64,000 bases of DNA from assembly GCA_002085155.1 (NCBI GenBank), contig NASX01000006.1, positions 62,001 through 126,000 of the forward strand. Direction: 5' to 3'. The stretch is from Sorangiineae bacterium NIC37A_2 (GTDB taxonomy: Bacteria; Myxococcota_A; Polyangia; Polyangiales; Polyangiaceae). The translations under genes were made by a program, and so were the position numbers. The notes beneath the pieces are model-generated. The model had not been told where the DNA came from, did no database searches, and worked only from the letters and a program-made list of their open reading frames with translations. The stretch's first letter is position 1. Each line of letters begins with the position of its first letter. Positions 1-64,000 of this stretch are shown piece by piece.

Positions 1-717
1 CCCCTCCTGTTCGTCGAGGAAGACCTCAGCCTCGCCGCCCTCGTGCTCGATGAAGTCGCGGGCACGATCGGTAAGCGCCAGGGTGCCGTCGGGTCCTTCC
101 TCGATGAGCTCGTACTTCTGGCTCAGCAGCCAGTGCCCGTACGTGTGGCGCGGGTTGACCGTCTTGCCGCTCTTCGCCCAGATTGCGCTCGCAAGGTCCG
201 CGTCGTCGCCCGAGAGTCGCTCCGGGATCCACGTGTCGGGGTCGGTCCAGTCCACCGTGCTTTGCGGTGTCCCACGGAGCTCGCCGAGAGTCGCCTGGAG
301 GCCGGTGATCTGTTTCCGGGGCCGACCGGGCCAGACCTTCAGCAGATGGCGCACCTCGCGGTAGGTCGGGAACAGCGGCGTGCGCACGCGCTGCTCGGTC
401 TCGTCCTTGCTGGTCCCATCAGCGGAGTCGTCCGGCTTCGGTTCCGAGGTGGCGGGGCCGTCGGCCTTGGCACCGGCGGCATGCAGAGCCCGCAAGCCAA
501 ACACGCCCGGTCGCACGCGCACGAACTCGCTCTTGTTGGCGTTGCGCTTGATGTCGACGGCGATCATGGCGTTCAGCGACGCCGCCGGTGTCTTCGATGA
601 CGACGTTGCAAGGCCGCGAGCGAGGATCTGGTGGGTCAGCTCCTGGTAGTGGGTGGGACCGAGCTCTTGGAGCAGCTCGACCGCCGCCTGTCGCAGGGTC
701 TTGGGGCTCTCGCTCAT
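1..717 (-). CDS. HARE-HTH / winged-helix protein, probably N-terminal part of an Mrr-like restriction protein (3' end outside window)
   Basis: Minus-strand reading frame from ATG at 717 open to the window edge: MSESPKTLRQAAVELLQELGPTHYQELTHQILARGLATSSSKTPAASLNAMIAVDIKRN... resembles HARE-HTH; later TYREVRHLLKVWPGRPRKQITGL...; not listed in the ORF track because it has no stop in the window. Confidence 0.65.
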   Translation of the reverse strand, partial: MSESPKTLRQAAVELLQELGPTHYQELTHQILARGLATSSSKTPAASLNAMIAVDIKRNANKSEFVRVRPGVFGLRALHAAGAKADGPATSEPKPDDSADGTSKDETEQRVRTPLFPTYREVRHLLKVWPGRPRKQITGLQATLGELRGTPQSTVDWTDPDTWIPERLSGDDADLASAIWAKSGKTVNPRHTYGHWLLSQKYELIEEGPDGTLALTDRARDFIEHEGGEAEVFLDEQEG

Positions 718-769
718 GGCGCCCTCCGACTCGGCGCCGGTCGGGCGCCGTATCCATGAGCGAGGTGGG

Positions 770-1474
770 TCATACGTCGAGCCCCGCTCCGTTCTTGCGC
801 AGCCAGTCCTTCCGCTCGCGGAAGTCGGGCATCACCTTGTCGACCTCGTTCCAGAATGCGTCGGTGTGGTCGCGGTGGTGGAAGTGGCAGAGCTCGTGGA
901 CGACGATGTAGTCGATAATGGTCTGCGGAGCCATCATGCACTTCCAGTGGAAGGAGAGCTTGCCCGAGGTGGAGCACGAGGCCCACCGGTGGCCCAGCTC
1001 CTTCACCTCGACGCCGGCCGGCTCCACGCCGACCTTCGGGGCGTAGTAGTCGACGCGGCTGCCCAGGCGCTCGAGACCCTTGGCGACGTAGAACTCGCGG
1101 AAGGCGGACTTGGCCGCAGCGATCTCGCCCTGCTCGACGAAGTCGCGGCGCAGGGTGAATCGGCCGTTCTTGAGCTGCAAGGCCTCGTCCTGATCGCTGA
1201 CGAGCAGGAGCCGGTAGGCGCGACCGAGGTACAGGAAGCCCTCGCCGTTCTTGTACTCGCGGAGCACCCGGGTGGCGTTCAGGTCCCGCCACTCGGCGAG
1301 GCCCTGGTAGATCCAGTAGTGCTTGGATTCGACGATGTTGGCGACCTGCTCGTCGTCGGCCCACTCGGGGGCTCGGACGAGCACGCTTCCGTCGCGCTCG
1401 ATGATGATGTCCGCCGTTGAGCGACGGCTGCGGATCACCTCGTAGGGGATCTGGTTGTCTTGCGACGCTTTCAC
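770..1474 (-). CDS. YgjP-like (DUF45/M48-type) metallopeptidase associated with type I RM
   Basis: HELCHFHHRDHTDAFWNEVDKVMPDF zinc motif; overlaps hsdR by 4 nt. Confidence 0.9.
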   Translation of the reverse strand: MKASQDNQIPYEVIRSRRSTADIIIERDGSVLVRAPEWADDEQVANIVESKHYWIYQGLAEWRDLNATRVLREYKNGEGFLYLGRAYRLLLVSDQDEALQLKNGRFTLRRDFVEQGEIAAAKSAFREFYVAKGLERLGSRVDYYAPKVGVEPAGVEVKELGHRWASCSTSGKLSFHWKCMMAPQTIIDYIVVHELCHFHHRDHTDAFWNEVDKVMPDFRERKDWLRKNGAGLDV

Positions 1475-4400
1475 TTGATCAACTCCTCGTGGCGCTTCTC
1501 GGCGAGTTTCACGATCTCGACCGCTAGCCGCTCATGCTTAGCGTTGAGCGCCGGGATGTTCGCAAGGAGAATCTCGGTGTCGATGTTGCCGCGTAGCTTT
1601 TTCACCTCGATGGGCTTCTTCCAGAAGTCGAGGACGTCGATGGTGTCCTGCAGCATGTCCACGATGCGCAGCATCAGCTTCTTCAGCGGCGTGCGGTCGT
1701 CGGCCGGCACCTTGGCGCCGTCGTAGGCGAGCTGCAGCACGTAGTCGTAGAAGGTGGTCGCCTCCTTGGTGAGGCCCTCGACGGCGTCGGTGCGCCCCTC
1801 GATGGCATCCTTGCGGAGCTGCTCGAGGTCGTCCGACAGCGACTTCCAGTTGTCGCGGTGCTGCTCGATGAGTTTCTCCAGCTTTTCGCTGAGCTTGGTG
1901 TAGAAGGCTGGGTCCTCGTCGAAGTGGACCGTGCAGTGTTTACGGATGGCGTGCTCCATCTCGCTCGCCTTGGCCTCGTCACTCCCCTGGGAGTGCTTGT
2001 GCACGTGCGAGATGAACTCGTCGGACAGCAGTTCCACGGGCGGAATCTTCGGGTTGATGCCGAGGTCGATGAGGTGCTCGTTGATGAGCGCCTTCACCTT
2101 CTCGCCAGCGTCGGCGATGTCGAGAGAGTCGTCCTTGTAGCGCTCTTTGACCATGCGCAGCAGGTAGCCGAAGCGGCGCGCGGCCCCGCGGTACGGGTGA
2201 CCGGCAGGGTTCGGCAGGATTAGGTTGAGACTCTGCAGGAACTTCTTCAGGTAGACCTCGAAGTCCGCCCGGCGCTTGATGTCCTTCATCGCGCCCACAG
2301 CCGCGTGGATCACGGCGACGTCGGCTTCGGGTGAGTCAAGCTGGCCCTTGATGAAGGCCTCGATGTTGGTGACGCCGGCGGCAATGAAGTGCTGCAGGAG
2401 TCGCTGGTAGCGCTCTTCGAGGATGGGCATCTCGCTGAGCGCGCTCTTCAGCCCGTCGTGGATGTCCTGGGCGTCCTCCTCCGAGTAGATGGAGAGCGCG
2501 CTCGTCAGGTGATTGGCGAGCCCGATGTAGTCGACGATGAAGCCCCGGTGCTTGTTGGTCGCCACCCGGTTCACGCGGGCGATGGCCTGAAGTAGATTGT
2601 GCTCGCGCAGCTTCTTGTCGATGTACATCACCTGCTCGATGGGGGCGTCGAAACCGGTGAGCAGCATGTCGCACACGACGAGGAAGGCGATGCCGGTGAG
2701 AACCTTGTCGTGGTCGTCGAAATCGAAGGGGCGGCAGAAGTTCTCGACCACATTCCAGCGCTTGGCTTCCTTGCGGGCCTCGGTGATGGCGGCCGGCTCG
2801 TTCGTCGGGTCCGACGAAACCACGACGCCCACCTTCAAGAACTCCATGCGCCGGATGAGCGTGGCATCAGGCTCGGGCTTCAGCTGCTCTCGCTCGATGC
2901 GTTCCGCGAGCGCCTGCCGGATCGCCTTCTGGTAGCGGATGGCCGCCAGCTTGGAGTGGCACACCACCTGGGCCTTGAAGCCGTCGGGCAGGATGTTGTC
3001 GATGTAGTGATCGACCAGGTCCTTGGCGATCGCCTCGATGCGCTTCTCGGCTTCGAGGAGGTCGCCGGTGGCACCGTACTTCTTCTTGATGGCGAGGATC
3101 TCTTCCTCGCTGCGCTCCTTGAAGAGGTCCTCGAACTTGGTGTCGAAGCCGTGCTTGTCCTTGATGGCCGTGTCGGCGGTGCGGCCCTCGTAGAGGATCT
3201 GCAGGGTGGCGCCGTCGTGGACGGCGTCCATCAGCTTGTAGGTGTCGATGTATTCGCCGAAGCGCTTCACCGTGCGCTTGGTGCCGTGCTGCTCGGTGAT
3301 GAGCGGGGTTCCGGTGAAGGCGATGCGGGTGGCGTTGGGGAACGCCTCGAAGACGTTGTCGCCGAGGTCGGAGCCCTGGGTCCGGTGGGCCTCGTCGATC
3401 ATCAGGATGATGCGCTCGGACGGGTTCACGACGCCGAAGGTCTTGCTTGACGGGATGGCTCGATAGGGAACGCCGCCGGAGTCGGCCGCCTTGAGGACCT
3501 CGGGTTCGGGCACCGACTTGCCGCCGTAGGTGAGCGCCTGGGCGACGGCGGCCGGGAGAGCCTCGGTGCGCTCGGTGAACTTGTGGACCATCACCATGTT
3601 GATGTCGGAAGCGTCGGTGCTGAGGTGCTCGCGGAGCTGGGCCGTGCTCTCGATGACGTTGACCTTACCGCCGATGAGCTTTGCGGTGCCCGAGAGCTGT
3701 TCTTCGAGGTCGACGCGATCGTTGACGAGCAGGATCTTGAAGTCTTCCAGGTCGGACGCGGCGCGCAGCATGCGGGCCACGAAGACCATGGTGAGCGACT
3801 TGCCCGAGCCCTGGGTGTGCCAGACGACGCCCGACCGCGACTCCGGTGTCTTGCCTGCGCGCAGGCGGTCGACGATCTTCCGGGCCGCGCGATACTGCTG
3901 GTAGCGGCAGACGACCTTGATGCGCCGGCCCGAGTCGGTGTCCATGAACACCGTGCAGGTGCGCAGCACGTCGAGCAGGGTGGCGGGTGCGAGCAGCCCC
4001 TGGATGAGCTTCTCCTGTTCCCGCTCGACGCCTAGTGGCGGCGTGTATGCCTGGTTGCTCTCTGGCCAAATGTCCTTCCATGCGTAGAAGTGCTCATGGC
4101 CGGAGGTGATCGAGCCGAACTCGGCCTTCTCGCCGCAGGTGCGCACCAGCAGCAGGTTTGTGTAGAAGAGCCGCGGTTCACCCTCGCGCAGACCCGCCTT
4201 GATGGTCTCGGGGCGACCGTTGCGGTAGCGGAGGAGCTGTTCGAAGGCGGCATGCAGCGGGTTGGCCGTGTTGGGGTCGCCAATTTTTGCCTCGACCACC
4301 ACGAGCGGGATGCCGTTCACGAAGAGGACGATGTCGGGGATGATGCAGCTCTTCACGCAGCCCGGCGTGTCGACGCGGAACTGGTTGATGGCGTGGAACT

Positions 4401-4785
4401 GGTTGCGCTCGGGGCGCGCGAAGTCGATGAGCTTGACGACCGGGTCGGCCTCGCCGGTGACTTCGTTGCGGTCCACCTGGGCCTTGAGAAACAGCCCCTG
4501 GGTCCTCTCGTTGGCCTCCAGCAGCGTGCGGTTGGGCTGACGGAGGATCTGGTCGCGCAGGTCGTCGAGCTGGCGGTCGGTGAGCCAGCGCTTGCCGTCG
4601 GGCGTCAGGTTGATGGCACGAACGGCGTCGCGGAATACCTCGGGGAGAAACAACTCGCGGAAGGTCGTGCGCAGGCTCTTCGATGGGTCCGAGGGGATGA
4701 AGCCCTGGCCTTGGTCGATGACGTTCCAGCCCAGCGTCGCGAGTTGCTCGAGGAACGGTTTCTCGACGTGGAGGTACTCAGACAT
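1471..4785 (-). CDS. hsdR: Type I restriction endonuclease subunit R (system 1)
   Basis: 1104 aa; VWHTQGSGKSLTMVF Walker A, IDEAHRTQ (DEAH), VVVEAKIGD nuclease-domain motif, LLTGFDAPIEQVMYIDKKLREHNLLQAIARVNR. Confidence 0.95.
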   Translation of the reverse strand: MSEYLHVEKPFLEQLATLGWNVIDQGQGFIPSDPSKSLRTTFRELFLPEVFRDAVRAINLTPDGKRWLTDRQLDDLRDQILRQPNRTLLEANERTQGLFLKAQVDRNEVTGEADPVVKLIDFARPERNQFHAINQFRVDTPGCVKSCIIPDIVLFVNGIPLVVVEAKIGDPNTANPLHAAFEQLLRYRNGRPETIKAGLREGEPRLFYTNLLLVRTCGEKAEFGSITSGHEHFYAWKDIWPESNQAYTPPLGVEREQEKLIQGLLAPATLLDVLRTCTVFMDTDSGRRIKVVCRYQQYRAARKIVDRLRAGKTPESRSGVVWHTQGSGKSLTMVFVARMLRAASDLEDFKILLVNDRVDLEEQLSGTAKLIGGKVNVIESTAQLREHLSTDASDINMVMVHKFTERTEALPAAVAQALTYGGKSVPEPEVLKAADSGGVPYRAIPSSKTFGVVNPSERIILMIDEAHRTQGSDLGDNVFEAFPNATRIAFTGTPLITEQHGTKRTVKRFGEYIDTYKLMDAVHDGATLQILYEGRTADTAIKDKHGFDTKFEDLFKERSEEEILAIKKKYGATGDLLEAEKRIEAIAKDLVDHYIDNILPDGFKAQVVCHSKLAAIRYQKAIRQALAERIEREQLKPEPDATLIRRMEFLKVGVVVSSDPTNEPAAITEARKEAKRWNVVENFCRPFDFDDHDKVLTGIAFLVVCDMLLTGFDAPIEQVMYIDKKLREHNLLQAIARVNRVATNKHRGFIVDYIGLANHLTSALSIYSEEDAQDIHDGLKSALSEMPILEERYQRLLQHFIAAGVTNIEAFIKGQLDSPEADVAVIHAAVGAMKDIKRRADFEVYLKKFLQSLNLILPNPAGHPYRGAARRFGYLLRMVKERYKDDSLDIADAGEKVKALINEHLIDLGINPKIPPVELLSDEFISHVHKHSQGSDEAKASEMEHAIRKHCTVHFDEDPAFYTKLSEKLEKLIEQHRDNWKSLSDDLEQLRKDAIEGRTDAVEGLTKEATTFYDYVLQLAYDGAKVPADDRTPLKKLMLRIVDMLQDTIDVLDFWKKPIEVKKLRGNIDTEILLANIPALNAKHERLAVEIVKLAEKRHEELIK

Positions 4786-6115
4786 TCGCTGCGACCTCCT
4801 TGGTTTCCGGTGCGCTCTCGATCGTGACGGGTACGCGGCCGGTCAGGAGGTCGTGCATCAGCCCATGCTTCAGCTCGCACAACTTGCTGCGAGTCTCCGA
4901 CTCCGACGCGATCTGGTCGTGGATTGCCGCCACTCTCGCGAGGATGCGCCCTTGCTCGTCAGCATGGGGTAGCAGGAGGTTGAATCGCTTGAGGTCTCTG
5001 ATCGGAAGCTGTGGCTGGGCAGACCCTGAAACTACGCGCTTGTACTCTCGGTCAAAGATGTGCTGCTGAAGCGAGGCATACAGAAAGTCGGGAAGGAGTG
5101 TGGGGTGACTGGATCGCAGGATGACCATCCCCGAGTTGATTCGAACGTGGGAAAAGGGAACGGCATCGTCGTAGTAGGCGATGTTTCCTACCGTGCCACG
5201 CGTCGTGATGATCACGTCGCCGCGCACAAGCTTGCCGGTCCTCAGCTTTGCGTCCTTATTTCTCGTGATGAATTGCTTCGACGAGAACTCGAACCCCCGC
5301 TTGGTCACATTCGTTGCGCTCAAGAACAGGCAGTGACCGTAAGAAAGCAGCTCGTGTGATTGCGGATAATGCTCGCCGCGGTCCCCGTCGATGATGGCGA
5401 TATCGGAACCATCGAGGACAAAGGTCTCCCAGTCCTTCGGGATCCAGCCCAGTGGCGACTCCTTGTAGAGCTGCGGGGCCTCCTCGCGTGGTGGCCGGAG
5501 CTGGCCGTCCGCGGTCACGCCTCGGGTGAAGAGGTCGTGCATCAGGCCGGCCTTGATCTGCTGCGTCTTGGCGATGAGCGCTTCGGTCTGCTCGATGGCT
5601 TCGTCTACCGTCGAGAGGACTTCGGCGATCCGGCGCTGCTCACCTCGTTCTGATGGAACTGTCAGGTGCACTGCATCCGCAAACTGGCTGTTGAGCCCGG
5701 GCTGGGCTGAGCCAGTTATTCTTCTCGCGATTCGGAGCTGCGTGTCGGGCAGCAGCAGGAAGTAGTAGAGCAGTCTCTGGTCGATTGCTCCGCTGCTCGA
5801 CCGAAGAATAAACACGTGCTCGTTGACGGCCGCTTCGTCGAACCGTCCGTCGTAAAGTCCCACCTTGCCAGTCTGTGCGCCGTCTTTGTTGATGAGGACG
5901 TCGTTCGCTTGGAGCCGCCCCTTTGGCATCGACCGAAAGAACTCGACTGGAACCCTGTTGATAGTCCCGTAGTCCATCCCACCGTCGGCCCGGATGTTCT
6001 CGCCACCCAGACTAGGGATTCCCTCGGACTCCGCATTGACGCCCCCTGTCGGACGCTTGCCGGAAATTGGTGCGCCCACGAGTTGGCGAATCGAATATCG
6101 CCGCCACTCACGCAT
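4778..6115 (-). CDS. hsdS: Type I restriction-modification specificity subunit S (system 1)
   Basis: ATG at 6115 overlaps hsdM stop; [22 protein letters not shown]... with two target-recognition domains and conserved [38 protein letters not shown] and [16 protein letters not shown]. Confidence 0.92.
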
Positions 6116-8591
6116 ACCCAAGCTCCCCCAAGAACCCCTTGAGCCTGGCCGTCGCGGTGTTGCGTCGCCGCTCGATGTCGGTCGCGGTGGTGGCGTACTT
6201 CGCGTGCAGGTTCTCCAGCGCGGCGAGGCACGCACGCTGGTCGGCGCGGAGGTACGACTCGTAGGTCTGCACCAGCAGGCGATGCAGCCGGTCGATGATG
6301 ACCTTCCGCGCTTCGTCTCGGTCGATCTTCTCGCGAGCGGCGGCCACCAGGTCGTCTTGCTTCTTCTCGGTGGCGCGAAGATCCGCTTTGAGTTGCTTGG
6401 CCTCGTCCTCGAGCGCCTTGTGCCGTGCGAGCCTAGACTCCACGGCGGCGGCCTCCTTCTCGTAAGCCTTGTGGTCGCCGAGGTTCGGGTCGCGCTTCGC
6501 GAGCTTGGCCTCGCCCTTGAGCTGCTTGAGCTTGGCCTTGAGCTCCTTGACCTGGTCGCCGGGCAAAACGCCGGTGTCGTCGTCGTCCTCGTAGTCCTCT
6601 TCGTCGGCGGCTGCGAAGACAGCCGTGAGCTCGGCGAGCCGAGCTCGCTTCTGCTCCAGCTCGGCAAGCACTTCGGGGAACTGGCTCTCGAGAATATCAG
6701 CATCGGGGATGAGCTCGGGGCCCCAGCCACTGGCGGCGATGGACTTGAGGTCGGCCTTCAGCTCGTCGACGTACCGCGCGAAGGCGCCGCGGATCTGGTG
6801 CCCCGTCAGGAGCTTGGTGCCGGCGAAGGTCTGTTCGATGGAGGCAAGCAGACTCCGACGCAGGGCGTAGACGTTTCCCTTCTTGCCGTTGGTCGGCGCG
6901 AGCGCCTCGATGGCCGGAAGGTGCTTGTCCCACCACGCTTCGAGGGTCTTGAGGAAGGCCTCGTGGGCGGCCGCAACGCTCTTGTCGCCGTTCACGATGT
7001 CGGCCAGAGCGCGGCGGTCTGTGACCTCGGGCGTGAAGTCCAGGTAGGCGCTGTTGCCGGGCCGGGCTTTGAAGCAGCGCGTGCGGAGATCGGGATAGTT
7101 GGCCCAGAAGTGCTCGAGGGCATCGACTTCGCTCTTGGGCACGCCACCGTGAAGATGGGCGCGCACGTCGTGGGGCTCCGGTGGCGGGGCGTTGTCCACG
7201 TAGCGGCGGATGTTGCAGTTGAAGTCCTCGCCTTCGATCTCCGCGACGGGGACGCGCCGGGCATAGCCCGGCAGCTCGTCTCGCTCGCCACTCGTGAGTG
7301 CACGGTATGCATGGACGATGCGCGAGATGTCTTCGGCGCGAAGGAAGTTCTGCGCCTTGCCTTCGCGGTAGTCGCGGTCTGCGTTGATGAAGACGACGTG
7401 CTTGCGCGTGGCTGAGTCCTTCTTGTTCAGGACGAGCACGCAAGCCGGGATTCCCGTGCCGTAGAACAAGCCCGCCGGCAGTCCGATGACCGCTTCGAGC
7501 CAGCCGCGCTCGATGAAATGACGCCGCGTTTCGCGCTCTTCGCCGCCACGAAACAACACTCCGTGCGGCATGACGGTCGCCATCTTGCCGTCGCCCTTGA
7601 GCACGGCGAGCATGTGTTGCACGAACATCAAGTCGGCCTTCTTGCCCTTCTCGGGGAGCCAGACGGCGAAGCGGCCGGGGTACTCGATGTCCTTCTTGAT
7701 GTAGTTCTGGCTGAACGGAGGATTGGCGAGGACGCGGTCGTAGCGCTTGAGCTCGCCGTTGTCGTCCTTATGCTGCGGCCTGCGGATGGTGTCTTCCTGC
7801 CGGATGTCGGCGTGGGCGATGCCGTGCAGGAGCATGTTCATCTTGCAGATGGACCACGTGGTCCCGATGCTCTCCTGGCCGAAGAGCGAGAGGTCCCGCG
7901 GGTCGCCGCCGATCTCACGGATGTAGTCGCGGGTCTGGATGAGCATGCCGCCCGAGCCGCAGGTCGGGTCGTAGACACTCATCCCCGGCTGCGGCTCAAC
8001 GACCTCGACCAGCGTGCGCACCACGTCGGCAGGCGTGTAGAACTCGCCGGCCTTCTTGCCTGCCGAGTCAGCGAAATACTTGATGAGGTATTCGTACGCG
8101 GCGCCGAGCAAATCGGGGAACTCGAAGTTCTCGTCGCGCAGCGGGATCTTCTCGAAGTTCTGGATGAAGTTCGAGAGGGTGTCGTCGTCGAGAGTGCGCT
8201 GCCCGATTTTGCGGTTGAAGTTGATGCCCTTGAGCACGTCTTGGAGCGCATCAAAGTTCGCGTCCTCGAGGGCCTCGAGCGCCTTGTTCAGCGCCGTGCC
8301 CACGTTGGTCTTGAGGTGGCGAATCGTCGACCAGCGCGCTTCTTCGGGAACGAAGAAGGTGTACTTGTCCGGGTTGTCGAGCTGGGCCGCGACGACCTTG
8401 TCGGCCATGCCCTTGGACTTGAGGTCCTTGGCGAGTTGCTCACGCTCCTGATCGAAGAGGTCCGAGAGCCTCTTCAGAAAGAGCATGCCGAAGATGTATT
8501 CCTTGTACTCCGAGGCATCCATGTTGCCGCGCAAGTCATCGCAGGCGCGAAACAGCAAACTGGAAAGCTGGCTCAGGGTGAGCTTGGTCAT
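6108..8591 (-). CDS. hsdM: Type I restriction-modification N6-adenine methyltransferase subunit M (system 1)
   Basis: 827 aa; [40 protein letters not shown] and NPPF motifs. Confidence 0.95.
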
Positions 8592-8794
8592 CGTGCGGGC
8601 TCCTTCTTCTCCTCCTCAGCAGCGCCGCCGGCGCGCACCCACTCGTCGACCTCGGAGAGCTTGAACTTCCAGAGCCGGCCAACCTTGTGTGCGGGCAAGC
8701 CCCGGTGCTCGATCCAGCGGTAGACCGAGTCCTTCGCGACGCTCAGATGCTTCGCGACGTCTTCGACGGAGACCCAGGGTTCGGTGGACATCAA
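8588..8794 (-). CDS. Excisionase-family HTH DNA-binding protein
   Basis: 68 aa; [50 protein letters not shown]; 4-nt overlap with hsdM. Confidence 0.88.
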
Positions 8795-8899
8795 CCATTT
8801 CCTCTCGGCGCATGCTGCGGACGCCGGGAGGGCCGGTCCCCCATTCCGGCGACCCCGCAGGTTGCTACGGGAGGCGCAACGGTATCACTGCAGATCCTT

Positions 8900-8918
8900 T
8901 CGCTCAAGAGCTGAGCGA
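8900..8918. promoter_or_regulatory. Inverted repeat TCGCTCA-agagc-TGAGCGA upstream of the type I RM operon 1
   Basis: Perfect 7-bp arms, about 106 bp upstream of the HTH gene; TTGACA-like hexamer on the minus strand at 8933-8938. Confidence 0.35.
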
Positions 8919-9028
8919 TGCAGTCTGATGCCTGTCAAAGTCGGCTAGAATCGGTTTGAGCCTGAAGCAGCCGCCGTAACTCATTGAAATTATGCGGTCG
9001 CGTGAGTGCGCTGTCGGGGCGGCTGGCG

Positions 9029-11599
9029 TCAGAGCTCGATCTCCACCTCGATGGGCACGCCGACCTGGTTGGCGACCGGCGTCCAGATGTCCACGTCCGC
9101 GGCGTCGGTCTCGATGGAGACGATGAGCGCGTACCGGGCGCCCTTGTCGCTGCGGTCGCGCTTCTTCTGCTCCTTCCACCAGCCCGTGACCGGATAGACC
9201 GCGATCATGCCTCGCTCGGCGAGGTCCGCCGCTGTGCAGTCCACCAGAAGGTCCGAGTGGATGGAGCCACGATCACGGGCCCGCGGCCCGAGATACCAGC
9301 CGTCGTTGTCCGAGCCCGCGACCGGTCGGTCCTCGTCCTCGTCCATCGCTTGCTGGTTGAGTCGCTTCCTGAACTCGTCGTGGGATTCAGCTGCACCGCG
9401 AACTTCGAATCGGAGCCCGTGCGACTGGTAGCGGTGCTTGGTCTGCCAGCCACGCCGGCCAGGGTTCGGCTCGACGAAGTACGACAGCGTGACACGAAGC
9501 CGGACCTTCGCGTCGCCAAGGCCCGCAAGCACGTCCTTGGGCCACGGCAGATCATGGATGTGGATCTCCCGCATCTTGCCGTCTTCGAAGGGGCGAATCG
9601 AACCTTGGGCGACAAGGGTGATCGCGTCCGCCGCGCTTCGCAGCGCGCGGTCGAGACTCGGGACACCAAAGCCGTACCGTTGAACGAGCCGAGCGCGCGC
9701 TGTCTTGTTCGGCGCGGCATCGAAGTGGCCCATCATCGTGGGCGTCCACCGGGCCGAGTGAACGACCAGCGCCCGAACCGTCTCTGGCCAAAGGTCGGGG
9801 TAGCTGGCCGAGATCTCGGCGCAGATCCGTGCGGCCTGCGCTGTCGCAGCGCTCGTCGCCCACGTCGTGACCAGCGGCTTGTCGCTCGGTTTGAAGTAGG
9901 TCGTGAGGAGACAGAGGTCGTCGCAGAGCCAGGGAATCGAGACGTCCCCGTTGGCGTCATGCACGATGTTGCCGCCCTCCATGACGATGTCGGGTTTGAT
10001 CGGCCACTTCGGCTGGAACGTCATCGATGTGGTGCTCCACGGCGACAGCTCGCCCGCCTTCGCCACCGGTGAACGGGATGCGAACTCCGGGTGTGTGATG
10101 ACGACCTTCTCGGTGTACGCCCCAACCGTGAGTGCGTTCCACGCCTGCGCGGGATCGTGAACCGGCTCCGTCTCGCTTCGCGCGAGATGATCGCGGTCGA
10201 GTTTCGAGTCGTCGACGTTTCCCGCGCTGACGACGAAGAGGCGCTGATGGGGGTCTTCCCCGTCGTCGAGGTACACGAGCCCCTTGTCCGAAGGATCGAA
10301 CGATCGTCCCGCTGCTAGCGCGTCGATGGCAGACGACCACGATGTGGGTCTTCCCCGGTCCCTCGAGTCGCGCGTGGTCACGGCCATGGAGAACACGCGG
10401 CGTCGAGTGGGCGCGTGGATCTCGGGGCGACTCGTCGCGTCTGCTGTGATCGCGCCGTAGAGGTCAGGGTCGTTCTCACCGTTGGGCGGCAGAATCTTCA
10501 CCGACTCGAGCGCATGCCGCAGCTCCACCTGTGAGTTGCCGGCAAGCAGCGGCACCAGGTCGCCGAAGAGCGCCAGGCCAGCCATCTCCGTGCCGTGGCC
10601 ATGATGGTCGTGGTTGCCCCAGGAAGGTTCGTATGCGTGGCAGTCGTCGGCCGGGAGGGAGCCCTCCAACAGCGGGTGCCCTCCGTTCACGCCGGTATCG
10701 AGAACGCACACGACGGGGGAGTCACCGCCCCCCTTGCGCTGAATTCGCCCAGCGAGGTCGAGCACCCATGCGGCCTGATCTTCCGCACCTTGCTCGACGA
10801 AAAACGTGGCCGGCTCTTTCGCGCGCTGGAGCTCGGCAATGTCGCCGAGGACGTCCAGCGACATCGCCAGGGTGCCGGCAGTGGTGTGCGCCAGCGTCAC
10901 GATTCGGTCGTCGAACTGCAGGCGCCGGTCGCCGAGGCGGATATTGGTCTGGGCTGCGAAATCGTGGAGGCGCTCGAGTTCTTTGCCGTCGGTGCGGCGA
11001 AGCCACACTTCCCACCAGATGGACTCGTCTGCGTCCGCTGGATAGGCCTCGTCTGCGTCGGTCCACAACCCGCGAAGGGCTGCCAGGCGGATGCTGGCGA
11101 CACGGTCGTAGGTGTTTTCGTGTCGGCGCTCGCGTTCAGCCTTTGGCGTCGTCAGTGCGTAGCGTTCCAACTGCTTGACGAAGTGAGCTACCTGCCCTTC
11201 GGGAACGAAGACCGCGGCACGTTGCTTGGCAGTCTTCGACTCGGAGTCGTCCTTGGGCTTATCGGTGTTGACCGCCACGACCTCGATGTGCCGGAGAGGG
11301 TCCTTCGCGCGCTTGTTCTCAAGAGAGCTGATGGCCAGATCCCAGCCCGGGAACGACTCGAACTCCAGGTAGAGGCCCGGCTGTGCACCGGTGACTTCGA
11401 CCGACTGGGTTGTTCTGCGCAGGGCCGCCGTGTCCCGAGCGCTTTCGAGCGCCTTGGTCAACGCGGCCGAGTGAGCCGGTCGCCCAGCCCCTGGTGGGCC
11501 GGGCGCCTTTGACGGGCCACCACCGCCATGCGGGGTGTACTTCTCGACGGTCGGATCGCCAGGGACGATGATGTGGCGTCGGTTCCGAGGGGATGCCAT
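9029..11599 (-). CDS. S8 family subtilisin-like peptidase, IetS-like
   Basis: 856 aa; VVCVLDTGVNGGHPLL (Asp), HDHHGHGTEMAGLA (His), TWATSAATAQAA (Ser); follows an AAA ATPase gene as in IetAS systems. Confidence 0.87.
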   Translation of the reverse strand: MASPRNRRHIIVPGDPTVEKYTPHGGGGPSKAPGPPGAGRPAHSAALTKALESARDTAALRRTTQSVEVTGAQPGLYLEFESFPGWDLAISSLENKRAKDPLRHIEVVAVNTDKPKDDSESKTAKQRAAVFVPEGQVAHFVKQLERYALTTPKAERERRHENTYDRVASIRLAALRGLWTDADEAYPADADESIWWEVWLRRTDGKELERLHDFAAQTNIRLGDRRLQFDDRIVTLAHTTAGTLAMSLDVLGDIAELQRAKEPATFFVEQGAEDQAAWVLDLAGRIQRKGGGDSPVVCVLDTGVNGGHPLLEGSLPADDCHAYEPSWGNHDHHGHGTEMAGLALFGDLVPLLAGNSQVELRHALESVKILPPNGENDPDLYGAITADATSRPEIHAPTRRRVFSMAVTTRDSRDRGRPTSWSSAIDALAAGRSFDPSDKGLVYLDDGEDPHQRLFVVSAGNVDDSKLDRDHLARSETEPVHDPAQAWNALTVGAYTEKVVITHPEFASRSPVAKAGELSPWSTTSMTFQPKWPIKPDIVMEGGNIVHDANGDVSIPWLCDDLCLLTTYFKPSDKPLVTTWATSAATAQAARICAEISASYPDLWPETVRALVVHSARWTPTMMGHFDAAPNKTARARLVQRYGFGVPSLDRALRSAADAITLVAQGSIRPFEDGKMREIHIHDLPWPKDVLAGLGDAKVRLRVTLSYFVEPNPGRRGWQTKHRYQSHGLRFEVRGAAESHDEFRKRLNQQAMDEDEDRPVAGSDNDGWYLGPRARDRGSIHSDLLVDCTAADLAERGMIAVYPVTGWWKEQKKRDRSDKGARYALIVSIETDAADVDIWTPVANQVGVPIEVEIEL

Positions 11600-11621
11600 C
11601 GGTCAGCCTCCTCCTCGGGGG

Positions 11622-12608
11622 TTACGGATGCGTGCTGCGTCGTTCCTTGAGTGCGGTGACGAGCTCATCATTTCGGACCTTGGTGGTGTGCTCCAAGATC
11701 GCGTTCTTCGCTGCTTGCTCGCACGCATGAGTGATCTCGGCATGGCTGAGAGATTCGGCCGCTGCCGCCGCATCCGACCATTCGACTTCTGTGGTGTCCA
11801 ATAGGCCGAGCCGTGCCCGCATGACCTTGGTCGCGATCTCCTTCGACGGCAGCGCGTACTCGAGGACTGCATCGAAGCGGCGGAAGAGCGCACGGTCCAG
11901 CAGCTTTACGTGGTTCGTCGCGCCGATCACCAAGCTGTCCGAATCGTCCATCTCCAGGAACTGCAAGAACGAGTTCAGCACGCGCCGAATCTCGCCGACG
12001 TCGTTGGCGCCGCCGCGCTGTCCCCCGAGGGCATCGAACTCGTCAAAGAGGTAGACGCCGCGCGTCCCCTGAATCGCGTCGAAGACGAGGCGCAGCTTGG
12101 CGGCGGTCTCGCCCATGTACTTGGTGATCAGGCCGTCGAGTTGGATGGTGAACAGGGGAAGTCCCAGCTCTCCTGCCAATGCGGCCGCGGTCATCGTCTT
12201 CCCCGTGCCGGGCGGTCCCACGAGTAGAAGCTTCCGAAGCGGAGCGAACCCGTGCTCGCGAATGCGATCGCGCTGGCGCTGTTCGACGAGGACGCGATCG
12301 ATCCGTTGGTGGAGTTCGTCGTCGAGCGCCATGTCGGCGACGCGGGTCTTCGGGTAGCCGACCGTCAGGAGCCCCGCCAGCTCGCCTCTCGGCTGGGCCA
12401 TGGGGATGGGCTTCGGGCCCGGTGCCGAGGCTGCTGCCTTCGCTCGCTCCTTGGCGCGGTCTACAAGCTCTCGTAACTCTTGGGCAAACTTGCCATGCCC
12501 GTTTCGGGCCGCCTGGGCAGCAACCTGCATAGCGACGGCGTAGAAACGCGTATCGTCGCCCTCTGCGTGGCTCCGGATGAGAGCCTTGATTTGGTCTGCC
12601 TTGGCCAT
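11622..12608 (-). CDS. AAA+ family ATPase, IetA-like
   Basis: ATG at 12608 (MAKADQIKALIRSH); LLVGPPGTGKTMTAAALAGELGLP Walker A, GVYLFDEFDALG Walker B, SLVIGATNH sensor 1. Confidence 0.87.
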   Translation of the reverse strand: MAKADQIKALIRSHAEGDDTRFYAVAMQVAAQAARNGHGKFAQELRELVDRAKERAKAAASAPGPKPIPMAQPRGELAGLLTVGYPKTRVADMALDDELHQRIDRVLVEQRQRDRIREHGFAPLRKLLLVGPPGTGKTMTAAALAGELGLPLFTIQLDGLITKYMGETAAKLRLVFDAIQGTRGVYLFDEFDALGGQRGGANDVGEIRRVLNSFLQFLEMDDSDSLVIGATNHVKLLDRALFRRFDAVLEYALPSKEIATKVMRARLGLLDTTEVEWSDAAAAAESLSHAEITHACEQAAKNAILEHTTKVRNDELVTALKERRSTHP

Positions 12609-12669
12609 CGTTCTCTCGGTCGGGGCTGTTCTACACTGAACATGCGCACTCGCTCCAGCACAGACCCCT

Positions 12670-13098
12670 TCAACCCCCAATTTTGCCTGAAAAGTCAAGC
12701 CGACGCACCTTCTTGCTGATCGGCTCGAGGACAGTGCGCCACATCGCCACCTGCTCCTCCCACACCAGGCTCTGCAGCACCCGCCGGAGGTCCTGCTCGG
12801 AGATCGGCTCGCGGCCAGGCAGCACCTCTAGGTGGAGGACGTCCTCCTGGATCGGCGGGGCCAGCAGCAGGTTCATCACCTGGGTGAGCCGGGCGCGGGT
12901 GAGGCCGTGGGCGCGGGCCACGTCGGCGTAGTCGCGGAACTCGCCGGCTTCGATCCGGGCTTCGATGTCGCGGGCCAGGGCGAGGAGCCGGGCAACACGG
13001 GCCGGGTGTGGAGTTCGCAGGCCCTCTTCGCGCTCGGCACGGCGGGTGGCTTGCCGGCGGTGGCGGGGCCGGAAGGCGATCTTCTCGATCTTGCTCAT
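12670..13098 (-). CDS. Small HTH-containing protein encoded at the 3' end of a serine-recombinase locus
   Basis: 142 aa; FRDYADVARAHGLTRARLTQVMNLLLAPP; 4-nt overlap with recombinase 3' end. Confidence 0.6.
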   Translation of the reverse strand: MSKIEKIAFRPRHRRQATRRAEREEGLRTPHPARVARLLALARDIEARIEAGEFRDYADVARAHGLTRARLTQVMNLLLAPPIQEDVLHLEVLPGREPISEQDLRRVLQSLVWEEQVAMWRTVLEPISKKVRRLDFSGKIGG

Positions 13099-14060
13099 GG
13101 AGCGGTCGCCTCCTCTGCCGGGGCCGCTTCGCTACGTTCGGGGAAGATGTCGGGCAGCGGCGGCAGCTCGTCGGTGAGGTCGTGCAGGGTAATGTGCAGC
13201 TCGCTCTCGGGGACGTTTACGTCGACGCGCTCGATGAGCAACTTGACCAGGTCGCAGCGCTCTTCGGGCACGAGGACCTCCCAGACCTCGGAGAAGTTGC
13301 TCAGCAGGTCGAGGGCGCTCTGCACCCGGCCGACGGCGGCGCTCAGCCCCCGAAGGCGGTCGTCGAGCTCGTTGGCCTTGAGGCGCTGCTCGTCGAGCGC
13401 GAGCTCGACCTTGGCGAGCTGGTCCGAGACGGTGCTGCCCGCCTTGCCGCCGGACTCGCGCACGAAGGTGAGCAGCGAGGCGGCCTCCTTGCTCAGCTCG
13501 TCGATCTTCTTCTGGATGACGTCGCGTTCGAGGGCGATGGCGCGGCCCGACTGCTCCTTGCCCCACTGCAGGCTTCAGCGACGCCCTTCCAGTGATCCAC
13601 CAGTCGACGCTTTCATGATCCAGGGCGCCGCGGCGTAGGTCGTCGTCACGGCGGCGGAGGCGGCGCTTTGGTGATCCTGTCCGCCCGTCCACTTCCCCTT
13701 GCGACGGGCGCCGGCGATCTTGTCGCGCGTGCGCTCGCTGATCATCTCACGCTCGAACTCGGCGAAGGACATCAGCATGTTCATCGTCAGCCGACCCATC
13801 GCGTCGGCCGTCGAGAAGTTCTGCGTCACCGAGACGAACGAGGCGCCCGCCGCTCCGCGGCGCTCCATCACCTTCACGAAGTCGAGCAGCGAGCGCGAGA
13901 GGCGGTCGACCTTGTAGACGACGATGACGTCGACCTTACCCGCCTCGACGTCGGCCATCAGCCGGGTGAACGCGGGGCGGTCGATGTTCGCGCCGGTGAA
14001 GCCGCCGTCGTCGTAGCGCTCGTCGGATAGCTTCCAGCCAGGCTGGCGGTCGAGCTGGTC
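13095..14060 (-). pseudogene. Decayed large serine recombinase (catalytic-domain fragment and C-terminal coiled-coil fragment retained)
   Basis: [66 protein letters not shown]...[30 protein letters not shown], then in-frame TGA near 13575, then WGKEQSGRAIALERDVIQKKIDEL...; catalytic-Ser N-terminus and central DNA-binding domain missing. Confidence 0.8.
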
Positions 14061-14075
14061 CAGTGATGGAGGCCG

Positions 14076-14133
14076 GACTTCACTAAATTGGCCAACTTCA
14101 CCGGCGAGTGAAGCGGCTCCATTTAGTGAAGTC
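14076..14133. repeat. Nested inverted repeat GACTTCACTAAAT...CTTCAC/GTGAAG...ATTTAGTGAAGTC
   Basis: Outer arms 14076-14088 and 14121-14133 (13 bp perfect); inner arms 14096-14101 and 14108-14113. Confidence 0.85.
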
Positions 14134-15025
14134 GCCAGGTCCACGTCTCGGGCTCCCACGTCGCGTCGAGCCCGCCTGCGAGAACCGGGTTGAGGAAGGC
14201 CTGGGCCGCCTTGGTGACATCATCGAGCGTGGGCCAGGCAAGCTGATCTTCGCGCGCCATCGCCTCGTAGGGCGTGCGCCATGCCTCGATGGGGGAAGGC
14301 ACGGTAGCGGGCAGCGCGTGCGTCTTGCGGAACGCGAACGTCTGCTCGAGCGCCGCGCGCAGGCGCTTCGCGTCGATGGGCTGCGCAGTCGCCAGCAGAG
14401 CGATGTCGGGTAGATCTTTCACGCGCGAGTTCGGTCGCGTGCGCGGCATCGTGTACGCGTGCAGCTTCTCCGCGATGTGTGTCTCGATCGGGTAGAGCCT
14501 CAGCGTCGGCGGGGCGATGCCGGCGAAAGCGAGCACGTCCTCCGCGACGATGACCTCGGGCTCGCCCAGGATCGGATCGCCGAACGCGACATCGACACCG
14601 AAGGGCTGACCGTAGAGCTTGCCGGCGAGCTTGCACTCGGCGCGAAAGCGAAGCCCGTCGTACTGCATGCCGTCGTTCTGGATCTCCGGGTGGTCATCAT
14701 CCGGGACGACCTCGAAGGTCATGAAGTCGCCGAGGTTCTTGCGTCCCGCCTCTTGCAGCTTCGCGAGCACGTCGTCGGGTGAGCCCACCATGCGGAGGTC
14801 CACGTCCTTCGTGGTGCGCGCTCGTTCGAGGCGTAGCTCGAGGACGAGTCCTCCCTTCAGCGTGGCCGCGTCTCCGAGCACAAGGGCGATGCGGGCGAGG
14901 AAGCGATCGAAGACGAGGAGCTGACGCTTGCGCGCGAACTCGGCGCCCGTCGTGGCGGACGAGCGCAGGCGCTGCTCGAGCGCCTGCTTGAAGGCCTCGG
15001 GCGAGGCGTAGGTGCGAGGGGTCAT
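14123..15025 (-). CDS. AbiEii-type nucleotidyltransferase toxin
   Basis: ATG at 15025 ([16 protein letters not shown]); [27 protein letters not shown] nucleotidyltransferase core; overlaps upstream antitoxin by ATGA. Confidence 0.9.
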
Positions 15026-15606
15026 TCTGCCAGGCCTCCGAACGGCTTGAGGGCGGTCTCGACCTCGGCGAGCTCTCCGCGCGTGACGAGGCCGCGCCGA
15101 AGCGCTTGCTGGGCGGCCTGCCGCAGCAGCTCCGGGGACAGGCCACTCTTGGCGCAGTCGCTGAGCGTGCGGCTGGCGCTCGTCGCGGGCACCGGGCCGA
15201 ACCACGCTCGTTCCTCGGGTGCGACGTCCGCGTGGTGGAGCACGACCCCGGCGGGAACGCGAAAGCGTCGCCGCCGCCAAGCCTCGGGTAGCGTGAGATG
15301 CACCTGGGCAGGCAGCACGTCGGAGAGTGCGTGGAGCGACAGCGCAGTCTGGTGTGAAACCACGCCCGCCTGCTCGGACCAGAGCCAGGCGGTGACCAGC
15401 TCTTCGTGCTCCCCGACCGGAAAGTGGACGAGCCGGTAGATCCCCCGCTGCGGCCGCGTCACGCGACCCGCGAGGATGTGCTTGCGGAGCAGGTGGGTGG
15501 AGTAGCCCGCCTCGGCGGCCTGCTTCGTCGTGACGTAGCCGGACTGACCAGCGGCGGTCTCGAAGAGCCGGTCCCAGTCCGGTCCTTTGGTTTCGGGCGT
15601 CGTCAC
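15022..15606 (-). CDS. AbiEi-type antitoxin / transcriptional autorepressor
   Basis: GTG at 15606; GYVTTKQAAEAGYSTHLLRKHILAGRVTRPQRGIYRLVHFP winged-helix antitoxin domain, SHQTALSLHALSDVLP, HHADVAPEERAW. Confidence 0.9.
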   Translation of the reverse strand: MTTPETKGPDWDRLFETAAGQSGYVTTKQAAEAGYSTHLLRKHILAGRVTRPQRGIYRLVHFPVGEHEELVTAWLWSEQAGVVSHQTALSLHALSDVLPAQVHLTLPEAWRRRRFRVPAGVVLHHADVAPEERAWFGPVPATSASRTLSDCAKSGLSPELLRQAAQQALRRGLVTRGELAEVETALKPFGGLAE

Positions 15607-15615
15607 GCACAAAAC

Positions 15616-15684
15616 GTAACCCTTGGTTCCCTTTTGTGCAAGACGAAGCCGGGCGGTCATCACGGTTGGGAACCCTGGGTTCCC
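15616..15684. promoter_or_regulatory. Tandem palindromic operator upstream of abiEi
   Basis: GGGAACCCTGGGTTCCC at 15668-15684 (perfect 17-bp palindrome) and diverged GTAACCCTTGGTTCC at 15616-15630; 53-bp spacing. Confidence 0.7.
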
Positions 15685-15699
15685 TTTCGTGGAGCCCCG

Positions 15700-16085
15700 T
15701 CCCCCACGCGCCTCGCTGCCCGACGCCGGCAAGAAGGTCGCGTTCAAGCTGCTGACCGGCGATGACGAGCGGAAGCTGCCCGCGCTCCAGCGCTCGGCAC
15801 CCGACAAGCTGCTCTCGGCGGTGCTCGCCTACCGCGTGCTCGAGATCGACAAACGCCTTCCGCGCCTACGCCAACGCACGCGCTACGCGATCAGCCGAGC
15901 AGGCCGCCGCGAACGCGCGCTTCATGGTGAAGTCGGTGAATAAGGACGGCTCGATCAGCCGCATGGCGCCGACCAGGAACGCCTGGAAGTACGACGCGTT
16001 CGCCACCGCCGAAGACGCGGAGAGGCGACGCGCCCAGCTCGAGGCGATGAACCCCGGGCACCGCTACGTGGTGGTCGCGCTGTGA
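15700..16085 (+). pseudogene. Fragments of a phage-like gene (frame-disrupted)
   Basis: KKVAFKLLTGDDERKLPALQRSAPDKLLSAVLAYRVLEID in one frame, then MVKSVNKDGSISRMAPTRNAWKYDAFATAEDAERRRAQLEAMNPGHRYVVVAL in another. Confidence 0.45.
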
Positions 16086-16105
16086 GTAGTCCGAGGAGCA
16101 CCGCC

Positions 16106-16378
16106 ATGACGAAGACCGTGAGCCAGGGCGAGAGCCGCTACGGAACGCCCGAGCCGCAGATCGCGCTCCGCTTCCCCAAGGGCACCAGCTACCGCGTCGT
16201 GAAGGCCGCGCTCCACAAGCTCGCCACCGAGATCGAGCTGGCCACGCCCGCGGGCGAGCGCTGGTGCGTGAACACCGAGGACGAAAGCGAGAGCGGGCGC
16301 GTGTATCTCGAGCTCGCCGACGCGACGCCGGCCGAGGCCGCGCGCGGGATGGCGATGCTCGAGAAGGTCGCCATCTGA
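16106..16378 (+). CDS. Small conserved hypothetical protein, paralogue of 44896-45195
   Basis: MTKTVSQGESRYGTPEPQIALRFPKGTSYRVVKAALHKL... nearly identical to the 44.9 kb gene. Confidence 0.8.
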   Translation: MTKTVSQGESRYGTPEPQIALRFPKGTSYRVVKAALHKLATEIELATPAGERWCVNTEDESESGRVYLELADATPAEAARGMAMLEKVAI

Positions 16379-17200
16379 TCAGCCCCGCGCGTCGACGAGA
16401 GCCTTCGACAGCTCTCGCCAGACGCTCGTTGCCGAGCGCGGCAGCCTCAGCGTCGGCCCGACGGAGCCCGCCACAGATTCGAACAAGCGGCGCGTGTCGT
16501 CAGGCGAAAGCTTGAGCAGATCGATGATCTCGACGGTCCGGTTGATGATGCCCGGCGCGAGGAACGCGGTCTTCGGGTCGAAGGGAGGGAAGCGCCGCAG
16601 GAGTTCCGGGTCCTTGCTCCCTCCGCAGTTCCGAGGTCCGTTCAGGTCGAGCACTGAGACCTCGATGAGTAGACGGAGCGCGTCCTCGTGCTGCCCGCGC
16701 CGCGCGCAGGACTCTGCGAGGTTGAAACGGGCGTTCCGGTACAGCCCCCAGTTGAGTGCCTCGGCATGAGCGGCGGCGGCGCGCGCGAGATGCTGGGTGA
16801 GGACTTCGTCGGCGGTTGGAACGCGGCCGAGCTGGCCCTGAAGCGCGTGAACGAGCGCATCCAGATCGGCGTCCGAGACTCCCTCCTGCGTGAGCGTGAC
16901 CAGCGCGTCCTGCGCCTCGCCCTCGCGAGCGTGCGCCTCGGTGAGCAGCACCTTCGCGCCATCGAGTGAGCGCTTCCTCGAGTAGAAGACGGCGCTGCAC
17001 TTTGGGCAGGCGCGCTTTCGCTGCGGCATCTTCTCAAACGCGTGGCCGCAGTGCGGGCACGTCGGGGTCGTGACGCCGATGGCTGTGAGGACGATGCGCC
17101 ACGACGGGCCGCGCGCCACCGTGGCGCTGGCGGGAGTTAAGGCCGTACCCGATGCAGGCGTCCCTGAGAACGTCGCCTTCAGCTTGGCGAAGAAGCTCAT
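16379..17200 (-). CDS. Hypothetical protein with zinc ribbon
   Basis: MSFFAKLKATFSG...; CPHCGHAFEKMPQRKRACPKCSAVFY; ATGA overlap with upstream gene. Confidence 0.6.
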   Translation of the reverse strand: MSFFAKLKATFSGTPASGTALTPASATVARGPSWRIVLTAIGVTTPTCPHCGHAFEKMPQRKRACPKCSAVFYSRKRSLDGAKVLLTEAHAREGEAQDALVTLTQEGVSDADLDALVHALQGQLGRVPTADEVLTQHLARAAAAHAEALNWGLYRNARFNLAESCARRGQHEDALRLLIEVSVLDLNGPRNCGGSKDPELLRRFPPFDPKTAFLAPGIINRTVEIIDLLKLSPDDTRRLFESVAGSVGPTLRLPRSATSVWRELSKALVDARG

Positions 17201-17529
17201 ACCGCCGGAGCCTCGTACCACGCGTCGCGAAGCTCACGCACTTCGTGACGAATCACAGCCGCGTCGCTCTTGAGGAACGCGGCAAGCATCGCGCGATCCT
17301 CGTCGGAGGCGCTGCCACGACCAGCGCGCGCGACGAACCCCTCGAACTTCCCGTCGTGCCCGCCGCCACCGCCGAAGGCGAGCTGGCGGCCCTCGACGGC
17401 GCTGATCCAGCGGTCGAGGAACGCATCGAACTCGATGGGCGAGAGCCCATCGCGCAGGTCGGCGAGCACCTCGAATCCGAGCTCCTGGAACTCGCCGATG
17501 CGCTTCTTCTTGCGGAGCCGCTTGTTCAT
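17197..17529 (-). CDS. YggL-like (DUF469) protein
   Basis: ATG at 17529: MNKRLRKKKRIGEFQELGFEVLADLRDGLSPIEFDAFLDRWISAVEGRQLAFGGGG...FEGFVARAGRG. Confidence 0.75.
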   Translation of the reverse strand: MNKRLRKKKRIGEFQELGFEVLADLRDGLSPIEFDAFLDRWISAVEGRQLAFGGGGGHDGKFEGFVARAGRGSASDEDRAMLAAFLKSDAAVIRHEVRELRDAWYEAPAV

Positions 17530-17692
17530 CGGGCGTCGACGGTACCAGGAGCGCGCCCCCTCGACGAGCTGCGGCTGCTGGCTCGATTGGGCTACCAGCC
17601 ACGCCGCCGACCGGAGCACGCGCTGGTGTTCCCGGCGTACGCCATGAGGTATTGTCGGATGCTCGCGGCGAGATCGCCCACGCTCGGCATCC

Positions 17693-19531
17693 ATGTCTAC
17701 TTTCGACTCGACCAAGACCCTGCTCAGCGACCTCCTCGCGAAGGTCGTGAAGGGCAAGCTCCAACTGCCTGACTTCCAACGTGGGTGGGTCTGGGACGAC
17801 GAGCACATCCAGTCGTTGCTCGTGAGCATCGCGCGTTCCTTCCCGATCGGCGCCGTGATGCTCCTTGAGACGGGTGGCGAGACTCGGTTCCAGGTGCGCC
17901 CGGTCGAGGGCGTGGAGCTTCCGCCGAACACGAACCCGGAGGAGCTGATCCTCGACGGGCAGCAGCGCCTCACGTCGCTCACGCAGGTACTGAAGCTGGA
18001 CAAGCCGGTGGCGACACGCGACGCGAAGAAGCGTGAACTGAAGCTCCACTACTACTTCGACATCGAGAAGGCGCTACAGGGGCCCCAAGCGCTCGAGGAT
18101 GCAATCGTCACCGTCGACGAGCAGCGTATCCAGCGAGAGAACTTCGGCCGCAAGGTGGTGCTCGACCTCAGCACGCGTGAGAAGGAGATCGATGCCTTCC
18201 ATTTCCCCTGCAGCCAGATCCTGAACTCGGATGACTGGGAGCAGGCGCTCTCGGAGCATGCTCCCGAGAAGCTCGCGCGCTTCATGAAGTTTCGACGGCA
18301 GGTTGTGGAGCCGTTCCGCAACTACGCGCTGCCGGTCATCAGCCTGAGAAAGGAGACCTCGAAGGAGGCCGTCTGCCTCGTGTTCGAGAAGGTGAACACG
18401 GGCGGCGTTCCGCTGTCGGTCTTCGAGCTCATCACAGCCACGTGGGCGGCCGACGGCTTCAACCTGCGCGACGATTGGTTCGGCGGGAGGGGCAAGAGCG
18501 GGCGCCATGCTCGCCTCAGCAAGAGACCGCTGCTCCGTGATCTCCAGCCGACGGACTTCCTCCAGGGCATCTCGCTGCTGCACTCCTTCGAGAGGCGCAC
18601 GCAGGACCTCGCCGCCGGGCGCTCCGGCAAGGAGGCCACCGGCGTCACGGCCAAGCGTGAGCACATCCTCGAGATGCCGCTCGGGGCTTTCGAGAAGTGG
18701 GCCGAGTCGTTGACCAAGGGATTCGAGGAGGCCGAGCGGTTCCTGCGCAGCGAGGGGTTCCACCACCCGAAGTTCCTTCCCTACCGTACACAGTTCACGC
18801 CGCTTGGGGCCGTGCTCGCGCATCTCGGTGAGCGTTGGCTCGAGCCGCAGATCAAGGGGAAGCTCGCGCGCTGGTTCTGGTGCGGCGTCCTGGGCGAGCT
18901 CTACGGCGGCGCCGTCGAGACGCGGATCGCGCTCGACGTGCAGCAGCTCCTCGCTTGGGTCAACGATCCCTCGGCGCCGGAGCCCGCCACGGTTCAAGCC
19001 GCAGGCTTCAACCCGAACCGCCTCGACACGCTCCGTTCGCGCACCAGTGCCGCGTACCGTGGGCTCTACGTGCTCTTGCAGCGAGAGGGCGCGTGCGACT
19101 TCTTTTGGAAGGCGCGCATGGTCGACCTCGACCGCGACGACGTGAAGCTCGACATCCACCACATCTTCCCGAAGAAGTGGTGCGAGGACCAAGACATCCC
19201 GCCGCGCGTCTTCAACGCGATCGTCAACAAGACGGCCATCTCCTACAAGGCGAACCGGATGATCGGCGGGAGCGCCCCTTCGAAGTACCTCGCGCAGCTC
19301 CAGGGGCACGCCCAGGTGAAGTTGGATGACGCCGCGATGGACACCATCCTGACGAGCCACGTCATCGACCCGGCGCTGCTGCGAGCCGACTCGTTCCAGG
19401 CGTTCTACTCGGCGCGGAAGGCGGCTCTGCTGGCCCTTGTCGAGCGCGCGATGGGCAAGGCGTCGGCCGAGGCCACCGCCATCGTCGCTGACGACGAGGA
19501 GGGCGACGATGAAGAGGGCGAGGCCGCGTGA
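17693..19531 (+). CDS. DUF262 domain protein with C-terminal HNH-like motif (GmrSD-type restriction family)
   Basis: LQLPDFQRGWVWDDEHIQSLLVSIARSFPIGAVML...EELILDGQQRLTSL; DIHHIFPKKWCEDQDIPPRVFNAIVNKTAISYKANRMIGGSAPSKYL. Confidence 0.9.
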   Translation: MSTFDSTKTLLSDLLAKVVKGKLQLPDFQRGWVWDDEHIQSLLVSIARSFPIGAVMLLETGGETRFQVRPVEGVELPPNTNPEELILDGQQRLTSLTQVLKLDKPVATRDAKKRELKLHYYFDIEKALQGPQALEDAIVTVDEQRIQRENFGRKVVLDLSTREKEIDAFHFPCSQILNSDDWEQALSEHAPEKLARFMKFRRQVVEPFRNYALPVISLRKETSKEAVCLVFEKVNTGGVPLSVFELITATWAADGFNLRDDWFGGRGKSGRHARLSKRPLLRDLQPTDFLQGISLLHSFERRTQDLAAGRSGKEATGVTAKREHILEMPLGAFEKWAESLTKGFEEAERFLRSEGFHHPKFLPYRTQFTPLGAVLAHLGERWLEPQIKGKLARWFWCGVLGELYGGAVETRIALDVQQLLAWVNDPSAPEPATVQAAGFNPNRLDTLRSRTSAAYRGLYVLLQREGACDFFWKARMVDLDRDDVKLDIHHIFPKKWCEDQDIPPRVFNAIVNKTAISYKANRMIGGSAPSKYLAQLQGHAQVKLDDAAMDTILTSHVIDPALLRADSFQAFYSARKAALLALVERAMGKASAEATAIVADDEEGDDEEGEAA

Positions 19532-20430
19532 CCATTCGGGCGCTGTCGTCTTCGACCATCGCCGACGAGATCGAGCGCTACCTCCGCACCGGTGACGCCG
19601 ACATGATGGGCGCCTGGCCCGGCGACATCATGGAGCGCGGACGCCGCCAGCACGCCGACATCCGTGGCGCGCTGCTCGCGGAGGTCCGACGGCTCGCGAA
19701 GGGGCGGACGCACGAGGCAGTGCCCGACAACGTCGGCGTCGAGTTCACGCGCGCGAAGGTCGAGCCGATGGTGCGCGGGCTCTTTCCGAAGGCCGAGCAA
19801 GATGTCGTCCTCGCGACGCTCGGGAAGTCCGTCGTATACGTCACGAGCGAGACCATCGAGTCGATCATCCTGAACCACGGGTGGGATCGTTCGGCGTGGG
19901 ACCTCGCGAACCTCTTCCTGCTGAGCGTCGGCGCGGAGCTTCTGTGCCCTGACGCGCCGCGCGTGGTCGGCATCAGCGAGGAGACGACCTGCTACGTCTC
20001 CCCGGACTACTTCGCCGAGGACGACCCGTTCGCCGACTTCATCGTCCACGAGGCCGCGCACATCTTCCACAACTGCAAGAGAAGGACGATCGGCCTACGC
20101 GAGACGCGCACGAAGGAGTGGCTGCTCGACATCGAGTACCGGCAGCGCGAGACGTTCGCCTACTCGTGCGAGGCTTACGCCCGTGTCTTGGCTCGTGGGA
20201 AGGGCGCGGGCGAGCGACGTGCTCTGGCCGCCGAGTACGGGGCAGAGCGACGCATCTCGGAAGAGCGCGTCGACCCGGCCGAGGTCGCGAGCATTGTCGC
20301 GGAGGCGGCCGCAGCGCGGAACGGCTGGAAGGTGATCCTCGCGCGGTGCGCGCCGACGACCAAGCCGCGCTCGGCGCTGCAGCTCGCGCGCGAGATGATC
20401 GCTGCCCGAGACCGTGCCGACGGCATCTGA
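19528..20430 (+). CDS. Unknown protein with HExxH metallopeptidase-like motif, translationally coupled to the DUF262 gene
   Basis: GTG start overlapping the DUF262 stop (GTGA); DDPFADFIVHEAAHIFHNCKRRTIG. Confidence 0.65.
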   Translation: MTIRALSSSTIADEIERYLRTGDADMMGAWPGDIMERGRRQHADIRGALLAEVRRLAKGRTHEAVPDNVGVEFTRAKVEPMVRGLFPKAEQDVVLATLGKSVVYVTSETIESIILNHGWDRSAWDLANLFLLSVGAELLCPDAPRVVGISEETTCYVSPDYFAEDDPFADFIVHEAAHIFHNCKRRTIGLRETRTKEWLLDIEYRQRETFAYSCEAYARVLARGKGAGERRALAAEYGAERRISEERVDPAEVASIVAEAAAARNGWKVILARCAPTTKPRSALQLAREMIAARDRADGI

Positions 20431-20630
20431 CCAGGGATCGTGCCGCTGGGACGGCGCCCCGACGATCAACAGGCCCGGCGACGCCCGCGACCACGGACCT
20501 CGCGCGAGCGGTTCGCGACGTGCGGCGGCATGCACCGCTCGTCGCTCCTCGCGAGCCATCGCCCCGATGATCAACAGGCTCGGCCCGTCGCGGGCGCCGA
20601 AGCTGTTGACCAACGGGGCCGACTGTTGAT

Positions 20631-20891
20631 CGCCGGGTACGCAGTTAAACGCCTCTCGGCTTCTCTCTCCCCACGGGACAGGAGAGAGAGCGGGAGAGCT
20701 GTCCCACGCGGCGCTCATCGAGCTCGCTCGGCGCTCTCTGCGAGCAGACGCGAGAGCACCGTCGCAGGACGCGCCGCGCGCGAAACACGCGGACTTCTGG
20801 GGAGAAACGGCGAAGCCCCCTCGGATCGCTCCTTGGGGGCTTCTGTTTACCGACCCTCGCCCCTGGTTGGCAACGAGAGAGAAATGGCTCC
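20631..20891 (+). repeat. Direct repeat copy A (second copy at 54792-55052)
   Basis: CGCCGGGTACGCAGTTAAACGCCTCTC...TCTCTCTCCCCACGGGACAGGAGAGAGAGCGGGAGAGCTGTCCC...GAAGCCCCCTCGGATCGCTCCTTGGGGGCTTC...ATGGCTCC; constant offset of 34161 bp to copy B. Confidence 0.92.
20812..20843. terminator. Hairpin GAAGCCCCC...GGGGGCTTC followed by TGTTT, inside repeat copy A
   Basis: 9-bp perfect stem, 14-nt loop. Confidence 0.5.
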
Positions 20892-21212
20892 GGGACCGGG
20901 CTGCTTCGGCGAGGTCCGAAGCGGCGTCGAGCCGAGAAGCTGCGAATGCGCGGAAGCCCTCGGCGGATCGCGGCGCGCGGCGTTGAACGCGGGCCTCGGC
21001 GCGATGTTCGCCGCACAGGTCGGCGGCATTCTCGCAGATCGGCGTTCGGAGAGGGACCCGAGAACCGGGAGGCCACGCAGCGTGGTCAACAGGTGTCGAG
21101 CGGCCTCCTGCTGGACCCCGAGAAACCTCCACGCCAGCGTCATCGAGGACGCCAGCGCCCATCGACAGGCGCCACCAGGGCTCCCACGCGATGCGGTCGA
21201 CGATGCCGGTCG

Positions 21213-22046
21213 TCATCGGCCGCCTCCTGGCACCCGTACGGCTCCTTCGAGACGGCGGTGAACGACCGACACCATCGTCAGGAGGTCGAGCGCCTCCTGC
21301 TCGTCGACCGCCCAGCGAGCCTTGAGCTCGTGCGCGGTTGGGTTGCGGAACACCGCGAAGATGCCCTTCATCATGTGCATCATGCCGCGCTGCTCGCTCT
21401 GCTCCGAGATCGAACGGAGCGTGTTGAGCGCCAGGATCGGCGTGCGCGAGCGACGATCGCGGTCGCGCATACCGAAGGCCTCATCGACGAGCTCCGATCC
21501 GTCGAGCGTCAAGCCTGAGAGCTGACGGACCTTCTCGGCCACGCTCTTGGTCGCTTCGAGCACCGCATGGAAGTAGTTCTCTTCGAGCAGCTCCGCGCGG
21601 CAGGCCTTCAGCACATCAGCGTGAACCTGTCGCCGGACCAGCTCGGCCCGCAGACGCCCCGCGCGCGCCTCGGCCTCGCTTGCTGTATGTGCCCGCTGCG
21701 CAGCGATCACCTGCCCGTGATCGTCAATGCCGAGGCCGGCCAGCGAGAGCACGGGGTTGAGCCCTGCCTGCCGCTCGGCGAACAACTGCGACTTGCCCAC
21801 GTACCGCGCCGGGTGCATGGCGGCCTGCACGAAGGCGAGCACGTTGTTGGCCACGCCGTCACGCTGCTGACGCGCAGCCAGCGCCTCGTAGAGCCGATGT
21901 CGCTTCGTGATGCCTGGCGCGACGTCGTCGATCTGGCACTGGCGAAGCAGCCCGCCGATCTCGGACCCCGTGAGACCGCCGCCCGTGTCACCGAGCACAC
22001 CGCAGAGGGCTTCGAGGGTGGCGGTGTCGAGTCGCTCGATCGCCAT
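21213..22046 (-). CDS. TIGR02391 (Ymh) family protein
   Basis: YFHAVLEATKSVAEKVRQLSGLTLDGSELVDEAFG...PILALNTLRSISEQSEQRGMMHMMKGIFAVFRNPTAHE. Confidence 0.85.
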   Translation of the reverse strand: MAIERLDTATLEALCGVLGDTGGGLTGSEIGGLLRQCQIDDVAPGITKRHRLYEALAARQQRDGVANNVLAFVQAAMHPARYVGKSQLFAERQAGLNPVLSLAGLGIDDHGQVIAAQRAHTASEAEARAGRLRAELVRRQVHADVLKACRAELLEENYFHAVLEATKSVAEKVRQLSGLTLDGSELVDEAFGMRDRDRRSRTPILALNTLRSISEQSEQRGMMHMMKGIFAVFRNPTAHELKARWAVDEQEALDLLTMVSVVHRRLEGAVRVPGGGR

Positions 22047-22984
22047 CACGTCCCCTTCACGGTGAAGCGGTGGCGGGGAGCACGACGCGCAGAGTCGAAG
22101 TCGCGCTGGACGGCGTCGCGGTCATCGCGACCGAGGCGGGTCCAGGTGGTTTGCTCGTTGGGCTTCTTCGTCGTGCCGAACCCGTACGGCAGGCTGATGC
22201 CGATGAGGTCGGTGATCAGGTAGCGGTCGTGGATGTCATCCCAGAGGAAGACGTCCACCGAGAGTCCTGCGGTCCTGGCCGCCGTGGTGATGGCTGGCGT
22301 CAGCGCCGCGACCACGTCGTTCACCTGAGGGCGCTTGTCGTTGCCACCGCCGTACCAGGCCGCACGATGAATCTCGACGAGCGGCTTCACCGAACGAGCA
22401 CGCAGCCCCGCAAGGAGCTTCATCAGGTCGCCGTACTGGTGGTGGTCCGTAGGATCGATGAACGGGTCGACGAAGATGAGCGAGTTGGCGTGCCGCAACA
22501 CCGGCGCGAGGGCGGCCTCGTAGTCCACGAGCGTCCGCCCGAGGCGCAGCGACGGGCTCCGCGACGCCCACCAGGGCGCGCTCGATAGCTTGCTCACGGA
22601 GCTGACGATGGCGTTGCGAGCGTGCGGGACTGCCGTGGCATCCGTCGCGATCACGCCCGCGAGGGGCCGCGCCGAGTGGCTCGCGAGCGCCTCGGCGCAC
22701 CAGTCGGTGTCGGTCTGCGGGGCCGTGGCGACGGCTGCGTCGGCGAGAACGATGCGCTGCTGCGTCCGCAGCTTCTTCAGCAGCTCCTTGCCGCGCTGGT
22801 GCCATGGGCGCGACGAGTCGTCGAACGTCTTGACCCATTCGCCGGAGCGCAGGTTGCGGACGAGTCCTTCGTGGAGGAGCACGTCCTTGAGGGCTTGCAG
22901 ATGGAGGCCGCAGACCTCCTCGCTGGTGTAGGCCGTCACATCGAAGACACCCGGCGTGAGCGCGTACTCGGCGAGCAACGCCAT
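22046..22984 (-). CDS. Unknown protein with HDRYLI motif, effector candidate
   Basis: ATGA overlap with the upstream ATPase gene; SLIFVDPFIDPTDHHQYGDLMKLL...VDVFLWDDIHDRYLITDLIGISLPYGF. Confidence 0.65.
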   Translation of the reverse strand: MALLAEYALTPGVFDVTAYTSEEVCGLHLQALKDVLLHEGLVRNLRSGEWVKTFDDSSRPWHQRGKELLKKLRTQQRIVLADAAVATAPQTDTDWCAEALASHSARPLAGVIATDATAVPHARNAIVSSVSKLSSAPWWASRSPSLRLGRTLVDYEAALAPVLRHANSLIFVDPFIDPTDHHQYGDLMKLLAGLRARSVKPLVEIHRAAWYGGGNDKRPQVNDVVAALTPAITTAARTAGLSVDVFLWDDIHDRYLITDLIGISLPYGFGTTKKPNEQTTWTRLGRDDRDAVQRDFDSARRAPRHRFTVKGT

Positions 22985-24729
22985 CACAGCACCTCTCGAA
23001 GGCCTTCTTCGAAGAAGCCTCCGGGCCATGCCTTGACCAGCTCTCCGCGCTCGTTCAGTGGCATCTTGCGGCTGATGCTACGCGAACCGTCTTTCTCGAC
23101 CAGCACCACGGAGACATCCTCTGGCCGTACGGGGCGAACACCTTCCGGCACGGTGCCCTCGTGCGTCTCGCGCATGCGCCGCATGACCCGCAGGAGCAGA
23201 TGCTCGCTGTGGGTCTCGACGAACATGATCCGGCGCTGCCCCTCACGGCTCGCGGCATCGAGGAGGAGATCGCCAAGCCCTACCTGCACGGCCGGGTGGA
23301 CATGGATCTCCGGCTGTTCGACGAGCGAGAGACCGCCGCGCCCCTCGATGGCAGCGACCACCACAGGGATGAGCTGAGAGATGCCGGCGCCCACCTCCGA
23401 CGGCAGCACGAACGAGCCCGCGCCCGTGTCGAGCAAGAGGCGCCGCACCGTCTTGTCGACGTGGCCTGCCGCGACGTCCTCGGCGTCAGCGTTGCCCTCG
23501 AAGAGCTGCTGCACGACCACCTTGCAGCCGACGTTGAGCTTGCGCAGCCAGTCGTTCGTCCGCTCCACGAGCGTGAGGCGATCCGCCAGGAGCAGATCCC
23601 ACGCGGCCAGACCGTCGGCCCAGCTCGTGAAGCGCCCGGCGCGTTCGTAGAGAAACCCGCGCGGCGGGATCGTGCGCAGCGGCCCGATGTACTGGGCGTC
23701 ACGCAGGAAGGCCGCGAGCTGCGAGGTCGTGCCGAGGACGACCATCTCCAAGAACGTGCGGACCTCGCGAGCAGCGCGCTCTCGGAGGGCAATGGACGTC
23801 TCGAGCGCCTCGACCTGTCGCTTCACCTCGTCCGACGCAGGCTTGAGTCGCAGCGAGACGAGCTCCTCTTTGTCGCCCTCGATGTCGCCTGCCGCCACGA
23901 CCCGCAGAGGCTCGCCCGGCGCAGGCAGGGCTGACGCCCGAGTCCGCGCGAGCGCGAACACCGGCAGCGAGCGCCCGTCGCCGAAGCCGCTGCCGTCGCC
24001 GAGCCCGGCGCCGGCGCCGCTTCCCCCACCGTAGCCACCTCCCTCGGCTTCCAACTCACGGTGCAGCTCCTCCTCCGGTATGGCGATCTGCTCCCAGGCC
24101 TCGGTGATGTCCGCCGGCGCGTGCTTCGCGGCGAGGGGGCGTCGAGTACCATCGGCCTCGATCGCGTAACCACCAGGCAGCTCCCGCGTCTCGATTGCGA
24201 GGAGCGGATGGCCCAAGTTGACGCGCGCGTGGAGCGGCTCTCCCTCGCGCATCGTCGCGCCGACCTCCAGCCACACGAGGGGCTCGGAGTCGCCGTTCAC
24301 TCCAATGCGCACCTGGCTGACGATGGGGCCTCGGAACGCGGTCGTGGTGCGGTGCTCGATGTTCAGCTCGAGCCACGCGCTCTCCACCTCGTCGTCAAGG
24401 TCGGGGAACGGGAAGTCGGTCAGGTCGCGCCCGAAGCGCTCGAGGCCGCCAGGCGCGGCGAACTCGGCGCGCAGCACGATGCCGCGCGCGGTCTCATGCT
24501 GGTGGACCAGACGTGCGAAGCCGCCGAGCTCGAGGACGTGGCCGCCCAGCTCGGTGCGATCGACGTCGGCCGAGCCGCGCTCGATCAGCTCGTGCAGGTA
24601 GACGAGCGCCTGCAGGATGCTGCTCTTGCCCGCGCTGTTCGCGCCGAAGAGCAGCGTCAGCGGCGCGAAATCGATGCGCTGGCGAGCCCCGATGCCCTTG
24701 AAGTTCTCGATCTCGAGCGAGGTCAGCAT
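22984..24729 (-). CDS. DUF3696-type AAA/ABC-like ATPase
   Basis: MLTSLEIENFKGIGARQRIDFAPLTLLFGANSAGKSSILQAL; LSLVEQPEIHVHPAVQVGLGDLLLDA; FVETHSEHLLLRVMRRMRE. Confidence 0.88.
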   Translation of the reverse strand: MLTSLEIENFKGIGARQRIDFAPLTLLFGANSAGKSSILQALVYLHELIERGSADVDRTELGGHVLELGGFARLVHQHETARGIVLRAEFAAPGGLERFGRDLTDFPFPDLDDEVESAWLELNIEHRTTTAFRGPIVSQVRIGVNGDSEPLVWLEVGATMREGEPLHARVNLGHPLLAIETRELPGGYAIEADGTRRPLAAKHAPADITEAWEQIAIPEEELHRELEAEGGGYGGGSGAGAGLGDGSGFGDGRSLPVFALARTRASALPAPGEPLRVVAAGDIEGDKEELVSLRLKPASDEVKRQVEALETSIALRERAAREVRTFLEMVVLGTTSQLAAFLRDAQYIGPLRTIPPRGFLYERAGRFTSWADGLAAWDLLLADRLTLVERTNDWLRKLNVGCKVVVQQLFEGNADAEDVAAGHVDKTVRRLLLDTGAGSFVLPSEVGAGISQLIPVVVAAIEGRGGLSLVEQPEIHVHPAVQVGLGDLLLDAASREGQRRIMFVETHSEHLLLRVMRRMRETHEGTVPEGVRPVRPEDVSVVLVEKDGSRSISRKMPLNERGELVKAWPGGFFEEGLREVL

Positions 24730-24958
24730 GAGGCCTCCGGCGGGCCCACGATCAAATACCCAGCAAATACGCAAGTCGGCGGATTTGCTTGCGAACAGTG
24801 ACAGGAAGCGGGTCCTGGCCGCTCGTCCATCAAATGGCCGTCAAATGCTCTCGCCGGCTGCGCCGGCAAGTCGCCAACGGTTCGTCGACGAGTTCGTGCA
24901 AGCACGACTTGCACCATCTGCGGGCTCGCGGAGGTTTCACGGCACACCTCGGCTGCGC

Positions 24959-26182
24959 TCATCGCTTTCTCCCCTTCTTCGCCGCCTTCGGCGCATTCGG
25001 CTTCTTCGCGGCTCCTGAAGATTTCGCCGCCGCCAGCGCGAGACCCTCCGCGACCTTGCGCGTCGTGGCTGCCTTGCTCAGCTCCTCCTCGATGCGCTCG
25101 ATGCTCGGCAGGTTCGCCGCGAGGTCCTTCGGCAGGGACTCGACGAGCTGGTACTCCGACACGCCGATCGGGCCCGTGGCGCTCTTGAGCGCGTATTCGG
25201 CGACCACGGCGTCCTTCGTCTTGCACAGCAGGAGACCGATCGACGGCGCGTCGTCAGGGCGCTTGACCTGGCCGTCCACCGCAGCGAGGTAAAACCCGAG
25301 CTGGCCCAGGTGCTCCGGCTCGAACTCGACGGCCTTCAGCTCGATGACGACGTAGGCGCGCAGGCGCAGGTGGTAGAAGAGCAGGTCGAGGTAGAACTCA
25401 CGTTCGCCGACCACGAGAGGCACCTGGCGCCCGACGTAGGCGAAGCCCGCGCCCAGCTCGATGAGAAACTCGGTGATGTGCTCCACGAGCGCGCGCTCGA
25501 CGTGACGCTCCTCGGCTTCGCGAGACAGGCCCGTGAAGTCGAAGCGGTAGGGATCCTTCAGGGTCTCAAGGGCCAGATCCGAAAGCGGCTTGGGGAGCGT
25601 GCGCTCGAAGTTCGTCGTGGCCTTGCCGAAGCGCTCGTGGGCGCCCGTCTCGATCTGCATGACGAGGATCGGCCGCGACCAGCCGTACTCGACGGCGGCG
25701 CGGGCGTACCAGTCGCGGTGCTTGGCCGCCTTGTCCATGATGGTGCAAAGGTGGAACCAGGGAAGATTGTGCAGCAGCTGCTGCACAATCTCGGGGTCGG
25801 GCCAGAGATCCGCAAAGCGACGCATGTACTTGAGGTTTCTCGGCGAGAACCCCTTCATCGTCGGGAAGTCCGCTTTGAGATCGTGGGAGAGGCGATCGAC
25901 GACCTTCGCGCCGTAGCCCCCTCGGGCGATTTTCTCCGAGATGTCCCGCCCGAGGTCCCAGTAGAACATCAAGAGCTCGCGATTCGCGGCATGCGCGGAG
26001 CGGAGCTGCGCCGCATGAACGCGTGCCTTCACGTCGGCCAGCCACTCGGGATACCCAGCCGGCATTGGCTCCAGAGCCACGGGGTTTTGCAGCGGCTGCT
26101 GCAAAACCTCCGCGCGGCGCTCGGAAACCCTGGCGATCACGCCTTTCTTCGAGGCCGCCTTCTTGCCGCGCGAGGTGGTCAC
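24959..26182 (-). CDS. YhcG family (DUF1016) PDDEXK nuclease
   Basis: ELLMFYWDLGRDISEKIARGGYGAKVVDRLSHDLKADFPTMKGFSPRNLKYMRRF; EREFYLDLLFYHLRLRAYVVIELKAVEFEPEHLGQLGFYLAAVD; GLLLCKTKDAVVAEYAL. Confidence 0.95.
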   Translation of the reverse strand: MTTSRGKKAASKKGVIARVSERRAEVLQQPLQNPVALEPMPAGYPEWLADVKARVHAAQLRSAHAANRELLMFYWDLGRDISEKIARGGYGAKVVDRLSHDLKADFPTMKGFSPRNLKYMRRFADLWPDPEIVQQLLHNLPWFHLCTIMDKAAKHRDWYARAAVEYGWSRPILVMQIETGAHERFGKATTNFERTLPKPLSDLALETLKDPYRFDFTGLSREAEERHVERALVEHITEFLIELGAGFAYVGRQVPLVVGEREFYLDLLFYHLRLRAYVVIELKAVEFEPEHLGQLGFYLAAVDGQVKRPDDAPSIGLLLCKTKDAVVAEYALKSATGPIGVSEYQLVESLPKDLAANLPSIERIEEELSKAATTRKVAEGLALAAAKSSGAAKKPNAPKAAKKGRKR

Positions 26183-27102
26183 GGTGCGCTCTCCTTGCTG
26201 GCGCTCGTGTCAGTCGAGTCAGCGCCCCACCGCGGGGCGAGGCGCAGGAGCGCTGCCGTCATCGCGATGGCGAGGTCTGCGTCCTCGCGGCTGAACTCCT
26301 CGTCGGGAACGCCATCGTGATGCGCGGGCGACAAGAAGAGCTGCATCGCGATCTGCAGCGCCGAGAAGCGCTCGGCCTGGGACAGGTTGCGCGCGTTCGT
26401 CTGGAGGAACTGTGCGACCTCGTCGGGTGCCCGACCTCCGAAGCCAGCGGTCTTGAGCGCGTCGAGCGCGATGCGGCACTCCTGCACCGTGTTTCGGTAG
26501 CGCCCGTCGTTGCGCGCGTTGACCGCGTTCACGACCCTCTGTCGTCCTACGGTGGTGGACTCGGGCCCCTGCGCCGGAAGCCGCAGCTCGGTGAGGATCG
26601 AGTCGCAGTAGCCGACGCTCTTGAGCACCGCGAGCCACTGCTCTTTCGGTACCTGGAACTGAAATGGATACTGTTGACCGACAGGCACGATGTGAATGCC
26701 CGGTGCATCGCCTGGGTTCTGTCCGACGGCGAAGGGATGCGCGACGAGCGTCATCACGAGCTCGATCGATCGGCCATCCCGAGCGGTCTCCAGCGCAACG
26801 AGCGCGGCCGTCGAGAGCGAAAGCGTGAAACGGACGCTGCTGGTCGAGGAATGACGCGGTGGCACGATCACCTGTGCCGGGTTCGGAAGCGCGAACCCAA
26901 GGTTCAGCTCATCGCGAGCGAAGCGCGCCTTGACCTCGCTTGGCTGAGGCACAAGGGAGATCGGGCCGTTCTCCTTCCATGGCCACTCGACCAACCGAAA
27001 CGCGACGTCGATGTGAAGCTGCGCGCCGCCAGCGATTCTGCTTCCGCGCACGGTGGCCCCCGTCGCATCCGCGACAATGCGCTGTCCGACCTGCCAGCTC
27101 AT
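26179..27102 (-). CDS. Hypothetical protein embedded in the type I RM #2 / YhcG operon
   Basis: 307 aa; overlaps both neighbouring genes by 1-4 nt; no recognisable catalytic motif. Confidence 0.6.
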   Translation of the reverse strand: MSWQVGQRIVADATGATVRGSRIAGGAQLHIDVAFRLVEWPWKENGPISLVPQPSEVKARFARDELNLGFALPNPAQVIVPPRHSSTSSVRFTLSLSTAALVALETARDGRSIELVMTLVAHPFAVGQNPGDAPGIHIVPVGQQYPFQFQVPKEQWLAVLKSVGYCDSILTELRLPAQGPESTTVGRQRVVNAVNARNDGRYRNTVQECRIALDALKTAGFGGRAPDEVAQFLQTNARNLSQAERFSALQIAMQLFLSPAHHDGVPDEEFSREDADLAIAMTAALLRLAPRWGADSTDTSASKESAP

Positions 27103-28274
27103 TAGAGCTCTCCTGCGAAGGCGCGGGCCACGAGGGAGTTGAAGAGGTCGTCGTCGTGCAGCAGTGCTCGCTCGATGTCCGCGTTCGTCGCGCGAATGCG
27201 ACGCTTGGCTGTGGCGAATTTCTCCTGGGCAGCGACGGGAGGGAGCAGCACCTCGACGCTGCGAATGTCGTCAAAGTTGAGCCCCGCCTTCACACCACCC
27301 TTGTTACGCCGATTGACCTGAAGCTGGCCCCCTTCCGAAGCCAAGAAAGCGCTGAGATATTCGGCGTTGACACCTTGAGGCCGGAGGATCGCCAGGTGCT
27401 GGTTGATGAAGGCGCGCGGCAAGCTCGCAGGAACCACGGCAGTTCGTCCGAGATCGGCAGTGATGCTCAGGAGCACATCGCCCGGCTTCGTCTCGGTTCG
27501 TCTCGCTTCGGCTGAATCAGGCGGTTGCACAAAGGCAACGTCGGACAGGTCGAGCAAGTCTTTCCGAACGTTCTGAATGCGGAGGAATGTCTCGCCGCTA
27601 TCAGCGTAGTGCTGCGCCCACCCCCGCGAGCCGCTTGTGAGGAACGCGAGCAGCTCCCCCAATGGCTTCACCGGCCACCCCTTCGGGTTCGTCACCGGGT
27701 CGCCGAACATCTCTAGGAACGCCGAGCGCAGCAGCTCCTCCGTGAGGGCGATGGCCTCCTTGCGCTTGCGGCGGATGGCGTCGGCCTTGTCGAGGATGTC
27801 GGCGATGCGCCGCTGCTCGGTGAGGGGAACTCGAGGCACCTCCAGTGCCTTGAGCTCATCAAGCGGGATGTTGTCGGCCGTTGTGCCTCGCACGGTTGTG
27901 AGAAGTCGAGGCTCCGCGCTCTTCAGAAAGAATGCGAGAAACCTCGGGTCGATGCCGTCGCCGCATAGAAGCCCCTTCATGTCCTGGTTCAAAGTGACGG
28001 GGCGACCGGCGATCGCGACCGGAAGCGTGTGCTTCAAGACCCCCGAGCGCACCACCACCAGGACCGTACCCTTGGGCACGAGCTTCGCCGGAGACGCGGC
28101 GACAGCCTCTTCGGAGATGTGATCCTCGCTGTCGAGGATCATCCAAACCTTCATGTCCTTGGGGGTGACCCACGGGATCGTCCCCTCGAAGAACTCCGGT
28201 CGAGACTTCGACGGGGTTCCACCGCCGACAATACTGACTAGCGAACCGAGCGGCGTTGTCGGAACTGTCCTCAC
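27102..28274 (-). CDS. hsdS: Type I restriction-modification specificity subunit S (system 2)
   Basis: Two TRDs; [68 protein letters not shown]. Confidence 0.93.
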
Positions 28275-29779
28275 AGCATCGCCTCCAGCTCGCTCAGGTC
28301 CCTCGCGATCTCGGCCTCGAGCTTTCGCAGCTTGGCGATGAGCTTTTTCGGCGGCTCGTAGGTTACCGCTTCGTGCTTCGCTTCCTTGTAGCGGTTGATC
28401 GAGAGATCGAAGTCCTTGGCCTCGATGTCGGCCACCGGCACCATGAAGTGCTTCGCCGTCCTGTCGGTGTCCTTCTTCGCGCTCCGCTTCCGCCAGCGCT
28501 CGAGCGCGTCGGGCAGGTCGTTGTCGCTCACCACGTCGCGCTTGTCGTCGAGCGAGAAGCCGTCGGCGCCGACGTCGTAAAAGAAGACATGGTCGGTCTT
28601 GCCGCCCTTCGTGAAGACGAGGATGGCCGTCGACACGCCCGCGTAGGGCTTGAACACGCCGCTCGGCAGCGAGATCACCGCTTCGAGCTGGTTGTCCTTC
28701 ACCAGCATGGCGCGCAGCGCGGTGTGCGCCTTGCTCGATCCGAACAGCACACCGTCGGGCACGATGGTCGCCGATCGGCCTCCCTTCCTGAGCATGCGCA
28801 GGATGAGCGCAACGAAGAGCAGCTCGGTCTTCTTGGTCTTCACCGCCGAGGTCAGCGTGGGGTGCACGTCGCCCTCGTCGAGGCTGCCCTTGAACGGAGG
28901 GTTGGCGAGGATGACGTCGAAGCCGCCGGTGGCCTGCTTGCCGAACTTCTCGGGGAAGCTGTTCGAGAGCGTGTCCTGGTAGTGGATGTCGGGGTTGTCC
29001 ACACCGTGGAGCATCAGGTTCATCGAAGCGATGCGGAGCATGGTCGCGTCGAAGTCGAAGCCGTGGAACATCCCACTCTGGATGTGCGCGCGGTACGGCT
29101 CGAGCAGGTCACCGGTGTAGATGGTCTCGCCCGCCTCGCCCTTGACCTTTCCTTTGGCTGAGGTGTGCGTCTCGAGCAGGTACTGCATCGCACCGACGAG
29201 GAAGCCCGCCGTGCCGCAGGCCGGATCGCCGATGGTCTCGGTAGGCTTGGGCTCGAGCAGCTCCACCATGAAGCGGATGATGTGGCGGGGCGTGCGGAAT
29301 TGGCCGTTGATGCCCGCCGTCGTGAGCTTCGAGAGCAGGTACTCGTAGAGATCGCCCTTTGCGTCGCCGTCGGTGATGGGCAGCTTGTCGATCATGTTCA
29401 CCGCCGAGACCAAGAGGCTCGGCTTCTGGATCATGAGCTGCGCGTCCTGCATGTACTCGGCGAACGTCGTCCCGCCGTTCAGCTTGCGGAAGTGCGGAAA
29501 CACCTCGTCGCGCACCACGCGCAACATCTCGGCGGCGTCCTTCTGCTTGAAGTTTTTCCAGCGGCGCGGGTCGGTCGAGCCCTTGAAGCGACCCTTGAAC
29601 GGCTTCTTGGTGCGCTCAGCGCGCCGCTCGCCGGTCGTCTCCATCACGTCGAGCAGCCGCGCGAACATGAGGAACGAAATCTGCTCGATGACGGTGAGCG
29701 GGTTGGTGATGCCGCCGGTCCAGAACTCGGTCCAGAGCTTGTCGATGTCGCTCTTCTGTTGGGTCGTCAGTGTGCTCAT
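28271..29779 (-). CDS. hsdM: Type I restriction-modification N6-adenine methyltransferase subunit M (system 2)
   Basis: [58 protein letters not shown]. Confidence 0.95.
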
Positions 29780-32700
29780 GATGCTTGGATCGCAGGCGGG
29801 TGGTCGCTTGGGGTCGCCCGCTTCGGTTCGAAGACGCTCAGGATGGCAAGAAGCTCATCGACGTCTCCGGGATTGGTGAAGATGCCGTCCACGCTCTCGG
29901 CGTGGAGGTTCGTGAATGGGGGCTCGTACAGGCGTTCGAGCTCGATGCCGCCGTTCTGGGCAATGTAGTTCTGCAGCACTTGCAGGAAACGGAGCTGCTG
30001 CGAAGACAGGCGCGGGTGCTTGTGAACGAAGGCGCTGAACGCCTCGGCGACCGCCTCCGTGTCGAGGCCCACGAGCCCTCGAAACACCGTGAGCAGCGAA
30101 CGGCGCGTTTCCGGGTCGTGCCCGGCGAGGTGCTTCACGTTGGCCTTGTCGTCCATCTCGAGCACCAGCTTGGCCAGCTCCTCGAGCTCGCTCTCCTGCA
30201 CGCCCTTGCCGGCGCGGATGCGCTGCAAGATAGCGTGATTCGAGAAGTGCTCCTTGAGCACCTTCTCCACGCGCGTCCGGTACTCGACGAGATCGAGCCC
30301 TTCGAGCTTCGGGATGTACGCCTCGGCGATATGGCCATCGTCGGTCACGTCGAAGACCTGCGGCGCCACGCGCGTCGTCGTGGGGAGCTGCTGGTACTTC
30401 ATCACCGAGCGCAGCTCGCTCCGCAGCCCTTCGAGCTGCTGGATCTCGACGGTGCTCCAGAAGCCCTTGTCGCGCACCCGCTTGATAGAGTCGGCCTTTG
30501 CCTTCACCGGCTGGAGGTTCTTGCCGAGCAGCTCCACAGCCTCCTCGACGCGGCCCTTCAGGTCCTGCACCTTGGGCCCGCTCCGGCCGCCCTTGAGCAG
30601 CTCGATCTGCAGGCGGGTCATGAGCAGGTCGAAGCGGTAGGCGTCTTCGTCGCCTCGGATACTCCGGAGGTGCTGCAGCGGGGCGACGATCGACAGCAGA
30701 TCGGCTTTGGTGGCGGCAGCAAAGTGGTGGACGCGATCGCCGTCCGCGAGCTGCGTCAGCTCCTTCCACTTGTCGCGGGCGTCGATGGCGTTCGTGTCTC
30801 GCACCGCACGGATGTCGCCGAGCACCTGCTGCTCGGCGATGCCGATGGCGGCCTCGTCCATCTTGTCGATGGCGACCGAAAGCAGCTCCACGCGCGCCTC
30901 GAACAGGTGCTGAAGCAGCGACTTCTGCGGCGCTGGCTGCGCCTCTTTGTACTTCTCGTCGAAGAACCAGAAATTTTTCCAGTGGTCGAAGATGAGAAAC
31001 TCGGTCTTGTCCTTGCCGGGCCCGAAGAGGTCTTTGCAGAGGCGCGTGCCGCGACCGATCATCTGCCAGAACTTCACATACGACTTCACCGGCTTGGCGA
31101 AGACCAGGTTCACCACCTCGGGCACGTCGATGCCGGTGTCGAGCATGTCGACCGAGATGGCGATGGTCAGCTCGTCATCAGGGTTCTTGAAGTCGTCGAT
31201 GAGTTGGTCCGCCTTCGCTTCCTGATTGTCGATGACGCGACAGAAGGCCGAGCCGTACTGCGGATAGAGCTCGCTGAAGACCTCAGCGAGATGCACCGCG
31301 TGCAGGTGGTTCCGCGCGAAGACGATGGTCTTGCCGACATGCTGACCCGTCGCCTCGCGGATGCCGCCCTCCATCAGCGAGCGCCAAATGGCGCGCGTGG
31401 TGTCCTTGTTGAAGAAGTACTTGTCGAGATCGTCGCTGTCGTAGTCGACGGCCTGCGCTTGTGGATCCTGGTCCTCGAGCTCTGAGCGCTGTTCGGCAGT
31501 CATCTGCGAGTAGCGGAAACCGTCGCGTGAGAACTTGGTGCTGACCTGCATCACGCGGAACGGCACGAGGTAAGGAGGCCTCGACTCGATGGCCTGCTGG
31601 AAGTCGAAGGCCGAGGTGGGATCGCCGTTCTCGCAGGCGAAGAGCTCGTAGGTGTTACGCTCGATGAACTTCACCGGCGTCGCGGTGAGACCGACCTCCA
31701 ACGCGTCGAAGTACTGGAAGAGCGAGCGGAACTTCTTGTAGATGCTGCGGTGCGACTCGTCGGCGATGATGAGATCGAAGAAGCCGACGTCGAAGTCCTC
31801 GTACGCCTTCATCATCGCCGGGTACGTCGCCAGGTAGATGCGCTTGTCGCGATCGTTGGCCGTCGATGCGTCCACAATCACGCGCGGCTCACCGGGCATG
31901 AACTCCTTGAAGACTCGGTCGGCCTGACGGCGCAGCTCTTTGCGATCGCAGAGGAAGAGGATGCGCTTTACCCAGCCAGCGCGCATCAGCACGTCGCACA
32001 GCGAGATGGCGACACGCGTCTTACCGGTGCCGGTCGCTTGTACAACGAGGGCCTTGCGAAAGTTGCTCTCGAAGCGCTCGCACACGCGCTTGACCGCTTC
32101 GAGCTGGTACATGCGGCCCGCGATCGCGAGGTTCGGTTCGACGTGGGCAAGCGCCTTCTTTCCAATGCGCTGGTGGACCAAGTACTCGAGGCTGTCCTTC
32201 GAGTAGAAGCCGTAGACCTTGCGGTACGGGTAGCCCTGCGCGTCGTCCCACAGGAAGACGTCGATGCCGTTGGTGAAGAAGATCACGGGGCGCACGCCGG
32301 TCGCTTTTTCCAGCGCGTCGGCGTACTGGCGCGCCTGCTCGCCTCCTCTGCGCGCATCCTTCGCGGTCTTCTTGGCCTCGATGACGGCCAGCGGCTTGCC
32401 GTCGTCGCCGTAGAGAACGTAGTCGGCGGAGCCGTCGCCGCTCGGTGTGGGCAGGCCCGTGAGCTTCAGCTCCTGCTTCACCTGCTCGGTACTCTTGCCG
32501 TGGATACCGACGTTCCAACCCGCCGCGAGCAGGGCCTGGTCGATGAGGCGGCGGCGCGTGGTGGCTTCGTTGAACTCGAGGGCCGAAGCGACCTTCTGAC
32601 CCTCCTCGCGGAGCTTGGTCAGCTCGCTCGCGTTCTCCTCGGCGGTGCGCGTGGCTTCCGTCGCGGCGCGTTCGGCCTCGAGGCGCTTCTTGGTCTCCTC

Positions 32701-33210
32701 GTCGAGGCGCTTGAGGACGGACTCGTACTTGGCTTCAGCGAGACGTAGTTTCTCGAGGGCGTCCTTGGTCTTCGCGGCGCTCGCCGGCTCGGGCGGCGGC
32801 GGCATGTACTTCGGCGTGGCCTCGAGCTTTCCGCCATCAACCTGCACGAAGAACCACCGCGCGATGTCGAAGAGCTGCGCCAGGCACTCGAGCGAGAGCT
32901 GGCTCGTAATGGGCCGGCGCGGGTGCGCGGCGTGGTTGCCGGCCCTACGCACGGCGTGGAGCTTGTTCTGGACGACCTCGGGCACCGCCTGTCGGAAGGC
33001 GGTCTCGTTCAGTAGATCGTTGAGGTTGTCGGAGTACGGCGGACGTAGGCGGTAGTTCTCGTAGATGGCCCCGACCGCGTGCTCCACGAAGCTGCGCTGC
33101 TTGATGAGCGAACTCGCGGGGTCTTCGTGGGCGTAGCGCTCGGCGAAGCCTGCGAGATCGGCCATCACGGCGCGGCGCGCGCGGAGGAACTCGAAGTTCA
33201 CTGATTTCAT
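29776..33210 (-). CDS. hsdR: Type I restriction endonuclease subunit R, EcoEI-type with DUF4145-like N-terminus (system 2)
   Basis: [44 protein letters not shown] nuclease motif; [43 protein letters not shown]. Confidence 0.95.
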
Positions 33211-33292
33211 GAACGGGACCTCCTCTCCTCGCGCGGCGCTCCTGAGCATGTCGGGCCCCTAATCACAAAACGTGCCAGTAATGCGCGCTCCA

Positions 33293-34795
33293 TCAGGTCT
33301 GCACATCATAGGTCTTCAGCCAGTTCGTCAATGTCTGGTAGCTTGGTAGGCCCACGAGCTCTGCCGCCTTGGTCTTGTTGCCTTGCGCTTCGTCCATCGC
33401 GCGCTCGAGGTAGTGGCGCGCGACTTCTTTCAATAAGTTTCGCAGGTCGAAGCCGCCGCCAAGCGGCCGCCCGAGCACCTCCGGCCGTATGGTGGTGGCC
33501 ACGGGAAGCAGCGCTTCTCGCACATCCTCTGACGAAATAGAGGCACCATCGCTCCAGATCGCGGCGCGGCGCAGGGTGTTGCCCAGCTCGCGCACGTTGC
33601 CCGGCCAGGGGTGGGAAAGCAGAAGATTCCTTGCACCAACAGAAAGTTTCTTCTCTCTGAAGCCGGGCTCGCTCTGGGCCTCGCGGTTCACTTGGACGAG
33701 CAGGTGGTCGATGAGCAGGCCTACGTCGCCCTGACGCTCGCGGAGGGGCGGCAGCTTCAGGACGGCCACCGCCAGCCGGTAGAAGAGGTCCTCGCGGAAG
33801 CGACCCGAGGCGATCTCCTCGATCAGCGTGCGGTTGGTGGCGGCGACGATACGCACGTCGACCTTCACGGGCTTGCTCTCACCGAGGGGCACGATCTCGC
33901 CCTCTTGAATGGCGCGGAGCAGCTTTACCTGCGCGGGTCCAGGCAGCTCTCCCAACTCGTCGAGGAAGAGGGTGCCGCCGTCGGCCTCCCTAAAGTGGCC
34001 CTTACGGTCCGCGCTCGCGCCCGTGAAGGAGCCCTTCTTGTGCCCAAACAGCTCCGATTCGACCAGCTCGGGGGGAATGGCGCCGCAGTTGACCGCGATG
34101 AAGGTCCTGTCGCGGCGGGGGCTGGCCCGATGGATGGCTCGGGCGAGCAGCTCCTTGCCGGTGCCCGACTCGCCCTCGATGAGGACTGGCACGCTACGGA
34201 TGGCGACGCGGCGGGCCCGCTCAATGAGCCGACTCATCACGCGGCTCTTGTGGATGATGTCGGCGAACTCGGGCGCCTCCGGCGGCGCGCCGGTGGCGAT
34301 GTGCTTCAGGCGCTCGTCCTGCTCTCGGAGAAGGTCGGGCAGGAACTCGGCCGAGAGGTCGAAGGGCACCGAGGCCGTGCGGACGCCGTGCTCTCGCGAC
34401 GACTCGATGAGCTCGGCGGGGAAGCGGGTCTTGCCGAGGATGATCCACACCGCCGCCATCGCGGGCGTGCCGGGTGAAAGGTGAAAAGAGAGCTGCGCGT
34501 CCTTCGCCTTGCCGAGGGCGTGCTCCACACCGCGTACCGCGGCCTCGTAGATCTCGCCGAAGTTGGTCGGACCTGAGAGCTCGTGCGGCAGGACCTCGAC
34601 ACGCGTCTTCGTGCGGCCCCTCAGCCACTTGAGGTACGGCTGGACGAGCTTGTCGTCGTAGTCGGAGAGGAGGAAGGCCTCGTGGAAGTCGCGGCTCGCG
34701 AGCGCCTGCGCGATTGGCCCCTGGCCCACCGACTCACACTCGGTGGGCGCCCTCAGATCAGTCTTGCCAAGCCAGGCGACGAGAACATTGCGCAC
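33293..34795 (-). CDS. Sigma54-dependent transcriptional activator with N-terminal CARF-like (RtcR-type) sensor
   Basis: VRNVLVAWLGKTDLR...AQLSFHLSPGTPAMAAVWIILGKT Rossmann/CARF-like sensor; VLIEGESGTGKELLARAIH, KGSFTGASADRKGHFREADGGTLFLDELGELP AAA+ region; Fis-type HTH NKTKAAELVGLPSYQTLTNWL; ORF track TTG start at 34810, GTG at 34795 preferred. Confidence 0.88.
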   Translation of the reverse strand: MRNVLVAWLGKTDLRAPTECESVGQGPIAQALASRDFHEAFLLSDYDDKLVQPYLKWLRGRTKTRVEVLPHELSGPTNFGEIYEAAVRGVEHALGKAKDAQLSFHLSPGTPAMAAVWIILGKTRFPAELIESSREHGVRTASVPFDLSAEFLPDLLREQDERLKHIATGAPPEAPEFADIIHKSRVMSRLIERARRVAIRSVPVLIEGESGTGKELLARAIHRASPRRDRTFIAVNCGAIPPELVESELFGHKKGSFTGASADRKGHFREADGGTLFLDELGELPGPAQVKLLRAIQEGEIVPLGESKPVKVDVRIVAATNRTLIEEIASGRFREDLFYRLAVAVLKLPPLRERQGDVGLLIDHLLVQVNREAQSEPGFREKKLSVGARNLLLSHPWPGNVRELGNTLRRAAIWSDGASISSEDVREALLPVATTIRPEVLGRPLGGGFDLRNLLKEVARHYLERAMDEAQGNKTKAAELVGLPSYQTLTNWLKTYDVQT

Positions 34796-34806
34796 CTTCG
34801 GAGGAT

Positions 34807-34852
34807 ACAAGAGTGCTTACGGTACAACAAGAGATCTTGTTCGCCACAAGAG
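34807..34852. promoter_or_regulatory. Candidate upstream activating sequence: three phased ACAAGAG repeats plus inverted repeats
   Basis: ACAAGAG at 34807, 34827 and 34846; AACAAGA-GA-TCTTGTT at 34826-34841; GCTTACGG 34815-34822 / CCGTAAGC 34853-34860. Confidence 0.65.
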
Positions 34853-34907
34853 CCGTAAGCCCTCGAGAAGGCGCGAGTATTAAGGGACCGCGCGCGGGTC
34901 TACCGCT

Positions 34908-34922
34908 TGGCCCGGCGGTTGC
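34908..34922 (+). promoter_or_regulatory. Candidate sigma54 (-24/-12) promoter TGGCCC-N5-TTGC
   Basis: TGGCCCGGCGGTTGC; one mismatch to TGGCAC-N5-TTGC; 16 nt before ATG at 34939. Confidence 0.6.
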
Positions 34923-34938
34923 AGTGAGGCCCGGCATC

Positions 34939-36627
34939 ATGATGAACAAGAATCGCACCGAGCCCCTGTCAGTCTCTGTTTTCTTCGCCGCCGAGGAGGT
35001 GACCCTCGATCTCCGCGATCGCCGCCCCGACAGCATCGCGCTGTTCGGCGGTCTCGACGAGCCCGCGCGCGACCAGCTCGCGCACGACGCGTGGGCCATC
35101 GGCCTGCGTGCTCTCTCCAACGCTCACCAAGCGGCCCAAGAATCGAAGCTGAAGGACATTGGATCGGCGCTCCTCGGCGACATCGACAAGCAGCTCAAGG
35201 TCTACGTCGAGCAGCAACAGCAGACGATCGGCGCGGTGCTCACGCGCTTCTTCGACCCCAAGGACGGCCAGGTCACGCAGCGCCTCTCGGCGTTCGTCGA
35301 CGATCAGGGCATCCTGGCGCGGCAGCTCCAGAAGTTCCTCGGCCCGCAAGGTAGCGTGCTCGCTGAGACGCTGGCCAGGCAAGTGGGCGAGAGCAGCCCG
35401 CTCTTCAAGAAGCTCTCCCCCACCGACAGCACTGGCCTGGTGAAGGTGCTGGAGGCGCAGCTCCGTGCCGTCATGGGCGAGGGGCACGCCGAGCTTTTGC
35501 GCGCGCTCGATCCGCTTGCCGAGGACGGTGCCGTGGCGCGCTTCCTCAAGAGCCTGCGTGAAGAGCTGAAGGGCGCCGACGAAGATCGCCAGAAGCAGCT
35601 CTCGGCGGCACTCGCCGCGCTCGACGCCAACGACGAGCAGTCGCTCCTGAGCCGTCTCGTGCGCGAGACGGAGCGCTCGCGCCGCGCGGTCTTGTCGGCC
35701 GTGAATCCCGAAGACCCGGCCTCACCGATGGCAATGCTGAAGGCCAGCCTCTCGAAGCTGTTGCAGGAACAGTCGGCCTCGCAGCTCGCCCTGGTGAAGC
35801 GCCAGGAGGAGCGGCAGGTGCAGTTCGAGAAGGAGGTGCGCGAGGCGCTCGTGCGCATCGAGACCAAGCGCACGCAGGAGCTGAAGAGCACACGCGGCGG
35901 GCTGGTGTTCGAAGACGAGGTGATCGCCTTCGTGCGACGCGCGACGCAGGGGGCCCCGTGTGTGTTCGACGCCACTGGTGCGACCGCGGGTATGGGCCGC
36001 AGCAAGAAGGGTGACGCCGTGGTGCGCTTCACCCAGGAGAGCGCGTTCGCGGGTGCGGGCGTGGTCTTCGAAGCCAAGCGCGACGCGAGCTACTCGGTGC
36101 AGAAAGCGCTCGACGAGCTCGATGCCGCCCGTAAAAACCGCGACGCAGCGGCGGGCGTCTTCGTCATGGCGCGGTCGCACGCGAGCGACGTGTTCCCGCG
36201 CTTCGCGCGCTACGGCAATAACGTGCTCGTCGTGTGGGATGACCAGGACCCGTGGACGGATGCCTACCTCCACGCGGCCGTGCTGCTCGGCGTCGGCCTC
36301 GTCACGCGGAGCAAGACCGTCGGCGACGAAGGCGACATCACCGCTCTGCGCGACATCGAAAAGCGCATCGAGGACGAGCTGGCCCGCCTCGAGAAGATGG
36401 AGAAGCACAGCGAGAACATCCGCAAGAACGTCGACGGCATCACTGACGAGATCCGCAAGGCGCAGAAGAAGCTCGACCTGCTGCTGCGGAAGGCCCGCAG
36501 CACGCTGACCGCGCTGAATGTGGAGGTGACGGACGAGGCGATCGAGCTCGAGAGCCCGATTGCCCTGCCGAAAGGCTCGTTCGATGCGGCCATATCAGCG
36601 CTTCCCAGCGGCGGCGAGGTTGCGTGA
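34939..36627 (+). CDS. Coiled-coil protein with putative PDDEXK-like nuclease domain (DUF2130/RmuC-like), divergent from the CARF-sigma54 regulator
   Basis: GGLVFEDEVIAFVRRATQGAPCVFDATGATAGMGRSKKGDAVVRFTQESAFAGAGVVFEAKRDASYSVQKALDELDAARKNRDAAAGVFVMAR, flanked by long heptad-rich helices. Confidence 0.65.
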   Translation: MMNKNRTEPLSVSVFFAAEEVTLDLRDRRPDSIALFGGLDEPARDQLAHDAWAIGLRALSNAHQAAQESKLKDIGSALLGDIDKQLKVYVEQQQQTIGAVLTRFFDPKDGQVTQRLSAFVDDQGILARQLQKFLGPQGSVLAETLARQVGESSPLFKKLSPTDSTGLVKVLEAQLRAVMGEGHAELLRALDPLAEDGAVARFLKSLREELKGADEDRQKQLSAALAALDANDEQSLLSRLVRETERSRRAVLSAVNPEDPASPMAMLKASLSKLLQEQSASQLALVKRQEERQVQFEKEVREALVRIETKRTQELKSTRGGLVFEDEVIAFVRRATQGAPCVFDATGATAGMGRSKKGDAVVRFTQESAFAGAGVVFEAKRDASYSVQKALDELDAARKNRDAAAGVFVMARSHASDVFPRFARYGNNVLVVWDDQDPWTDAYLHAAVLLGVGLVTRSKTVGDEGDITALRDIEKRIEDELARLEKMEKHSENIRKNVDGITDEIRKAQKKLDLLLRKARSTLTALNVEVTDEAIELESPIALPKGSFDAAISALPSGGEVA

Positions 36628-36657
36628 GACTGACCGATTCGCAGGAGACCGCACGAG

Positions 36658-36870
36658 ATGCCCAAGCTCCGCCGCGATGTTCAGCCCTTGCTCGAGAGGT
36701 CGATCGATTCTCTGACCTGGGGAATTGAGCTATTCAACCGCCCCACCGACACAGCGCGATGGCATGCGGTCCCGATGCTACTCCATCACGCGTTCGAGCG
36801 CGTGTTGAAGGCTGCGATCCTCCAACGCCAGGGTCGACCCGGAGGTCACCCGCTCCGCGCTGGTGCCCGG
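36658..36870 (+). pseudogene. Truncated DUF3644-like N-terminus
   Basis: MPKLRRDVQPLLERSIDSLTWGIELFNRPTDTARWHAVPMLLHHAFERVLKAAILQRQGRP..., then low-quality frame running into the convergent gene. Confidence 0.5.
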
Positions 36871-36937
36871 GACGACCGCGGAGGCTTTCGCGCCCTCGCG
36901 AACGACAAACCACGACGCTTACGGTGTGAGAGCTTTG

Positions 36938-38347
36938 TCACCACCGCACCTTCCACATCCCGCCCCCCGTGCAGGAGCCACAGTGCTGCAGGCTTTTCCA
37001 TTCGTACTCCGCGCCAATGATCCGAGCGAGTCCCTTTTTCGCCTTGTCTGCCTTCTCGGTACTTTGCCAGGAGTTGTGTCCACAATCGCCAACACGGAGG
37101 AAAACATCATGAGAGGGGCTTGAGTAACGCTTCTTATAGAAACGTACCTCGCCGGGCTGGGGCAGCCTCTCGTCATCCTGCTCTGGAGCATCTGGCTCAA
37201 CCTCTGCGGTCTCATTAGCACTCGCCTTCGCCTGCCCCAGTTGGAAGATGAGTCCTTGCTTTTCGGACTCGAGGCGTTGGACCTCCACGCGCAGTCGCTC
37301 GATCTCTTCGTCGCGGGCCGACAGATCACGCCGGAGCTGGTCGTTGTCGGCCGCGTAGGAATCGGCAATGGCCCTGAACTCCTCGAGCGAGGTCGCTTTG
37401 GCTTTCGTTTCTTCGAGTATGGCAGCCTTGGCTTGCAATTCGGTCAGTTCTCGGCGCGCGTTCGCTCCTCGAATGTCATCTATCTCCTTCGGGCGGACCA
37501 CACTCGCAGCTGAGGCGCTCATGATCGTCCTCCGGAGCTGCCGCCGGATGCGTTCCAACGCGAGCCGCTCGTCTCCCTCAAGGCCATGAAGCCTCGTGGC
37601 CATCCAGAGGGGGTGTCGGTACGGCTCGTCTCGGCTTGAAAGCCGCGGCCAGTAGATGCGAACTGCGCCGTCGTAACAGGAGAAGGGCTTGCCGAGCCTA
37701 TCCGTGAGCGCCCATGACGCGTCCTCGTCAACTGCATAGACATTGGCGACGCCTGCAAGATCGCGTGCGAGCTTCTCGTCGAGCCCACGTAGAACGGGGT
37801 TCCCATTGACCCTCGAGACGACAACGAAAGGCACGGTGCGTTCGGGGGTCAGAATCTCAAGCGCGAGCGACTCGCCAGCGTCGAAGCCATCAACGTTTGA
37901 TAGCTCCCGCAGGCGAGAGGCGCCGTGGTACAACGGGCCGAGTTCATCGAGCAGATCACGGACGACCCCTGGACACTTCGGGTCGACATCGATACGCGTG
38001 ATGGCTGTCGAGACCGAACCAACCTCCATCGTGACAAATGCGACAACGCTCTTGTGTCCGACCGTCACCGACACGGTCGTTACGAACTTGCGCCCTTCCT
38101 TTGTCACTTCCACTAGTTCGTACATGCGCCACGACCGCTCGCCGTCGATCGCGTCGACCATTCGGTAGCTGGCGTCACTTCTGTCAACCGCAACATAGGT
38201 TCCGCGGCCATCGACCAAGGGCGCAGCCCCCTTGCTCGCCAGCCAGCGTTCGATCACGGCACGAATGCGCTCCCCTTCGGCCTTCCTGGCATCCGACCAC
38301 TGCAGGTGGTTTGTTCGTTCGAGAAGGTAGGCTGCGATTCTCTGCAT
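36938..38347 (-). CDS. Hypothetical coiled-coil protein with C-terminal Cys/His motif
   Basis: 469 aa; central heptad region; C-terminus HDVFLRVGDCGHNSWQSTEKADKAKKGLARIIGAEYEWKSLQHCGSCTGGGMWKVRW. Confidence 0.65.
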   Translation of the reverse strand: MQRIAAYLLERTNHLQWSDARKAEGERIRAVIERWLASKGAAPLVDGRGTYVAVDRSDASYRMVDAIDGERSWRMYELVEVTKEGRKFVTTVSVTVGHKSVVAFVTMEVGSVSTAITRIDVDPKCPGVVRDLLDELGPLYHGASRLRELSNVDGFDAGESLALEILTPERTVPFVVVSRVNGNPVLRGLDEKLARDLAGVANVYAVDEDASWALTDRLGKPFSCYDGAVRIYWPRLSSRDEPYRHPLWMATRLHGLEGDERLALERIRRQLRRTIMSASAASVVRPKEIDDIRGANARRELTELQAKAAILEETKAKATSLEEFRAIADSYAADNDQLRRDLSARDEEIERLRVEVQRLESEKQGLIFQLGQAKASANETAEVEPDAPEQDDERLPQPGEVRFYKKRYSSPSHDVFLRVGDCGHNSWQSTEKADKAKKGLARIIGAEYEWKSLQHCGSCTGGGMWKVRW

Positions 38348-38639
38348 AGGTCCTCTGCGGTTGGCCGACGGCCCCTGATCCTAATGGATCAGGCCTCCCC
38401 ATGTCCCCTCCGAACGCGGGTGCCGGCTTTGCCCCTGCGGAGGTCGACGCATGCCCGACACTGCCAAGCCGCGCGAGCCCGTGGGCCCCGCCCACGAGCA
38501 GGGGCCGCCGAGGGCTCGTCCGTGGCTTCGCTCTAGCGGAAGGGCGACGAGCCAGTGGTGTGGCCGCGCGACCTGAACGCGCCCTCCAGCGACAAGCCCG
38601 AGTGCGGCACCGACCCAGAGGGGCTGCGCGATGTCTGAC

Positions 38640-38953
38640 CGCCGCGAAGCCGCCATCACCATGCGCGCCGTGTCCTCGCCGCGAGCGCCGGTCTGCGCAC
38701 CGAGTCCGCGGAGGTCGAGGAGACCATCTGGGGCTCGCTCGGCCCCTCCGACCGCTTCGCCCGCTACGCCTTCAACGTCGAGGTGGCGCGCATCCTCACG
38801 GCGCGCGAACGCCAACAGCTCCGCGCGATCGTCGAGTACCTGAAGCCCGCGCACACGCACTTCGTGGATCTCGTCGAGCCGCTGCCGCCGGTGCTGCCGA
38901 ACCACTGGGAGTTGGGCCTCAGCGACCTGGGGGAGACCACGGACCTACACTGA
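38640..38953 (+). pseudogene. Phage/contractile-injection tail protein fragment (TIGR02242-like C-terminus)
   Basis: Reading frame ...EETIWGSLGPSDRFARYAFNVEVARILTARERQQLRAIVEYLKPAHTHFVDLVEPLPPVLPNHWELGLSDLGETTDLH*. Confidence 0.55.
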
Positions 38954-39379
38954 CTTCTTCACGGCTTCGCGCAGCCTGGTACAGGCCGCGTGGAACTCAT
39001 CGATGATGTGCTCCGCGTCCAGGAGAGCCGCCTTCACCGCCGGATCCATCGCGGGATCGTGAGCTGGATGCTGGGTCACCCACGCTTCGATCCGCTCGAT
39101 CCGTCTTCGGCGTTCTACGTCATCCGGGCATTTTTCCTGGAGGAACGCGCGCCAGGGTTGATCTCGCTTCTCGTCGCCGTTGCACCGCGCGCACGCCAAG
39201 ACACGGTTCATCGGCCCATTTCCGCCACCGCTCTCGAGGTGATCGAGGTGACCCGTTCTGCTCGCACGGTCGATGTGAACAGCGCAGTAGGCGCAGCTCG
39301 CGTCGAAGTGCCTCCAGAGGGCGTCCTCCAAGGCAGGCGTCAGGCAGGGGTCGACGATCTCCGAGAGCGTCCGGCGCAT
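38945..39379 (-). CDS. HNH endonuclease-like protein
   Basis: CAYCAVHIDRASRTGHLDHLESGGGNGPMNRVLACARCNGDEKRDQPWRAFL. Confidence 0.8.
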   Translation of the reverse strand: MRRTLSEIVDPCLTPALEDALWRHFDASCAYCAVHIDRASRTGHLDHLESGGGNGPMNRVLACARCNGDEKRDQPWRAFLQEKCPDDVERRRRIERIEAWVTQHPAHDPAMDPAVKAALLDAEHIIDEFHAACTRLREAVKKSV

Positions 39380-39526
39380 GATGTTCTTCGCCTGAGAGAC
39401 AGTGGGCACTGGGTCCTCGTGAGCTGGGCGGTCGCCACCATCTAACGCCCATCCGCTTGTCCCCGCCAGCCGCTGCTGCCGGCTTTGCCTCCCTGGAGAG
39501 CCACGTGGGCGCTCCGAGGCAAGGAC

Positions 39527-41431
39527 ATGGCCGATCGCGTCGACTTCTACTTCCGCCAGCGCGTCACCGAGGCCGAGCTCGACCTCGCGTTCGCCTTGCT
39601 CGAGAAGGCCGACCGGGACCTCGCCGCCGATCTGAACATCTACGGCATCGTCTCCGGTGCCGTTCCGGCGCCGCACTCGCCGGTCCCCGACCTGACCGTG
39701 GACCTCACGGCTCCGGCGCGGGCCTACGACAACCTCGGTCAGCGCATGTTCTTCGGGACCGGGCAGACCGTCGACTGCGCCGTCGACCTCGTGGGCATCC
39801 CGACCGACGTGGCCACGGTCGGCAACGAGCGCTGGCTCGGCATCTTCCTTCGCTTCAAGCGCCAGCTCTCCGACCCGCGCACGGACGGCAACTCGCAGCA
39901 GGTGTTCTTCCGGCGTGACGAGTCGTTCGAGCTCGTCGTGCGCCAGGCGCCCGAGGGCGCCATCGGCGTCGCGCCGAAGCCCGCGCTCCAGGCGGACGAG
40001 CTGCTCCTCTGCGACGTGCGCCGCCGCCCGGGGCAGACGCAGATCCTCGTCGCCGACCTCGACACCTCGCGCCGGCAGGCGTTCATCTTCGCGCAAGGCA
40101 CCTCGGTGGCCGTGACCACCGGGACGTGGAGCATCCTCCAGCCGCTCGCCGCGACCGTGCAGGCGGCGTTCGATGAGGCAGACGCCGAGCTGCGCGACCA
40201 CTTCACCGCCGTCGCCCGGCGCCACGCCGCGACCGCCATCGACTACGCGCCGCACGGGTTCGTGGGCGCGGGCAACGTGCAGGCCGCCGTCGACGAGCTG
40301 ATCGACGACCTCGCGACCGGAGCGGTGGGCAGCTCCGGTGCCTCGCGCGTCGGCGTGGATGCGGCGGCGGGCGCGCCGAACGCGCTCCCTGCGGGCTCCG
40401 TCAAGAGCCAGCTCGCGCAGCTCCTCGGCTTCCTGAACACGCACGTGAGCGCGCCGACCGGTGCGCACAACGCGGCGGCCATCGCGGCGACGCCGCACAA
40501 CAACGTCGCCGGTACGAACGTCCAGGCGCAGCTCCAGGAGATCGTGACGGACCTCGTTGCGACCGGAGCAGCATCGCCGGGCGCGGGGCTCGTCGGCGTC
40601 GACGCCATCGCGGGCGCACCCACGGCCATCGGCGCGGGCACGGTGCGCGCCGCCCTCGTGACCCTGCTCGGCGGGCTCAACGGCCACGTGAACCAGGCGA
40701 GCGGCGCGCACGCCGCGTCGGCTGTCTCGGTCGCCGATTCCGGCAACAACCTCAACGCCGCGAACGTCGAGGCCGCACTCGCCGAGATCCTCGACGCCGT
40801 CGAGGGCGACCACTTCCGAGGCAACGAGGCGAACGCCGGCCAGCATCGCGCGATCCGCCAGCCGCCGCTCGGAGGCACGAAGGCGCTCATCCTCGACTCG
40901 AACGCCTCCGGCGCAGCGGCGACGCACCTCCGCATCTACGCGGACGGATCCTCGGTCTGGTTCACGCTGAACGCGTCCTGGGACGGCGCGCAGTGGGTGC
41001 GCGACTCGGGCGGTACCTTCTGCGGCGCGTTCCGCTTCGCGCGCAACGAGATCGAGTTCCTCCACGAGGACTCGTTCGCAGCGACGTTCATGACCTGGAC
41101 GCGCACGTGGCGGCTCCCGATGAGCAGCACCGTCAACTCCGCGTTCGAGCTGACGGGGACGGTGCGTGAGGTCGGCCGCGTCGGAATGGAGTGGTCCAAC
41201 GCCGACAGCGCCACGCGCACGCTCGCTGGTGGCGGCTCGGTGACGTTCCGCAACCGGTTCCCAGCGACGCCGTCGTCGATCACGTTCAGCGCGCTGAACA
41301 CGAGCAGCGGTTTCTCAGGGAGCCCCTCGTCGTACTTCGCCGACCGCGATGGGTTCGGCGTCTTCAGCTACCAGACCATGGCGAGCCTCTCCACGGTCTG
41401 GTGGTTCGGCACGTACACCGCGATCGCGTGA
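39527..41431 (+). CDS. Phage/tailocin-like fibre protein with internal repeats
   Basis: MADRVDFYFRQRVTEAELDLAF...; repeats APHGFVGAGNVQAAVDELIDDLATGAVGSSGASRVGVDAAAGAPNALPAGSVKSQLAQLLGFLNTHVSAPTGAHNA / TPHNNVAGTNVQAQLQEIVTDLVATGAASPGAGLVGVDAIAGAPTAIGAGTVRAALVTLLGGLNGHVNQASGAHAA. Confidence 0.65.
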   Translation: MADRVDFYFRQRVTEAELDLAFALLEKADRDLAADLNIYGIVSGAVPAPHSPVPDLTVDLTAPARAYDNLGQRMFFGTGQTVDCAVDLVGIPTDVATVGNERWLGIFLRFKRQLSDPRTDGNSQQVFFRRDESFELVVRQAPEGAIGVAPKPALQADELLLCDVRRRPGQTQILVADLDTSRRQAFIFAQGTSVAVTTGTWSILQPLAATVQAAFDEADAELRDHFTAVARRHAATAIDYAPHGFVGAGNVQAAVDELIDDLATGAVGSSGASRVGVDAAAGAPNALPAGSVKSQLAQLLGFLNTHVSAPTGAHNAAAIAATPHNNVAGTNVQAQLQEIVTDLVATGAASPGAGLVGVDAIAGAPTAIGAGTVRAALVTLLGGLNGHVNQASGAHAASAVSVADSGNNLNAANVEAALAEILDAVEGDHFRGNEANAGQHRAIRQPPLGGTKALILDSNASGAAATHLRIYADGSSVWFTLNASWDGAQWVRDSGGTFCGAFRFARNEIEFLHEDSFAATFMTWTRTWRLPMSSTVNSAFELTGTVREVGRVGMEWSNADSATRTLAGGGSVTFRNRFPATPSSITFSALNTSSGFSGSPSSYFADRDGFGVFSYQTMASLSTVWWFGTYTAIA

Positions 41432-41440
41432 GGAGCACCG

Positions 41441-41866
41441 ATGGCCATCCAGGAGATCACCGACGTCGAGATCGTCCAGCGCTGCGCGGGCTGTGATCGC
41501 GAGAACCGAGTCGCGCTCGCGAACCTCGCGGTGGGCGTCGAGCACGCCGAGCAGGTCGAGGACGGTGTGGTCCCGCTGCCCGAGTGCCCAACGTGTCGCT
41601 CGCGGGAGTTCCTGGTGCGCTCGCCTGCGAGCGAGCAGGCGCACCCGTCACAGGGCAGCTCCGGGCACCTCCACCGGCTCATGGTCGACGAGCTGCACTC
41701 GCAGCTCGTGAAGAAGGGCCGCGTCGTCGAACGCCTCGTGGGCAAGGTCGAGCAGATCGTCACCAAGCCCATCGCCACCGAGGTCAGGGCCCGCTTCTTC
41801 GACAAGGGACTGAAGCTGCCGGTGCGTGCCGTCGAGGAACTCCAGGGCAAGGAGCCTGGCCAGTGA
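41441..41866 (+). CDS. Hypothetical zinc-ribbon protein of the phage-like module
   Basis: CAGCDRENRV...CPTCRSREFLV. Confidence 0.6.
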   Translation: MAIQEITDVEIVQRCAGCDRENRVALANLAVGVEHAEQVEDGVVPLPECPTCRSREFLVRSPASEQAHPSQGSSGHLHRLMVDELHSQLVKKGRVVERLVGKVEQIVTKPIATEVRARFFDKGLKLPVRAVEELQGKEPGQ

Positions 41867-42600
41867 GCGGCGGCTTCATCGTCGGCGGCAAGGCCACGTG
41901 CCCGGTCGAGGGACTCTCGATCCGCACGTTCGCCGACGACGGCGTCCATCGCTTCCCCTCGAAGGGCAAGCGAGCTCGCGCGGTCGAGCTCGTCATCCAC
42001 GAGACCGTCACGCGCAGCGTCGACTCGACCATCGCGGTCTTGAAGAAGCGCGGGCTCAGCGTCCACCTCGTGATGGACGCTGACGGAGCGCTCACGCAGC
42101 ACGGCGATCTCGCGACGGACATCCTGTGGCACGCGAGCCAGCACAACGGCGCGTCGTTCGGCGTCGAGGTCGTGAACCCGTACTACCCGAGCTACCTGAA
42201 GCCGGGCCTGCCGTGGTCGCGCGTCATCAAGGCCCCATGGGCGCACAAGGGCGAGTACGTGCTGCCGACGCCCGCCCAGGCTGAGGCCGTCGCCGCACTC
42301 GTGCGGTGGGCGACGAGCGCGCCCGCGCCCGGCATCGCCGTGCCGCGCGTGTGGCCGGGGCTCCGCGACGGACGCTTCGCGCTCGGCCTCGTGGACGCGG
42401 CCGCGAAGGCGCCGCTGCCGGGTGTGCTTGCGCACCAGTACTTCGGGCACGCCGACGGCTCGATGCTCGTCCTCTACGCGTGGCTGCCCATCGAGGCCGG
42501 GCTCGCACCGGACATCGCGTTCGAGGAAGCGGTGAAGCGCGCGACCGGTGTGCGCCGCGCTGACGTCCGAGACCTGCTGCCCACGCCCGCCGTGGCCTGA
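41863..42600 (+). CDS. N-acetylmuramoyl-L-alanine amidase-like endolysin
   Basis: GTG start overlapping previous stop; VELVIHETVTRSVDSTIAVLKKRGLSVHLVMDADGALTQHGDLATDILWHASQHNGASFGVEVVNPYYP. Confidence 0.75.
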   Translation: MSGGFIVGGKATCPVEGLSIRTFADDGVHRFPSKGKRARAVELVIHETVTRSVDSTIAVLKKRGLSVHLVMDADGALTQHGDLATDILWHASQHNGASFGVEVVNPYYPSYLKPGLPWSRVIKAPWAHKGEYVLPTPAQAEAVAALVRWATSAPAPGIAVPRVWPGLRDGRFALGLVDAAAKAPLPGVLAHQYFGHADGSMLVLYAWLPIEAGLAPDIAFEEAVKRATGVRRADVRDLLPTPAVA

Positions 42601-42615
42601 CCCGAGGAGAACGAG

Positions 42616-42852
42616 ATGCAGGACTTCACCAGCGTTGCGACGTGGCTTCAGGCGACCGGGCCCTACGGGCTCGTCGCCGTCTTGGCGTGGGCATTCTGGA
42701 GGGTGAACGAGAAGAAGGACGCCCAGCTCCGCGAGCTGTTCGACAAGGTGGCCGAGATGGGCCGCGCGCAAACGGAGGCCGTGACCAAGGTCGAGGCCGC
42801 ACTCGTCGCGCTCAAGGACGCCATCGAGGACATGCACGACAAGGCGGCGTGA
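42616..42852 (+). CDS. Small holin-like membrane protein
   Basis: 78 aa; one TM segment GPYGLVAVLAWAFWRV then charged helix; directly follows amidase. Confidence 0.55.
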   Translation: MQDFTSVATWLQATGPYGLVAVLAWAFWRVNEKKDAQLRELFDKVAEMGRAQTEAVTKVEAALVALKDAIEDMHDKAA

Positions 42853-42922
42853 GGACCACGCGCGGAGTTCTCGCGAGGTAACGCGGGCTTCCGCGCGCCA
42901 GCACGATTTCTCGCTTCTTCGC

Positions 42923-42954
42923 CTTGGAAGGTCGCCAGAAGGAAGCCTGTATGT
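42923..42954 (+). repeat. 32-bp conserved upstream element, copy 1
   Basis: CCTTGGAAGGTCGCCAGAAGGAAGCCTGTATG. Confidence 0.7.
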
Positions 42955-43069
42955 CGTCGCGCCTCGAACTGCACGGAGTCCACGCAGTGGACGAAGTGCA
43001 GTGAGAGCCACGGAGCGCAGCGAAGTGAACGGGGCGCACCGCACGGACCACCCCGACGGAGACGACGAC

Positions 43070-43345
43070 ATGAAGGTGAGCGAGCTGATCGAGTTGCTGG
43101 AGGAGCAGGACCCGGACGCCGAGGTCCTCGTGATGTCCCAGCCCAACTGGCCGTTCGAGCTGAGCCTCGCAGGCGTGACGACGCGCGAGGAGATGCTCCG
43201 CGCCGATCGCGACGAGGACGGCGATGGCGACGAAGACGAGGAGTCCCGCCTCGAGCGCGGCACCGCCAAGAACGACGTCTTCCTCGTCGAGGGGGAACAG
43301 CTCCGCTACGGCTCGAAGACCGCGTGGAGCGTGGCCACGCGTTGA
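43070..43345 (+). CDS. Small acidic hypothetical protein
   Basis: MKVSELIELLEEQDPDAEVLVMSQPNWPFELSLAGV. Confidence 0.65.
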   Translation: MKVSELIELLEEQDPDAEVLVMSQPNWPFELSLAGVTTREEMLRADRDEDGDGDEDEESRLERGTAKNDVFLVEGEQLRYGSKTAWSVATR

Positions 43346-43388
43346 GCGCGAACGCGGTTCCGAGCGAGGTCGATTCTTCACGGAATGA

Positions 43389-43420
43389 CCTTGCTGGGAG
43401 CGCGAACGGAAGCCTGTATG
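43389..43420 (+). repeat. 32-bp conserved upstream element, copy 2
   Basis: CCTTGCTGGGAGCGCGAACGGAAGCCTGTATG. Confidence 0.8.
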
Positions 43421-43447
43421 GCGAAGCGAGCAACGCGGAGGACCACG

Positions 43448-43660
43448 ATGCAGACCACGAACAAGAGGCGCACCGGCAGGAAGGAGCCGACGGTCGACGA
43501 GCTGCTCGCCGCCATCGCGAAGGCGACGCTCCACATCGACACGCTCGAGACACGCAAGAGCGACTCGCTCGACTTCCACGACGTCGCGGTTTGGTCGGTC
43601 AAGGCCGCGCTCGAGGCCGCGTATCGCGCGGGGCTCGCCGCCGCCAAGGAGGAGCGATGA
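43448..43660 (+). CDS. Small hypothetical protein
   Basis: [74 protein letters not shown] overlap with next ORF. Confidence 0.6.
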   Translation: MQTTNKRRTGRKEPTVDELLAAIAKATLHIDTLETRKSDSLDFHDVAVWSVKAALEAAYRAGLAAAKEER

Positions 43661-43947
43661 AGACGCTCGGCACCACGACGACCTACGACGGCACCGAGCA
43701 CGCCTACCTGCGCGGCCACAAGGTGCGCATCGTCGCTGTGCTGAAGAACGCGCTGCGCGCCGACTACGACCCGGACCGGGACGGGCAGTACATCCGCGAC
43801 GAGGAAGACCTCGAGCGCGCGGGCGGCGTGACCGCCGACGACCGCGTCGAGGTGCAGCCCTGGCTCGCAGCAGAGGGACGCTTCAGCTTCGTGTCGAGCG
43901 ACCCGCGCGCCATCGACCTCGCGTGCTTCGCGAGCCTCAAGCGCTGA
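43657..43947 (+). CDS. Small hypothetical protein
   Basis: [57 protein letters not shown]. Confidence 0.6.
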
Positions 43948-44055
43948 CGACCTGAACGACGACGCGCTCCATCACGGAGCGCAAGCCCACCACGCGAGCC
44001 ACGGGCGCGCGCGTGAAGGGCGACGTGTCCCCAGCGCCCGACGAGGAGAGCAGTC

Positions 44056-44700
<645 letters not shown>

Positions 44701-44817
44701 ACGCGGCGGAATCGGCGGGGCGTCGGCAGGCCTACAACCGCCTCCGACGCCCCATGTCCGCGGAATCTCGTGGCTATTCCAAGCTCCTGAAAACGCATGT
44801 GAAATCAACGTGTTCGG

Positions 44818-44849
44818 CCTTGCTAGGGGCGCAAACGGAAACCTGTATG
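44818..44849 (+). repeat. 32-bp conserved upstream element, copy 3
   Basis: CCTTGCTAGGGGCGCAAACGGAAACCTGTATG. Confidence 0.8.
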
Positions 44850-44895
44850 TCCTCACGCGACGGGCACTTCGCACGACGCGCCACCGAGGACGACG

Positions 44896-45195
44896 ATGAG
44901 CACGACGACGAAGAGCACGCAGGCGACGAAGACGGTGAGCCAGGGCGAGAGCCGCTACGGAACGCCCGAGCCGCAGATCGCGCTCCGCTTCCCCAAGGGC
45001 ACCAGCTACCGCGTCGTGAAGGCCGCGCTGCACAAGCTGGCCGCCGAGATCGAGTTGGCCACGCCCGCGAGCGAGCGCTGGTGCGTGAACACCGAGGACT
45101 TCAACGAGAGCGGGCGCGTGTACCTCGAGCTCGCCGACGCGACGCCCGCCGAGGCCGCGCGGGGGATGGCGCTCATCACGAAGCTGGTGGGGTGA
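44896..45195 (+). CDS. Small conserved hypothetical protein, paralogue of 16106-16378
   Basis: TKTVSQGESRYGTPEPQIALRFPKGTSYRVVKAALHKLAAEIELATPASERWCVNTEDFNESGRVYLELADATPAEAARGMAL. Confidence 0.8.
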   Translation: MSTTTKSTQATKTVSQGESRYGTPEPQIALRFPKGTSYRVVKAALHKLAAEIELATPASERWCVNTEDFNESGRVYLELADATPAEAARGMALITKLVG

Positions 45196-45317
45196 GCGGC
45201 TCGGCACCCCGACGCAAAATAGCCGCTTTTGGAAAAAAGCGGCCGTTGCCCGCCCAGAAGTAGGACCAACTGCGACACCGTTGACGGACGGTTCCAAGGT
45301 TGCTAGTTTTCGAACTC

Positions 45318-45725
45318 GTGGAAACGAAGTCCGCCGACCGCGCTCGCCTGCCGTCCGACACCTCGGTCGAGGCAGACACGTGCGGCGTGGAGTTCGTGAA
45401 CGAGGAGAACGTCGCCCACGTTCTGGCCGCGATGCCCGACGAGGACACGCTCGATCGCACCGCGTCCGAGTTCAGCCTGCTCGCTGACCCCACGCGCTTG
45501 CGCATCCTCTACGCGCTCTCGTTCCACGAGCTTTGCGTCTGCGATCTCGCGCGTGTGCTCGGCCGGTCGATGCCCGCGACGTCGCAGCAGCTCCAGCGGC
45601 TGCGGCGCGAGGGCGTCGTGAAGTGCCGGATGCAGGGCAAGCTCGCGTACTACCGCCTCGAGAGCCCGACGCTCGAGCGCGCCGTCTGCGAGGCCTTCGC
45701 GCGGCACCAGGAGCGATCGCGATGA
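45318..45725 (+). CDS. ArsR/SmtB (CadC/CmtR-like) metal-responsive repressor
   Basis: FSLLADPTRLRILYALSFHELCVCDLARVLGRSMPATSQQLQRLRREGVVKCRMQGKLAYYRL. Confidence 0.9.
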   Translation: METKSADRARLPSDTSVEADTCGVEFVNEENVAHVLAAMPDEDTLDRTASEFSLLADPTRLRILYALSFHELCVCDLARVLGRSMPATSQQLQRLRREGVVKCRMQGKLAYYRLESPTLERAVCEAFARHQERSR

Positions 45726-46072
45726 CGAGGCGCGTGCGACGCCGATCGGTCTCGCGTTCGTGGTTCGCGATCATCATCGCGGCCTTCGTCGCGCTCGTCG
45801 CGAGTGGGCTCCCCGAGTTGGCCGTGGAACTCGTGACCGGCGAACCCGTCGCGTGTTCGGTGGATTGCGACGGTTCGGATGGGCAAAAGCACTGCCCGCC
45901 GAACTGCTCCCACGGGCTATGCGCCAAGCTCGCTCCGTCCGTGCCGGCGCCGCTTGCGATGGTGCACGCGACGGCGCCGCCCGCGCTCTGCGGAGCGCCG
46001 GCCTCGCCCCCCGTCGACGCCTGCCATTCGCGCGATAGCGCCAACGAGGTCTTTCACCCTCCGCGAGCCTGA
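45722..46072 (+). CDS. Small Cys-rich membrane/secreted protein of the metal-resistance operon
   Basis: TM segment WFAIIIAAFVALVASGL; CSVDCDGSDGQKHCPPNCSHGLCAKL. Confidence 0.6.
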   Translation: MTRRVRRRSVSRSWFAIIIAAFVALVASGLPELAVELVTGEPVACSVDCDGSDGQKHCPPNCSHGLCAKLAPSVPAPLAMVHATAPPALCGAPASPPVDACHSRDSANEVFHPPRA

Positions 46073-46146
46073 ACCCGCCCGAACCAACCGTGCGTGTTCC
46101 AGAGGCTTGTTGGCGTCGCGCAGGCGACGCGGAGGAGTGATGTGTC

Positions 46147-47394
46147 TTGTCTACGGCAATTGTCTTTCGATGGTTCATCGGCGGGCTCGTCCTGTCGCTC
46201 GCGCTCGTGTCGCTGCGCGCTCAGGCACAGGAAGCGCCTCTTCGACTCGGCCGCGCAGAGGTCGCTGAGTTGGCTCGAAGTCGGAGCCCGGACGTGATCG
46301 TCGCGATTCGACGAGTCGGCGAGAGCCGAGGTCAACTCGTGGGCGCCGAGGTGCTGCTTCGTCAGTCGCCCTGGCTGGACGTGGCAGCTGGGCCGCGATT
46401 CCGTCCGAACGACACGATCCCCGACGCGGAGGTGACGCTCGGCATGCCCCTCGAGATTTATGGGCGTCGCGGCGCCGAGATCGACGCCGCTCGCGGCGCG
46501 ATCGCGCGCGACGAAGCGCTCGTCGGGACGTCGCAGCAGCAAGCTCTCGCAGAGGCGCTCGCCGCGTACTACCGGGCACTGCGCGCAACCGCCGAGGATC
46601 GCTGGGCGCGCCAGCAGCTCGATCTCACGACCGCACTTCTGCGTACCGCCGAGCGTCGCCGCGACGCTGGGGAGATCGGCGATCCAGATGTCGCGCTGTT
46701 GCGGGTCGCCGCAGCGCGTGCGCGGCGGGCCGTGACGACGACCGAGGCCAACCGCGAGATGAGCGTCACCGCGCTGAAGGGCATCCTTGGGATACCAGGA
46801 GATCGTTCAGTGGAGGTGACGGGCGAGCTCGGATCGGTGAGCTCCGAGTTCACCGACGCGCTCGTGCGCATGGCGCCGACGGACCGGCCCGAGATCGTCG
46901 CCGCGGACGCCGCGTTGAGGGCTTCCCGCCTCGACGTCGACGCTGAGCAGCGTGCGGCGTGGCCGGTCCCGGTCCTACGGACGACGTACCAGCGCGAGGA
47001 AGGAAACAACGTCTTTCTCCTCGGCATCGGTCTGCCGCTTCCAATCTTTCAAAGAAACCAGGGACCGATCGCGATCGCGCAGGCTCGGACGCAGCGCCTC
47101 GAAGCTGAGCGCGAGGCTCTCGCCATTCGCGTCGACGCCGAGGTGCGAGTGGCACGACGACGCTATCAAGCGGCCCTCGACGGACTTCACATCCTCGAAA
47201 CGGACGCCATCCCTGCGATCGAAGATGGGCTTCGCCTCACGCAACGCGCATTCGAGCTCGGTCAGAGCGACCTCACGCGGGTGCTGGTCGTGCAGCGTGA
47301 GCTCGCGGACACGCGTCGCGAGCAGTTCGATGCGCTCGTTGAGCTCGCCGATGCCGGCATTTCGCTGCAGCGCGCGCTGGGGGTGCTCCGATGA
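46147..47394 (+). CDS. czcC: TolC-family outer membrane efflux protein (CzcC-like)
   Basis: 415 aa; LGRAEVAELARSRSPDVIVAIRRVGESRGQ..., OMF repeat structure; followed by RND adaptor and pump. Confidence 0.85.
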   Translation: MSTAIVFRWFIGGLVLSLALVSLRAQAQEAPLRLGRAEVAELARSRSPDVIVAIRRVGESRGQLVGAEVLLRQSPWLDVAAGPRFRPNDTIPDAEVTLGMPLEIYGRRGAEIDAARGAIARDEALVGTSQQQALAEALAAYYRALRATAEDRWARQQLDLTTALLRTAERRRDAGEIGDPDVALLRVAAARARRAVTTTEANREMSVTALKGILGIPGDRSVEVTGELGSVSSEFTDALVRMAPTDRPEIVAADAALRASRLDVDAEQRAAWPVPVLRTTYQREEGNNVFLLGIGLPLPIFQRNQGPIAIAQARTQRLEAEREALAIRVDAEVRVARRRYQAALDGLHILETDAIPAIEDGLRLTQRAFELGQSDLTRVLVVQRELADTRREQFDALVELADAGISLQRALGVLR

Positions 47395-48632
47395 CTCGCA
47401 GCAAGAAGATCATCGCCGTCTCGCTCACGGCGCTCGCCGTGGTCGTCGCCGGGCTCGTGTTCGCCCGCATGCGCCATCCTTCAGGAGCGTCGACGGAAGG
47501 TCACGCAGAAGCAGGCGAGCACCGTGAAGAGGAAGGCGAGCACCGTGAAGAGGAAGAAGGCGCCGCGAAGGCTGTCCGACTGAGCGAGGAGGCGTTGGAG
47601 GCAGCGCACCTCGAGGTCGCGCGGGTCGCGCGCGGTCGTCTCTCCCGCGACATCGTGTTGGTCGGAGAGCTTGTCGTGCCGCCCGATCGGATGGCCATGG
47701 TCGGCCCCCGTACGGCCGCGCGCGTCTCGCGCGTGAACGTCAACGTAGGCGACCGCGTCGAGCGCGGCGCTGCGCTCGCGACCGTGGACAGCAGCGAATA
47801 TGGTCGCGCGCGTGGCGCGTACATCACCGCTGCCGCGCGAGTCGAGCAAGCCCAGGCGACATACCAACGGCAGGAGCTTCTTCGCCAGGATCGCATCTCC
47901 TCCGCTGCCGACTTCGAGGCGGCGCGCGCGAACCTCGCCGCCGCTCGCGCCGATCTGGAAGCCGCCCGCGGTGCGCTCGTGGCGCTCGGTCTCGGCGCCC
48001 CAGGAGCGACAGACTCCGCGGGTTCGACGGTCACGCTGAGAAGTCCGATCGCGGGCATCGTCGTCGCGCGGCAGGCGATCGTCGGGCAGAACGTCGACGC
48101 GGCGGCCACCCTCTTCACCGTCGCAGACCTCGGCGAGCTCTGGGCGGTGCTCACCGCCTATGAGCGGGATCTCGGACGGGTGGCGGTCGGGCAGGAGGTC
48201 TCCATCACGCTGGGCGCGCTTCCGGGGCGCGACCTTCGCGGGCGCGTTACGCACGTCGGGGAGCTCCTCGACGACCGAACGCGAAGCGCGCGAGTGCGCG
48301 TCGTCGTGTCGAACGAGGATCACACGCTTCGCCCCGGCATGTTCTGTCGGGCGCGGCTGCTCGGGGACGAAGCTACCCAGCCGGCCGAGGACGATCGGCC
48401 CGCGCTGACGATCCCGGCGGCCGCGCTCCAGCGGGTCGCTGGCGAGGAGGTCGTCTTCGTCCGGGGTGCCGATCGGACCTTCGCGGTTCGACGCGTGCGC
48501 GTCGGCGCGCGCACGGCCGCGACCGTCGAGATTCAGAGCGGCCTTCGAGAAGGGGAAGAGGTCGTCGCCGATGGCAGCCTGACCCTCAAGGCCGAGCTCG
48601 AACGCTCATCCTTCGCAGACGAGGACGACTGA
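47391..48632 (+). CDS. czcB: RND efflux periplasmic adaptor (CzcB-like)
   Basis: 413 aa; His/Glu-rich segment EGHAEAGEHREEEGEHREEEE; LRSPIAGIVVARQAIVGQNVDAAATLFTVADLGELWAV. Confidence 0.9.
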   Translation: MTRSKKIIAVSLTALAVVVAGLVFARMRHPSGASTEGHAEAGEHREEEGEHREEEEGAAKAVRLSEEALEAAHLEVARVARGRLSRDIVLVGELVVPPDRMAMVGPRTAARVSRVNVNVGDRVERGAALATVDSSEYGRARGAYITAAARVEQAQATYQRQELLRQDRISSAADFEAARANLAAARADLEAARGALVALGLGAPGATDSAGSTVTLRSPIAGIVVARQAIVGQNVDAAATLFTVADLGELWAVLTAYERDLGRVAVGQEVSITLGALPGRDLRGRVTHVGELLDDRTRSARVRVVVSNEDHTLRPGMFCRARLLGDEATQPAEDDRPALTIPAAALQRVAGEEVVFVRGADRTFAVRRVRVGARTAATVEIQSGLREGEEVVADGSLTLKAELERSSFADEDD

Positions 48633-48633
48633 G

Positions 48634-51600
48634 ATGTTGCAGCACATCGTCCAGTGGTCCCTCCGCAACCGATTTCTGGTCCTGGTGTTGACGGCCGTCG
48701 TCGTGGCGCTCGGGGTCAGCGCCGCACGCACCCTTCCGATCGACGCAGTCCCGGACATCACGAACGTCCAGGTGCAGATCCTGACGAAGGCGCCCGCGCT
48801 CGGGCCGCTCGAGGTCGAGCGCTTTGTCACCGTACCGGTAGAGCGCTCGATGAGCGGCCTGCCTCAGGTGACGGATCTCCGCTCCGTGTCGAAGTTCGGT
48901 CTCTCTCAGGTCACCGTGGTCTTCGAGGACGACGCCGACATCTATCGGGCGCGGCAGCTCGTCGCCGAGCGTCTGCAGGAAGCCCGCGACGTGATCCCGG
49001 AGGGATATGGGACACCCGAGATCGCGCCGCTCTCCACTGGGCTTGGCGAGGTCTATCAGTTCGAGGTGCGCGGACCGGGCCGAACGCCGATGGAGCTGCG
49101 ATCGATCCTGGAAGGGTACATCTCACCGCAGCTCAAGAGCGTGCCTGGGGTCGTCGAGATCAACACGTTCGGCGGCGAGCTTCGGACCTACCAGCTCGAA
49201 CTCGATCCGGCCCTGCTCCAGTCGCACCGCTTGTCTCTCCGCGACGTGATCGAGGCGCTCCAACGCTCGAACGGGAGCGCCGGAGGCGCGTACATCGAGC
49301 GCCATCGCGAGCAACTCCTGGTGCGGGGCGACGGCCTGATCGGGACGCTCGACGACCTGGGCGACACGGTGATCGCCAACGGCGACGACGGGACCCCATT
49401 CTGGCTCGACACCTCGGCCGCGTCGCGTTCGCACCGGCGGTTCGCCACGGCGCAGTCACGCGAGACGGCAACGGCGAGATCGTCGCGGGCGTCGTGATGA
49501 TGATGCTCGGAGAGAACTCGCGCGCGGTCGTCGATCGCGTGCGGACGCGCGTCGCGCAGATCCAGCCGACGCTGCCCGAAGGCGTCACCATCGCCCCCTT
49601 CTACGACCGTACCGAGCTGATTCGGAGCACGATCACCACCGTCGCCAGGAATCTCGCCGAGGGCGGCCTCCTCGTGATCGTCGTCCTCTTTCTGTTCTTG
49701 CGGAACCTGAGAGCGGGCCTGGTGGTGGCGAGTCTGATTCCGCTCTCGATGCTGGTCGCCTTTCTCGGGATGCGCGCAGCGGGGCTGTCCGGGAATCTGA
49801 TGTCCCTCGGGGCCATCGACTTCGGTCTGCTCGTGGACGGCGCCGTCATCATCGTCGAGAACGCCGTGCGGCGCATGAGTGAGCGCTCCCATGCCTTGGG
49901 TCGCGCGCTGACGCCCGCGGAGCGCGACGAGCTGGTCTTGAGTTCTTCGCTCGAGGTGCGAACCGCCACGGCCTTCGGAGAGCTCATCATCGCGATCGTC
50001 TACCTCCCGATCCTCACGCTTGAGGGCATCGAGGGGAAGATGTTCCGGCCGATGGCGCTCACAGTCGTCTTCGCGCTTGCCGCCGCGTTCGTCCTGTCCA
50101 TCACGCTGGCGCCGGTCCTCGCCTCGCTGATGCTGCCGCTCCATCCGAAGGAGTCGGAGGGGCGAGTGATCACGGCGCTTCGCAATCGGTTGGCTCGCGC
50201 GCTCGACGTGGTCCTGCGTCACCGCGTCGCGACCGTCAGCGTCGCGGTCGGGCTGCTCGCCGGCGCGATTGGCGTCGCGGCGACGCGCGGCGCCGAGTTC
50301 ATTCCCGAGCTCGACGAGGGTGCCATCGCGCTTGAGGTCTATCGACTCCCGAGCACGAGCCTCACCGAAGCCACACGGCAAACGACGGCGCTCGAGCGAG
50401 CCCTGCGCGAGTTTCCGGAGGTTGAGACCGTGGTCTGCAAGACCGGGCGCTCCGAGATCGCCATGGACCCGATGGGCGTCGAGATGACCGACGTCCTCGT
50501 AGCGCTCAAGCCGCGTGACACCTGGCGATACGGCACGAGAGAGGAGCTCGTCGAGGCGATGGAGGAGTCGCTTCGCGAGCACGTTCCAGGCATCGTCTTC
50601 GGCTTCTCCCAGCCCATCAAGATGCGGATGAACGAGCTCATCGCGGGCTCGCGCGCCGACATCGCGCTGAAGCTCTACGGTGAGGATCTCGAGGTACTTC
50701 GTGAGCGCTCGGAGGCACTGGTGCGCGTCCTTCGAGAAGTGCCCGGTGCACAAGACGTCCGAGCCGAGCAGATCAGTGGCCTCCCGATGCTTCGTGTTCA
50801 CGTCGACCGACAGGCCGCGGCTCGCTATGGGGTGCGCGTACAAGACGTCCTCGACGCGGTCGCCGCGCTCGGCGGGATTCAGGTCACGCAGGTCTACGAG
50901 GGAAGCCTCCGGTATGCAGTGGAGGTCCGCTTCGATCCGGCGACGCGCCGCGACCTCTCATTGCTCGAGTCGCTCCCCGTCGCGGCGAGCGCCGGACAGA
51001 CCGTGCCGCTCTCGCAGGTCGCCGACCTCGAGGAGGAGACAGGGCCGGCACAGGTCGGTCGCGAGGACCTCGAACGACGCGTCACTGTTCAGGTGAACGT
51101 GCGCGGCCGCGACATCGCGTCGTTCGTCGCAGATGCACAGCGCAGGGTCGATCGGGCGGTTCCACTCCCGCCTCGGTACCGCCTCGAATGGGGCGGGCAG
51201 TTCGAGCACCTCCAGGCCGCGACGGAGCGCCTGACGCTGGTCATCCCGCTCGCCCTGTTGCTCATCTTCGTGCTGCTGTACACGAGCTTCGGCGCCGCCA
51301 GGCCCGCAGCCATCATCTTCTTGAACGTGCCGTTCGCCGTGACCGGCGGCATCGCAGCGCTGGTGCTCCGAGGCATGCCCCTCTCTATCTCGGCGGGCGT
51401 CGGCTTCATCGCGCTCTTCGGCGTCGCCGTGCTGAACGGCCTTGTGTTGGTGTCCACCGCGCGCCAACACGAAGAGGAGGGCGCGACCGCTACCGAGGCC
51501 GTGAAGCGCGCCGCCGTCGAGCGACTGCGTCCGGTCCTCATGACGGCGCTCGTCGCAGCGCTGGGGTTCGTGCCGATGGCGCTCTCCCATGGCTCGGGCG

Positions 51601-51779
51601 CTGAGGTTCAACGCCCGCTCGCGACGGTCGTCATCGGCGGCATCCTGTCGTCCACGCTGCTCACGCTCTTCGTGCTGCCGGCGGTCTACAGCTGGTTCGG
51701 AGGCCGAAAGCACCCTCGGACTGGACACATACGGGGCTCCGTCGAGGCGGTGGATACGCCACAGGAAGGTCAGTCATGA
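48634..51779 (+). pseudogene. czcA: CzcA-type heavy-metal RND pump, split by a single-base frameshift near 49394-49398
   Basis: Frame 1 encodes MLQHIVQWSLRNRFLVLVLTAVVVALG... to GDDGTP; frame 3 continues ILARHLGRVAFAPAVRHGAVTRDGNGEIVAGVVMMMLGENSR... to the C-terminus. Confidence 0.88.
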
Positions 51780-53902
51780 GCGGTGGAACGACAAAACTCG
51801 AGGTGCGTGTGCAGCACCTCGACTGCGAGAACGAGGCGGCGAAGATCGAGGCGGGCCTCCGGGGTCACGAAGGCGTCGTCGAGGTTCGGACGTTCCCGAA
51901 GGCCGGCAAGGTGGCCTTGATGTTCGAGCCCGCGAAGACCTCACGCGAGGCGCTTGAGGGGGCGCTGACCTCGCTCGGGTTCCCCGTGGCCCGTGAGGCC
52001 GAGCGCGAAGCGCCGAGCCTGTGGAGCCCGAAGGTTCTCGCATCCGCCGCGTCAGGCGTGCTCCTCGCGATCGGCTGGGGTCTCTCTCGGACCCTGACTG
52101 TCGGCTGGCCCAGCCTTGTGGCATTGGGGCTCGCGATCCTCGTCGGCGGGTACTTCTTTGCGCGCGAGGGACTCGAGAAGCTCTGGAGAAAGCGGGTCGT
52201 CGGGATCGAGGTGCTGATGTCCACGGCGGCCCTCGGCGCGGCTGCGCTCGGCGAGCCGCTCGAGGCGGCGATGCTGGTCTTCCTGTACTCGATCAGCGAG
52301 GCAGCCGAGGGATTCACCGAGCAGAAGACGCGGGCGGCGGTGCGCGCATTGATGAAGCTCGTTCCGAAGGTGGCGCTCGTGCGTCGTGACGGTGCCGACG
52401 TGGAGGTCCCCGTGGAGAGCCTCGCCGTGGGAGACGTCTTTGTCGTGCGTCCCGGCGAGTCCGTCGCCACCGACGGCGCGGTGGTGCGAGGAGAGACGTC
52501 GATCAACCAGGCACCGGTCACGGGCGAGAGCGTCCCCGTGAAGAAGGCCGCGGGCGACGAGGTGTTCGCGGGAACGATCAACGCGGACGGCGTGATCGAG
52601 GTGCGCGCCACGAAGACGTACCAGGAGAACACGGTCGCGAAGATCATCCACCTCGTGGAGGAAGCGCAGGAGAAGAAGGGTGAGCAGCAGCGCTTCATCG
52701 AACGCTTCGGCGCGCGCTACAGCCCGGCCGTCCTCGCCGGTAGCGTGCTCATCGCAGCGGTGCTGGTGTTCGCGTTCGGCTTGTCGTGGTCACTTGCGAT
52801 GCATCGCGCGGTCGTCTTCATCGTGGCGGCTGCGCCGTGTGCGCTCGTCATCTCGGTGCCGATCACGCTCGTCGCGGCGCTCGGGACAGGTGCTCGCAAC
52901 GGCGTCCTCATCAAGGGCGGTGTCATCCTTGAGCGCCTCGCCACCATCCAAATCATCGCGCTCGACAAGACCGGCACTCTGACGCGCGGCGAGCCTGTCG
53001 TGACCGACATCGTTCGGCTGGACGCGAGTCCTCACGCCGAGAGCGAAATGCTGTCTCGCCTCGCGAGCATCGAGTCGCGCAGTGAGCATCCCGTCGCACG
53101 AGCCATCGTGGCGCACGCTCGTGCCCTCGGCGTGGCCGTCGCTGAGGCCGCCGACGTGCGCGCGTTGCCAGGCGCGGGCGTCGTCGCGACCCTCGATGGA
53201 GTGGAAGTCCTGGTCGGTCAACTCGGCCTATTCGAAGGCACTGCTGCAAACGCCGGCGAGGCGACGGCAGAGGTCCGGCGCCTCGAGGAGGCCGGCAAGA
53301 CGGTCATCGTCGCTGGGACGTCCTCGCGCATCTGGTGTGTGGTCGCCGTGCAGGATGCCGTGCGCGACGAGGCCTCCGAAGCCGTTCGTCTGCTACACGC
53401 GCGTGGGGTAGAGCTCGTCGTACTCTCGGGCGACCAGAGACTCGCTGTCGAACGTGTGGCCTCGACGCTCGGCATCAAGCGCTTCCACGGCGCGATGAAG
53501 CCGGAAGACAAGCTCGCGGAGATCCGCGCTCTCGCTGCCAAGGGACCGATCGCGATGGTCGGCGATGGAGTGAACGACGCTCCTGCGCTCGCGCAGGCGA
53601 CCGTCGGAGTAGCCATGGGCGCAGCTGGCACGGACGTAGCCCTCGAGACGGCAGATGTCGCGTTGATGGGGGATGACCTCCGTCGCCTCGCCTTCGCGCT
53701 CGCGCTTGCTCAGCGCACCCAGCAGGTCGTTCGGCAGAACCTCGTGCTCTCCATCATTGTGATCGGCACGCTCGCAGTCGGCGCGGTGGCGGGCGTGTTC
53801 AGCCTTCCGGTGGCGGTCCTCGTTCATGAGATCAGCGAGTTTATCGTCATCGGCAGCGGGCTCAGGCTGCTGCGTGCGCCGAGCGCAGGAGCGCCGGCAT
53901 GA
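51776..53902 (+). CDS. Heavy-metal translocating P1B-type ATPase (Cd/Zn-type)
   Basis: HMA-like N-terminus; TGESVPV; AAAPCALVISVP; DKTGTLTRG; MVGDGVNDAPALAQATVGVAMG. Confidence 0.93.
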   Translation: MSGGTTKLEVRVQHLDCENEAAKIEAGLRGHEGVVEVRTFPKAGKVALMFEPAKTSREALEGALTSLGFPVAREAEREAPSLWSPKVLASAASGVLLAIGWGLSRTLTVGWPSLVALGLAILVGGYFFAREGLEKLWRKRVVGIEVLMSTAALGAAALGEPLEAAMLVFLYSISEAAEGFTEQKTRAAVRALMKLVPKVALVRRDGADVEVPVESLAVGDVFVVRPGESVATDGAVVRGETSINQAPVTGESVPVKKAAGDEVFAGTINADGVIEVRATKTYQENTVAKIIHLVEEAQEKKGEQQRFIERFGARYSPAVLAGSVLIAAVLVFAFGLSWSLAMHRAVVFIVAAAPCALVISVPITLVAALGTGARNGVLIKGGVILERLATIQIIALDKTGTLTRGEPVVTDIVRLDASPHAESEMLSRLASIESRSEHPVARAIVAHARALGVAVAEAADVRALPGAGVVATLDGVEVLVGQLGLFEGTAANAGEATAEVRRLEEAGKTVIVAGTSSRIWCVVAVQDAVRDEASEAVRLLHARGVELVVLSGDQRLAVERVASTLGIKRFHGAMKPEDKLAEIRALAAKGPIAMVGDGVNDAPALAQATVGVAMGAAGTDVALETADVALMGDDLRRLAFALALAQRTQQVVRQNLVLSIIVIGTLAVGAVAGVFSLPVAVLVHEISEFIVIGSGLRLLRAPSAGAPA

Positions 53903-54537
53903 CTTCGCGAGGGAACGGCATGAGCGACGGCGACCGCAGCTACTGGGACAAGCACGCGAAGAACTACGATCGCTCGATGGCGCTCCTCGGACGGCCGATC
54001 CCCAGAATGGTCGAGCTGGCCGGGGAAGCGACACGCGGTCTCGGGCGCGTGCTCGAGGTTGCGGCCGGCACCGGGCTCGTTACACCCGCGCTCGCCTCGG
54101 GCGCAGCAGAGGTCATCGCCACCGACTACTCGGCGGCGATGGTGGCCGCGCTTGAGCGGCGCGTGCGAGATGCCGGCGTGACGAACGTACGGTGCGAGCA
54201 GGCCGACCTCTACGCACTCCGGTTCGACGAAGGGACGTTCGACGCGGTCGTCGCAGCGAACGTCCTTCACCTTGTGCCGGACCTGCCGGGGGCGCTGGCG
54301 GCGCTTCGGCGCGTGCTCAAGCCGGGCGGCCGCATCATCGTTCCGACCTTCTGTCACGACGAGACGGCGCTCTCGTGGGTCGTCTCGCGGGCGCTGGCTG
54401 TGACTGGCTTCCCGGGGCACCGGCGCTTCACCACGAAGTCGCTACGGCGCGCCGTCGAAGACTCGGGCGTCCGCGTGAACCGGACCGAGACCCTGCCAGG
54501 CGTCATCCCGATCGGGTACGTCGAGGGGACGAGTTGA
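53899..54537 (+). CDS. Class I SAM-dependent methyltransferase
   Basis: VLEVAAGTGLVTPALASGAAEVIATDYSAAMV; FDAVVAANVLHLVPDLPGALAALRRVLKPGGRIIVPTF. Confidence 0.88.
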   Translation: MTSRGNGMSDGDRSYWDKHAKNYDRSMALLGRPIPRMVELAGEATRGLGRVLEVAAGTGLVTPALASGAAEVIATDYSAAMVAALERRVRDAGVTNVRCEQADLYALRFDEGTFDAVVAANVLHLVPDLPGALAALRRVLKPGGRIIVPTFCHDETALSWVVSRALAVTGFPGHRRFTTKSLRRAVEDSGVRVNRTETLPGVIPIGYVEGTS

Positions 54538-54791
54538 CCCGCAAAACGCGATGCTCGACCAGATGATGCTCGAGCTCGAAGGGCGGGAAGCCGTGCATCG
54601 AAAGCGCCCCAGCGATCAACAGGCCCACCGACGCCCGCGATCACGCTGACGCTCGAACCTCGCGCGCTCTGCTCGCAAGATGCATTGGCCGGCATCGTTC
54701 GTAGCTCGTTGCGAGCCTTCGCCCCGATGATGAACAGCACGGCGCGTCGAAGCGGCGCCGAACCTGCTAACCAGCGGGGCCGATCGTTAAC

Positions 54792-55052
54792 CGCCGGGTA
54801 CGCAGTTAAACGCCTCTCCGTTTCTCTCTCCCCACGGGACAGGAGAGAGAGCGGGAGAGCTGTCCCACGCGGCGCTCATCGAGCTCGCTCGGCGTTCTCT
54901 GCGAGCGCTCGCGGGAGCACCGTCGCGACACGCGCAGCGCGCGAAACGCCCGGACTTCTGGGGAGAAACGGCGAAGCCCCCTCGGATCGCTCCTTGGGGG
55001 CTTCTGTTTACCGACCCTCGCCGTTGGTTGGCGACGAGAGAAAAATGGCTCC
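54792..55052 (+). repeat. Direct repeat copy B (pairs with 20631-20891)
   Basis: Gap-free match at constant offset 34161; ends at ATGGCTCC. Confidence 0.92.
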
Positions 55053-55066
55053 AGCGGTAGGGCTCG
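55047..55066. repeat. 20-bp duplicate of the tRNA-Asn 3' end (candidate att site)
   Basis: GGCTCCAGCGGTAGGGCTCG identical to 55182-55201. Confidence 0.8.
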
Positions 55067-55156
55067 TAGCCGCAGTCCAACCGCGCTCACGTTGAGCGCC
55101 ACGCCCCCATCCGGCTCTTCGGAGGTCTCCTGAGGCTCCGAGGCCTGCCGCGACGG

Positions 55157-55177
55157 GCTTGGGGCTCTGCCCCAAGC
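55157..55177 (-). terminator. Perfect hairpin GCTTGGGGC-tct-GCCCCAAGC downstream of tRNA-Asn
   Basis: 9-bp stem, 3-nt loop, just 3' of the tRNA on the minus strand; no clear U-tract. Confidence 0.5.
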
Positions 55178-55183
55178 AATGGG

Positions 55184-55256
55184 CTCCAGCGGTAGGGCTC
55201 GAACCTACGACCCGGCGATTAACAGTCGCCTGCTCTGCCAACTGAGCTACGCTGGA
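55184..55256 (-). tRNA. tRNA-Asn (GUU)
   Basis: TCCAGCGTAGCTCAGTTGGCAGAGCAGGCGACTGTTAATCGCCGGGTCGTAGGTTCGAGCCCTACCGCTGGAG folds as a cloverleaf with anticodon GTT; CCA not encoded. Confidence 0.97.
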
Positions 55257-55297
55257 ATGTGAAGAGGGCGCGGACACTAGCTCGACGGACCGGCGCG

Positions 55298-57028
55298 TCA
55301 AGGGGAATCCATCAAAGTTGAGCGTCCTCCGAGCAGACAGCCAATTTGAACCTCGAGGACCTGGGTCGTGCAGGGTTTCATGACGAAGCCAGCGGGGAAA
55401 TGGAGCGTCTCGAGGCGGGCGGGCGCGTTCTCGACGTCGCCGCTGACGAGCAGGAAGGGGACCCGGCTCTGCCGGCGGTCGAGCTCCTCAGCGAGCTCCA
55501 GCCCCCCGAGCCGCGGCATGAGCCAGTCGGAGACGATGATATCGAACTGGGCGCCTTGGTCGATGTGCGCGAGGGCCTCGACCCCGTCGACGGCGGTCGT
55601 CACGCGGAAGCCGAGCCCTTCGAGGAGTCTTTGGTGAGTGCGGCGGACCAGGTCGTGATCTTCGGCGAGGAGCAGGCGCCCTCGGAGCTTCGACTCAGGA
55701 CCATTGCCGCTCGGTCGCTCCACAAACGGAGAGACCTCCTCGGCGCGGGGGAATTGAATCGTGAAGGTCGTTCCGTGATTGACCTGACTCTTCACCTCGA
55801 GTCGTCCTCCTGCGCGATCGACGATGTCCTTGACGGTCACCAGCCCGAGGCCCGTTCCCGTGCCCTTTGTCGTGAAAAATGGCGCAAATGCGCTCGCGAG
55901 GACCTCGTCGGACATGCCAACGCCGGTATCGACGACAACAAGCTCAACCATGTTGTCCGCGCCATCGCGGATCGTGACCTCGAGCCGCCCTCCGCTCGGC
56001 ATGGCGTCTCGCGCATTGACCGCGAGGTTCAAGATGAGCTGTTCGAGCTCCGACTGGGAAATGCTCACCTGCGCAGAGCGCGCCTCATCTTGCACGATCA
56101 GGTCGACCTGATCGCCGATGAGTCGCTCGAGGAGAGGAGCGAGCTCCCGCGCCACGGCTGAAAGATTCGAGCTGCGCGGACCGAGCGTGCGCTGACGCGC
56201 GAGCGAGAGGAGACGCTTCGTCATCAAGGTCGCCCGGGTCGTCGCGTTGTCGAGATCGTCGAGCAACTTGAGCGCCGCTTCGGGCTCACCCATGCGCACC
56301 CGCAGAAGATCGGAGACGCCCCGGATCACCCCGAGCAGATTGTTGAAGTCGTGGGCCACGCCGCTCGCCAGGCGTCCGATCGGCTCCATGCGCTGCGCTT
56401 CGAGGGAGCGAATCTGGGCTAGATCCCGCTCCCGAGCCGCCACAAGCGCCACCTCGATGGCCCGAGCATGAGCCCGGAGCAGGACCCACATCATCACGGT
56501 CGCCGCGATGCAGACCAAGGAGAGCGCGAGCGCGTCCTGCACCGGCGATCCTCTCACCACCGGCACCGTCGCCCCCGAGAGCCCGAGATAGATCGCCATG
56601 CCCACGACGAGCGCACACGCGAGGCCCCCGAACAGGAGCAGAGCTTTCCGGCCGAGCGTCACCGCGGCGAGGAGGATCACGACGAGGACCGAAGCGCCCG
56701 GCGCGGGATCGATGATGCCCGCGTTCCAGTAGGTCAAGCCGAGCACGGCGAGATGCCCCCCCGTCATGACCCAAGCCCCGAGTCGCGCTCGGCCGAAATG
56801 GACCAGTGTGAGGACAAAGGCGAGCATCAGTCCCATGGAGCCCGTCGCTAAGACGAGCAACCCCCGCGCCTCGGCGGCGCCAGGCCAAAGCACAATCAAG
56901 ATCGCGAGATCGATCGCGAGCAGCGCCTTGGCGCAAACGCCTGTGAAGCGCGCGCCCCGCTGCCGCAGCTCTCGCTCGACGACGTCGTAGGAAGCCGCGA
57001 GGTCGTGTGGAGGGTGCTTCGAGCTCAT
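55298..57028 (-). CDS. Hybrid sensor histidine kinase with C-terminal receiver domain
   Basis: GRLASGVAHDFNNLLGVIRGVSDLL H-box; GLGLVTVKDIVDRAGG ATPase; GRLLLAEDHDLVRRTHQRLLE...IVSDWLMPRLGG receiver. Confidence 0.93.
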   Translation of the reverse strand: MSSKHPPHDLAASYDVVERELRQRGARFTGVCAKALLAIDLAILIVLWPGAAEARGLLVLATGSMGLMLAFVLTLVHFGRARLGAWVMTGGHLAVLGLTYWNAGIIDPAPGASVLVVILLAAVTLGRKALLLFGGLACALVVGMAIYLGLSGATVPVVRGSPVQDALALSLVCIAATVMMWVLLRAHARAIEVALVAARERDLAQIRSLEAQRMEPIGRLASGVAHDFNNLLGVIRGVSDLLRVRMGEPEAALKLLDDLDNATTRATLMTKRLLSLARQRTLGPRSSNLSAVARELAPLLERLIGDQVDLIVQDEARSAQVSISQSELEQLILNLAVNARDAMPSGGRLEVTIRDGADNMVELVVVDTGVGMSDEVLASAFAPFFTTKGTGTGLGLVTVKDIVDRAGGRLEVKSQVNHGTTFTIQFPRAEEVSPFVERPSGNGPESKLRGRLLLAEDHDLVRRTHQRLLEGLGFRVTTAVDGVEALAHIDQGAQFDIIVSDWLMPRLGGLELAEELDRRQSRVPFLLVSGDVENAPARLETLHFPAGFVMKPCTTQVLEVQIGCLLGGRSTLMDSP

Positions 57029-58344
57029 GGAGCGGAGGCAGCCTTGAGCAAGGCTGGTTGCCCCGTGTCACTGACAACGTCGCGCCATAGGGGACCGTCC
57101 GGATCGACGCGGTTGCGCCTGGCGGAGGCGCCTCCGATCGGGACGTGGACGAGGCGATTGTTCACGCGTCCGACGAGACACGCGGTGCGCCCGGCCATCG
57201 CGGCGTGCACCGCGTTCGCGCCGAGCCGCGCGCAATAGATCGAGTCGGACGCACAAGCGGGCAGGCTGCGAACCATGTAGCTCGGGTCAATGTACTTCAT
57301 CGAAATCTCGAGCCCTCGCTCGGCGAAGTGCTTTTCGATCGCCTTGCGTAGGTAGACTCCGATGTCGCCCAACTTCTTGTTCCCCCCTGCGTCATATCCT
57401 TCCATTTCCACGTAGGATTGGCCAGCGCCTTCGGCGACCAAAACCATAGCATGCCCACTATCGCGCACCCGCGCCTCCAGGTGCCAGAGGAAGCCCCCCT
57501 CCCCCTCTATGTCGAAGGGCACCTCAGGAATAAGAACAAAATCCACATCATTGGATGCGAGCGCAGTGTGAGCGGCAATGAACCCGCTATCACGGCCCAT
57601 GACCTTGACGAGGCCGACGCCGTTCACGGAGTCTGCCGCTTCCGTGTGAGCCCCGTCGACAGCCCGGAGCGCCTCACTCACCGCAGTTTCAAAACCGAAC
57701 GACTTTTCCACAAACGACAAATCGTTATCGATCGTCTTGGGTACGCCGACCACAGCGATCGGAAGGCCGCGCGCCTGGATCTCGTCGGCGATGAGCGCAG
57801 CGCCGCGCTGGGTACCATCCCCACCGATCGTGAAAAGGACGTCGATCCCCTGTCTTTGAAGGGTATCGACGATGTCCTTGGTCCGCTCTCCCCCGCCCCG
57901 CGCGGTGCCCAAGATGGTCCCGCCCGCCCGATGGATATGGGCCACCACGGTCGGGTCAAGCTTCATGAGGCTCCACGGCGCGTCCGGCAGCAGTCCCCGG
58001 TACCCGTAGCGGACGCCGCTCACGTTCGTGACGCCGTACTGCTCGTATAACGTCATCACGATCGACCGCACGACGTCGTTGAGCCCGGGACAGAGCCCGC
58101 CACAGGTGACAATGGCCGCGTGCACGCGCCCCGGCGGGAAGAAGATGTTCTCCCGCGGGCCCGCCTTCTCAAGAACTCCTCGCTCACTCGAGTGAATCTC
58201 CTCTTCGCCCTCCATCACCTCGATGTTGCAGAGGACCCGCTCCCCGTCGTCGACGAAATGGCGCGCCCCCGGCCCGGCGCGCAGCTTCAAGGGCGAAGGG
58301 ATCAGGCACGGTCCAAGGCGGCGAATCTCAAACGGGTTCGTCAT
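57025..58344 (-). CDS. pfkA: ATP-dependent 6-phosphofructokinase
   Basis: VTCGGLCPGLNDVVRS; DVLFTIGGDGTQRGAALIADE; GVPKTIDNDLSFVEKSFGFETAVSEA. Confidence 0.93.
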   Translation of the reverse strand: MTNPFEIRRLGPCLIPSPLKLRAGPGARHFVDDGERVLCNIEVMEGEEEIHSSERGVLEKAGPRENIFFPPGRVHAAIVTCGGLCPGLNDVVRSIVMTLYEQYGVTNVSGVRYGYRGLLPDAPWSLMKLDPTVVAHIHRAGGTILGTARGGGERTKDIVDTLQRQGIDVLFTIGGDGTQRGAALIADEIQARGLPIAVVGVPKTIDNDLSFVEKSFGFETAVSEALRAVDGAHTEAADSVNGVGLVKVMGRDSGFIAAHTALASNDVDFVLIPEVPFDIEGEGGFLWHLEARVRDSGHAMVLVAEGAGQSYVEMEGYDAGGNKKLGDIGVYLRKAIEKHFAERGLEISMKYIDPSYMVRSLPACASDSIYCARLGANAVHAAMAGRTACLVGRVNNRLVHVPIGGASARRNRVDPDGPLWRDVVSDTGQPALLKAASAP

Positions 58345-58504
58345 GAACCAAACGATAGGGAGAAGGGATCGGGCTTGCCTACCTGAAAAAACGAGGAGCT
58401 GATTTTCCCTGCTCTCGAGTCACGCTGGACTGCGCCTCGTGAGTGCCAGAGCCCCGGCGATCGGCGGGGGCGTTTTTGTGACCGAGGAGCCCCGTCAGGG
58501 TCTG

Positions 58505-59710
58505 TCAGGGCTTGCGCGGGCCGAGCTGAAGCGCGAGCTTGCGGCGATACCGCTTGTGGTAAAGCTCGGCGAGCGCGCTGAAGAGCATGGCGATGAGCGG
58601 GCCGTAGACGAGGCCGATCACGCCAAAGGAGGTGATGCCTCCGAGGATGGAAAGGAACACGAGCACATCGTGCATCCGCATGGCCGAGCCCATGAGCCGG
58701 GTCTTCACGACGTTCTCGACGAAGATGCCCTGAATGCTGCAGAACAGGAAGAAGGCGAGCGCTGTCCCCGGCCGGCCATCGAAGAACAGGAAGACCGACG
58801 CGGGAATGACCACGAGTGAGATCCCAACAAGCGGCAGAAACGCGAAGAAGGACATCACCCCGCCCCACAGAACCGGCGAAGGGAGCCCTGCGATGGCCAT
58901 CGCGATCCCGCCGAGCACCCCTTGGATGACGCTCCCGAGCCCATTGCCAACCACCACGCCCCGCGAGACCTTCTGGAAGGTCTGGATCAGGAGCTCGTCT
59001 TCGTCATCGGGCAGCGGTGAGAGATCGAAGAGGAAGGTCTTGAGGCGGTGTCCGTCGATCAGCGTGTAAAACACGAGGATCAGGACGATGATCAGGTGCA
59101 CCGTGATGCGGAGCGCATTCTCTAGGATCGCCCCGCCCCACTCGACCGCTGCCCTTTGCAGGGCGCTCGATAGGTCGTTCATGACCTCGAGCACCAGCTG
59201 ACGAGAGACGGGGACATGGAATTCGGCGAGACCGGCGACGAGCTTGTCGACAAGCTCGCTCGAGCTGCGCGTCAGCGTCGCAGCAAGTGAGCCAAAGGCG
59301 CTGCTGGCCTCGATGCCGATGGTGTAGGCGAGCATCGAGATCGGTCCGATGATGACGGTCGCGACAAATACGGTCACGAGCATCGCCGCCAGGATCGCTC
59401 GGTTGTTCAAGCGACGCCGCAGGGTCTCGTAGAGTCGGTGCGAGAGGCCGACGAGCACGAAGGCGAGCACGGCGTCGGCCACAAAATCGAGCAGGACGTA
59501 GATGGTCCCGAAGGTGACGCACGCGAAGAGCACCGCGAAGAAGAGCGGCGCTAGCGCGTCGGGCTCGAACATGCTGACGCTGAGCCGGGTCGACTCCGGC
59601 GTGATGCGCATCGAAGGCGTCCCTGGGTCAGGAGGGAAACTCTGGCGCTGACCGCCGAATCCACTCGGCACAGGCGCCTCTTGTTCGAAGCCGGGTTGAT
59701 CCTCGCTCAC
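58505..59710 (-). CDS. AI-2E family transporter
   Basis: 401 aa multi-TM; LPSPVLWGGVMSFFAFLPLVGISLVVIPASVFLFFDG; ISILGGITSFGVIGLVYGPLIAMLF-type C-terminus. Confidence 0.88.
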   Translation of the reverse strand: MSEDQPGFEQEAPVPSGFGGQRQSFPPDPGTPSMRITPESTRLSVSMFEPDALAPLFFAVLFACVTFGTIYVLLDFVADAVLAFVLVGLSHRLYETLRRRLNNRAILAAMLVTVFVATVIIGPISMLAYTIGIEASSAFGSLAATLTRSSSELVDKLVAGLAEFHVPVSRQLVLEVMNDLSSALQRAAVEWGGAILENALRITVHLIIVLILVFYTLIDGHRLKTFLFDLSPLPDDEDELLIQTFQKVSRGVVVGNGLGSVIQGVLGGIAMAIAGLPSPVLWGGVMSFFAFLPLVGISLVVIPASVFLFFDGRPGTALAFFLFCSIQGIFVENVVKTRLMGSAMRMHDVLVFLSILGGITSFGVIGLVYGPLIAMLFSALAELYHKRYRRKLALQLGPRKP

Positions 59711-59872
59711 CGCGAGCTAGACGGTACCAGCCCCCCTTGCGAGCGACTAGGTCCCGTCCGACTGGGGATGAACGTAGCCAAGCGCCGGCTCAACCGGGCG
59801 CCCTTCGGGGAAGCTCGCCCAGGCGCGCCCCCAGGCGGCGCGCGGCGGGCTCTGCCCGCCGCGCCCTTCGCC

Positions 59873-60943
59873 TCACTTGATGATTTCAACAGGAACGAAG
59901 CAGGTGATGTTCGTTTGGACGCGGAAGTTCGAGGCGTCGGTCTGACGCTCGGCGTGGAAGATGTCCATGTCGTACTGCTGTCCCGGGGTCAGGCCGAGCT
60001 TGTCAAAGTCGATCGTGCCTGCGAGAGGCTGGTGAAGACCACCGAGATCCAGGGCCAACTTGTTGTTCACGAAGATCCACAGATCGTCGTCGCCACGGAA
60101 GGTGAACTTCTGCCCCGGCTCGTAGGTGAACTTCACGTGAGCTTCGGTCGTGAAGTGGTAGTTGTGGTCACGTCCCTCGTTGCCGAAACCTTGGCCGTCG
60201 ATCGGGAAAAACTCCTTCGAGTCAAAGGTCCCGTCCACGAGCGGGAGGACGCCGGGGATCTCGATGTTGACGCCTTCTTTCGTGGTGTACCAATCGCTGA
60301 AGGAGCTCTCACTCGTGATCTCCGAGGTCGGGATCGAATCAAAGATCCACCTCTTGCACGCGGCGACCATGCAGTCCTGGTTGATGTCGTAGTTGTTGTT
60401 CGGCTGCCAGCAGCCCGGGCCCACCACCTCGCGCTGCTGCCGACCGAGACCGAACTTCACGTTGAGCCCGTCGTTCTGGTCCGGGGTTCCGGTGAAGAGG
60501 ATCGGCTTGCGATCGGGGCTCAAGGTGTCGAGCACCATGCCGCAGCCCGCGTCGTTCCAGCCTTTGTAGACCTCACCGTTTTGGTCGTAGACCTTCTTGT
60601 CCGCGATCTCGAAATCAGGGTGCCCCGGATAGCCCTTGAAGTCACGGAAGAGGACCGGGAGCTCCGCTCCGCACTTGTCCTCTTCGCCGCTACCGCTCCC
60701 TCCGGTACCCCCACCCACGAGATCAGGCCCAGATTGATCGTCGCCCGTCCCGTTTCCGCTGCCGCTCCCCGGCGAGGGGTTCGTGGATGAGCCACCGGTG
60801 CCAACCACAAGACCATCGCTTCCGTCATCATCCTTCGAGACAGGCGCAGCCCCACAGGCGTTGACGCCTGCGATCGCAGACACGAGGAAAGCTAAACCTA
60901 AGGAACGATGAAGTGACGTCATGGGTCTTCCGGAGATATGCAA
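59873..60943 (-). CDS. Fibro-slime domain-containing lipoprotein
   Basis: Lipobox-like AGVNACG; RDFKGYPGHPDFEI; FSDWYTTKEGVNIEIPG; FRGDDDLWIFVNNKLALDLGGLHQPL. Confidence 0.9.
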   Translation of the reverse strand: MHISGRPMTSLHRSLGLAFLVSAIAGVNACGAAPVSKDDDGSDGLVVGTGGSSTNPSPGSGSGNGTGDDQSGPDLVGGGTGGSGSGEEDKCGAELPVLFRDFKGYPGHPDFEIADKKVYDQNGEVYKGWNDAGCGMVLDTLSPDRKPILFTGTPDQNDGLNVKFGLGRQQREVVGPGCWQPNNNYDINQDCMVAACKRWIFDSIPTSEITSESSFSDWYTTKEGVNIEIPGVLPLVDGTFDSKEFFPIDGQGFGNEGRDHNYHFTTEAHVKFTYEPGQKFTFRGDDDLWIFVNNKLALDLGGLHQPLAGTIDFDKLGLTPGQQYDMDIFHAERQTDASNFRVQTNITCFVPVEIIK

Positions 60944-61144
60944 GAAAAAGCCAAAAAGATCGAAGCGCTTTACAGATTTGCGCTCATTGCCCCCCGCCGC
61001 CTAAAAGCAGCGCGAGAGTTCTTCTGAAATTTTGATGGTCGGCGCCCCTCTTCGCAAGAGAAGGCTCCGCCAGCCAGGGCAGCGCATCCACAATATTCCT
61101 TCTGCGAGGGAATTCTACCGCTCCCAAGGAACCCGGCGAACTTC

Positions 61145-62687
61145 GTGACCGCACCCTCCCCCCCCTTCGACTCCTCCTACGTCTCGCTCGGCGGCGAAAG
61201 ATGGCCTCTGGGTCCTGGGGGCGAAGGTTTACTTTATTCTCACGGGTCTCGTGCAACAGGTCGTGCTCGGACGCGTCCTGGGGCTCGACGGGTACGGGGC
61301 GCTCTCGACAGCTCTCTCCGCCAGCAGCATCGCCCACAACACCATCGTCCAAGCCTCTCTCCAAGGAGTGAGTCGTACGGTGGCGCGCGCCGGCCAGCAG
61401 CCGAAGAGAGCCCTGCGCCGGGTACTGTCGCACCATACTGCGGTCGCGCTCGCGCTCGGCGCGCTCTTTTGGGCCTTTTCGCCTGTCGTCGCTCGAGCTC
61501 TCGGAGCGCCGCACGTCACGACCTCGCTGAAGACACTGTCCCTCGTCTTCGTTTTCTATGGCCTCTACGCGCCCTTCATTGGCGCCCTCAACGGCACCAA
61601 ACGCATCCGCGCTCAGGCCTCCTTCGATATTCTGAGCGCGACCCTCCGAACCCTAGGCATGGTTTTTGGCGCTGCGCTCGGCGCGCGGCTGCTCGGAGCA
61701 GGCCAAGGTCCCTTCGGAGCAGTGCTCGGCTTCGCGCTTGCGGCCGCTCTCGTCCTCGTCTTGTCAGCGTTTTATGTCGGCGTAGGTGAAGCGGGGGGCG
61801 CTGAGCCCAAGGCCTCCGACTATGCCCGCGAACTCGGGAGCCTCGTGGGGGGTCAGTTGGTCCTGAATCTCCTATTTCAGGCGGACGCTCTCCTGCTTCG
61901 GCGATTTGCGGCAGACGCGGCCCTCTCGGTCGGACAGGACGTCACAGCAGCAGACACATTTGTCGGCGCCTATCGCGCTGCGCAGCTCTTCGCCTTCCTC
62001 CCTTATCAGCTCCTCGCCAGCGTCACGATTGTCCTGTTCCCGCTCGTCGCGCGCGCCCAGGCAGAGGCGGACCCGACGCGCGTGCGAGAGTACGTGCAAA
62101 ACGGGCTCCGGATCGCGCTCATGGTGCTGAGCCTCTTGCTCTCGCTTTTTGTCTCCGTGCCCGGAGAGTTGATCGGGCTCGTTTACGGAGCAGAGGCCGC
62201 TTCCCTCGGTGGTCCCACGCTACGCATCCTCGGGCCGAGCCTTTGTTTCCTCGCGCTCCTTGGGGTCCTGACCACCTGCCTCAATAGCCTCGGGCACGCG
62301 AAAAAGACCTTCCTTCTGACGCTCGTCGCCCTCGTCGCCGTCCTCACCTCAGCGACCCTCTTGGCCCGCGGTACCCCTCTCGAGCCGGAGCTCCTGAAGC
62401 GCATGGCGCTCGGCACCGGACTCGGTCTCATTCTCGCCGTGGGCCTCACGGCCCGGCAGCTCTACAGAGAGGTCGGAGCGCTCGTGCGCTTCAAGAGCCT
62501 CGGGAACATCCTGCTCACAACTGCGCTTGCCTGCGCAGTTGGACTCTTCGTCCTTCCCCCCTCCCTCACCATCTTCCTGCGCGCTCCGCTCATCACTATC
62601 GTCCAAGTCCTTGGCTTGTTCGCGCTCCGTGAGCTCCGCCCGGCCGAGCTCAAGGGCCTGCTCCGGCCACCTCAGAAGAAGAGTTAA
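61145..62687 (+). CDS. Oligosaccharide flippase / Wzx-like membrane protein; N-terminal coding sequence frameshifted at a C8 tract
   Basis: ORF track starts at GTG 61251; upstream in-frame codons encode KDGLWVLGAKVYFILTGLVQQVVLGRVLG, linkable to GTG 61145 if C8 (61158-61165) were C7. Confidence 0.8.
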
Positions 62688-62729
62688 AAGCTCACTCGAG
62701 ATCGCTCGCGATAGCGGCGCGGATCGCGA

Positions 62730-63695
62730 TCATGGGTTCCCCGGTGGAGACTGAGGAGCGGCTTTCGTCGCTCCCGGAACGATCGCCTCGCGGACAAAGA
62801 TCTCCTCGAGGGTTTGGTGGTGAGAGACGACCTCTTCGAGCTCGAGCCCCAGGGACACGATGCGCTCAATGAGCTCCTTGCGGAGGGTCGCGCCCTCGAG
62901 CTCGATATGGCTGCGACCGGCCACCACCGAAAAGGTGAGCCCGCGCTCACGGCAATATCGCTCAAGCTCCGAGGACTCCCCGCGCACCGTGACGCTCACG
63001 AGCTCCTTGTCGCGCCGCAAGAGCTCATCGAGCCGGCCTCGCACTACGATCTTCCCGAGCCGCATGATGGTCACTTCATCACAAAGCGACTCGACGTCGC
63101 CGAGAATGTGCGTCGAAAAGAAGACAGTCCTCCCCTGGCGCTTTTGATCGAGGATCAGGTCTTTGACCTCTTTGCGCCCGACAGGATCGAGGCCACTCAT
63201 CGGTTCGTCCAAGATGAGAAGCTCCGGGTCACTGACGAGGGCAGCAGCCAGGCCCGTCCGCTGGAGCATGCCCTTGGAGAGGCGACGCACGGGGCGGTCT
63301 GCAGCGTACCAGACTCCCGTTTGCTCGAGGGAACGCCGGGCGCGGTCCCGAAGCGCGGAACCTCGAAGCCCCGCGAGCTTGCCGCTCATCTCGACGAACT
63401 CGAGGGGCGTCAGATAGGGGAAGACGTAGGGGTTCTCTGGCAGGAACCCGAGGCGGGCTCGCGAGGCGACCGTCGGGACCGGCTGGCCAAACACCCGTGC
63501 CTCCCCGCGCGTCGGCCGAATCAAGCCTGTCAGCATTTTGATGGTCGTGGTCTTCCCCGCCCCGTTGGGCCCCAGAAATCCGAAGATGCTGCGCTCAGGG
63601 ACTCTAAAGTCGATGCCGGCGACAGCGCGGACACGGCGCCTTCGAAGCCCGAGACGAAACTCCTTTTCTAATCCGCTGACGTTGATGATATCCAT
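62730..63695 (-). CDS. ABC transporter ATP-binding protein
   Basis: FLGPNGAGKTTTIKMLTGLIRPT; LSKGMLQRTGLAAALVSDPELLILDEPMSGLDPVGRKEV. Confidence 0.94.
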   Translation of the reverse strand: MDIINVSGLEKEFRLGLRRRRVRAVAGIDFRVPERSIFGFLGPNGAGKTTTIKMLTGLIRPTRGEARVFGQPVPTVASRARLGFLPENPYVFPYLTPLEFVEMSGKLAGLRGSALRDRARRSLEQTGVWYAADRPVRRLSKGMLQRTGLAAALVSDPELLILDEPMSGLDPVGRKEVKDLILDQKRQGRTVFFSTHILGDVESLCDEVTIMRLGKIVVRGRLDELLRRDKELVSVTVRGESSELERYCRERGLTFSVVAGRSHIELEGATLRKELIERIVSLGLELEEVVSHHQTLEEIFVREAIVPGATKAAPQSPPGNP

Positions 63696-63798
63696 CGGGA
63701 GGCAAAGGGGAGACTACCACGTTCGCGGACGGTTTCGCGATGGACAGACTCGCCCTGCTGTTCCATGCTGCCTCATTCGCATTCTTCGGTAAAAGCCC

Positions 63799-64000
63799 AT
63801 GCGTAACGACTCACTGTTTCGAACCGTCGCCCATACACCCGCGCCGCGTGCGCTCAATCCGAAGATGATAGGCCTCGGGGCTCTACTCGGCTGGCTCGCC
63901 TCCCCGAGTGTCGTGAGAGCTCAGAGCGAGCCGCCGCCTCCCCCGCCGATCGTCGAAGAGGCTCCGCCCGAAGATGCGACCACCGGGGCCGAAGCATCCG
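63799..64000 (+). CDS. Secreted protein, 5' part only (runs off window)
   Basis: ATG at 63799; signal-peptide-like MRNDSLFRTVAHTPAPRALNPKMIGLGALLGWLASPSVVRAQSEPPPPPPIVEEAPPEDATT... Confidence 0.55.
   Translation, partial: MRNDSLFRTVAHTPAPRALNPKMIGLGALLGWLASPSVVRAQSEPPPPPPIVEEAPPEDATTGAEAS

What the first reader, a model, noticed from the sequence alone, without database searches (positions are those of the whole stretch)
34801..34942. Sigma54 promoter and phased ACAAGAG enhancer array between the divergent genes
ACAAGAG occurs at 34807, 34827 and 34846 (20 and 19 bp apart, about two helical turns each), with AACAAGA-GA-TCTTGTT at 34826-34841 and GCTTACGG...CCGTAAGC arms at 34815-34822 / 34853-34860. 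TGGCCC-N5-TTGC at 34908-34922 matches the -24/-12 consensus except one base and points at the nuclease gene. This is the layout expected for an enhancer-binding protein UAS plus its target promoter, linking the CARF regulator to the nuclease. The implied transcript leader is very short (ATG at 34939).
Basis: partly seen in the sequence, partly recalled or inferred. Interest (0 to 1): 0.75.

Follow-up and report, generated by a model that had tools for sequence, protein, structure and literature searches.

The report
Alarm-switched control of DNA-cutting defences
A soil bacterium carries one sensor-type gene switch that appears to turn on, through the energy-dependent sigma-54 promoter system, both a nuclease on one side and a whole restriction-modification operon on the other, with one of its DNA docking sites hidden inside its own coding sequence; this suggests that classical DNA restriction can be an induced alarm response rather than an always-on one.

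Summary
TGGCCC-N5-TTGC upstream of the nuclease is one of 22 orthologous -24/-12 elements. It is present in all 21 loci where the CARF regulator sits divergently and in none of 6 nuclease homologues without it (Fisher 3e-6). The ATG lies 12-16 nt past the -12 in 20 of those 21, so a near-leaderless transcript is itself conserved. The 'three ACAAGAG repeats' are really two tandem dyads (ACAAG-N4-CTTGT), 20 bp apart, starting 12 nt from the regulator start codon. The third repeat and the GCTTACGG/CCGTAAGC arms are not conserved.

(1) A second -24/-12 (33277-33263, minus strand) lies just after the regulator stop, 13 nt before the hsdR ATG. It is conserved in 15 loci, so the regulator probably also drives hsdRMS. 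(2) A second tandem dyad lies inside the regulator's own coding sequence (33621-33654). It is kept by synonymous codon choice (z 4-9 in 25 of 32 loci, about 0 in the rest).

Best reading: an RtcR-like sigma54 activator inducibly firing a divergent PD-(D/E)XK nuclease and a type I restriction system. Binding, induction and signal are untested.

The parts
34807..34820 (.). UAS dyad 1, ACAAGAGTGCTTAC, starting 12 nt from the regulator start codon
34827..34840 (.). UAS dyad 2, ACAAGAGATCTTGT, exactly 20 bp from dyad 1; best single dyad of the 64-kb window
34908..34922 (+). sigma54 -24/-12 promoter of the nuclease, TGGCCC-GGCGG-TTGC; predicted +1 about 34934
34939..36627 (+). PD-(D/E)XK nuclease gene (weak DUF2130 match); conserved E325, G358-D359, E378-A-K380; near-leaderless
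33293..34795 (-). CARF-AAA+-Fis HTH sigma54 activator (PADLOC RtcR_PspF2), GSFTGA loop, GTG start 34795
33621..33654 (.). intragenic tandem dyad (AGAAGATTCCTTGC / AGAAAGTTTCTTCT, 20 bp apart) inside the regulator CDS; candidate UAS for hsdR, about 390 bp upstream of its predicted +1
33263..33277 (-). second sigma54 -24/-12 promoter, TGGCAC-GTTTT-GTGA, 13 nt before the hsdR ATG at 33249
29776..33249 (-). hsdR, type I restriction subunit
28271..29779 (-). hsdM, overlapping the hsdR stop (ATGA)
27102..28274 (-). hsdS, overlapping the hsdM stop

Best explanation
The region is the control centre of a two-armed inducible defence locus. The CARF-AAA+-HTH protein, an RtcR-like enhancer-binding protein, binds tandem ACAAG-N4-CTTGT dyads (inferred). 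When its CARF domain meets its ligand (identity unknown; inferred), it remodels sigma54-RNA polymerase waiting at two -24/-12 promoters. From the intergenic dyads, about 110 bp upstream of the predicted +1, it fires the divergent PD-(D/E)XK nuclease gene. From a second dyad pair embedded in its own coding sequence, about 390 bp upstream, it fires the co-directional hsdR-hsdM-hsdS operon. Both transcripts are predicted to start 1-5 nt before the ATG, so they are near-leaderless. The intergenic dyads abut the regulator's own start, so bound regulator probably also limits its own, non-sigma54 transcription (inferred). Shown here: conservation, geometry, co-occurrence and synonymous-site selection. 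Inferred: binding, activation, ligand and induction of restriction.
For: Nuclease promoter: 22 sequences with T1, G2, G3, C6 and G14 invariant in GC-rich DNA with a variable spacer; 21/21 regulator-linked versus 0/6 regulator-free homologues; ATG 12-16 nt after the -12 in 20/21. UAS: two dyads exactly 20 bp apart (21 in one clade) at a fixed distance from the regulator start; leave-one-clade-out rank 1 in 13/13 loci; the only pair of separate ACAAG-N4-CTT copies at this spacing in the 5-Mb genome. hsdR promoter: 15 loci, spacing to the ATG exactly 13 nt in 14. Intragenic dyad: a matrix learned from intergenic sites alone ranks it first in the regulator CDS in most loci; in 25/32 loci it scores above all or nearly all of 4000 synonymous recodings (P up to 0.0007), in the 7 others it does not; lowest GC3 stretch of the gene, z -5.9. 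The regulator has the sigma54-contact loop GSFTGA/GAFTGA; rpoN is in the genome. The whole hsdSMR-regulator/nuclease module is conserved.
Against: No binding or expression data. The -12 is GA rather than the canonical GC in 8 of 22 nuclease and 11 of 15 hsdR promoters. One clade (Polyangium/Sorangium type, 6-7 loci) has diverged intergenic dyads. L053 and L097 have a downstream promoter but no intragenic dyad. L106 has a TGGCAC element downstream without the dyad. A UAS at -390 is farther than usual. The loci are related by descent, so counts are not independent.
Confidence: 0.85

Rival explanations
1. The intergenic dyads are chiefly an operator for autoregulation of the regulator gene. The nuclease and hsd sigma54 promoters are activated from them only secondarily or from elsewhere.
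For: Dyads keep their 12-nt distance from the regulator start even where no divergent sigma54 promoter of this kind was found (L094, L100; also L098).
Against: The dyad-to-promoter distance for the nuclease is nearly constant (about 77-81 bp) in the main clade, and a second dyad is maintained upstream of the other promoter.
Confidence: 0.25
2. The intragenic dyad is not an enhancer for hsdR but serves something else, for example looping-based autorepression or an internal promoter inside the regulator gene.
For: It lies about 390 bp from the predicted hsdR start; two loci with a downstream promoter lack it (L053, L097).
Against: It is absent in L106 and L107, where hsdR is divergent, and in L054, L062, L104 and L105, where no downstream promoter was recognised or the target is divergent.
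Confidence: 0.25
3. Chance consensus matches; there is no sigma54 control.
For: In this one window the -24/-12 match is not significant on its own (0.6 expected).
Against: All conservation evidence.
Confidence: 0.02

Closest known systems
RtcR / rtcBA (RNA repair operon, Enterobacteria)
   Same: CARF-AAA+-HTH sigma54 activator transcribed divergently from a sigma54-driven target operon; rtcR itself has a sigma70-type promoter (PMC9879122). NCBIfam RtcR matches at 3e-106 but below its cut-off.
   Different: Targets here are a nuclease and a type I restriction operon; the genome has no RtcA or RtcB; two candidate enhancers, one inside the regulator gene.
RtcR-like/PspF-like CARF regulators linked to R-M systems (Makarova et al. 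2014, PMC4012209; PADLOC RtcR_PspF2)
   Same: Same protein family (PADLOC 6e-204) and the R-M association; sigma54 activation was predicted there.
   Different: The passages read there argue from gene context and domains; I found no promoters, enhancer sites, divergent nuclease or intragenic site described in them.
RtcR-linked CoCoNuT superoperons with type I RM and ShdA (PMC11090510)
   Same: RtcR-like regulator at the head of restriction genes; a coiled-coil nuclease next to type I RM (ShdA, RmuC-like).
   Different: The module here is regulator, hsdRMS and nuclease; the nuclease is DUF2130-like and divergent with its own sigma54 promoter. CoCoNuT genes were not specifically searched for in the loci.
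Intragenic sigma54 promoters and Nla28 sites of Myxococcus xanthus (PMC7910581)
   Same: Enhancer-binding protein sites inside coding sequence.
   Different: Here the site lies in the activator's own gene and is preserved by synonymous codon choice across distant genera.

Membership tests
sigma54 (-24/-12) promoter | GG and GC dinucleotides separated by 10 bp within TGGCAC-N5-TTGC | tested here: met
   Window nuclease promoter has 1 mismatch; GG-N10-G invariant in 22. The hsdR promoter has GA at -12 (2 mismatches), so it meets this less fully.
sigma54 (-24/-12) promoter | Dependence on RpoN | not testable with these tools
   rpoN present; no expression data.
bacterial enhancer-binding protein | AAA+ domain with GAFTGA-type loop and C-terminal Fis-type HTH | tested here: met
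   Pfam Sigma54_activat 7e-69, HTH_8 1e-5; GSFTGA in the window, GAFTGA/GAFTDA/GAFSGA in relatives.
bEBP upstream activating sequence | Tandem dyads on one helical face, upstream of the promoter | tested here: met
   20-bp spacing, conserved. Protein binding not testable here.
RtcR (equivalog, RNA repair) | NCBIfam NF038308 score above 650 and linkage to rtcBA | tested here: not met
   356 bits; no RtcA/RtcB in the genome.
RtcR_PspF2 (PADLOC CARF_AAA_HTH) | Full-length profile match | tested here: met
   6e-204 over residues 8-503 of the 505-aa ORF.
DUF2130 (Pfam PF09903) | Score above the gathering cut-off 26.7 | tested here: not met
   21 bits in the window, 23.4 in L006. PD-(D/E)XK-like residues are conserved.
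[quoted passage not shown]
   LSPGTPAM motif conserved; ligand unknown.

The most novel reading that the evidence does not exclude
[quoted passage not shown] Restriction, and perhaps self-restriction of an unmodified chromosome, would then be an alarm response backed by a co-induced second nuclease. The enhancer that couples the restriction arm to the sensor is written into the sensor's own codons.
Probability: 0.35. Interest if true: 0.82.

Novelty: new variant of a known kind. Interest (0 to 1): 0.64.

Why it matters
Type I restriction systems are usually thought of as constitutive, because modification must precede restriction. Conserved sigma54 promoters on hsdRMS and on a partner nuclease, driven by a CARF sensor, would make restriction an inducible, signal-gated response. 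That raises a sharp, testable question about self-protection. It supplies the cis-elements that earlier gene-context work predicted but, in the papers read here, did not describe. It also gives a binding-site matrix for finding other targets; relatives of the regulator adjoin TerY-P-type cassettes.

Tried and rejected
Direct-repeat reading of ACAAGAG: rejected; the third copy is not a dyad and is not conserved. GCTTACGG/CCGTAAGC arms as a hairpin or site: not conserved in L035 or L036. Strict consensus searches missed the hsdR promoter because its -12 is GTGA. Protein conservation as the cause of the intragenic motif: rejected by synonymous recoding. First automatic start-codon picks took upstream in-frame ATGs and were redone. 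DUF3644-like gene downstream of the nuclease as a system part: found only in L035 among the relatives, so left out. Fold search of the nuclease: model confidence modest (pLDDT 66), best PDB matches McrC at E 7e-3, not decisive. Plasmid search: no near relative. Makarova 2020 CARF classification is not held.

Full report
Observation. Within this one window, the -24/-12 match and the ACAAGAG heptamer are each unremarkable by count, although three ACAAGAG copies within 46 bp never appeared in 300 simulated windows. The question was therefore settled by comparison.

Orthologous loci. A class-level genome search with the nuclease and one scan of the genome collection gave regulator-linked loci in Myxococcota and in MAGs labelled Gemmatimonadota, Planctomycetota, Lysobacterales and Eisenbacteria (MAG labels may be wrong). 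Most keep the full order hsdS-hsdM-hsdR-regulator on one strand and the nuclease divergent.

Nuclease promoter. All 21 regulator-linked loci, counting the window, plus the truncated L041, carry TGG[CA]NC-N5-N[TC]G[CAT]. T1, G2, G3, C6 and G14 are invariant and G7 nearly so, while the spacer varies freely. Six nuclease homologues without the regulator have no such element at the start (Fisher 3.4e-6). Several regulator-linked loci are as divergent in nuclease sequence (45-49% identity) as most of the regulator-free ones, so this is not simply a matter of distance. The ATG follows the -12 by 12-16 nt in 20 of 21 loci; L045 is the exception, with a longer leader containing GGAG. If sigma54 starts about 12 nt past the -12, the leader is 1-5 nt.

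Enhancer. Aligned loci show that the unit is a 14-bp dyad, roughly ACAAG-N4-CTTGT. There are two copies 20 bp apart (21 in the L053/L056 clade), the first starting 12-14 nt from the regulator start codon in the main clades. A matrix built without the test clade ranks this pair first among 11-18 kb in 13 of 13 loci. In the window it scores 33 bits; only one other pair in 64 kb clearly exceeds 3 bits. In the own genome, the pattern ACAAG-N4-CTT occurs as two separate copies 20 bp apart only here. In the Polyangium/Sorangium-type clade the intergenic dyads are diverged. The third ACAAGAG and the GCTTACGG/CCGTAAGC arms are not supported.

Second enhancer and second promoter. The one other strong pair (21.8 bits) is at 33621-33654, inside the regulator's coding sequence, and it recurs at the homologous codons in most loci. 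It coincides with the lowest third-position GC of the gene (0.52 against 0.84 over 20 loci, z -5.9). Scoring 4000 synonymous recodings per locus with the intergenic matrix gives z of 4-9 in 25 loci and about 0 in seven, so it is DNA-level selection rather than protein conservation. Just after the regulator stop, on the same strand, lies TGGCACGTTTTGTGA (33277-33263), exactly 13 nt before the hsdR ATG. Fifteen loci have it, 14 with the same 13-nt spacing. Loci without the intragenic dyad are mostly those with no recognised downstream promoter or with a divergent target (L106/L107 with divergent hsdR; L104 with a divergent TerY-like cassette). L053 and L097 are exceptions, and L106 has an unexplained downstream match.

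Wider family. A phylum-wide CARF search found further regulators. Eight without the nuclease have TGGCACG promoters after the regulator stop, ahead of hsdR-type genes in several and of a VWA/PP2C/kinase (TerY-P-like) cassette in L098. The regulator thus looks like a reusable ignition switch for different defence cassettes.

Mechanism. The regulator has AAA+, a GSFTGA loop and a Fis-type HTH; the genome has rpoN. By analogy with RtcR, whose CARF domain binds tRNA halves ending in cyclic phosphate (PMC7790460), a nucleic-acid or nucleotide alarm signal is likely; but the genome has no RtcA or RtcB and the ligand is unknown. hsdR, hsdM and hsdS overlap, so unless an internal promoter exists the methyltransferase would be induced together with the nuclease subunit. 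That is an open self-protection problem and the most interesting consequence. Autoregulation from the intergenic dyads is inferred from their fixed position beside the regulator start.

Prior knowledge. Makarova et al. (PMC4012209) noted that RtcR-like regulators are often next to R-M systems and predicted sigma54 activation. The CoCoNuT study (PMC11090510) described RtcR-headed restriction superoperons. Intragenic enhancer sites are known in M. xanthus (PMC7910581). I found no description, in the papers searched, of these promoters, this dyad, or an enhancer inside the activator's own gene, but the library is partial and the 2020 CARF classification could not be read. Verdict: a new variant of a known kind.

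Noticed in passing
window 36658-37020: Truncated DUF3644/PDC-S19-like ORF just downstream of the nuclease; among the relatives scanned only L035 has it.
   Followed up: partly
window 36938-38347 (-): Gene matching PADLOC HEC-07 (1e-35), next to the defence locus.
   Followed up: no
L098 4339-7272 and L104 9779-15249: Relatives of the regulator adjoin VWA/PP2C/kinase (TerY-P-like) cassettes, with sigma54-like promoters co-directional in L098 and divergent in L104.
   Followed up: partly
L038, L039, L040, L042, L044, L045 regulators: The sigma54-contact loop reads GAFTDA instead of GAFTGA in these relatives.
   Followed up: no
window 34795-34826 (-): Regulator start has no evident Shine-Dalgarno; a TTGTAT/TTATAT-like element overlaps dyad 1, suggesting a near-leaderless regulator transcript blocked by bound regulator.
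   Followed up: partly
L045 7925-7980: Only locus with a longer nuclease leader (34 nt past the -12), containing GGAG before the ATG.
   Followed up: no
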